Program-made: the position numbers and the translations under genes
Notes under the pieces: generated by a model
The model's input: only the letters and a program-made list of their open reading frames with translations
What the model was told of the DNA's origin: nothing
Databases searched by the model: none
Part shown: positions 1-31,328 of the stretch, piece after piece
Numbering within the stretch: the first letter of the stretch is position 1
Layout: each line of letters begins with the position of its first letter
IMG/VR virus record: IMGVR_UViG_3300029998_000088
Span: 1 to 31,328 of that record
From: a virus
DNA: 31,328 nt
Strand: one strand, 5' to 3'

Positions 1-419
1 TGAGTCCATTATTAAAATATGAATTTGTATATAAATGGGAGAATTATAAAGCTTGCTCATATTTAAATGGAGCTGTGATGAGATTATTTAAGAATAGTGA
101 ATTATCAATACAAATGATAAAAGAAATAATAAACAAAGAACCTTTAATAGGATCATTATGTTGGGCATCAGAAGTGTATTGTTCTGTCGCTAAATATAAT
201 AACAATTTAATAGTTTTTCCAGCATCATTTTTTAATCCAGAATGGCAATTATCTATACCAATAAATGGATTTGAAATATATAAATATAGTGAAGAATTAT
301 ATGATGGTAGTTTTACATGGCATTGGCACAATAGATGGGAAAGTACAATAGAAAAAAATTCAAAATTTGATATTTTAGATAATATAATTAACAAAAAATT
401 AAAATTAAAATATGATTGA
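1..419 (+). CDS. Putative glycosyltransferase, C-terminal part (cut by window edge)
   Basis: The reading frame is open to the left edge of the window, so only the last ~139 residues are visible and the true start lies outside. The segment ends with a FTWHWHNRWES motif. An aromatic/His-rich H-H/W-x-x-x-W element of this kind closes many GT32-like (DXD sugar-transferase) enzymes, and it is preceded by a mixed alpha/beta region containing a GSLCWAS segment. The stop codon overlaps the start of the next gene by 8 nt, and four more glycosyltransferase-like genes follow in the same direction, so it belongs to a sugar-transfer operon. The family assignment is an inference from the C-terminal motif and the neighbours; no donor-binding DXD motif is visible in this part. 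Confidence 0.5.
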   Translation, partial: SPLLKYEFVYKWENYKACSYLNGAVMRLFKNSELSIQMIKEIINKEPLIGSLCWASEVYCSVAKYNNNLIVFPASFFNPEWQLSIPINGFEIYKYSEELYDGSFTWHWHNRWESTIEKNSKFDILDNIINKKLKLKYD

Positions 420-1131
420 TAAATTAGGAATAGGTATAATGACTTCCATAAATTTAAAAGATAGATATATGGCATGTAAAAATACATGGGTATTAGATTT
501 TGATAATATTTTTTTATTTGGAGGTGATTCTGAAGATGATAATTTAATAAGATTAAAAAATGTTGGAGAAGATTACAATAGTTGCTTTCTTAAACAACAA
601 TTAGGATTAAAGTATATTTACGAAAAAAATGATGAACTTGATTGGTACTGTATGGTTGGCTGTGATACTATTCTATATAAAAATAATATAATAGAAGAGC
701 TATATAAATTTAATAGAGACGATGATTTATTTTTAGGACAATCAAACAATCACTTAGTAGTCAACAGCACAAAAATATTGGCTGTAGCAGGTGGAGGTGG
801 CTTTTTTATTAGTAATTCATTAATGAGAAAAATATATCCGAAAATTTCAGAATTTAATGATACTTGGAAATTTTTATCTGATTCTAATAAATTACCAGTA
901 CCATATGCAATAGCAGATATAGCAATAGCTTATATGATCAAGATATATTTTAATATAGACTTAATTCATATATCAGGTATGTTCTCTCAGAATCCAAGCA
1001 AATATGTAAAAAGTAACAATTATTGTTTCTTGAATGATAATGATATAAATAGATTAAATTCTCCATTGTCTTATCATTATATTAAACCAATTGAAATGAA
1101 TGATATATATAATAAATACAAAAAAACATAA
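412..1131 (+). CDS. Fringe-like (GT31-type) glycosyltransferase
   Basis: 239 residues, ATG start overlapping the previous gene by 8 nt. Motifs fit the GT-A fold of Fringe/GT31 enzymes. A WYCMVGCDTILY segment (around residues 78-89) sits where these enzymes have their D-D-D metal site; an AGGGGFFIS glycine-rich segment (around 125-133) matches the conserved GGGxG acceptor-side loop. A later PVPYAIADIAIAYM segment carries the acidic residue expected before the last catalytic helix, followed by HISGMF. The metal motif reads C-D-T instead of D-D-D, which may alter metal use. It probably transfers a sugar to a phage protein, cell-surface glycan or DNA base; which of these cannot be seen. The acceptor and donor are unknown. 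Confidence 0.6.
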   Translation: MIDKLGIGIMTSINLKDRYMACKNTWVLDFDNIFLFGGDSEDDNLIRLKNVGEDYNSCFLKQQLGLKYIYEKNDELDWYCMVGCDTILYKNNIIEELYKFNRDDDLFLGQSNNHLVVNSTKILAVAGGGGFFISNSLMRKIYPKISEFNDTWKFLSDSNKLPVPYAIADIAIAYMIKIYFNIDLIHISGMFSQNPSKYVKSNNYCFLNDNDINRLNSPLSYHYIKPIEMNDIYNKYKKT

Positions 1132-1134
1132 AAA

Positions 1135-2166
1135 ATGAATTTTTTTAATTTAGATCTACATATATCAGTTATAGCAGATATTAAACAAATATTTAATGAT
1201 TTAGGTCATGAAATAAATATAAATTATTTATCAAATCATGCTTGGGTATTTAATAAATTACCAAATAACAATTACATAGTCAATCAATCAAATTGGAAAA
1301 ATATTACGCCAGAAATATGTGATAATTTTTATATAAATCATAGGAAAGAATTAGAAAAATATGATGGGTTTATTGTTACTCATATTCCTATGATTTCTCT
1401 ATTATATGAGAAATTCAATAAGCCAATAATTTTTGTAGCCAGTACTAGATATGAATATCCTTTCACAAATGATGAAACAAGATGGAAATGGTTTAATAAT
1501 TATATAAACAATAATAATAACATAATTACTATATCTAATAATTTATATGACAAATGGTATTGTGAGAGATTTTTAAATAAGAAATTTGAATATATTCCTA
1601 GTCTTTGTGAATATACGAATTCGAAGTACATTGAAAATAAAAATAAATCAATTTTATATTCTAGATCAATAAAAATTAAAAATGAGAATATAATAGATAA
1701 AGAAAATATGGGCAAATATGATTGGAGTGACTTATCAAATCATAAAAGTATAATTCACATTCCATACAATGTTTCCACTATGTCTATATTTGAGCAATAT
1801 AATTCAAATATTCCACTATTATTTCCAGATAAAAAACTATTAACAGAATTATACAAAAATAAATCATGTTTTAGTGAAATATCATATACTCAAATATTAT
1901 CAAATTCAAAAAATAACACATTAAATATTAAAAATATAGATCCAAATAATATTAATGATCCAAATTTATTAAACAAATTAATAGAATATTCAGATTTTTA
2001 CAATGATGATATGAATCAAATAAATTATTTTTCTTCTTTTGATGATTTGAATTATAAACTGATTCAATTAAATTTTAATGAGATATCAGAAAAAATGAAA
2101 GAACACAATAAAGAAAAAAAAGATAGAGTATACAAAGAATGGAAAAATATTTTAAATAAATTATAA
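1135..2166 (+). CDS. Putative GT-B-type glycosyltransferase
   Basis: 343 residues, starting 3 nt after the previous stop. The N-terminal part reads as a Rossmann-like domain: NLDLHISVIADIKQIF, then THIPMISLLYEKF and KPIIFVASTRYEYPF. The C-terminal half contains HIPYNVSTMSIFEQY (around residues 207-221) followed by IPLLFPDK. This looks like the donor-site loop of GT-B enzymes, where an acidic residue after a short Ser/Thr-Met run holds the nucleotide sugar. The product is rich in Asn and Lys, as expected from the AT bias. The position in the middle of a glycosyltransferase operon supports the role. The exact GT family, donor and acceptor are not identifiable from sequence alone. Confidence 0.5.
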   Translation: MNFFNLDLHISVIADIKQIFNDLGHEININYLSNHAWVFNKLPNNNYIVNQSNWKNITPEICDNFYINHRKELEKYDGFIVTHIPMISLLYEKFNKPIIFVASTRYEYPFTNDETRWKWFNNYINNNNNIITISNNLYDKWYCERFLNKKFEYIPSLCEYTNSKYIENKNKSILYSRSIKIKNENIIDKENMGKYDWSDLSNHKSIIHIPYNVSTMSIFEQYNSNIPLLFPDKKLLTELYKNKSCFSEISYTQILSNSKNNTLNIKNIDPNNINDPNLLNKLIEYSDFYNDDMNQINYFSSFDDLNYKLIQLNFNEISEKMKEHNKEKKDRVYKEWKNILNKL

Positions 2167-2176
2167 AAAATAAATT

Positions 2177-2803
2177 ATGACCAGAAAAATAGTAATCGCA
2201 CATTATAAAGAAAACTTAGATTGGTGTTTAAATATTAAGGATAAATACGATATAAAAATATATTCAAAAACAAACAATAATTATAATTTTTTAGATAATA
2301 ATAAAGGAAATGAAGTTCCAATGTATTTAAAATACATTATAGATAATTATAATGATTTACCAGACAGAACTATGTTTCTTCATGGTCATAATAATTCATG
2401 GCATCAAGATTATGAATCAAAATATATAATAGAGAACATAAATTGGGGCACCAGAGATTTTTTTTCTGTTAATAAACGTTCTTTATATCAAGAAATAAGC
2501 AAAAAATATACACTAAATGAAAATAAAAATGCATTTGATGATTGGATTAGGAAAAATTGGAATATATTTCAAGATAAATTGATATTTCCAGAAGATGGAT
2601 TATTTTTTTATACTGGAGCACAATTTGTAGTCTCAAAAAAATTAATATTACAATATGATATAATTTTTTGGAAAAAATTGTTTGATTGGGTGACAAGCAC
2701 AAACATTAATAACGCAATAACATCAAGGATATTTGAATATACTTGGCATTATATTTTTACTAAAAATAGAATAGAAGAAAAAATATCAAAAATATTAAAA
2801 TGA
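2177..2803 (+). CDS. DUF3431-like putative glycosyltransferase
   Basis: 208 residues, starting 10 nt after the previous gene. The pattern matches the DUF3431 family: IVIAHYKENLDWCLNI at the N-terminus, KGNEVPMYLKYIIDNYNDLPD (split here as the conserved N-E-x-x-x-Y-L-x-Y-I-I-x-N-Y-x-x-L-P block), then MFLHGHNNSWH and a late YTGAQFVVSKK segment. The family is often found next to glycosyltransferases and is thought to be GT-A-like, though its reaction is not established as far as I know. The last 4 nt overlap the next start (ATGA). It is probably cotranscribed with its neighbours and acts in the same sugar pathway. Confidence 0.65.
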   Translation: MTRKIVIAHYKENLDWCLNIKDKYDIKIYSKTNNNYNFLDNNKGNEVPMYLKYIIDNYNDLPDRTMFLHGHNNSWHQDYESKYIIENINWGTRDFFSVNKRSLYQEISKKYTLNENKNAFDDWIRKNWNIFQDKLIFPEDGLFFYTGAQFVVSKKLILQYDIIFWKKLFDWVTSTNINNAITSRIFEYTWHYIFTKNRIEEKISKILK

Positions 2804-3357
2804 AAATAAATATAATAACACCTTGCAGTAGGCCAGAGAATTTAATGACAATATCAAAAAGCATAAATATACCAAAAGAAAATTATAGATGGATAGTAGT
2901 TTTTGATAGAGATGAATTACCAAATAACGAATTAATCCCAAGTAATTGTGAGGTTTATCTTCATAAAAATTCAAAAAGTAAAGTAGGACACGCTCAAAGA
3001 AATTTTGCATTAGATATAATAAAAGAAAATTATGTATATTTCAATGATGATGATACAATAATTCATCCTGATTTTTGGGAAAATGTGAAAGATTCAACTG
3101 AGGATTTTATATATTTCATTCAGGATAGAAAGGACGGTACTATTAGAATTTATAGTAATACAGTACAAGTTGGCAATATAGATAGTCATAATTTTCTATT
3201 GAAATATGATATAATAGGGGACACAAGATGGATCATAAATAAATATGAGGCTGATGGTATATTTGCAAATGAATGTTTCAATAAATCAAAAACCAATAAG
3301 AGAATAAATAAAGTATTATCTACATATAATTACCTAAATGATGAACATCAAAAATAA
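2800..3357 (+). CDS. GT2-family glycosyltransferase (short GT-A)
   Basis: 185 residues, overlapping the previous gene by 4 nt. It begins with INIITPCSRPENL, typical for the first strand and nucleotide-binding turn of family 2 enzymes. Then comes GHAQRNFALD (around 64-73) and the metal-binding VYFNDDDTIIHPDF segment (around 79-92), where the D-D-D replaces the classical DXD. The C-terminal acceptor half is short compared with ordinary GT2 enzymes of 250-350 residues, but similar short enzymes occur in phages. It is the last gene of the left-hand operon and ends inside a bidirectional terminator hairpin. Acceptor and sugar are unknown; the T/S-rich fibre proteins encoded downstream are candidate acceptors, which is inference only. 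Confidence 0.75.
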   Translation: MKINIITPCSRPENLMTISKSINIPKENYRWIVVFDRDELPNNELIPSNCEVYLHKNSKSKVGHAQRNFALDIIKENYVYFNDDDTIIHPDFWENVKDSTEDFIYFIQDRKDGTIRIYSNTVQVGNIDSHNFLLKYDIIGDTRWIINKYEADGIFANECFNKSKTNKRINKVLSTYNYLNDEHQK

Positions 3358-3386
3358 ATAATGACATCTAATTAGATGTCATTATT
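3357..3386. terminator. Bidirectional terminator between convergent operons
   Basis: A perfect 30-nt palindrome (core TGACATCTAATTAGATGTCA) is flanked by T-rich sequence on the plus side and by an A-run that is a T-run on the minus strand. It lies exactly between the convergent stop codons at 3357 (+) and 3372 (-), so it should end both operons. Confidence 0.8.
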
Positions 3387-3662
3387 TTTTAATATGTTTT
3401 CTTGTTGTTCTTCTAATTCCATAATTTTAAATGAAACTTCATTATATTTCTCAACTACTTCTGGTTTAAACCAAATTGCATTTCTAGTAATAGATTCTTT
3501 GTTATCAATATCTATTAATCTAAAAATACCTTTTTCTTTCACATAAGGAAATAATCCTTTGCTCTTATTTATGTGATATGTAGATGACATATTTCCACTA
3601 CCAATAACATCACTAAAGTTAACAGATTTATATTCAGTTTCGTATATTTTTAAATGATTCAT
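3372..3662 (-). CDS. Tagged small protein of unknown function
   Basis: 96 residues. The protein starts MNHLKIYE, a member of the N-terminal tag series in this window (M-x-x-[KL]-[KF]-x-[FY]-E). The body contains FSDVIGSGNMSSTYHINKS and a Glu-rich C-terminal helix (EVSFKIMELEEQQENIL). No known enzymatic motif is visible. It is the last gene of the minus-strand operon of small proteins and ends within the bidirectional terminator. If the tag is a capsid-targeting peptide (see findings), this would be a minor internal head protein. The I-Y-E at residues 6-8 matches the T4 prohead-protease cleavage pattern (L/I-x-E); this is inference. Confidence 0.6.
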   Translation of the reverse strand: MNHLKIYETEYKSVNFSDVIGSGNMSSTYHINKSKGLFPYVKEKGIFRLIDIDNKESITRNAIWFKPEVVEKYNEVSFKIMELEEQQENILKNNDI

Positions 3663-3668
3663 TTAATA

Positions 3669-3896
3669 TTAATTGTTTTTATATTTTTCATTGACAAATT
3701 TATCAAAATCACAAATCAATGACTCATGTTTACGTTTCTTGACACGCTTAGGAAGTCCTTTATGTTTTGTTGAGGCAAAATCATTCGCATCTTTATTACT
3801 GATGTGTTTTGCTATTTTTTTAATTGTAGGCGACACATCTGTTAATTCTCCTTTTTGATAGGCATGAACTATTATTAAGTAATTAAAATATTTAAT
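3669..3896 (-). CDS. Small conserved Lys-rich protein, apparent ATT start
   Basis: The frame encodes about 75 residues with no ATG. Recognisable core: AYQKGELTDVSPTIKKIAK followed by HISNKDANDFASTKHKGLP. This K-G-E-L-x-D...IKKIAK-x-I-x-x-K-D-x-x-D-F-A-x-T-K-H-x-G-L-P pattern I recall from small phage and bacterial proteins of unknown function. The first plausible codon is ATT at 3896-3894, which shares one base with the stop of the preceding gene (TAATT where TAATG would be expected). It reads I-K-Y-F-N-Y-L, close to the MKYLKYF tag of a neighbour. Alternatives are the internal GTG at 3836 or loss of the start codon. Function unknown; the frame is far better preserved than chance. Confidence 0.5.
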   Translation of the reverse strand: MKYFNYLIIVHAYQKGELTDVSPTIKKIAKHISNKDANDFASTKHKGLPKRVKKRKHESLICDFDKFVNEKYKNN

Positions 3897-4297
3897 TATC
3901 TCATTGAGCTTAGTTTAGATAATCCATAAAAAATATCAGATATTCTAACTTTTAAAACAGAAAGTGTTTGTGAACTATAAACAGCAGATGATGAAGGTCT
4001 TTGTAAAAGTGCGGTTAACCATATTGTATCACCACGCTTAACTTGTTTTAAACTTAAATCAGTATTAAGAACTGGTCCGCCAGCAACCTCATCCAATTTT
4101 TTAATTTCATCTTTATCAGTAATCAATCCAGTAATTTGAACTATATTAACAGGTCCTGTTACTTTTTCATATTCACCATTATCTAATTTAGATATAGCAA
4201 TAATATCATCAGACAAAGTATCATATTCTTTTTCTTTATCAAAGGTTTTTAATTTTTTAGATTTGAAATCATCAAATTTTGTTGTTATATCTGGCAT
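3896..4297 (-). CDS. Hypothetical protein (133 aa)
   Basis: 133 residues with an ATG start 14 nt downstream of the previous operon gene. The N-terminal third is charged and rich in Lys/Asp (TTKFDDFKSKKLKTFDKEKE). The rest alternates short hydrophobic strands (GPVNIVQITGLI, DTIWLTALLQ, LSVLKVRISDIF), suggesting a small beta-rich domain. I do not recognise the family. Codon composition is slightly less AT-rich than its neighbours. It sits in the minus-strand operon of small proteins but lacks the N-terminal tag. Confidence 0.65.
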   Translation of the reverse strand: MPDITTKFDDFKSKKLKTFDKEKEYDTLSDDIIAISKLDNGEYEKVTGPVNIVQITGLITDKDEIKKLDEVAGGPVLNTDLSLKQVKRGDTIWLTALLQRPSSSAVYSSQTLSVLKVRISDIFYGLSKLSSMR

Positions 4298-4311
4298 AAT
4301 TATCTTATTTT

Positions 4312-4566
4312 TTATATTGCACTGTACGTGTTTTGATATTCAATCAGAAATTCTAATATTTCATCTAAATTTTCATTCACACGATTTATATCTCCAACAT
4401 ATCCATAATTACCTGAATCTTTAGATTGCTCATTTGACATATTATTTAATGCTGATTTAATAATTTCTAATTTACTAATAGCAGAACTATATCCAAACAT
4501 AAATTTTTTATCTACTTCAGCATTTTCTTTTATTAAATCTTCTTCTATGTGTGTAAATTTTTTCAT
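4312..4566 (-). CDS. Hypothetical small helical protein (84 aa)
   Basis: 84 residues. Its start overlaps the stop of the upstream gene by 4 nt (ATGA), implying translational coupling. The protein looks largely helical: MKKFTHIEEDLIKENAEVDK, then a Ser/Ala/Ile helix (SAISKLEIIKSALNNM), a Gly/Asn loop and a C-terminal helix (VNENLDEILEFLIEYQNTY). No recognised family and no membrane segment. Confidence 0.6.
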   Translation of the reverse strand: MKKFTHIEEDLIKENAEVDKKFMFGYSSAISKLEIIKSALNNMSNEQSKDSGNYGYVGDINRVNENLDEILEFLIEYQNTYSAI

Positions 4567-4892
4567 TCTTCTTCAAATTTTTTTATTAAAGTTGGATCTT
4601 CATCAGCTTTCAAACCTGTAATATCACCTTCTGCTGCTAATTCATCATCTTCTACATCTTCTAAATTTGTTTCATCTTCAACTACACCAAGTTCAGAGTC
4701 TTCAACTTTAACAAATGTATAATCTGATAATTCGTCAAGTATATCTTCTTCAGTAACTTCTTCATCAGTGAAGTTATTAACTATATTATGAATATCATGC
4801 AATGTTAATACATATACTCCTTCTTCAGTTGCATCAACTTCAATAGTTGATTCATTAAGTTCGTAATTTGTGAAATTTATTATTTTTTCCAT
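4563..4892 (-). CDS. Hypothetical strongly acidic protein (109 aa)
   Basis: 109 residues, markedly acidic. The C-terminal half is dominated by Glu and Asp (EDETNLEDVEDDELAAEGD), with few basic residues. It begins MEKIINFTNYELNES and contains one short hydrophobic core (GVYVLTLHDIHNIVNNF). Acidic small phage proteins can be DNA mimics or scaffold components, but nothing here proves either role. It is coupled to the following gene by an ATGA overlap. Unknown family. Confidence 0.6.
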   Translation of the reverse strand: MEKIINFTNYELNESTIEVDATEEGVYVLTLHDIHNIVNNFTDEEVTEEDILDELSDYTFVKVEDSELGVVEDETNLEDVEDDELAAEGDITGLKADEDPTLIKKFEEE

Positions 4893-4907
4893 TTTTATTT
4901 TTATTTT

Positions 4908-5216
4908 TTATATGTTAAATTTTTTTGTGTCTTTGTATGTATCAGGATCATTTAAAAATAAAATAAAATCTGAATATTCATCTCCTGTAATTCTATACCA
5001 AGTACCTTGAGATTTTGATGGTTGATAATCTACCTGTATTCTATTATTTCTTAATATTTTAAAATCTTGTATATAAATAATATCTTCATTTTTAAATTTT
5101 AAAAAATCATATAGGCAATGTTTAATATAATCTCTCTCATCATCATTTTTCTTTAATCTATCATATGTCCAATCTCCAAATACATTAGAATTTTCATACA
5201 TTTTTAAATGTTTCAT
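4908..5216 (-). CDS. Tagged small protein with KFNI C-terminus
   Basis: 102 residues beginning MKHLKMYE and ending KKFNI. It thus carries both the N-terminal tag and the C-terminal motif shared by several genes of this operon. The middle contains DWTYDRLKKNDDERDYIKH and QGTWYRITGDEYSDFILFL, a probable small alpha/beta fold. The start overlaps the upstream stop by 4 nt (ATGA). Function unknown. The variable middle between conserved ends suggests a paralogous family with one shared targeting or processing requirement. Confidence 0.65.
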   Translation of the reverse strand: MKHLKMYENSNVFGDWTYDRLKKNDDERDYIKHCLYDFLKFKNEDIIYIQDFKILRNNRIQVDYQPSKSQGTWYRITGDEYSDFILFLNDPDTYKDTKKFNI

Positions 5217-5638
5217 CTTAATTTTAATTTTTCTAATAAATATTCTTTATATTTTTCTATAATTTTATCAACTAAATAATCCTCATTAAATTTACTATTA
5301 TCAATATCATAAATTTTTTTTTCATTTATTTTAATGTTAATATTATTTTCATTGTTATTCTTATATGTAGATAAATTACTTATTATTTTATCTCCATTAG
5401 ATAATCTTAGACTTAAATATGTTTTATATATTAAATTATTATTTTTGAAATTATCTTTTTTGAAATATCCAACAATTTCAGTTAATCTTATTGGTTTAGG
5501 ACTATTTTTTCTTCTATATGATATAATAGAAAGTTCATGAGTTATCTTATCAATAAATTCTTTATTTTCATTTTCTACGTCAATTTTTATATCAGTTAAA
5601 TCTATTTTTTCATATAATTTTTCAAATTTTGTTATCAT
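5213..5638 (-). CDS. Tagged hypothetical protein (141 aa)
   Basis: 141 residues beginning MITKFEKLYEK, the tag with an L-Y-E triplet. The body is rich in Lys, Asn and Ile. Segments include RLTEIVGYFKKD and YKTYLSLRLSNGDKIISNLS, then a C-terminal helix (DYLVDKIIEKYKEYLLEKLK). No family is recognised. The stop overlaps the next start (ATGA) and the gene begins 3 nt after the upstream stop, so it is tightly coupled within the operon. Confidence 0.6.
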   Translation of the reverse strand: MITKFEKLYEKIDLTDIKIDVENENKEFIDKITHELSIISYRRKNSPKPIRLTEIVGYFKKDNFKNNNLIYKTYLSLRLSNGDKIISNLSTYKNNNENNINIKINEKKIYDIDNSKFNEDYLVDKIIEKYKEYLLEKLKLR

Positions 5639-5641
5639 TTT

Positions 5642-5941
5642 TTAAAGATTGTATTTTTTTGCTTTCTCTCTAATTTCATAATCATCAATTGAGTTATCTG
5701 TTGTGAAAATTCCTCCAGCATAATGATATATAAAAATGCTATTGTGTTCTTCACGATTACTATCTAAAATTAAAATATTACAAAAATTGTTATTATCATC
5801 TTTTAATCTCATACCAAGACTAGAATCATAAACTTTATATTTTTTACCTTTCGTAAACTTCCAATAAAAATTTCCATCAAATGGACTCACACATAATAGA
5901 TAATTTATTTTAGATTCATATTGTTTAAATTTTGTTATCAT
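5642..5941 (-). CDS. Tagged small protein with KKYNL C-terminus
   Basis: 99 residues starting MITKFKQYE and ending KKYNL, so both shared end motifs are present. The middle (YLLCVSPFDGNFYWKFTKG, then KKYKVYDSSLGMRLKDD) reads as a small beta domain with a 'GKKYKVYD' turn of the kind seen in SH3/KOW-like small proteins. No catalytic residues are apparent. The 5' end is overlapped by 17 nt by the HNH endonuclease gene that lies upstream, which fits insertion of that endonuclease into the tag-gene series. Confidence 0.65.
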   Translation of the reverse strand: MITKFKQYESKINYLLCVSPFDGNFYWKFTKGKKYKVYDSSLGMRLKDDNNNFCNILILDSNREEHNSIFIYHYAGGIFTTDNSIDDYEIREKAKKYNL

Positions 5942-6614
5942 ATTGTATAATATTAAATTCTGATTCTATTTTTTTATTTTTTGATGAATTATTTGAACGT
6001 GTTGTTATACACAAATTTTCGATTCTTGATATCTCAACTGTCGATATGTTATTATCAAATCCATATCTTATTGAATTTTTATGATCAATTGTCGGATATT
6101 TTTTATCATTACTATCTAATTTAAAATTTTCTAAAATATATTCAGTTGAATAATAATCATAACCATTCCAATTACTCAGCAACTCTTTCTTATTTTTTAA
6201 TGTTTCTCCGTAAACTGATAAATAATAATTGTAATAATCATCTCTATCTTCAACTTTTAACCATCTACCATTTTTTATATTTGTCTCAAGTGTCTTATCT
6301 GTTACATCTTTTGACATTGTTGGATAAGGCACTCCCAATTTTTCTAAATTTGTAATATCATTTTTTTCAAATTCACATTTATTGCAAGTATCAAAATCAA
6401 ATTTTTTACGTTGATTTAAATATTCTTGATATGTTATATTTTTAATTTCACCACATCTATCACAAATAACATTTACTCTAAATTTACTATTTTTAGATAA
6501 TTCATTAGAATTTATTTCTATAATATCACCATATTTTACATCATATCCTAATGATATAAAATGATTAGTATTTTTAGTTACAATTTTTATTTTTATTTTT
6601 TCTGTTATTAACAT
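5925..6614 (-). CDS. HNH homing endonuclease with N-terminal Cys-rich domain
   Basis: 229 residues. The N-terminal ~85 residues contain a G-Y-D-V-K-Y-G-D-x-I-E-I module followed by a four-cysteine ribbon (CDRCGE ... CNKCE). The same module opens the broken endonuclease at 21040-21420. The C-terminal part has an HNH-type core: YPTIDHKNSIRYGF, then SRIENLCITTRSNNSSK, with the conserved D-H and late N residues. It probably cuts DNA at an unoccupied allele and acts as a free-standing mobile gene. No intron borders or splice structures were seen nearby. It overlaps the downstream tagged gene by 17 nt. Confidence 0.8.
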   Translation of the reverse strand: MLITEKIKIKIVTKNTNHFISLGYDVKYGDIIEINSNELSKNSKFRVNVICDRCGEIKNITYQEYLNQRKKFDFDTCNKCEFEKNDITNLEKLGVPYPTMSKDVTDKTLETNIKNGRWLKVEDRDDYYNYYLSVYGETLKNKKELLSNWNGYDYYSTEYILENFKLDSNDKKYPTIDHKNSIRYGFDNNISTVEISRIENLCITTRSNNSSKNKKIESEFNIIQYDNKI

Positions 6615-6628
6615 TATTATATCTATTT

Positions 6629-6970
6629 TTAAGAATTCGGTAAAACGAAATCATTAGTAACTTGATTAGGGTTAGATGCAGGCGAATAATCTGTGCTACA
6701 TGGCTGTTCCTGAGTCCAGGAAGGTCGATATGGCTCCTTTATAGAATCAGTTTTATTTATAACCATATTTTTATCGAATGGAATAGGCCTTTGATAAGGA
6801 AATGGATTATTAGGAACATCAAATGAAAACTGTTGATGAATTCCATCTTCTGTTACAATTTTAACTGGAACGATTTCCCTTTTATCTGTTTTAGGTACTT
6901 TATACATAATCAAAACAGTATCTCCTAAATCGAATCCACTTTGCTCAAATATTTTAAATTTTGTTATCAT
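6629..6970 (-). CDS. Tagged protein with Pro-rich C-terminus (113 aa)
   Basis: 113 residues beginning MITKFKIFEQ. Residues 11-50 look like a small beta barrel (FDLGDTVLIMYKVPKTDKRE, then VPVKIVTEDG). The C-terminal half is Pro/Asn-rich and probably unstructured (NNPFPYQRPIPF; SWTQEQPCSTDYSPASN). Base composition is less AT-rich than the neighbours, suggesting different age or origin. It lacks the KYNL-type C-terminus. Function unknown. Confidence 0.6.
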   Translation of the reverse strand: MITKFKIFEQSGFDLGDTVLIMYKVPKTDKREIVPVKIVTEDGIHQQFSFDVPNNPFPYQRPIPFDKNMVINKTDSIKEPYRPSWTQEQPCSTDYSPASNPNQVTNDFVLPNS

Positions 6971-6985
6971 TAAATTTTGTTGTTT

Positions 6986-7264
6986 TTATATGTTAAATTT
7001 ATTAGTTGAAATTTTAATTGATTTCTCTGGCGTAATATTTTTTTTTATAATTTTTTTAAGAACATCTTGTGCATATGAATCATATTTTGCCCTATCGTCA
7101 TAATAAAATATATTCATATCTTCCACATTAATCTTTGCAATAAACTCACCATCTATATCATCAATACTTTCAAAGGCATTCAAATAGATAATATCACCTT
7201 CTATAAAATCAATATTTATCTTTACCCAAATACTTTTTTTTTCAAAATATTTTAAATATTTCAT
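6986..7264 (-). CDS. Tagged small protein with NKFNI C-terminus
   Basis: 92 residues starting MKYLKYFEKK and ending STNKFNI. The first 15 residues closely resemble those of the plus-strand gene at 17867 (MKYLKKFEKK followed by an I-x-G-D motif), and so does the ending (SSDKYNI), so the two are likely paralogs at their ends. The middle (FIEGDIIYLNAFESIDDIDG) suggests a small beta fold. Function unknown. Confidence 0.65.
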   Translation of the reverse strand: MKYLKYFEKKSIWVKINIDFIEGDIIYLNAFESIDDIDGEFIAKINVEDMNIFYYDDRAKYDSYAQDVLKKIIKKNITPEKSIKISTNKFNI

Positions 7265-7274
7265 ATTTCATATA

Positions 7275-7609
7275 TTATATATTATATTTTTTTGAATCTT
7301 TCAAAGATTTCAATTCGTCTTTATTCTCAGACCAAAATTTAAGATGATATAAATGATATTCATGAATATATTCATAGTCAAAATAACCTAACCGTAATAT
7401 TTCAGTTGGTACGTTATCAAATTTTACAACATAAACTATTTCTTTCCCTCCATGACTTCTTGGAGTCTCTATTATTTCTCCAACATTTTCATTCAAAAAT
7501 TATAAATATTTATGTTATATTTTTCATATTTTTTAGATTCAATTATTACAAAATCACCTACTTTTGGCGCTACACTAATAGATTCAAACAATTTAAATTT
7601 TATTATCAT
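7275..7609 (-). pseudogene. Tagged KYNI-family protein split by a 1-nt frameshift
   Basis: Two adjoining frames form one gene. The first (7609-7493) starts MIIKFKLFESISVAPKVGDF, continues VIIESKKYEKYN and stops at a TGA. The second continues from about 7496 with NENVGEIIETPRSHGGKEIV, then VKFDNVPTEIL, a W-S-x-N-K-D-E-L segment and the ending DSKKYNI. Adding one T in the T5 run just before the TGA joins them (…YNF-LNENVG…) into one ~111-residue protein with both shared end motifs. The intact product resembles a small GDFV...VGEI...VKFxNVP domain I recall from Bacteroidota phage proteins of unknown function. Either a true decay event or a homopolymer sequencing error. The start overlaps the upstream stop (ATGA). 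Confidence 0.65.
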
Positions 7610-8280
7610 AAATTATATTTATCTGATTTATTTTTAATAGAATCATACATCTCTTGCTTTGTTGCTTTTTTTATTATTGCACGAAATTCCACAAAAATTG
7701 ACATATCCTTTTTTATCATATCAATTTTACTATAAAAATTATCTTCACTCAACTCATTAAAAAACTCATAATTTTTACCAATTTCTGTGATGTTTTTACT
7801 TTTAAATATTTTTTCTAGCTCTTCACATTTTTCTAAACTTAATGGTATAGTATAGAACATTTTATTTTCATGTTTATCGTCACCTATTAAATATAAATAT
7901 AAAACATATAAATCATCATCAATATCTATTACTTTAGGTAATTCATCTTTTGTGTAATTAAATTTTTCTTTTGGATCATATATAACATAATTATCTTCAT
8001 TTAAAATTATTTTTGGAAAATTTTTTAAATTATCACTAAAGTGTTGCCTAATATAATATAAATTTTTAATTTCATCATCTTCAGATAAATCATCTATATT
8101 TATACCTTCATCCTCTAAAAAATGTAAAATTGCATCTTCATCTATATCTATAGCTTCATCATCATCATCAGCATTTCTTATAAGTTCATCCTTAAAATAT
8201 TCACACAATGTTGAATTTTTTATAATATCAATAATATTATCATTACTGATATTTTCGAATAATCTAAATTTTGTTATCAT
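7606..8280 (-). CDS. Tagged acidic protein with DKYNL C-terminus (224 aa)
   Basis: 224 residues starting MITKFRLFEN (L-F-E triplet) and ending SDKYNL. It is the longest member of the tagged series. The N-terminal third is very acidic (ADDDDEAIDIDEDAILHFLE), followed by a mixed region (VIYDPKEKFNYTKDELPK) and a helical C-terminus. No enzyme motif is visible. The stop overlaps the downstream start by 4 nt. The acidic segment could mimic DNA or bind a basic partner; this is speculation. Confidence 0.65.
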   Translation of the reverse strand: MITKFRLFENISNDNIIDIIKNSTLCEYFKDELIRNADDDDEAIDIDEDAILHFLEDEGINIDDLSEDDEIKNLYYIRQHFSDNLKNFPKIILNEDNYVIYDPKEKFNYTKDELPKVIDIDDDLYVLYLYLIGDDKHENKMFYTIPLSLEKCEELEKIFKSKNITEIGKNYEFFNELSEDNFYSKIDMIKKDMSIFVEFRAIIKKATKQEMYDSIKNKSDKYNL

Positions 8281-8282
8281 AA

Positions 8283-8657
8283 TTAAAAATCTGTTTTTAT
8301 TGCATTTGTATTTGTGTATTCTACATTTTCAGCAGATGTTTCTGTTCCTGTTTTAATCTCAATCATATTACTATCAGCCCAATCATAAATATCATCCCAA
8401 ACTGATGTACTTTCTTCTATTTTATCTTTATTTTTAGTCATTCTATCTATTAATTCTTGCAATTTAACCCAAGAATTTTGAGATGTTTGTTTAATTATCA
8501 AATCTTTTTGACTATTTAAAAAATTTATATAATTTTCATTAAATTTTACTAATTCATTAGAATTTTCATATAATGAATCATTCCAAATTTTGGAAATATC
8601 TAAAATTAGATTCCAATCCTGTTCTTTTTGTTCAAATATTTTAAATTTAGTAATCAT
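8283..8657 (-). CDS. Tagged helical protein, first gene of the minus operon (124 aa)
   Basis: 124 residues starting MITKFKIFEQKE, almost identical over ten residues to the gene at 6629-6970. The rest looks helical (ILDISKIWNDSLYENSNELV; WVKLQELIDRMTKNKDK) and ends without the KYNL motif. It is the 5'-most gene of the minus-strand operon. The 80-nt AT-rich divergent region to its right would hold the promoters for this operon and for the fibre gene at 8738. Function unknown. Confidence 0.6.
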   Translation of the reverse strand: MITKFKIFEQKEQDWNLILDISKIWNDSLYENSNELVKFNENYINFLNSQKDLIIKQTSQNSWVKLQELIDRMTKNKDKIEESTSVWDDIYDWADSNMIEIKTGTETSAENVEYTNTNAIKTDF

Positions 8658-8705
8658 ATTACTATATATTAAATATATATATTGAAAATAAATATAATAA
8701 TCATT

Positions 8706-8728
8706 TTTTTATATATAGTAAAAAATAA
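8706..8728 (+). promoter_or_regulatory. Putative phage promoter element (TATATATA type)
   Basis: TTTTTATATATAGTAAAAAA followed by TAA lies with its TATATA core about 27 nt before the fibre-gene ATG. Near-identical elements occur at the same distance before four other plus-strand genes in the window, which argues for a phage-specific (T4-late-like) promoter. The extreme AT content lowers certainty. Confidence 0.5.
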
Positions 8729-8737
8729 GTATTTTTA

Positions 8738-10132
8738 ATGCCAAACATAATAAGAATAAGAAATTTAGATAAAGAAACTAATATAACTGGTGGATTAATA
8801 TTTCCTGTTGATTATAGTGGTGATACACTAAATCAAGGCTACACTTCTAATATAAAAAGAATAGATTTAGCTCAAATTAAAGATTTTGTATTATTTGATT
8901 ATACTGGCTCAACAAGTGGAACTGATGGTACATCTGGTGTAGATGGTTCTTCTGGTGTACATGGTTCAAATGGTAGTTCTGGTATATCACCTTGTCATGC
9001 ATATCAATCGAATACAATAATAATATCTTATTCTTCAGTATCACAAACGCCATATATAATAACCACTATTCCAAAAATTGAAAGTCTACCAATTTCAACT
9101 ACTATACCATTTAATAGTGGTATTTGTTATATCGTTTCAGGAACAACAGGTGTAACTTTTTTTGTGACAGGATTAACAGGTTTAACTGATTATTCATATG
9201 AATGGTATTTAAACGATAAATTAGTAAATTTAGGTAATATTTATATACTATCATATCCTAATGATAATGATAAAATTTATTTAAAACAAATAAATTGCAC
9301 AAATGTTAATAATATTATGGTCGCAGAATATTGTGCTGATTGTAATTCTGGAGTAACTGGAACATTTAGATATAGGACAGATTCATATAATTCATATTTA
9401 GAAATTTGTATGAAATCTGGTGTTGGTAATTATATTTGGTATCCTATTGTCTCAAATTCATGGGCTACCACAACGACCACTACCACATTTCTAATTGTTA
9501 ATCCTCCGATACTAATAAATGCATATATTCAAAATGGAGATATTATGATAGCATATTCTGGCGTGTCTATTAACACTCCAACAATGAAGATATGGATTTC
9601 ATATGATGATAATGTCACTGGGTATCTAATTGATATAGATCCACTTACTCCTATTGTAAATATAGGGCAACAAACGAATTTCTTGAGACAAATGATGTGG
9701 TTTTGGGCTAGTGTACCAAATTCTTTATCATCAAATATTATTACTTTTGATAATTCTATTCCAGTCACAACTACAACAACCACAACCAATGCGACTACAA
9801 CAACCACAACAACCACCAACACACCAACCACAACAACTACAACGACAGTTTTTTCAAGTATAATGTATTATTGTGTAAAAAATAGTGGAGCTAATAATTA
9901 TACAGATGCATATAATTTATTTGATGTAGGATCAGCAGTACCTGTATATGTTTCTAGTATGACTAATGGTAACCAAGTTTATGATGATTCTGAATTGACG
10001 ATATTAGCATTTGATATATCATACTCGAACAAATATATCGCACTTACATCATCATTGAGTGATAATCCAACAATATGGATATTATTATTTGAAAATAGTG
10101 ATATTACAACACACGGTATCTATCAATTTTAG
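8738..10132 (+). CDS. Fibre-like structural protein with collagen-like and poly-Thr regions
   Basis: 464 residues. The N-terminal ~50 residues (MPNIIRIRNLDKETNITGGL) are shared with the next gene and likely anchor the protein in the particle. Residues ~57-82 are a collagen-like G-T-S-G/G-S-S-G repeat run. After a variable domain comes a Cys module (YCADCNSGVTGTFRYR, then SYLEICMKSG), also shared with the next gene. Several runs of Thr (around residues 245-251, 344-352 and 354-370) form linkers between beta-rich domains. This modular build is typical of phage fibres or decoration proteins. The Thr runs are potential O-glycosylation sites, notable beside the glycosyltransferase genes. It starts a new operon. 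Confidence 0.7.
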   Translation: MPNIIRIRNLDKETNITGGLIFPVDYSGDTLNQGYTSNIKRIDLAQIKDFVLFDYTGSTSGTDGTSGVDGSSGVHGSNGSSGISPCHAYQSNTIIISYSSVSQTPYIITTIPKIESLPISTTIPFNSGICYIVSGTTGVTFFVTGLTGLTDYSYEWYLNDKLVNLGNIYILSYPNDNDKIYLKQINCTNVNNIMVAEYCADCNSGVTGTFRYRTDSYNSYLEICMKSGVGNYIWYPIVSNSWATTTTTTTFLIVNPPILINAYIQNGDIMIAYSGVSINTPTMKIWISYDDNVTGYLIDIDPLTPIVNIGQQTNFLRQMMWFWASVPNSLSSNIITFDNSIPVTTTTTTTNATTTTTTTTNTPTTTTTTTVFSSIMYYCVKNSGANNYTDAYNLFDVGSAVPVYVSSMTNGNQVYDDSELTILAFDISYSNKYIALTSSLSDNPTIWILLFENSDITTHGIYQF

Positions 10133-10196
10133 ATATCAATAAATAATACCGCAAAAAAATAGAATAATAATTTGTAAAACACAAAAAAGTATACAT

Positions 10197-11252
10197 ATGC
10201 CAAACATAATAAGACCAAGAAATTTTGAAAAGGAATATAATTTAAACGGTGACATAATTTTACCTGTTGATAATTCTACATATGGAACAGTTAGTAAACA
10301 AATAAATTTATACCAAATAAAAGAATTCTCATTATCTGGTATAACAGATGTGAGTTCAAGTGGAAAAAATGGCACATCTGGTATGAATGGAATAATTGGT
10401 ATAGATGGAGAAAACGGTACATCAGGATTATTACCATCGTCAGGATTAACACACGAAGTTAATATATTAGATTATTGCGGAGATTGCAATTCAGATATAG
10501 TTGGAACTTTCAGGCATAGAATTAAACAAAATTTACCATATTTAGAAATATGTATGCAAACAGGCAGCAATGAATATTCATGGATTAATTGTATTCCTAC
10601 TACAACTACAACGACAACTATACCTCCTACAACTACAACGACAACTATACCTCCTACAACTACAACGACAACTATACCTCCTACAACTACAACGACAACA
10701 ACAACATATAATCCATTAACATTAATTAGTATACAACAAAGTGGAGGTACAGCAGATTTGATGACAATTTTTAACTCCGGAAATACAACAATAGGAACAT
10801 TAGCTTATCAATATTCAATAGACAACGGAGTTACATACACAGGTTTATTGGATTACGGTAGCGGTGTTAGTCCTAGAAATATTGGTAGTCAAATAATTTT
10901 TCCAAGAACAGGATTAACATTTAAAATATATGATGTCACATCATCCAGATTATCAAATTCTGCGTTTTATGATAACAAAGAAACATTAATTCTAAACTCA
11001 ATCATCAATAGTTCAGGTAGTTTAATTTTAGGATTTAATGATGGAGGACAATCTATATCAGCAATGGATATATATTATAGATTATCTTCAACAGGAGGAG
11101 CATGGATATATGTTAAAAACATATCCGGCGGATTATCTAGCCCAATTAATATAGGACTAAAAACAGAATATCCATTAACAGCAATTCAAATTATAACAAT
11201 GGATTATCCAGGATATAGATACTCAAGTATGATTTCTATCATAAATGTATAA
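10197..11252 (+). CDS. Second fibre-like structural protein, paralog of the preceding gene
   Basis: 351 residues with the same architecture as the gene before it: head MPNIIRPRNFEKEYNLNGDI, short collagen-like stretch (GTSGMNGIIGIDGENGTSG), Cys module (YCGDCNSDIVGTFRHR, PYLEICMQTG), then a Thr-Pro linker with three tandem T6-I-P-P units and a final T8. The C-terminal part (~170 residues) is beta-rich, with Gly and Ser, and could be the receptor-binding or exposed domain. A terminator hairpin follows 28 nt downstream. The divergence of the C-terminal halves combined with conserved heads fits swapping of tip domains. Confidence 0.7.
   Translation: MPNIIRPRNFEKEYNLNGDIILPVDNSTYGTVSKQINLYQIKEFSLSGITDVSSSGKNGTSGMNGIIGIDGENGTSGLLPSSGLTHEVNILDYCGDCNSDIVGTFRHRIKQNLPYLEICMQTGSNEYSWINCIPTTTTTTTIPPTTTTTTIPPTTTTTTIPPTTTTTTTTYNPLTLISIQQSGGTADLMTIFNSGNTTIGTLAYQYSIDNGVTYTGLLDYGSGVSPRNIGSQIIFPRTGLTFKIYDVTSSRLSNSAFYDNKETLILNSIINSSGSLILGFNDGGQSISAMDIYYRLSSTGGAWIYVKNISGGLSSPINIGLKTEYPLTAIQIITMDYPGYRYSSMISIINV
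10602..10709 (+). repeat. 27-bp in-frame tandem repeat encoding (T6-I-P-P)n
   Basis: Three identical 27-bp units (10602-10628, 10629-10655, 10656-10682) each encode TTTTTTIPP, followed by a partial fourth unit that runs into a longer Thr stretch. Identity at the DNA level, including third positions, points to recent expansion by slippage or recombination; copy-number changes would keep the frame. Confidence 0.9.
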
Positions 11253-11280
11253 CAATTTGATTTATAAAAATATAATAAAT

Positions 11281-11306
11281 AAAATCTATTTTATTGAATA
11301 GATTTT
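11281..11306 (+). terminator. Terminator after the fibre genes
   Basis: A perfect 10-bp inverted repeat (AAAATCTATT / AATAGATTTT) with a 6-nt loop is followed by GTTTATTTTT. It lies 28 nt after the stop of the second fibre gene. Confidence 0.7.
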
Positions 11307-11332
11307 GTTTATTTTTATATAAACTATTTTTA

Positions 11333-11361
11333 TTTTTATTAATATATTAAATAAAAATTAA
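11333..11361 (+). promoter_or_regulatory. Putative phage promoter element
   Basis: TTTTTATTAATATATTAAAT followed by AAAAATTAA sits just before the glycosyltransferase ATG at 11365, with the ATATAT core about 24 nt upstream. It immediately follows a terminator, as expected for a new transcription unit, and resembles the elements at 8706, 12503, 18446 and 21507. Confidence 0.45.
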
Positions 11362-11364
11362 TTT

Positions 11365-11997
11365 ATGACTAATCCAAAAGTGAGTGTAATAATGGCATCA
11401 TATTTATTACCATATCCAGGTTCTGCATCTAATAGGGACAAAAAATTTATTCGTGCAGTAAACAGTTTTAAAAAACAGACATATAAAAATATAGAATTGA
11501 TTATAGTATCAGATGGTTGTCAAATAACTATTGATTTATATAATAAATATCTTATTAATGATAAAAATATAAAATTAATACAAATACCAAAGCAACAACT
11601 ATACTCAGGTGAAATGAGAAATATAGCATTTCAGCTTGCAGATGGAGATATAATATCATATTTAGATTCTGATGATATATTAGGGTCAAACCATATTCAA
11701 AAAATTGTTGATCAATTCGATTTAGATAAATTTGATTGGGTATTTTATAATGATTACTTAGTTCTTGATAGTACATTTAAAAAATTACAAAAAAGAATTG
11801 TAGAACCTCGTTGGACAAGCATAGGAACAAGCTCAATAAGCCACAAGAACATAAAAGAGACAAAAACCTTATGGCAAACAGGTTATGGACAAGATTTCGT
11901 TGCTGTTGTTAAAATGGCAAGCATTGGATTAAAATTTAAAAAATTAGAAAATACTCCAGAATACTTGGTATGTCACTATCAGAATGCAGATTATTAA
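11365..11997 (+). CDS. GT2-family glycosyltransferase
   Basis: 210 residues. Classical family 2 GT-A features: VSVIMASYLLPYP at the start, then FKKQTYKNIELIIVSDG, a GEMRNIAFQLADGDIISYLD segment and the metal-binding YLDSDDI (around residues 96-102), followed by a shortened acceptor domain. It is isolated from the five-gene cluster at the left end and sits directly downstream of the two Thr-rich fibre genes under its own promoter-like element. That placement suggests that it may modify a virion protein; this is inference. Sugar donor and acceptor cannot be read from the sequence. Confidence 0.85.
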   Translation: MTNPKVSVIMASYLLPYPGSASNRDKKFIRAVNSFKKQTYKNIELIIVSDGCQITIDLYNKYLINDKNIKLIQIPKQQLYSGEMRNIAFQLADGDIISYLDSDDILGSNHIQKIVDQFDLDKFDWVFYNDYLVLDSTFKKLQKRIVEPRWTSIGTSSISHKNIKETKTLWQTGYGQDFVAVVKMASIGLKFKKLENTPEYLVCHYQNADY

Positions 11998-12033
11998 AAT
12001 AAACAATTATACTAAATTATAATATATAAATTT

Positions 12034-12228
12034 ATGAAATATGAAGAATATATAAATGATCCACATTCTTATGAATATAATAAATATATATTTGAAAATT
12101 CTAAAAATATAAAAAAACATATTACTCAATTAGAATATGAATATTATAAAAGTAAAAATAACTTAAAATATACTAGAATTGAAAAAATTAACAAATTAAA
12201 ACAAATTTCAGAAAATGAGCACAAATGA
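12034..12228 (+). CDS. Hypothetical small Lys/Tyr-rich protein (64 aa)
   Basis: 64 residues, predicted mostly helical (YNKYIFENSKNIKKHITQLE; YTRIEKINKLKQISENE), very rich in Lys, Asn and Tyr. Starts 36 nt after the glycosyltransferase and overlaps the next gene by 14 nt. No family recognised. The overlap and orientation support it as real. Confidence 0.5.
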   Translation: MKYEEYINDPHSYEYNKYIFENSKNIKKHITQLEYEYYKSKNNLKYTRIEKINKLKQISENEHK

Positions 12229-12439
12229 AAATTATGAACAAACTGGTGATGATGATTTAAAAATCACACTGAAACAATATGAAGAACTATTAGAAAAAAA
12301 TGAATTAGAAATTGATAAATTAAAAGATGAAAATGAAAAATATTCTCATTTACAAGAAATAAGTGATGACTATGAAATTGACATAAATATAGTGAGAATG
12401 ATATTAACCAAAAGAATGTGGTATCAAGAAACTATATAA
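12215..12439 (+). CDS. Hypothetical coiled-coil protein (74 aa)
   Basis: 74 residues, acidic. A heptad-like pattern from about residue 17 to 45 (LKQYEELLEKNELEIDKLKD) predicts a coiled coil, followed by DDYEIDINIVRMILTKRMW. The short length and position just before the tail block would suit a chaperone or accessory structural protein, but there is no direct evidence. It is followed by a strong terminator. Confidence 0.55.
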   Translation: MSTNENYEQTGDDDLKITLKQYEELLEKNELEIDKLKDENEKYSHLQEISDDYEIDINIVRMILTKRMWYQETI

Positions 12440-12448
12440 TAATATTAG

Positions 12449-12481
12449 AAAAAGAGTAATAATTCAATTATTACTCTTTTT
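12449..12481 (+). terminator. Terminator before the tail/baseplate genes
   Basis: A 16-bp perfect inverted repeat (AAAAAGAGTAATAATT / AATTATTACTCTTTTT, one central C) is followed by more T residues. It lies 10 nt after the stop at 12439. Confidence 0.85.
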
Positions 12482-12502
12482 TTGTTTTTTATGAAGGTGT
12501 AA

Positions 12503-12527
12503 TTTTTATATATAATAAAAAATTAAA
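12503..12527 (+). promoter_or_regulatory. Putative phage promoter element
   Basis: TTTTTATATATAATAAAAAA followed by TTAAA, with the TATATATA core about 29 nt before the ATG at 12537 and directly after a terminator. It is the clearest copy of the element recurring before 8738, 11365, 18479 and 21542. Confidence 0.55.
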
Positions 12528-12536
12528 CCTGATTAC

Positions 12537-15239
12537 ATGGCAACACCTCTTTATAAATCAATGAAAAACAAGGGAACATCATTTTACTCTTTCCCAAGTG
12601 CTGCAAGTGATGTAAATTTAGCGAATTATAATGATTATTATAATTTAAATTTTACAAAATTTGCGTTATTAAATATACCAAAGCAAACATTATCAAGTAA
12701 TAATATGAATGATGGTGTTATGGAATTTATACCAAAATCAAATGTTGGTGAATCTCCTTTTTATTGTGATGATCCTAATACAGCAAAGCCATCACTATTA
12801 TCAGAGCAATTAGTTGAATCATTAAGAAATTATGTAGCAAATTATGACACTGCGTTACATGAAAGTAGAATAAATACAAATACTGATTTTTATAATATCG
12901 CAGAACGAAACACACCTACTGAAGAAATATTCTGGAAATGGTGTAGAAAATTAAATATGATAGATTTTGAACCAGCAGTACATAAAGTTGACTGGGATAA
13001 AAACCTAACTGATTTCAATAATGAAAACAGCTCAACAATAACAAATCCTGATTATTTTCGTAAATATTTATGGAAAGAAAGGGAAATTATTGATTATCAA
13101 ACAAAATGGGTAGAAGAAAGCACAGATGATTATCAAGGATCAGATGGCTATCACATTCCTAAATTTACTATATCAGGTCAGACCACTAAATTCAAAGTTG
13201 GTGATAATATATTATTAAAAAGTAATATATCATCAGACATATCTAATTTATCTGCTATTACTTTTGGATATTCATATAAAATATCATATATAGAATTTTC
13301 AAGTGGAAATACTTACATATGGATAGATACAAATTTTCAAGGTCAAACACAAACTTCATTATTAGGTACATATTTTAATTTAGATTATCATAAATTAATT
13401 GAATACGTTGGAGAAATTAATCAAATAACAAATATTCAGACTGCATCAAGAGTGGGACAAGAAGTAACGGCATACATACCAAATCAAGGAGGTGAAACAC
13501 CAACTATTCTTTTTGGTACAAGAAGCAATACAAATTATTATCCTAATTTAGAGATACCAATACTTGCAGATGAAATTCAAACTGAAATTATTGGCGCAGA
13601 AAGTTTAAATTCTAACATAAGGACCAATCCTCAGGATTATCCTGGATCATTTTTTGGACAATTTGACACCGCTGATAATACATATTTATGCTCTGATGGA
13701 GATAATGTAAGATACCAAGGTGATTACTATGGCGTAAATTTAACTAATAACACAGGATTAAATTCTGATGATTATATTGAAAAATTAACTGATTTTAATT
13801 CTGATTCTATTGATGGAGTTTTTCTTGATGTGGATAGAACACACTATTATAAAATGAACATTGCTGGATTAGAATGTAAAAATTTTGATGAATTTAGTTC
13901 ACTATCAATACAAGGACAAGCACCAAAGGATTTTGAATTCAATGCAATATTATGGTATTATGAATTAGTTGAAAGAGATAGCAATAACAATGTTAACTCT
14001 CATGTTAATCTATATGGGATAGAATTTTTAAATAATCCTGACAATGACGATGATAATTTTGCAACACAAATATCACCATATAACAAATTAGTGACGAATG
14101 GTACACAAGATGGATTATCTTATATGTTTAATTTGAATATAAATTATAATATAGATAATGACGTTAAACCGTTAACATACGATTCAACAACTATATATAA
14201 TATGTTTGGATTTGATATGTATAATGAAATGATGAAAAGATTCTATCAAGTAAATGAAAATTTTGTTAATATTATAAATGAATTTGTTAGAATAAATTTG
14301 GATTTACAAGAAATGAAGAGTTTAATATATTCACAAACAGACATTGATGATTTAAAAAGCAAAATGTCAAATATGGAAAATTTATTAAAATTATATTCAA
14401 CTAATCAATTTGTTGATTCTGATTCTACTGCAATATCTGTTGATTATTCAGGTATATATCCTAAACTTAAAATGAATGTTATTACTGTTGAATATGATGA
14501 AATAGAAAAAATTAGCATTTCACAAGTTTATAATTATAATTTGGCTAATACAGGAACATCATATCCAATATCGACATCTTTCACTAGTAATATGTTATTA
14601 AACATAATAAATGATAACATATCAACAAATGGAGGAGATGTTATCATTATGCTAGATCAGGATTTGAAAAATAAACAAAAAATAGACATTTTAATTGAAC
14701 CTAAATATGCTCAATATTCACAAAAATTATATTTTAATATGATGTTCAATTATAATGGAGCAATATCTGAAGTAAATATTTTTTACACAGATTTACCGAA
14801 AGATGTCATAACAGGAAAATATATTAGTTTAACTCCAGAAAAATCTACATTTGATGATAATTTTTATTTAAATGAAAATATATATGTTAATTGTACAGAT
14901 GTATATACAGGAACAACATTATGTGTAGACGGAGAATATGTAGAATTAATATTAACTGAGGATATGTTCAAATCTGGTAATACTATATATGTACAGAACC
15001 TGTATTTTAAAGATACATTTGGTAATGTCATTGATTATAGTGGATCTTATACAATAATAAATAAATTAGGTATAAATATAACAATAAACTTGTTACAATC
15101 TGTTGTTTGTGGGTATTTATTGGTTGGACAGCCAAGAATTAGTTATTATAGAGGTTTACAAGTTACTATGCTTAGAGTAGATGGTAGCAACACATCTTCA
15201 TTCGCAGATAGATACAACATAACATATAAAATAATTTAA
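12537..15239 (+). CDS. Large probable tail/baseplate structural protein (900 aa)
   Basis: 900 residues, starting MATPLYKSMKNKGTSFYSFP. It has no recognised domain but all the character of a virion protein: long, Asn/Tyr/Asp-rich, few Cys, many beta segments. A helical, possibly coiled stretch around residues 560-625 contains MFGFDMYNEMMKRFYQVNEN and DDLKSKMSNMENLLKLYS. The C-terminal domain is beta-rich and ends YNITYKII. It sits directly upstream of a 216-residue unknown and the gp6-like wedge protein, in the arrangement expected for baseplate wedge genes, so a gp7-like or other large wedge role is plausible. The assignment is by context only. Confidence 0.5.
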   Translation: MATPLYKSMKNKGTSFYSFPSAASDVNLANYNDYYNLNFTKFALLNIPKQTLSSNNMNDGVMEFIPKSNVGESPFYCDDPNTAKPSLLSEQLVESLRNYVANYDTALHESRINTNTDFYNIAERNTPTEEIFWKWCRKLNMIDFEPAVHKVDWDKNLTDFNNENSSTITNPDYFRKYLWKEREIIDYQTKWVEESTDDYQGSDGYHIPKFTISGQTTKFKVGDNILLKSNISSDISNLSAITFGYSYKISYIEFSSGNTYIWIDTNFQGQTQTSLLGTYFNLDYHKLIEYVGEINQITNIQTASRVGQEVTAYIPNQGGETPTILFGTRSNTNYYPNLEIPILADEIQTEIIGAESLNSNIRTNPQDYPGSFFGQFDTADNTYLCSDGDNVRYQGDYYGVNLTNNTGLNSDDYIEKLTDFNSDSIDGVFLDVDRTHYYKMNIAGLECKNFDEFSSLSIQGQAPKDFEFNAILWYYELVERDSNNNVNSHVNLYGIEFLNNPDNDDDNFATQISPYNKLVTNGTQDGLSYMFNLNINYNIDNDVKPLTYDSTTIYNMFGFDMYNEMMKRFYQVNENFVNIINEFVRINLDLQEMKSLIYSQTDIDDLKSKMSNMENLLKLYSTNQFVDSDSTAISVDYSGIYPKLKMNVITVEYDEIEKISISQVYNYNLANTGTSYPISTSFTSNMLLNIINDNISTNGGDVIIMLDQDLKNKQKIDILIEPKYAQYSQKLYFNMMFNYNGAISEVNIFYTDLPKDVITGKYISLTPEKSTFDDNFYLNENIYVNCTDVYTGTTLCVDGEYVELILTEDMFKSGNTIYVQNLYFKDTFGNVIDYSGSYTIINKLGINITINLLQSVVCGYLLVGQPRISYYRGLQVTMLRVDGSNTSSFADRYNITYKII

Positions 15240-15242
15240 CAT

Positions 15243-15893
15243 ATGGACATTTTAATAGAAGATTTAGTTAATAAAATAAAAAATGTATTTGATACAACTA
15301 AGGTATTATCAGTAGATACTATTTACGAGAAAATATTAAATTCAGAAGAATTGAGACTAATAATATCAATAAACAAAATTTTATACGATGACATTAATAT
15401 CATTTACACAAAATTGATTTTTACAACGGATAACACGAAATCAAAACTAACGAAAAATTACTTTACATATTTACATGACATTAATTGTGAATATGTTAGA
15501 ATTGAATTTTCTAGCTTAGATGATTTTGAAAATAAAATAAAAAATACATTCAAAGAAAATAAATTTGGAGAAAATATTAAAATACTGTCTGATTTTATAA
15601 AATCACCAGCTACTTTAATTAATAAATGGTTTGAAAATAATGAAGTTTCAAATATATCAGTTACTAATGTAGATGAACCAAAAATATCTATTATGCCTTG
15701 CAAATCAATATATTTTAATTTCAAATTATCATTAAGTAATAATCAAAATGTAGATTTAACTATTACAAAAAATGGAGAAGATGAATACAACTTTAAATTC
15801 GAAATATTTAAAGAAAAATATGAAGTAAAAGAAATAAATCTCAAACGATTAGTTGAAACAATAGGAGAAAATCTAAAAAAACACATCAAATAA
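15243..15893 (+). CDS. Hypothetical protein in baseplate operon (216 aa)
   Basis: 216 residues, beginning 4 nt after the 900-residue protein. It is Lys/Asn/Ile-rich, with no recognised motif. The N-terminal half is helical (MDILIEDLVNKIKNVFDTTK). The C-terminal half has a strand-rich part (SIYFNFKLSLSNNQNVDLTI) ending in a helix. Tight spacing between two structural genes suggests a structural or assembly role in the baseplate; that is inference from position. Confidence 0.55.
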   Translation: MDILIEDLVNKIKNVFDTTKVLSVDTIYEKILNSEELRLIISINKILYDDINIIYTKLIFTTDNTKSKLTKNYFTYLHDINCEYVRIEFSSLDDFENKIKNTFKENKFGENIKILSDFIKSPATLINKWFENNEVSNISVTNVDEPKISIMPCKSIYFNFKLSLSNNQNVDLTITKNGEDEYNFKFEIFKEKYEVKEINLKRLVETIGENLKKHIK

Positions 15894-15911
15894 AAAATAA
15901 TTTAAAAAAGA

Positions 15912-17864
15912 GTGGCAAGAATCTCAAAACTTAATAGAATTTTCAATAGCATAGAATTAAATTATGCAAATTTAACAAATCAGTTAAATAATTGGATCAG
16001 TGCAACTTATAAAAAATCAAATATTCTTTATAATTCTGCTTCTCCATATGGACAAATTTTGAATTTTGTTAAAGAAATATTCATACAAAATATATTATAT
16101 GTCAAAAATGCAGTAAGACAATTAGATATAGATCAAGCTGTTACTATCAGAACGATAAGAAATATCGCAAGAATTTCAGGACACAATCCATCTAGGGCAA
16201 TATCAGCTCAAGGAACATTGAAATTTAAACTTAAGCAAGGAACAGATATCAGTCAGATTGCAGGTGGTAAAATTATAATATACAATGAAACACAATTAAA
16301 AAATATATCTAATAGTCTTTATTATTCAATAAAAACAGGAACGTATAGAAATTATTATACTTTAAAAAGTGGTTGTCAATTTTTCATTAATATAGTTCAA
16401 GGTAAATATGAAACACAAACATTCACTGGTGATGGTACATTATCTCAATCATTTCAAGTTGTAGTTAGCAACAATTCAACAATTGATAATTTTGATTTTC
16501 AAATATCATTAAATGGAGTAACATTAAAAGTAAGAGATCATTTATATGATATGCTACAAGATGAATATGCATGTTATACTAGAACTGGATTTAACGGTGG
16601 ATTAGATGTATACTTTGGTAATGGTATAAATGGTTGTATTCCTAATATTGGTTCTGTCATAGAAGTTAAATATTTAACAACAAATGGATTGGCTGGCAAT
16701 ATATTAAATAACAATATCAATGGATTCAATTTTATTACAGATATATATGACAGTGAAGGTAACATTATACAAGCTGATAAATTATTTGATATTTTTATAG
16801 AAACTGATATAAATTTTGCCAGTGATGGTGAGAGTATTGAATATACCAGATCTGTAATTCCTTATGTGTCAAGAAATTTTGTTCTTGCTACACCTGATCA
16901 ATTTATATACCATCTAATGAAATTGAATATGTTTTCAAAAGTTAACGCATTCAATACATTAGATACTATTAAAATTGATCTAAATTCTTCTACTACCAAT
17001 TTAGTAGAAACAAATTTAAATGAAATGTATTTGTATTTAATACCAAGAATAACAGATCATTTTTCATCTAGTGTTAATTATTTTAATGTTCCTTTTGATT
17101 ATTTTTATCTTAATCAAGATGAAAAAAATAGAATTATAAGTTATCTTAAAATTCAAGGTATTGTTAGTATATCATCAATAATAAATATCATAGATCCAAT
17201 AATAAAAAAATATATAGTAAATGTTTTTATTAGAAGGTATGATGATACATCAGAAGATAATATCAGAGAACAAGTTCTTGATACATTATCAACATACTTC
17301 TCTTCATATAGTAGATATGATAGAATTGTAAAAGCGAATTTAATAACAGAATTAAAAGATATTGATGGAATAGATTCTATAAATTTGGAATTTGTAGGTA
17401 AAGACAATGAAGATTACAATAGAAATGGAGCATTATTATCCTCTACGCAACCAAATGTATTACAATCTACTTATGTGTCTAATTCTAACTCTGTAAATGC
17501 ATACACTAATGTATATCAAAGTACAATAACATCAGCAAACAACTCAAACGCTATGAAATCTGATAGTAGTAAATCTGCAACAACTCCAAATTATTCAAGT
17601 TCAATAATTGGAAATTCAAATTTATCTGCTTCTATTGGTAATAGCACAGTTGTATCATATAATAATACATCACAATATGATTCATCAAAACTGATTGGAT
17701 TAGATCCAGTGTTGGGTGATATCATCATAGGAAACAACGAACTAGTAGTATTAAGAGGTGGTTGGATAAATAGAAACGGTATTTATTTTGGAGAAGATCC
17801 TACATCATCATCAGGATTTAGTACTGTTAATATTATTTGGAAAGGAGTAACATACAGAACATAA
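15912..17864 (+). CDS. Baseplate wedge protein, gp6/baseplate-J-like
   Basis: 650 residues with a GTG start at 15912, which is the first usable start in the frame and follows the previous gene by 18 nt. Features of the T4 gp6/baseplate-J family: GGLDVYFGNGINGCIPNIGS (around residues 227-246), then VIEVKYLTTNGLAGN. A DGESIEYTRSVIPYVSRNFV segment (around 302-321) with LATPDQFIYHL also matches. After residue ~505 there is a Ser/Asn/Thr-rich insert (NSNSVNAYTNVYQSTITSAN and onward) of ~100 residues before a final GGWINRNGIYFG segment. The insert looks like an unstructured spacer or decoration. It should form the wedge ring with gp25 and the large upstream protein. Confidence 0.85.
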   Translation: MARISKLNRIFNSIELNYANLTNQLNNWISATYKKSNILYNSASPYGQILNFVKEIFIQNILYVKNAVRQLDIDQAVTIRTIRNIARISGHNPSRAISAQGTLKFKLKQGTDISQIAGGKIIIYNETQLKNISNSLYYSIKTGTYRNYYTLKSGCQFFINIVQGKYETQTFTGDGTLSQSFQVVVSNNSTIDNFDFQISLNGVTLKVRDHLYDMLQDEYACYTRTGFNGGLDVYFGNGINGCIPNIGSVIEVKYLTTNGLAGNILNNNINGFNFITDIYDSEGNIIQADKLFDIFIETDINFASDGESIEYTRSVIPYVSRNFVLATPDQFIYHLMKLNMFSKVNAFNTLDTIKIDLNSSTTNLVETNLNEMYLYLIPRITDHFSSSVNYFNVPFDYFYLNQDEKNRIISYLKIQGIVSISSIINIIDPIIKKYIVNVFIRRYDDTSEDNIREQVLDTLSTYFSSYSRYDRIVKANLITELKDIDGIDSINLEFVGKDNEDYNRNGALLSSTQPNVLQSTYVSNSNSVNAYTNVYQSTITSANNSNAMKSDSSKSATTPNYSSSIIGNSNLSASIGNSTVVSYNNTSQYDSSKLIGLDPVLGDIIIGNNELVVLRGGWINRNGIYFGEDPTSSSGFSTVNIIWKGVTYRT

Positions 17865-17866
17865 TT

Positions 17867-18154
17867 ATGAAATATTTGAAAAAATTTGAAAAAAAGAATC
17901 TAATATACATAGAGGGTGATCATGTGTTTGTTTCTGGCTATCCAGATATTAACAATTTTTGTCAAATATCTAAAATCAATAGTCATAAATCAAATGGTGG
18001 TTGGGATTATATGGTTAATTTTTTTGACGATGATGGATATCATTCATTTCCTAACGGAATACACATAGATGAAGATGATATAGATAGATATTTAACAGCA
18101 GATGAAATTTTAGAATATGAAATAAAAATATCATCTGATAAATATAATATTTAA
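17867..18154 (+). CDS. Tagged small protein with DKYNI C-terminus
   Basis: 95 residues from the ATG at 17867, two bases after the gp6-like stop; an upstream TTG would add ten residues read from the gp6 gene and is unlikely. It begins MKYLKKFEKK and ends SSDKYNI, so it belongs to the same two-ended family as the minus-strand genes, here inserted in the structural operon. The middle has IEGDHVFVSGYPD and an acidic IDEDDIDRYLTADEILEYE. It overlaps the convergent gene on the other strand by 4 nt. Function unknown. Confidence 0.65.
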   Translation: MKYLKKFEKKNLIYIEGDHVFVSGYPDINNFCQISKINSHKSNGGWDYMVNFFDDDGYHSFPNGIHIDEDDIDRYLTADEILEYEIKISSDKYNI

Positions 18155-18432
18155 TTATTCAAAAACTCGTTGATTATATCATCTTTGTTATCTAATACAT
18201 AGTTATGTATATAATATGCGAGTTTTTTATAATTTTTATATTCATATATATCCTTAATATTATAATCAGTTAAAAAATTATCATCACAAGATAATAAATA
18301 TTCATTTTCTACATCAAACCAATACACCAGCTCATATATTTTATCAACAACTTTCATGGATAACAATACTGCTACTCCATTGTTTATTTTTCCTATATAA
18401 TCAATTACAGATATAAAATTTGACTCATCCAT
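18151..18432 (-). CDS. Hypothetical protein antisense within the structural block (93 aa)
   Basis: 93 residues, Tyr/Asp/Asn-rich: MDESNFISVIDYIGKINNGV, then LVYWFDVENEYLLS and a helical C-terminus. It is the only complete minus-strand gene inside the plus-strand structural block. Its stop overlaps the convergent stop at 18154, and it has no tag. The plus strand of this interval has no competing gene, which supports it. Unknown family. Confidence 0.5.
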   Translation of the reverse strand: MDESNFISVIDYIGKINNGVAVLLSMKVVDKIYELVYWFDVENEYLLSCDDNFLTDYNIKDIYEYKNYKKLAYYIHNYVLDNKDDIINEFLNN

Positions 18433-18445
18433 TTACAATCTATCT

Positions 18446-18470
18446 TTTTTTATATATATAATAAAAATAA
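18446..18470 (+). promoter_or_regulatory. Putative phage promoter element before gp25
   Basis: TTTTTATATATATAATAAAA followed by ATAA, core about 28 nt before the ATG at 18479. It restarts plus-strand transcription after the antisense gene. Because the core is palindromic it could also serve the divergent gene at 18432. Confidence 0.5.
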
Positions 18471-18478
18471 GGTTTAAA

Positions 18479-18850
18479 ATGGCTCTAAATGATATAAAAG
18501 ATTTTAGCATAAGATATCCTGGTCACCCAAAATACTCATCAGATAAAATCATAGAAGATGATGATGTTGAAGTTATAGTTCAAAAATTAGAAATGATACT
18601 ATACACAAACAAAGGCGATGTATTGGGTGATGAAGACATGGGCGCAAATTTGGAATACTATCTTTGGCAAACTAATGTTACAACAGAAACACTAAAAAAT
18701 TTAGTAGATGAGCAAATTCAGATATATATACCTGAACTATTAGCGATTGGCTACAATTTTGATTTGTATTTATATGAAGGAACATTACAGGATATTCTAC
18801 GCTTAGATTTTTCAATAAAAGGATATAATATTGAATTTATTTATGAATAA
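18479..18850 (+). CDS. Baseplate wedge protein, gp25-like
   Basis: 123 residues, the usual size for T4 gp25-like proteins. Landmarks: MALNDIKDFSIRYPGHPKYS, a VEVIVQKLEMILYTNKGDVL helix-and-turn, then GDEDMGANLEYYLW (around residues 57-70), which corresponds to the family's conserved E-P-x-F-G segment although the E-P-R triplet is not preserved. Together with the gp6-like protein it would start sheath and baseplate polymerisation. It ends within the start of the following HAD-like gene (ATG at 18843). Confidence 0.75.
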   Translation: MALNDIKDFSIRYPGHPKYSSDKIIEDDDVEVIVQKLEMILYTNKGDVLGDEDMGANLEYYLWQTNVTTETLKNLVDEQIQIYIPELLAIGYNFDLYLYEGTLQDILRLDFSIKGYNIEFIYE

Positions 18851-19254
18851 TTATATTTTCACTGATATTGATGGAGTTTTAAATCCTAAATATAAAAAGA
18901 ATTGGGATAAAAAATGTATTAATAATTATAATAGAATTTGTAGCGATTTAAATTTAATTGCTATCATAACATCAACATGGAGAGTTAGATATACAATAGA
19001 AGAATTACAAAAAATATTCATTAAACAAGGAATAAAAGTAATTATAAATGATTACACACCAATTTTAAATACTGATAGAGGGTTAGAAATAAAAAAAATG
19101 GTTAGATGATAATGAGCATGATAAATATGTAATTATTGATGATAAAATTTCTGAAATAGTACCGTATGTTAATAATATAATACACTGTAAAGGATGGATT
19201 GGATTAACAGAAGAACATTACGAAGAAATAAAAAAAATGATGAATTATGGCTGA
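18843..19254 (+). pseudogene. HAD-like phosphatase (SAK-HAD type), frameshifted
   Basis: The ATG at 18843 overlaps gp25. Frame 1 (to the TGA at 19107-19109) reads NNYIFTDIDGVLNPKY, then LIAIITSTWRVRY and ends DRGLEIKKMVR. The sequence continues one frame over with WLDDNEHDKYVIIDDKISEI, then KGWIGLTEEHYEEIKKMM, ending at 19254. Removing one A from the A8 run at 19091-19098 joins them (EIKK-WLDD). The D-x-D-G-V-L nucleophile motif, the T/S motif (ITSTWR) and the late I-D-D motif are all present across the join, so the intact gene would be a ~136-residue HAD-fold phosphatase of the kind linked to nucleic-acid repair. The end overlaps terL by 8 nt. Confidence 0.7.
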
Positions 19255-19762
19255 TAATAAAGTTGAAGATTTTATATTAACAACAGAAATTGTAAATGAA
19301 ATAACAATAAAAGAAAATTTAGGTAAACCTTTAAAAAGGTTTGAAAAATTGTGGTTCTCTAACATGAGAGGTATTCGCAGAACAAATCTAACATTTGCTA
19401 TGACTGAGTTAGAATTTGAAGAATATATAAAATGTAAAATCAATGTTCAATATTTTGCTGAACATTATTGTCAAATTAAAAGAGAAGATGGTTCAATTGG
19501 TCCAATGAAACTACGTGACTATCAAAAAGATATTATTGACTTATATACAAAAAATTCAAGAAGTATATTAATGGCAAGTCGGCAGACAGGAAAATGTAAT
19601 TATTTTAACAACAAAGTTTTGATGAAAAATATTGACGGTACAGAATATACTATATCTATTGGAGAGTTATATTATAATGAATTAAAGAAGGATAGGAAGT
19701 TTAATATATTTGAAAAAATAAAAATACTTTTATATAAAATAATAGATAAAATTGAAAAATAA
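19247..19762 (+). CDS. terL: Terminase large subunit, N-terminal half fused to N-intein
   Basis: 171 residues. Residues 1-116 are the start of a T4 gp17-like terminase ATPase: a YCQIKREDGSIGPMKLRDYQ adenine-side segment, then RSILMASRQTGK, the first seven-eighths of the Walker A motif. At residue 117 the protein switches to an intein N-terminus: CNYFNNKVLMKNIDGTEYTI, then SIGELYYNELKKD. A Lys/Ile-rich tail ends the protein. The catalytic Cys1 directly follows the Walker A lysine. The rest of terL lies at 21986-23722. On its own this half lacks the Walker A threonine, Walker B and the nuclease, so a working terminase needs protein trans-splicing. It overlaps the HAD-like gene by 8 nt and is followed at once by a terminator. 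Confidence 0.9.
   Translation: MADNKVEDFILTTEIVNEITIKENLGKPLKRFEKLWFSNMRGIRRTNLTFAMTELEFEEYIKCKINVQYFAEHYCQIKREDGSIGPMKLRDYQKDIIDLYTKNSRSILMASRQTGKCNYFNNKVLMKNIDGTEYTISIGELYYNELKKDRKFNIFEKIKILLYKIIDKIEK
19595..19759 (+). other. N-terminal fragment of an atypically split intein
   Basis: 55 residues starting with Cys1 (TGT at 19595) and carrying block A (CNYFNNKVLMKN-x-x-G). Block B (with its T-x-H) is absent here and is found in the C-fragment instead. A break before block B is the atypical split arrangement known from the AceL-TerL intein, whose N-fragment is ~25 residues; that intein is also in a terminase. Here the core match covers about the first 30-33 residues (CNYFNNKVLM to YYNELKKD), and the last ~20 residues form an amphipathic Lys/Ile segment that resembles the first residues of the C-fragment. 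Confidence 0.88.
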
Positions 19763-19791
19763 AAAATTGTGACTAAAAGTCACAATTTTTT
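19761..19791. terminator. Bidirectional terminator between terL N-half and the antisense endonuclease
   Basis: Stem AAAAAATTGTGACT / AGTCACAATTTTTT with an AAA loop, overlapping the terL N-half stop codon and lying 8 nt before the end of the antisense endonuclease. It ends transcription from both sides, so the two terL halves are separate transcripts. Confidence 0.85.
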
Positions 19792-19798
19792 AAAAAGT

Positions 19799-20995
19799 TT
19801 ATTTTTTATAAATAAATTTCATATTTCCGGAATCATATATTCTATAAATTTTTCTTTCTAGCATAATATCATGTTCTGTTTTATTAATGTTATTAATATT
19901 TTCTTTTATTAATTTATTTTTTTTGAAATTAAATCTATCTTTTTTTATCCCATTAATTATATAACAATATGAAGGTGATGTATTTTTTATAAAATTAAAT
20001 CCTAATTTATAACACATTTCTCCTTTACTCCAAGATTTATCATCATAACATATTATTTCATCATAATCATATTTATCTATAAAATAATCAAAAATTTTAT
20101 TATATCCTTCTATAACTATAGTATTTAATTTATCACAAAATCTCAACATTTCACAAGATTTATAATCATTTTTATGCTGTTTATCTTTTTTTATATTACC
20201 AAATATCATTAATGACACGAGAGAATCTTCATAATAAAGTCCAATTTTAATTTTAGAATTTATATATCCTTGTAAATGATTTTTATTTAAAAAATCATTT
20301 ACAATATTATTATCTGATATTTCGATTATATTAGTTTTTGTTGATAATATTTTATTTTCAATATTATCTAATATATTTAAAATTTTTGATTTTATAATGT
20401 CTTTTTTGTATATCCAATCATCTTCATAAATATGAATTAATTGTATTCCTTTATCTTCACACATTTTAGTTTTCATTGAATGATAATTATTTGGTTTATA
20501 CAATTCATTGTGCCAATATAATCCATTAAATTCAAATGCCAATTTTAAATCTGTAATATAAATATCCAACTCAAAAGGATTTATTACAAATCTATCATTT
20601 TTAACAATATTATAATTACAATTATTAAAAATAAAATCACATACATCATTTTCTTTATCTGAATTTGAACTTCCTATTGGATTACAAATAGTACACAACG
20701 ATGTATCTGTACATATTCTATTATAAAATATAGTTTTTGGAATTTCAAATTTATGTCCTTTTTCACACTTACATATATAATTATATTTTTCGTAATTCAC
20801 ATCTAATAAATTATATTTAGCATACATGTTTATTAGTCTTTCCTTTCTTTTATCAAATATTTTTTCTCTAATATAATCCACTTTAAATATACTATCTACA
20901 CCATATTTTTTAAGACAAGTTTCTTTATTTTTAATCATATTATTATAATTTTTATCACCATATTTTTCTAATTTTGTTTCTTTATTTTTAATCAT
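19799..20995 (-). CDS. Vsr-like (EDxHD-type) homing endonuclease, C-terminal portion
   Basis: 398 residues in this frame. It begins with tandem N-K-E-T-x-L-x-K-Y-G repeats, continues with a Cys-containing module (YNYICKCEKGHKFEIP; C at ~95, 101, 104), and then a nuclease core: FELDIYITDLKLAFEFNGLY (D144, E155), WHNE (161-164) and IQLIHIYEDDW (184-194). This D...E...W-H-N pattern matches the Vsr-like homing endonucleases described with fractured split-intein genes. A C-terminal ~190-residue domain includes FLNKNHLQGY, SLMIFG and YDEIICYDDKSWSKG, as in phage relatives. It sits antisense between the two terL halves and would cut intein-free terL. The N-terminus is in another frame (21040-21420). 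Confidence 0.85.
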   Translation of the reverse strand: MIKNKETKLEKYGDKNYNNMIKNKETCLKKYGVDSIFKVDYIREKIFDKRKERLINMYAKYNLLDVNYEKYNYICKCEKGHKFEIPKTIFYNRICTDTSLCTICNPIGSSNSDKENDVCDFIFNNCNYNIVKNDRFVINPFELDIYITDLKLAFEFNGLYWHNELYKPNNYHSMKTKMCEDKGIQLIHIYEDDWIYKKDIIKSKILNILDNIENKILSTKTNIIEISDNNIVNDFLNKNHLQGYINSKIKIGLYYEDSLVSLMIFGNIKKDKQHKNDYKSCEMLRFCDKLNTIVIEGYNKIFDYFIDKYDYDEIICYDDKSWSKGEMCYKLGFNFIKNTSPSYCYIINGIKKDRFNFKKNKLIKENINNINKTEHDIMLERKIYRIYDSGNMKFIYKK

Positions 20996-21033
20996 ATTAT
21001 TATAATTTTCATTACCATATTTTTCTAATTTTA
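20920..21033 (-). repeat. 57-bp direct repeat in the homing endonuclease gene
   Basis: Two near-identical 57-bp copies (20920-20976 and 20977-21033) encode a 19-residue unit of the type M-I-K-N-K-E-T-x-L-E-K-Y-G-x-x-N-Y-N-N. Further diverged copies lie at about 21090-21160. Such K-E-T...K-Y-G-V/N-D/K units are DNA-binding-like repeats common in phage homing endonucleases. Confidence 0.8.
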
Positions 21034-21039
21034 TTTTTT

Positions 21040-21420
21040 TTATATTTTTTTAGAACATTCTAATTTATTAAAATGATCAACTCCATATTTTTTGAGACAA
21101 GTTTCTTTATTTTTTTCTATGTTATTATAATTTTTATTTCCATATTTTTTTAATTTTGTATCTTCTGTTTTTAAATGTTTACATTTAATACAATAATACA
21201 TTTTAGATTTTTCAATGTTATTATTATATAATCTATATTGTATATATTTTTCATCCCCACAATTATCACATTTCACATTAACTTTAAAGGCACTTGTTTT
21301 TTGTAAATCTTCTATTTTAATATTGAAATTATCACCAGTTTTTAATATATATCCTATACTTCTATAATATGTAATATTTTTACTACTTACACTAATATTC
21401 ACAAAATCATCAATTATCAT
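21040..21420 (-). CDS. Homing endonuclease N-terminal portion, separated by frameshift
   Basis: 126 residues: an N-terminal module (SIGYILKTGDNFNIKIEDL) and a four-Cys ribbon (VKCDNCGDEK ... YYCIKCKH), then the first K-E-T-C-L-K-K-Y-G-V-D repeat, ending ECSKKI at a TAA. The other frame resumes within a few codons with IKLEKYGNENYNN and flows into the 398-residue frame. A 1-nt change in the adjoining A7/A8 runs (about 21034-21051) would give a single protein of roughly 540 residues. The same N-terminal module is present in the HNH enzyme at 5925-6614. The gene is therefore either inactivated or affected by a homopolymer error. Confidence 0.75.
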   Translation of the reverse strand: MIIDDFVNISVSSKNITYYRSIGYILKTGDNFNIKIEDLQKTSAFKVNVKCDNCGDEKYIQYRLYNNNIEKSKMYYCIKCKHLKTEDTKLKKYGNKNYNNIEKNKETCLKKYGVDHFNKLECSKKI

Positions 21421-21506
21421 ATTCGTTTTTTAATTATATATTAATATTTGATAGGTCAAAATGTAATATAACTATTAAAAATAAATAAAAATAAATACAC
21501 TCATCA

Positions 21507-21534
21507 TTTTTTAATATATAATTAAAAATTAATT
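21507..21534 (+). promoter_or_regulatory. Putative phage promoter element before the terL C-half
   Basis: TTTTTAATATATAATTAAAA followed by ATTAATTA, core about 27 nt before the ATG at 21542. It resembles the elements before the other plus-strand units and would let the second terL half be expressed independently. Confidence 0.5.
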
Positions 21535-21541
21535 AAAATTA

Positions 21542-21985
21542 ATGTTTAAAAAATTTATTAAAAATGTAATATATTTTATAATTCAATCTATTGAAAAATA
21601 TGAATTTAGAAATTTTAATCCTAATGAGGAAGATATAATGAAGAAATTCGTTAATACTATATTCCTTGATAAAGAAATATTAGTAGAAACAGATTATGGA
21701 TTTGTTCCAGTGACTGAAATGAATATAACTCAACCATTTCAAATATATAGTCTAGAATTAGAAAACGGATTATGGCTTGAAGGCGCTGATACTCATATGA
21801 TTTTTTGTAAAGATCATAATATAAAAATGTTAATAGATTTGACTACAGATGATTATGTATTAACAAAAAAAGGAGAAAGTAAAGTCAAAAAAATTTCTAA
21901 ACTAAAAAACAAAGTGAGTATGTTCGACCTATCTATAGATACTCCTGAAATGAGCTACTACACAAATGATATACTTTCTCATAAT
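21542..21985 (+). other. C-terminal fragment of the split intein
   Basis: 148 residues. The first ~40 (MFKKFIKNVIYFIIQSIEKY and onward) are an extension. The intein proper starts near FLDKEILVETDYGFVPVTEM. Block B is EGADTHMIFCKDHN (His at ~85), then DDYVLTKKGE. Block F is SMFDLSIDTPEMSYYTNDIL and block G ends SHN before Thr+1. The penultimate His and terminal Asn needed for Asn cyclisation are present. Layout and motifs align by eye with the AceL-TerL C-fragment (ending NGVVSHN). Cys1, the block B His, the terminal HN and a Thr+1 nucleophile are all intact, so trans-splicing competence is predicted. Confidence 0.9.
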
Positions 21986-23722
21986 ACAGTTTCTGCAGCC
22001 ATAGTTTTACTTCATTTCGTGCTATTTAATGATGATAAAGGATGTATGGTAGTGGCAAATAAAGGAAAAACAGTAAAAGAAATCATACGAAAAATAAAAG
22101 ATATTTATAAGTTAGTACCATTTTTTCTTAAAAAAGGAGTAACTAACTGGAATGAAACTCAGATTGCATTTGAAAATAATTCAAGAATTCAAACAGAGAA
22201 CAGAACTAAAGATCCCTCGATCGGATTTACTATAGATTTTCTTTATCTCGATGAGTTTGCTCACATTCCAGATAATTTCATTAGAGATTATTATGGTGCT
22301 ATTATTCCAGTAGTATCATCAGTTAATAATTCGCATATTGTAATAACATCTACTCCAAATGGATATAATATGTTTTGGGAATTATTCACAAATGCTGAAT
22401 TACCAGAGGATGATCCATTAAAAAATCCATATAAGGCTATGAGAGTCTTATGGAATCAAGTACCAGGAAGAGAAGACACTAAAATTAAAGTAATGGATGC
22501 TAAATTAAAAAAATTCAATATAGCAAAATCTTCTTTATTACGAGAAATAAGAGACAAATATGATATTACGTTATACAAAAAAAGCATAGGAGAAGATATG
22601 TTTGATTGTGTCGCTTATAATGTGTTGGATGAAAAAACTCACATTGGTAACATAAGAAAGATAAGAATAAATGGTATTCCTCTACCCGAATTGGCAGTTG
22701 TTAGTAACTGGCAAGAAGAAGAAACTAAATTATTATTATCCTCTGATAAATTTGATCAAGAATATGGATTACATTTTGTCACAGGAGATAAAATTCTTTT
22801 CAACAAAGACACAATTGATTTATTAAAAAGTAAACAATTACCTTTTGATAATATAAATATTAATCAATTTGAAAAGTTTAAATTTCCATATGAATCTTTA
22901 AAATTTGTAAAAGATTTAAGTCTATTTAATGTTGCGAGATCAAAAGAATACTACACAGTTCTTTCTATAGATTTATCAGAGGGACTAGCAAAAGATTTTT
23001 CTGTTATAAATATATTCAAATTAGAATTAAGAGATAAAAATGAAATAGAAAAATATGAATACGATAACATACAAGATTTATTTAAACTTGAGCAAATAGG
23101 ACTATTTAGAAACAATTTATACTCAATCAGAGAACTTGCCCATATGCTCTATCTTATTGCATTTGAGTTATTTGATCCAGAAAAAACTAAAATAGTACTA
23201 GAATATAATACATATGGTTCTGAATTATTAGCACATCTTCCTAATGTATTTGATGGTAAAAATAATTATTCGAATTCTGTATTTTTAAGATATAAACACA
23301 ACAGAGAAGATATAGCAGGTAAAATAGGAATGAAATTAAGTAAAGATAAACATCTAATTATTGACAAGGAATTTCAGCAATCAATTAGAAATAGAAAAAT
23401 GATATTACACAGTGAGATAAACATAAAGGAAATAACCACTTTTAGTAAGCATGAAACAACATCTGGTATGATTACATACAAAGCTGAGAGCGGAAACGAT
23501 GATGTTGTAATGACAACTATAACACTATCCACATGCTTTGATAATATTGGATATAAAAATTTGGTTGAATTATATGTAAATAATAATATTCAAGGTGATA
23601 TGCTAAGATATGTTGAGAATATTACTAGTTTATCTGAAAATACATCAGGACTAATTGGAGCACACAGTAGAATTTACAGACGAAATCCTACTATTTCAGG
23701 ATCAAGATATCCTGGAAGATAA
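21542..23722 (+). CDS. terL: C-intein fused to terminase large subunit C-terminal part
   Basis: 726 residues. Residues 1-148 are the intein C-fragment ending YYTNDILSHN. The terminase resumes at Thr149 with TVSAAIVLLHFVLFND, so the spliced Walker A reads SRQTGKT-VSAAI, as in T4 gp17 (SRQLGKT). Further gp17 landmarks: Walker B IDFLYLDEFAHIP (D237-E238), coupling motif VITSTPNG, then FDQEYGLHFVTGD. The nuclease has three acidic sites: VLSIDLSEG (~474-482), IVLEYNTYGSEL (~550-561) and SGNDDVVMTT (~649-658). The extein is 578 residues; with the 116-residue N-extein the mature terminase would be ~694. It powers DNA packaging and cuts the concatemer. A strong terminator overlaps the end. Confidence 0.92.
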   Translation: MFKKFIKNVIYFIIQSIEKYEFRNFNPNEEDIMKKFVNTIFLDKEILVETDYGFVPVTEMNITQPFQIYSLELENGLWLEGADTHMIFCKDHNIKMLIDLTTDDYVLTKKGESKVKKISKLKNKVSMFDLSIDTPEMSYYTNDILSHNTVSAAIVLLHFVLFNDDKGCMVVANKGKTVKEIIRKIKDIYKLVPFFLKKGVTNWNETQIAFENNSRIQTENRTKDPSIGFTIDFLYLDEFAHIPDNFIRDYYGAIIPVVSSVNNSHIVITSTPNGYNMFWELFTNAELPEDDPLKNPYKAMRVLWNQVPGREDTKIKVMDAKLKKFNIAKSSLLREIRDKYDITLYKKSIGEDMFDCVAYNVLDEKTHIGNIRKIRINGIPLPELAVVSNWQEEETKLLLSSDKFDQEYGLHFVTGDKILFNKDTIDLLKSKQLPFDNININQFEKFKFPYESLKFVKDLSLFNVARSKEYYTVLSIDLSEGLAKDFSVINIFKLELRDKNEIEKYEYDNIQDLFKLEQIGLFRNNLYSIRELAHMLYLIAFELFDPEKTKIVLEYNTYGSELLAHLPNVFDGKNNYSNSVFLRYKHNREDIAGKIGMKLSKDKHLIIDKEFQQSIRNRKMILHSEINIKEITTFSKHETTSGMITYKAESGNDDVVMTTITLSTCFDNIGYKNLVELYVNNNIQGDMLRYVENITSLSENTSGLIGAHSRIYRRNPTISGSRYPGR

Positions 23723-23759
23723 AAAACAAAGAGTTTATTTTATAAACTCTTTGTTTTTT
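23721..23759. terminator. Strong bidirectional terminator after terL
   Basis: An 18-bp perfect inverted repeat (AAAAAACAAAGAGTTTAT / ATAAACTCTTTGTTTTTT) with a TTT loop overlaps the terL stop and the stop of the convergent DUF4926-like pseudogene. Confidence 0.9.
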
Positions 23760-23965
23760 CTATATCATCTTTTGATACTACTTCTACGAAACTTTTATTT
23801 TTTATATAGAACTCAACTTCTGTACTACCATTTTGGTATACATATACAACAGTTCCTTTTGTTCCAGATGGTATAGTGATTGTAAGTTAACTAAATCTTT
23901 TTTAGTGTAACTACATCAAGTTCTTCAAAGTTCATATTTTCAAATGTTTTAAAAATTGTTACCAT
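23740..23965 (-). pseudogene. DUF4926-like small protein, tagged, with two frameshifts
   Basis: The gene starts MVTIFKTFENMNFEELDVVT with the N-terminal tag. The ELDVVTLxKDL opening is typical of DUF4926-like proteins. After LKK the frame stops at a TAG. One extra base in the A6 run continues with KDLVN, and a second shift within a few codons leads to ITIPSGTKGTVVYVYQNG, STEVEFYIKNKSFVEVVSKD and the ending DDIEKTKSL, the rest of the same fold (GTVVYVY...xEVEF). Two independent indels in ~20 nt make real decay likelier than for the other broken genes. A TATATTTGC promoter box lies 22 nt upstream of the start. Confidence 0.65.
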
Positions 23966-24087
23966 AGTTATTAATTATTTTTAAAGTGCAAATATACAAT
24001 TGTTTTTTTATATAAAAATAATTTTTTATTTTTAACAAACAATATTCCAAAAACATCATATATTAGATAAATTAAAATCAATCAAAA
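23966..24087. other. Divergent intergenic region upstream of the clamp gene
   Basis: 122 nt of very AT-rich sequence between the broken DUF4926-like gene (-) and the clamp gene (+). It holds a host-like -7 box on the minus strand (23988-23996) and, on the plus strand, ATCATATATTAGATAAATTA about 30 nt before the clamp ATG, which weakly resembles the other plus-strand elements. No gene is visible. Confidence 0.5.
23988..23996 (-). promoter_or_regulatory. Bacteroidota-type -7 box (TATATTTGC)
   Basis: TATATTTGC on the minus strand fits the Bacteroidota -7 consensus TAnnTTTG and lies 22 nt upstream of the ATG at 23965. The flanking 15 bp (AATTGTATATTTGCA) recurs before the methylglyoxal synthase gene. 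A clear -33 TTTG box is not seen. Confidence 0.5.
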
Positions 24088-24858
24088 ATGGCAATAGCAA
24101 CAACGATTTCATATAAATTCTCCATGGATTTAACACAATTAGCATTCTTCTTAGAAAAAGTTCATGATTTAACCGCAATAGATAATGAAATTCTATTGAA
24201 GATAGACAAAGAAAAAATATTATTATATGCTGCTGTTGGCGAGAAAAATAATATTAACGCATTCAAATCATACATTTTTAATACTGATGAAATTTTTTCA
24301 TTTGAAACTGACATAGATCACGAAATAAGATACATTATAGTAAATGCAAAAAAATTCGAAATAACACTAAAAAATTATTTAGAATATCAGGAAAACATAA
24401 AATGTGAGTTTTCTATGAATGATGATACTTATGTTGATAATTTCAAATTGAAAAATTCAAAATTGAGATTAAGTATAGTAGGAGGAGATTTTCGTGCAGT
24501 AAACACGAATATTGACATGTCAATGATTGCATCTGTCTTAAATAAAGATTTAATTGATTTTCAATTTTCTCTTGATAAAAACTCATTTTTAAATATTAAA
24601 AAAATAGGTGCTATTGACAACGAAAATGATATATTAACATTAAATGTGACTGACAATTCACTCACTATTGGTGAAAATAATTGGGATTTAGAAATATGTA
24701 AAATTGAGCATGAAGATTTATCTATAACTTTTCCTAAAAAGTATTTCAAATCAATAACTTTCACAGAAAATGAAATAACAATATATGTTTTTGATACATT
24801 CATATTAATAGATAACGCAAACACAACATTATTAATTTCATTAGAATTAATAGTATAA
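24088..24858 (+). CDS. Probable DNA polymerase sliding clamp (gp45/PCNA-like)
   Basis: 256 residues. Weak but consistent pattern of a two-domain clamp. The first domain opens MDLTQLAFFLEKVHDLTAID with a NEILLKIDKEKILLYAAVGE strand pair. A linker (KLRLSIVGGDFRAVNTNIDM) is followed by the second domain (LIDFQFSLDKNSFLNIKKIG; NDILTLNVTDNSLTIGENNW). T4 gp45 is 228 residues and shows the same alternation and a similar 'INxxILLKxG' start. It would tether the replicative polymerase and, in T4, also activates late transcription, which would fit the TATA-like elements in this window. No catalytic residues are expected. A terminator follows. Confidence 0.6.
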   Translation: MAIATTISYKFSMDLTQLAFFLEKVHDLTAIDNEILLKIDKEKILLYAAVGEKNNINAFKSYIFNTDEIFSFETDIDHEIRYIIVNAKKFEITLKNYLEYQENIKCEFSMNDDTYVDNFKLKNSKLRLSIVGGDFRAVNTNIDMSMIASVLNKDLIDFQFSLDKNSFLNIKKIGAIDNENDILTLNVTDNSLTIGENNWDLEICKIEHEDLSITFPKKYFKSITFTENEITIYVFDTFILIDNANTTLLISLELIV

Positions 24859-24860
24859 CC

Positions 24861-24891
24861 AAAAAGAGAGAAATTTAATTTCTCTCTTTTT
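24861..24891. terminator. Bidirectional terminator after the clamp gene
   Basis: Inverted repeat AAAAAGAGAGAAATT / AATTTCTCTCTTTTT followed by further T residues, between the clamp stop and the convergent DUF7448-like gene whose stop lies inside it. Confidence 0.8.
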
Positions 24892-25312
24892 TTATTTCAT
24901 ATAACTTATTCAATTTTATTTTCCTTATCTCCTTAATTGGAAACACGCCTTCAATTTTAGTCATCTCTGCAGTTTCACTATAATATCCATTAGATTCACC
25001 ATACCAACGTATTGTTACATATCCTTTTGATGTACCAAATTTATAAAATGTCCAAGTTCCTGATTCCAACGCATTAGAATCTTTATTACTTGACTCTTCG
25101 GCTTGAATCAAATCATAACCTATCAAATCATTCAAATCACCATCTATATCTTCAATGTGAACATATTCACTACATTCAGTGTCATGACATTGTTTATAAA
25201 TAGAACCATTTGATAAATAAAAAGTAATTGAATCTTCTTCTTCACAATCACCTACACATTTATCTATCTTAATTATAACCTCACCTATTAATTCATCATA
25301 TATTGAAATCAT
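24875..25312 (-). CDS. DUF7448-like protein
   Basis: 145 residues. Characteristic segments: ELIGEVIIKIDKCVGDCEEE at the start, ITFYLSNGSIYKQCHD, then SEYVHIEDIDGDLNDLIG, TWTFYKFGTSKGYVTIRWYG and ESNGYYSE. The 'GYVTIRWYGESNGYYSE' stretch is the hallmark I associate with the DUF7448 family, found in many phages and bacteria with no established function. Five Cys/His residues in the N-terminal half could bind a metal, which is speculation. It is the last gene of a minus-strand run that includes endonuclease and exonuclease genes. Confidence 0.7.
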   Translation of the reverse strand: MISIYDELIGEVIIKIDKCVGDCEEEDSITFYLSNGSIYKQCHDTECSEYVHIEDIDGDLNDLIGYDLIQAEESSNKDSNALESGTWTFYKFGTSKGYVTIRWYGESNGYYSETAEMTKIEGVFPIKEIRKIKLNKLYEIKKERN

Positions 25313-25317
25313 ACTAA

Positions 25318-26292
25318 TTATTTTAGAGTTATTTTAACAAAATATTCAAATTTTTTAAATTTTCTATATAAATAAATATCAGCATCTTCATATAGCCAAT
25401 TCATAAATTTAGTTACTTGCTTTGCACCAGTTAATCTATTAAATCCAACTTCATTATATCTTACACCTGATTTCATATTAACATCTAAATTTTTAGTAAT
25501 ATAATTTTTTATATCATCACAAAAATTAATATTTGATGTTAATGTAAATGTTATATTTCCAATATTATTTTTTGGTATACATAAGCAGCCATCACCATCA
25601 AAATATCCTCTAATAAAAGATTTATATAAATTTATATTTTTTAATTCTGGTAGCCTTATTTTAAATGTTTTATTTCTAACACAACCATTATTAATCAAAT
25701 CATTTTTCATTATATTAGATACTATTTCAAGTCTATATTGTGGGCCTGAATGATATGCTTTATTTTTAAAATGAATTATTTCTTTTTCTTTTCTATATCC
25801 TAATACAATTTTTCCATATATTATTTTGGATATTTTTTCAAGTATTTCTTTATCTTTTTCATGTAATGATATTCCAAACCCATTTTTATTTATATAACCA
25901 TCAGAATATAATAAACCTAAAATATATGCTTTTTCATTGGTGTCTATATTTTTAAAATAATGTTCATTTAAAAAAATATGTTTTCTAGATGATTCACTGA
26001 GAGTTTTTAATTTAATATCATTTCTTTTTAATATTCTTTGTACTACACCTCTATTGATATTATATTTTTCTGATATTTCTTTGTTTGTAATATTATTAGT
26101 ATAATCAAAAATTATATTATTAACGATAGTAATATTAGTATATCTTTCTTTTAATTTTAAATTGTTTTCACGTATTATATTTCTAATTGAATGATCACAT
26201 AATTTATATTTTTCGGCAATAATTTTAATTTTTAAATTATTATTAAAATAATCATCAATAACATAATCTTGAATTTCTTTTTTAATTTTCAT
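25318..26292 (-). CDS. LAGLIDADG homing endonuclease
   Basis: 324 residues. Two LAGLIDADG motifs are clear: AYILGLLYSDGYI (around residues 122-134) and FIRGYFDGDGCL (around 226-237), giving a single-chain enzyme with two active-site Asp residues. The first ~110 residues carry two helix-turn-helix-like repeats (IIAEKYKLCDHSIRNIIREN and ISEKYNINRGVVQRILKRND), a common DNA-binding extension. It lies as a free-standing gene between the DUF7448-like gene and the DnaQ-like exonuclease. No intein or intron border was seen around it, and both neighbours look intact. Confidence 0.9.
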   Translation of the reverse strand: MKIKKEIQDYVIDDYFNNNLKIKIIAEKYKLCDHSIRNIIRENNLKLKERYTNITIVNNIIFDYTNNITNKEISEKYNINRGVVQRILKRNDIKLKTLSESSRKHIFLNEHYFKNIDTNEKAYILGLLYSDGYINKNGFGISLHEKDKEILEKISKIIYGKIVLGYRKEKEIIHFKNKAYHSGPQYRLEIVSNIMKNDLINNGCVRNKTFKIRLPELKNINLYKSFIRGYFDGDGCLCIPKNNIGNITFTLTSNINFCDDIKNYITKNLDVNMKSGVRYNEVGFNRLTGAKQVTKFMNWLYEDADIYLYRKFKKFEYFVKITLK

Positions 26293-26349
26293 ATTAATTT
26301 TTAATCGTATATATTTAAAAATTAATATTGAAAATAGTCCATTTAATGA

Positions 26350-26865
26350 TTACTTAGGTAACGTAATATTATATTTTTCAAAAAAGTATAATAAAGCTTC
26401 AGCGTTTCCAATACAATCAAAAACAGGATTATGATTATGTTCAGTTTTTCTATGTTTTTTCCATTTATAATATAAATTATGCTCTGCACCACAAAATAAA
26501 TCACCAATTCTACGACTTGACCACCCAAATGGATTACTACCATAATATTTATGAAAATAGAAATTTATCCAACTTGCATCATATCCGTTATTATCCGATA
26601 TTAATATTGGTTTATTTTTTGATACTGATTGTATCCATTCAGCAAAATCTTTCATTACTTTTTCTGGTTCATCAAAAGTTTCATGTTCTTCTCTACTAAA
26701 TCCACTAATTTCAAGTGCTTCTGAATCATATTCAGTTGAAATTGGTTTTGTTTTACCATAAAATGTTTTAGTTAAACCTGGTTCAACTAAAACAGCACCA
26801 AAGCAAACCATAGAATTTATACCTATAATTTGTCCATCACTTTCTACATCTACTACTATATACAT
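26350..26865 (-). CDS. DnaQ-like 3'-5' exonuclease (DEDDh type)
   Basis: 171 residues. ExoI motif: YIVVDVESDGQ at the N-terminus (D6, E8). ExoII: ISDNNGYDASWINFYF (D in the N-G-Y-D-A context, around residue 97). ExoIII: HNPVFDCIGNAEAL, with His and Asp five residues apart as in DEDDh enzymes. These give the full acidic set plus the His. It probably removes 3' nucleotides from DNA or RNA; as a single-domain protein it could proofread or recycle host nucleic acid. The gene starts 10 nt after the upstream methylglyoxal synthase stop. Confidence 0.85.
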   Translation of the reverse strand: MYIVVDVESDGQIIGINSMVCFGAVLVEPGLTKTFYGKTKPISTEYDSEALEISGFSREEHETFDEPEKVMKDFAEWIQSVSKNKPILISDNNGYDASWINFYFHKYYGSNPFGWSSRRIGDLFCGAEHNLYYKWKKHRKTEHNHNPVFDCIGNAEALLYFFEKYNITLPK

Positions 26866-26874
26866 TTTTATTTT

Positions 26875-27333
26875 TTATTCTCTATTATATTTTTTATAAG
26901 TAGGTAAAGATGGTTTATAATCGGTACCCCATAAATCTGAAGTAATCATAAGATCAGCAGAATGCCTATTACATGCAACTGGTATATCATGCAATCTACA
27001 TTGTCGCAGCAACATTTGTATATCAGCTTGATGTGGATTTGCATTTAAATCATCAATTAAAAATATACACAAATCAATTTCATCTTTAACAACCATTGAT
27101 GCTATTTCTGCATCTCCTCCAAGTGGTCCAGAATTCATCATTATTATTGAAACTCTATCAATATTTTTAGATTCACAATATTCATCTAAACACTCTTTAA
27201 TTAATTTACCTGTTGTTCCAGTACAAACCAATTTATTTTTCTGTAATGTTTCAGCATTATATTTAACCCACTCGATCATATCTGATTTTCTGTAATCATG
27301 AGCAATTAATGCAATCATTTTATCTATTATCAT
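26875..27333 (-). CDS. mgsA: Methylglyoxal synthase
   Basis: 152 residues from the ATG at 27333, the size of E. coli MgsA; a longer in-frame start would only add a low-complexity repeat-derived tail. Family motifs: IALIAHDYRKSDMIEW (H12), CTGTTGK phosphate loop (~37-43), SGPLGGDAEI (D74, matching E. coli catalytic Asp71), FLIDDLNANPHQADIQMLLR (D94, H101, D104 matching Asp91, His98 and Asp101) and IPVACNRHSADLMI. It would convert dihydroxyacetone phosphate to methylglyoxal plus phosphate. All key residues I know of are kept, so an active enzyme is predicted. A TATATTTGC box 15 nt before the start suggests host-polymerase (early) expression. This is an unusual auxiliary metabolic gene for a phage. 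Confidence 0.88.
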   Translation of the reverse strand: MIIDKMIALIAHDYRKSDMIEWVKYNAETLQKNKLVCTGTTGKLIKECLDEYCESKNIDRVSIIMMNSGPLGGDAEIASMVVKDEIDLCIFLIDDLNANPHQADIQMLLRQCRLHDIPVACNRHSADLMITSDLWGTDYKPSLPTYKKYNRE

Positions 27334-27348
27334 TTTAATTTTTTTTAT

Positions 27349-27357
27349 GCAAATATA
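27349..27357 (-). promoter_or_regulatory. Bacteroidota-type -7 box before the methylglyoxal synthase gene
   Basis: TATATTTGC on the minus strand, 15 nt upstream of the ATG at 27333. The surrounding AATTGTATATTTGCA is identical to the element at 23988-23996. Confidence 0.55.
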
Positions 27358-27364
27358 CAATTTT

Positions 27365-27823
27365 TTATTGATTAAAAAAATTTTTATTGTTATTGTTATT
27401 GTTATTGTTATTATCAATTTTTAATTTTGAAAATTCTTCCTCAAATATTATATTTCTTGGAGGCTCTTCAATGAAAAACATATTAGCCATTTCTTGATTA
27501 GAATAACCATTAAGATTTATTTTAATTCCAGAATATGCTACTAAAAATTCTAAATTTTTATTCTCTTCTGCGAATAAATACAATTTTTTTATTTGATTAA
27601 TAATATGTTCTGAACTTACTGATGGATGATTATATTTAGTCAAATTCTTTGTTACGATCGCATAAGATTGTCCTTGTAAACCATATGCTTGACCATATAT
27701 CGCACCAAATTTATCTTTTGCTTTAAGAGCAGCACCTTTACCATGTCTTCCTTGTGTATTAGAACCAAATACATATATCTGATGAGGTTTCAATTTTAAT
27801 ATTTTTCCTTTATAAGTCTTCAT
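27365..27823 (-). CDS. Macro-like phage non-structural protein (A1S_2505-type)
   Basis: 152 residues from the ATG at 27823; an upstream TTG is less likely. The core IYVFGSNTQGRHGKGAALKA, then FGAIYGQAYGLQGQSYAIVT, is the signature of the 'A1S_2505 family phage non-structural protein', resembling the nucleotide-ribose-binding loops of macro domains (V-F-G-S-N-x-x-G-R-H-G-x-G-A-A). A later EFLVAYSGIKINLNGYSNQE fits the fold's last strands. It may bind or process an ADP-ribose-like ligand; notable because a putative ADP-ribosyltransferase is encoded at 30114. The C-terminus is a poly-Asn tail from a hexanucleotide repeat. A -7 box lies only 3 nt before the ATG. Confidence 0.8.
   Translation of the reverse strand: MKTYKGKILKLKPHQIYVFGSNTQGRHGKGAALKAKDKFGAIYGQAYGLQGQSYAIVTKNLTKYNHPSVSSEHIINQIKKLYLFAEENKNLEFLVAYSGIKINLNGYSNQEMANMFFIEEPPRNIIFEEEFSKLKIDNNNNNNNNNKNFFNQ
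27384..27413. repeat. Hexanucleotide repeat (TTATTG)4-TTATTA
   Basis: Five successive 6-bp units encode the Asn-rich C-terminal tail of the macro-like protein on the minus strand. Unit gains or losses change tail length without shifting the frame. Confidence 0.9.
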
Positions 27824-27826
27824 ATA

Positions 27827-27834
27827 CAAATATA
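27827..27834 (-). promoter_or_regulatory. Bacteroidota-type -7 box next to the macro-like gene start
   Basis: TATATTTG on the minus strand ends 3 nt before the ATG at 27823. If used, the message would be leaderless or nearly so. Confidence 0.4.
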
Positions 27835-27852
27835 CAAAAAAAAATTCATAAA

Positions 27853-27883
27853 AAAAAGAGAATTATAAAATAATTCTCTTTTT
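27853..27883 (-). terminator. Terminator after the histone-like gene
   Basis: Inverted repeat AAAAAGAGAATTAT / ATAATTCTCTTTTT with an AAA loop and T-runs on both strands, 20 nt downstream of the minus-strand histone-like stop. It separates that gene from the macro-like gene. Confidence 0.75.
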
Positions 27884-27902
27884 AACTTTTTTATTCACAC
27901 GA

Positions 27903-28082
27903 TTACTTTTTAGATGTAGCTTCAACAGATGCTGCTCTATAAGGAGTTACCAATTTTTTAATTTCACCAAAAGCTTTTCTAACCTCAGCTTCTGCTGTTT
28001 TGTTTCCTTTTGTAATAAATTTTTCGTGTTTTTCTTTTACAATTTCGAATTGTTCAAGAATTTGTGCATAAATTTCTTCCAT
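27903..28082 (-). CDS. Histone H1-like (Hc1-type) DNA-binding protein
   Basis: 59 residues from the ATG at 28082; the frame extends upstream but the MEEIYAQILEQFEIVKEKHE start fits the family length. The body EKFITKGNKTAEAEVRKAFG, then EIKKLVTPYRAA, matches the short Bacteroidota histone H1-like proteins (…E-x-F-x-x-K-G-N-K-x-A-x-x-x-V-R-K-x-x-x-E-L-K-x-L…). These small basic helical proteins bind DNA. Codon use is less AT-rich than the neighbours (GCAGAAGCTGAGGTT), suggesting acquisition from a host. A role in compacting phage or host DNA is inference. Confidence 0.8.
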   Translation of the reverse strand: MEEIYAQILEQFEIVKEKHEKFITKGNKTAEAEVRKAFGEIKKLVTPYRAASVEATSKK

Positions 28083-28207
28083 GATATATTTTGTTTTGTT
28101 TTTTATAATCAACTCTTTGATTGATTTTTTAGAGTAAATATCATTTTTTAATAAAGTTTCAATTTTATTAAAAAATCAGATTATTAATCTAATATCATTA
28201 TATATTA
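28083..28207. other. AT-rich intergenic region, no gene seen
   Basis: 125 nt between the histone-like start and the HNH endonuclease stop. It contains a weak imperfect hairpin (AGATTATTAATCT) and T-runs, possibly the terminator of the HNH gene and the promoter of the histone-like gene. Nothing stronger is visible. Confidence 0.35.
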
Positions 28208-28858
28208 TTAGTTGATGGTCCTGTTTAATATGTTTTGAATATAAAATAATTTTAATTTCCTTTTATATTTATTATATATTATAATATTTATTATTTTATC
28301 ACTTTTTTCAATGTTTTTGTCTCTCCATAAAGGCTGAAAATTAGTATAATGATTCAATATAATTATTTCATATTCTGTTTTACCTATACTAACAGGAATT
28401 ATATGATCCAAATGCCATTCACCTTGGTTTAACCAAATCATTCCAGATGTAAACTTTTTTTCTAAAAAAATTTTAAATTCATCATAAGAACATCCTAATA
28501 TTTCACATGTTTTTGATTTTTTATTATATCCGCCACGTTTGAAAGATAAATTTATTCTATTTCTAATATTAGTAGTTAATTTAAATAAAATATCATTCTT
28601 TCTTCTATTTTTTGTGTATTCCCTTCTATATTCTTTAATATGTTCTTTGTTTTTATTATACCACAATTTTTTACTTATTTTTATATTTTCTATATTATCT
28701 TCATATCTTTTTTTAGTATAATATTTAACATATTCTTTATTATTTTCTCTCCAATTATCAATACGTTCTTTAGTTTTATCTTTATTATTATCTCTATGTT
28801 TTTTATTCCAAATTTTATATTTTTCTTTATTTTGTTCATAGTATGACTTACTTCCCAT
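28208..28858 (-). CDS. HNH homing endonuclease
   Basis: 216 residues. The first ~100 are a Lys/Asn/Tyr-rich basic helical region (YYEQNKEKYKIWNKKHRDNN) likely to contact DNA. Then KTCEILGCSYDEFKIFLEKK and the HNH core: GMIWLNQGEWHLDHIIPVS (H-L-D-H), NHYTNFQPLWRDKN (N...L-W...N) and IEKSDK. It is of the well-known phage HNH type that follows a 'CEILGCSYDEFKxFLE' module. A free-standing mobile gene between the histone-like gene and an unknown; no intron hallmarks were recognised. Confidence 0.88.
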   Translation of the reverse strand: MGSKSYYEQNKEKYKIWNKKHRDNNKDKTKERIDNWRENNKEYVKYYTKKRYEDNIENIKISKKLWYNKNKEHIKEYRREYTKNRRKNDILFKLTTNIRNRINLSFKRGGYNKKSKTCEILGCSYDEFKIFLEKKFTSGMIWLNQGEWHLDHIIPVSIGKTEYEIIILNHYTNFQPLWRDKNIEKSDKIINIIIYNKYKRKLKLFYIQNILNRTIN

Positions 28859-28863
28859 CTTAT

Positions 28864-29253
28864 TTAAAATAGTTTTTTAATAACTTTCAGTTTCTTATTT
28901 CTTTCATATTTTAATACATCAGATTCATCAAATGACTTCCTCATATCAGGATATTGATAAATATCATACCACTCGCTACCGTCATACTCCCCTCTTTGCA
29001 TCCAAACACCATCTTCACAAAATATAACACCATACAAATTCTGTCCACCAAATCCATTATCATAAGTGTGATTCAATGATTCTAAAAAAATATCATAATC
29101 AACTTGACTAAACAAAGGCTTCAATTTAATATCACGATAAACACCAATCTCATTATCATGATATTGAATCTCAGATGCTACCAACTTATAACCTGAAATT
29201 ATACTCAAAAATTCTTCTTTTGCATTCTTACCTTCTCTTATTACCTTAATCAT
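28864..29253 (-). CDS. Hypothetical protein with GFGGQ...EYDGSEW motif (129 aa)
   Basis: 129 residues. A conserved-looking block, DNGFGGQNLYGVIFCEDGVW followed by MQRGEYDGSEWYDI, occurs in small proteins of phages and plasmids that I recall only as uncharacterised. The N-terminal part (EFLSIISGYKLVASEIQYHD) and Lys-rich tail are ordinary. It starts 1 nt after the ATP-grasp gene's stop, so the two are probably cotranslated. Function unknown. Confidence 0.65.
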   Translation of the reverse strand: MIKVIREGKNAKEEFLSIISGYKLVASEIQYHDNEIGVYRDIKLKPLFSQVDYDIFLESLNHTYDNGFGGQNLYGVIFCEDGVWMQRGEYDGSEWYDIYQYPDMRKSFDESDVLKYERNKKLKVIKKLF

Positions 29254-29254
29254 A

Positions 29255-30046
29255 TCACACTATTATTTTATTATCAAATTCTTCTTCAAGAGCATTAATC
29301 ATTTTTTGCATATTAGCAGAATAAAAACCAGCAGAATTTATACATCCTAACTCAATTATCTTATACTCAGGTTTACCATCTATAATAACTTCACAAATAT
29401 CAATTACAAATGATTTTGCTATCTTATAAATATCAATCATCTCTTTACAAAATTCTAATGCACCATCATCAACAACTTCACTTCTATTGATAAAATTACC
29501 CATTCTATAAAGACTTCCAGTTACAACTTTATCTTCAACAACCCAAAATCTAAATTCTTTTGTTATTTTTTTAACAGAACAAACTTGAATTTCAGTATCT
29601 TTTGTTAATGATGTTTCATATTCACCATTTAAACAACCATCTCTAAATTCTAACCATTCATACATATCAAACACCTTTCCAGTGAATGTTTTTGTGTCTT
29701 CACAAGGTCTTGCAAAAAATAAATCAGTTCTATTAATATCATCTCCAAATTTTTGAACTACAGAGTCATAATTCAATAAATTATCCTTGTAATATTTACT
29801 ATAAACTCTATAATCATGATTCTCATTTAATTGAGATCCAGGAAACCATTCATATTTTTTTGCTAACCTTGCCATTTTAACAGAACCAAAACAAAAAACA
29901 TCCTTTCTATCAGTCTTAAATTCAAAATCTTCTACAAATGGTAAAACCTTAACTATCTCATAAGATAAATTCATTCTATCTAATGTTTCAACTAAATTAT
30001 AATAATTCTCTTCCTTGAAAGTGTTTTCTTGTATTACGTAGTACAT
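29255..30046 (-). CDS. ATP-grasp domain protein (DUF4343-like)
   Basis: 263 residues. The pattern fits the DUF4343 ATP-grasp family: FFARPCEDTKTFTGKVFDMY (~110-129), ITKEFRFWVVEDKVVTGSLY with following RMG (~161-183), then KSFVIDICEVIIDGKPEYKI and IELGCINSAGFY (~236-247). The E-L-x-x-I-N-S-A-G-F-Y segment carries the metal-binding Glu and Asn of the ATP-grasp fold, and the E-F-R-F-W-V segment lines the ATP site. Such enzymes join a carboxylate to an amine or thiol using ATP; the substrate is unknown. First gene of the minus-strand run, with a 67-nt divergent region to its right. Confidence 0.8.
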   Translation of the reverse strand: MYYVIQENTFKEENYYNLVETLDRMNLSYEIVKVLPFVEDFEFKTDRKDVFCFGSVKMARLAKKYEWFPGSQLNENHDYRVYSKYYKDNLLNYDSVVQKFGDDINRTDLFFARPCEDTKTFTGKVFDMYEWLEFRDGCLNGEYETSLTKDTEIQVCSVKKITKEFRFWVVEDKVVTGSLYRMGNFINRSEVVDDGALEFCKEMIDIYKIAKSFVIDICEVIIDGKPEYKIIELGCINSAGFYSANMQKMINALEEEFDNKIIV

Positions 30047-30113
30047 TTTTTAATATTTTATATGTTTATTACCTATCTAAAAAATCAGATTTTGTTTATT
30101 AATATATACTATT
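30047..30113. other. Divergent promoter region
   Basis: 67 nt between the ATP-grasp gene (-) and the putative ADP-ribosyltransferase gene (+). TTTATTAATATATACTATT ends directly at the plus-strand ATG; a similar TTTAATATATAGTAAT lies directly before the minus-strand ATG at 8657. Likely holds both promoters, but no exact box can be assigned. Confidence 0.4.
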
Positions 30114-30854
30114 ATGAAAACAAAATTTGAAATTTTTATAAATGAACATATATCACCTGATAGAACACGCTCATTAAAATATAAGACAGAACTACCACTA
30201 AATAATGAAATATTTATAAACGCTGTTGAGAATACAGTAGGAGCAAAAATATTAGATGAAGGACTATTATTAAATGTTGTTCGTTACCAAAAACCAGAAC
30301 AAGACGGAGAAACATCAATAAGAACTGGTGTATTCTATCTACCAATAGAAGAAAAAAATGTCAAAGAATATCGTGGAGGAAAAAGTGGGTATGGAGGAAC
30401 AGATAAACACGAAGGTGAAATTCTATTAAAAAATCCACTATTTATAAAAGGCGCAACTGGAGGTAAACTTTCTGAAAATGCATATGAAAAAATTAACGGA
30501 AAAGGTGCTACCAATGAATTAAAAGATTCTATATTCAAAACTGCAATTAAATACAATCCTCAACCAGAAGATGTTGCTGATGTACTAACTAAATATAATA
30601 AAGATTCTAATTATGATGAAAATTGTGATTTAGGATATGATATAATAAGACATAGTAGACAACACAACACACTCAGATACGCAATACAAGAAAATATAAT
30701 AGCAAATTCTGTTAGAGATGCTGGATATGATTCAATTTTAGGATATAGTAGAAGAAAAAATGGAGATTATTACATATCTGAAATATTTGATGTCAGAGAA
30801 CTAACATATCCATCTAATGAGTGGGAAGCTGATATACATAGTAAATATCTATGA
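30114..30854 (+). CDS. Putative ADP-ribosyltransferase with capsid-targeting-like N-terminus
   Basis: 246 residues. It starts MKTKFEIFINEHIS, strikingly like the T4 capsid-targeting peptide (MKTYQEFIAEA), including an I-x-E triplet for prohead-protease cleavage. The next part has NVVRYQKPEQDGETSIRTGV, KEYRGGKSGYGGTDKHEG and EILLKNPLFIKGATGGKLSE. The R-G-G and K-N-P-L-x-I-x-G elements resemble polyvalent ADP-ribosyltransferase (ART) domains, as does the ending RDAGYDSILGYSRRKNGDYY with EIFDVRELTYPS, where ARTs of this group have GYD-x-I...E. If right, it is an injected, Alt-like effector that modifies host proteins at infection. The catalytic residues cannot be assigned with certainty. Confidence 0.5.
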   Translation: MKTKFEIFINEHISPDRTRSLKYKTELPLNNEIFINAVENTVGAKILDEGLLLNVVRYQKPEQDGETSIRTGVFYLPIEEKNVKEYRGGKSGYGGTDKHEGEILLKNPLFIKGATGGKLSENAYEKINGKGATNELKDSIFKTAIKYNPQPEDVADVLTKYNKDSNYDENCDLGYDIIRHSRQHNTLRYAIQENIIANSVRDAGYDSILGYSRRKNGDYYISEIFDVRELTYPSNEWEADIHSKYL

Positions 30855-30858
30855 TTTG

Positions 30859-30931
30859 TGCTCCTGGTGAGAATCGAACTCACAACCTTTTCCTTAAGAG
30901 GGAATAGCTCAACCAATTAAGCTACAAGAGC
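30859..30931 (-). tRNA. tRNA-Lys (CTT)
   Basis: 73 nt with full cloverleaf: acceptor GCTCTTG/CAGGAGC (one G-U), discriminator A, U8-A9, D-stem GCTT/GAGC, anticodon loop CTCTTAA giving CTT, T-arm GTGAG-TTCGATT-CTCAC. The first anticodon-stem pair is A-A. CCA is not encoded. Confidence 0.85.
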
Positions 30932-30985
30932 ATTTTTGATGTCAAAAAAGATTACAAAGGTTGTCAACCTTTACTGAGGACTAAT

Positions 30986-31033
30986 CAGCTACTATCGGAA
31001 TCGAACCAAGGCTTCCAGCACTTCATAAATACT
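30986..31033 (-). tRNA. tRNA 3'-half remnant (anticodon-like loop ATG)
   Basis: A T-arm-like TTGG-TTCGATT-CCGA is followed by a possible acceptor strand AGTAGCT, and preceded by a hairpin AGTAT-TTATGAA-GTGCT that would be an anticodon arm. There is no room for a D-arm or 5' acceptor strand before tRNA-His, so it is a truncated tRNA or relic. Confidence 0.35.
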
Positions 31034-31044
31034 CTTTTTCTTGG

Positions 31045-31118
31045 GGTGAATAATCGGATTTGAACCGACCCTTAAAGAACCACAATCTATCGTGCTAACC
31101 ACTAACACTACATCCACC
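31045..31118 (-). tRNA. tRNA-His (GTG)
   Basis: Acceptor GTGGATG/TATTCAC with the extra G-1 opposite C73 that marks histidine tRNAs, U8-A9, D-stem GTGT/GCAC, anticodon loop TTGTGGT giving GTG, T-arm GTCGG-TTCAAAT-CCGAT. CCA appears to be encoded just after C73 (31042-31044). Confidence 0.88.
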
Positions 31119-31128
31119 ATTTATTTTG

Positions 31129-31215
31129 GGTGTCAGATGGGATTCGAACCCACATTAACTGTTAAGTATTCCTGATTCACAATCAGGGCGGCATCCCTTA
31201 CCGACTACAAACACC
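31129..31215 (-). tRNA. tRNA with GTG anticodon and enlarged variable region (His-like)
   Basis: Acceptor GTGTTTG/CTGACAC (one T-T mismatch) with G-1 and C73 as in tRNA-His, perfect anticodon stem CCTGA/TCAGG with loop TTGTGAA (GTG), T-arm GTGGG-TTCGAAT-CCCAT. The segment between anticodon and T arms is ~17 nt and can form a short stem (TTA/TAA), unlike normal histidine tRNAs. The D-stem is weak. Confidence 0.75.
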
Positions 31216-31244
31216 ATATATAATATTCACATTCTGAATATTTG

Positions 31245-31328
31245 CGGAAAATGGGGGACTTGGACCCTCACACCGATTTAACTCGATGAACAGTTTAGCA
31301 AACTGCGCCAATACCAATTATGGACTTA
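31245..31328 (-). tRNA. tRNA-Ser (GCT), 5' end outside the window
   Basis: Anticodon arm GCAGT-TTGCTAA-ACTGT gives GCT (Ser, AGC/AGT). A long variable arm (about 19 nt), T-loop TCCAAGT, 3' acceptor strand ATTTTCC and discriminator G73 all fit a serine tRNA. The 5' acceptor strand lies beyond the right edge. Confidence 0.8.

Follow-up and report, generated by a model that had tools for sequence, protein, structure and literature searches.

We report that a viral stretch of DNA (hereafter the window, an entire IMG/VR record of 31,328 bases) carries an intact gene for methylglyoxal synthase, mgsA. The protein has the fold and the active-site residues of the bacterial enzymes and is of Bacteroidota-type ancestry, and the gene is under strong purifying selection in a phage context. 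It thus has what one expects of an auxiliary metabolic gene: a metabolic function of host type, a contig that is genuinely phage, and maintenance by selection. Judging from its sequence, the protein is very probably a working methylglyoxal synthase. We propose, tentatively and with not quite an even chance of being right, that this gene serves a huge T4-like phage of Bacteroidota by freeing phosphate and bypassing glycolysis. The genes of the window that matter for the argument are the following.

26875..27333, minus strand: mgsA, methylglyoxal synthase, 152 aa (NF003559, active-site alignment, AlphaFold2 model)
27365..27829, minus strand: A1S_2505-family phage protein (function unknown), upstream of mgsA (NF049995, 107.9 bits; phrog_2072)
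26350..26865, minus strand: DEDDh/Rv2179c-like 3'-5' exonuclease, downstream of mgsA (PDLC00753, 9.8e-32; phrog_192; PF16473 below cut-off)
24875..25312, minus strand: DUF7448 protein, further downstream of mgsA (PF24240, 79.2 bits; syntenic in L002, L003 and L004)
24088..24858, plus strand: conserved neighbour, possibly sliding-clamp-like to judge from its size and position (89% identical syntenic homologue in L002)
29255..30046, minus strand: R2K ATP-grasp protein, part of the run of minus-strand genes to which mgsA belongs (PF14243, 56.2 bits)
21542..23722, plus strand: terminase large subunit, C-terminal part (phrog_36964, 3.7e-27; phrog_2, 4.2e-18)
15912..17864, plus strand: baseplate wedge protein (phrog_219, 2.4e-10)

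The mgsA open reading frame starts with an ATG at 27333 and ends at 26875 on the minus strand, exactly where an earlier note on this DNA had placed it. The open frame continues upstream past this codon to a TTG at 27417, and the ATG, not the TTG, is the start common to the relatives. At 27365-27417, a run of TTATTG repeats gives the A1S_2505 protein a poly-asparagine tail and is also what lets the mgsA frame extend to the TTG. The earlier note had called the product a phage-encoded methylglyoxal synthase, and the searches agree. The protein scores 159.1 bits against the NCBIfam equivalog family of methylglyoxal synthase (NF003559, cut-off 84) and 34.8 bits against the Pfam family MGS (cut-off 24.1). 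Its score against TIGR00160, 128.1 bits, is below the cut-off of 146.9. This cut-off looks strict, since it was missed by 7 of the 8 other MgsA proteins scanned, including two Bacteroidota chromosomal ones of the same phylogenetic branch. A sequence search of the PDB gave 11 matches, all of them MgsA, with the Elizabethkingia enzyme 6phe at the top (8.7e-32). There is no PHROGs family matching the protein. PADLOC gave no match for MgsA itself, the exonuclease being the only neighbour that matched, and a known defence or anti-defence protein was therefore rejected as its identity.

The window protein is identical to E. coli MgsA at 52 of 142 aligned residues, an agreement that, on this alignment, is far beyond chance. 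All six catalytic residues of the E. coli enzyme (H19, D20, D71, D91, H98, and D101) are found in the window protein, as H12, D13, D74, D94, H101, and D104, and the last four had rightly been singled out as intact in the earlier note. The phosphate loop described there, CTGTTGK against ATGTTGN in E. coli, also aligns as expected, with T38, G39, T40, and T41 at the positions of T45, G46, T47, and T48. More generally, the phosphate-binding K23, T45, T47, T48, S65, and G66 of E. coli correspond to K16, T38, T40, T41, S68, and G69, and R110 is kept as well. The other viruses show the same conservation: 57 of 57 distinct viral proteins keep H19, D20, K23, T45, S65, G66, D71, D91, H98, D101, and R107 (E. 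coli numbers), a count that is partly biased because the scan used to fetch them searched for two motifs containing some of those residues.

The AlphaFold2 model of the window protein, made from 32 relatives, has a mean pLDDT of 93. When compared by VIA-align with twelve solved MgsA entries, it gives Z scores of 19.1-22.6, against 12.7 for the MGS domain of carbamoyl phosphate synthetase and 10.1 for PurH/IMP cyclohydrolase, with which it shares 11-14% identity. A non-MgsA member of the fold was rejected as the identity of the protein, given these higher Z scores to MgsA, the NF003559 score, and the identity of all the PDB matches. The earlier note had made its reading depend on the protein not falling with non-MgsA relatives of the fold, and in our phylogeny it groups with true MgsA. 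In summary, it shares with bacterial MgsA (E. coli b0963; PDB 1b93, 6phe, 1wo8) the fold, at a Z of about 22, the catalytic and phosphate-loop residues, the length, and the NF003559 score. It differs in being carried by a phage, in an insertion of about 10 residues within positions 50-62, and in the branch-specific residues I93-D94-D95, Q111, and R113.

To place the gene among its relatives we used the genome contigs and a tree. A search of the contigs with the single protein gave no match; the profile search did, and the closest chromosomal genes are those of Bacteroidota, with up to 70% identity and ordinary chromosomal neighbours. A tree built from 118 proteins puts the window protein into a branch (support 98/86) whose members are 29 bacterial and 14 viral proteins, the bootstrap of this tree being not fully settled and the forks inside the branch remaining open. 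A phylogeny against host MgsA had been suggested in the earlier note as a way to identify transfer, and at the level of the branch it indicates a Bacteroidota-type source. The Bacteroidota chromosomal genes (L095, at 70%; L100, Prevotella; L102, Paramuribaculum) are in the same branch and have the same signature residues as the window protein; unlike the window gene, they are chromosomal, have higher GC, and lack phage neighbours. Across the tree the viral label changes at least six times on well-supported branches: phages that are not related to each other acquired or lost mgsA on several occasions.

The branch is recognizable by residues that are invariant or nearly so within it and rare elsewhere, namely V81, I93, D95, Q111, and R113. 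In its 43 sequences, D95 (P92 in E. coli) and Q111 (L108) are invariant and R113 (T110) is nearly so. These three adjoin catalytic positions, and D95 replaces the proline that follows the catalytic aspartate. Such a pattern, together with the score below the TIGR00160 cut-off, could mean that the enzymes of the Bacteroidota/phage branch have changed their substrate or their regulation (e.g., by loss of inhibition by Pi) and have ceased to be plain MgsA. We regard this as improbable. All the catalytic residues are kept, the fold is closest to MgsA, NF003559 is matched above its cut-off, and other viral MgsA that lack the signature also miss the TIGR00160 cut-off. Moreover, 25 of the 26 bacterial genomes carrying the branch type had no second MgsA found with a canonical-type probe (the start of the L104 MgsA followed by a tail composed in the family style). 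As no other MgsA homologue turned up in these 25 genomes, the branch type probably does the MgsA job in the bacteria that carry it. The PDB sequence search found no member of the branch among the solved structures. A bolder version seems to us very improbable: that regulation has changed in the branch with D95, Q111, and R113, for instance by escape from Pi inhibition, and that methylglyoxal itself thereby serves huge phages as an agent for taking over the host or excluding competitors.

The place of the gene is conserved in all close relatives. The A1S_2505-family gene is upstream of mgsA in L002, L003, L004, L005, L006, L020, L024, and L029, and the order A1S_2505 - mgsA - exonuclease is kept in all of these but L005, which ends just after mgsA and before the position of the exonuclease. 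Small genes or endonuclease genes are sometimes inserted in this order, and the synteny persists down to about 70% MgsA identity. Further away, the gene at 24088..24858 has no match in Pfam, NCBIfam, or PHROG. In three related phages, a homologue of KptA/Tpt1 (RNA 2'-phosphotransferase) is found a few genes downstream of mgsA: L020 (4269-4799), L024 (8803-9351), and L029 (10118-10774); it was scored for L020 alone (E 2.9e-57, with a score below the curated cut-offs).

We then estimated the selection acting on the gene. The dN/dS of mgsA against near relatives is 0.047 for L002 and 0.066 for L005 (dS about 0.5, dN 0.022-0.035), which is below the values of all four neighbouring genes measured, among them the clamp-like gene (0.083), the A1S_2505 gene (0.08-0.09), and the exonuclease (0.37). 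With such values mgsA is not decaying cargo. A pseudogene or a host contamination was ruled out by dN/dS, synteny, and the phage hallmark genes.

The terminase gene shows that the contig comes from a T4-like phage. The best match of both the terminase (49.6%) and the baseplate protein (44.6%) is LR756501, of 735 kb, and genomes of 634-642 kb are also among the best matches of the two. The paper that describes these genomes assigns all of them to the Mahaphage clade and predicts Bacteroidetes as hosts (PMC7162821). The window is a fragment of a T4-like phage which, by best match, would be a huge phage near the Mahaphages, the genomes of 634-735 kb having the terminase and baseplate proteins closest to those of the window. 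Unlike the window phage, the public Mahaphage genomes gave no mgsA by tblastn. Two other regions of the window are worth mentioning. Three tRNA genes (Lys-ctt and two His-gtg) are found at its end (30858-31214), the two adjacent His tRNAs being unusual, and the region 8738-11252 encodes two probable structural proteins of fibre type, which have long runs of threonine and GTSG repeats resembling collagen.

A profile scan of IMG/VR revealed 360 stretches encoding MgsA relatives. Among the best 80 of these 360, which were kept for analysis, many are on contigs with a T4-like terminase or a gp23 capsid gene. Some of the mgsA-bearing records are 200-545 kb long, and gp23 is present in 10 of 22 mgsA-bearing records compared with 0 of 14 control genomes. 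These results show that mgsA is common in viral metagenomes and that the window gene is not unique. Three further genes of the 140-kb relative (G003), at L170 5136-6335, L166 17688-18719, and L165 8689-10080, encode a nicotinate phosphoribosyltransferase, a protein with an IMP dehydrogenase/GMP reductase domain, and an RtcB ligase. The search of INPHARED gave no verified cultured phage with mgsA. None of its 22 records with a match is annotated, and those that were opened carry the mark UNVERIFIED. In the four for which we read the gene neighbourhood, it resembles bacterial chromosome (transporters, a ksgA-like gene), so we rejected these matches as phage mgsA.

Two papers list mgsA among the auxiliary metabolic genes of viruses, one for Lake Baikal, where its scaffold was assigned to the virotype Caulobacter phage Cr30 (PMC8066274), and one for a deep-sea brine pool (PMC11252502). 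As listed there, these genes are virus-borne like that of the window; they are single list entries that the text gives without sequence analysis, whereas the window lineage is of Bacteroidota type and close to the Mahaphages. Hence, viral mgsA is already known as an auxiliary gene, and what is new here is a real, selected mgsA in a huge-phage lineage. The entries of the published lists name the gene without a functional test, and our search of the literature found no paper testing a phage MgsA.

The earlier note had also expected early expression from a host-type -7 box, for which we found no support. The sequence TATATTTG begins 24 bases before the ATG of mgsA. The motif TAnnTTTG is no commoner than expected by chance, with 58 occurrences in the window for 66 expected under a dinucleotide model, and is absent in front of mgsA in L002, L005, and L006. 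Early mgsA expression from a host -7 promoter is thus not supported. In L005, the start codon of mgsA overlaps the stop of the upstream gene, which makes it likely that the two are co-transcribed as an operon.

Phages redirect host carbon and phosphate metabolism, and most of the examples come from cyanophages. That an intact, selected MgsA occurs in huge phages of Bacteroidota, and the gene in several unrelated phage lineages as well, suggests that the branch from dihydroxyacetone phosphate (DHAP) to methylglyoxal is repeatedly useful during infection. The MgsA reaction, which produces methylglyoxal and Pi from DHAP, is allosterically inhibited by Pi and is believed to be important when phosphate is limiting (PMC11850910). 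The phage enzyme would carry out this conversion during infection. As phage nucleotide synthesis draws down free phosphate, low Pi would open the reaction, assuming that the phage enzyme is regulated by Pi. Phosphate would then be returned from trapped triose phosphates, and upper glycolysis could run past the GAPDH step, which requires Pi. Considering the high phosphate demand for nucleotides in replication, a Pi-relieved, phosphate-freeing bypass seems the most economical explanation, and we take phosphate release with glycolytic bypass as the most likely benefit, with a probability somewhat under one half.

The gene content of the mgsA-bearing viruses bears on this proposal. PhoH, present in 11 of 32 mgsA-bearing virus records, counts for the phosphate role; it is common in T4-like phages anyway. 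A PstS-type phosphate-binding protein is found in only 1 of the 32, which counts against it. No phosphate or glycolysis gene adjoins mgsA, and no neighbour recurs across the unrelated mgsA phages examined. We also count against it the change from P92 to D95 in the branch, the lack of a branch member among the solved structures, and the TIGR00160 score below the cut-off.

The phage copy might instead serve to boost flux, adding MgsA capacity that the phage controls or supplying hosts that lack it and draining DHAP when infection blocks lower glycolysis, with no single specific role. Only 139 of 296 Bacteroidota genomes have an MgsA match, so many hosts may lack the enzyme, and the six or more label changes among unrelated phages, with no shared gene partner, are consistent with this. 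Yet the host prediction stops short of a species in which a host copy could be checked, and metabolite data would be needed to tell such a role from the phosphate explanation. We hold it to be unlikely.

The main rival is that the gene acts in growth control or poisoning: the toxicity of methylglyoxal would arrest the host, damage macromolecules, and disfavour co-infecting phages. Methylglyoxal is a toxic electrophile (PMC11850910). Glyoxalase (PF00903) is found in 0 of 32 mgsA-bearing virus records, compared with 12 of 14 control genomes, and these viruses therefore carry the producer without that detoxifying enzyme, although the count covers mostly fragment records and PF00903 only, DJ-1 type glyoxalases and reductases being outside the search. 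However, methylglyoxal would also hit the DNA and proteins of the phage in the same cell, and the Bacteroidota of the branch already carry the same type of enzyme. We consider this reading unlikely. The counts of glyoxalase, PhoH, and PstS and the lack of a recurrent neighbour are not decisive between phosphate release, flux relief, and toxicity, and phosphate release with glycolytic bypass remains our preferred explanation.

Finally, the terminase large subunit gene of the window is interrupted within the Walker A motif (GK|T) and lies in two parts, at 19247-19762 and 21542-23722. The first part ends with an intein-like N part starting in Cys, and the second opens with an intein-like C part, of which the final HN precedes the T. 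Two endonuclease-like ORFs lie between the halves on the opposite strand. The terminase of L002 is uninterrupted at this place (RQTGKTVSAA). In the 735-kb phage LR756501 the halves (L163 5081-5626 and 17998-20265) are about 12 kb apart, with a Pfam Intein_splicing match of 9e-6, below its cut-off. From these motifs, the arrangement looks like a split intein, which would imply protein trans-splicing of the product of an essential phage gene.
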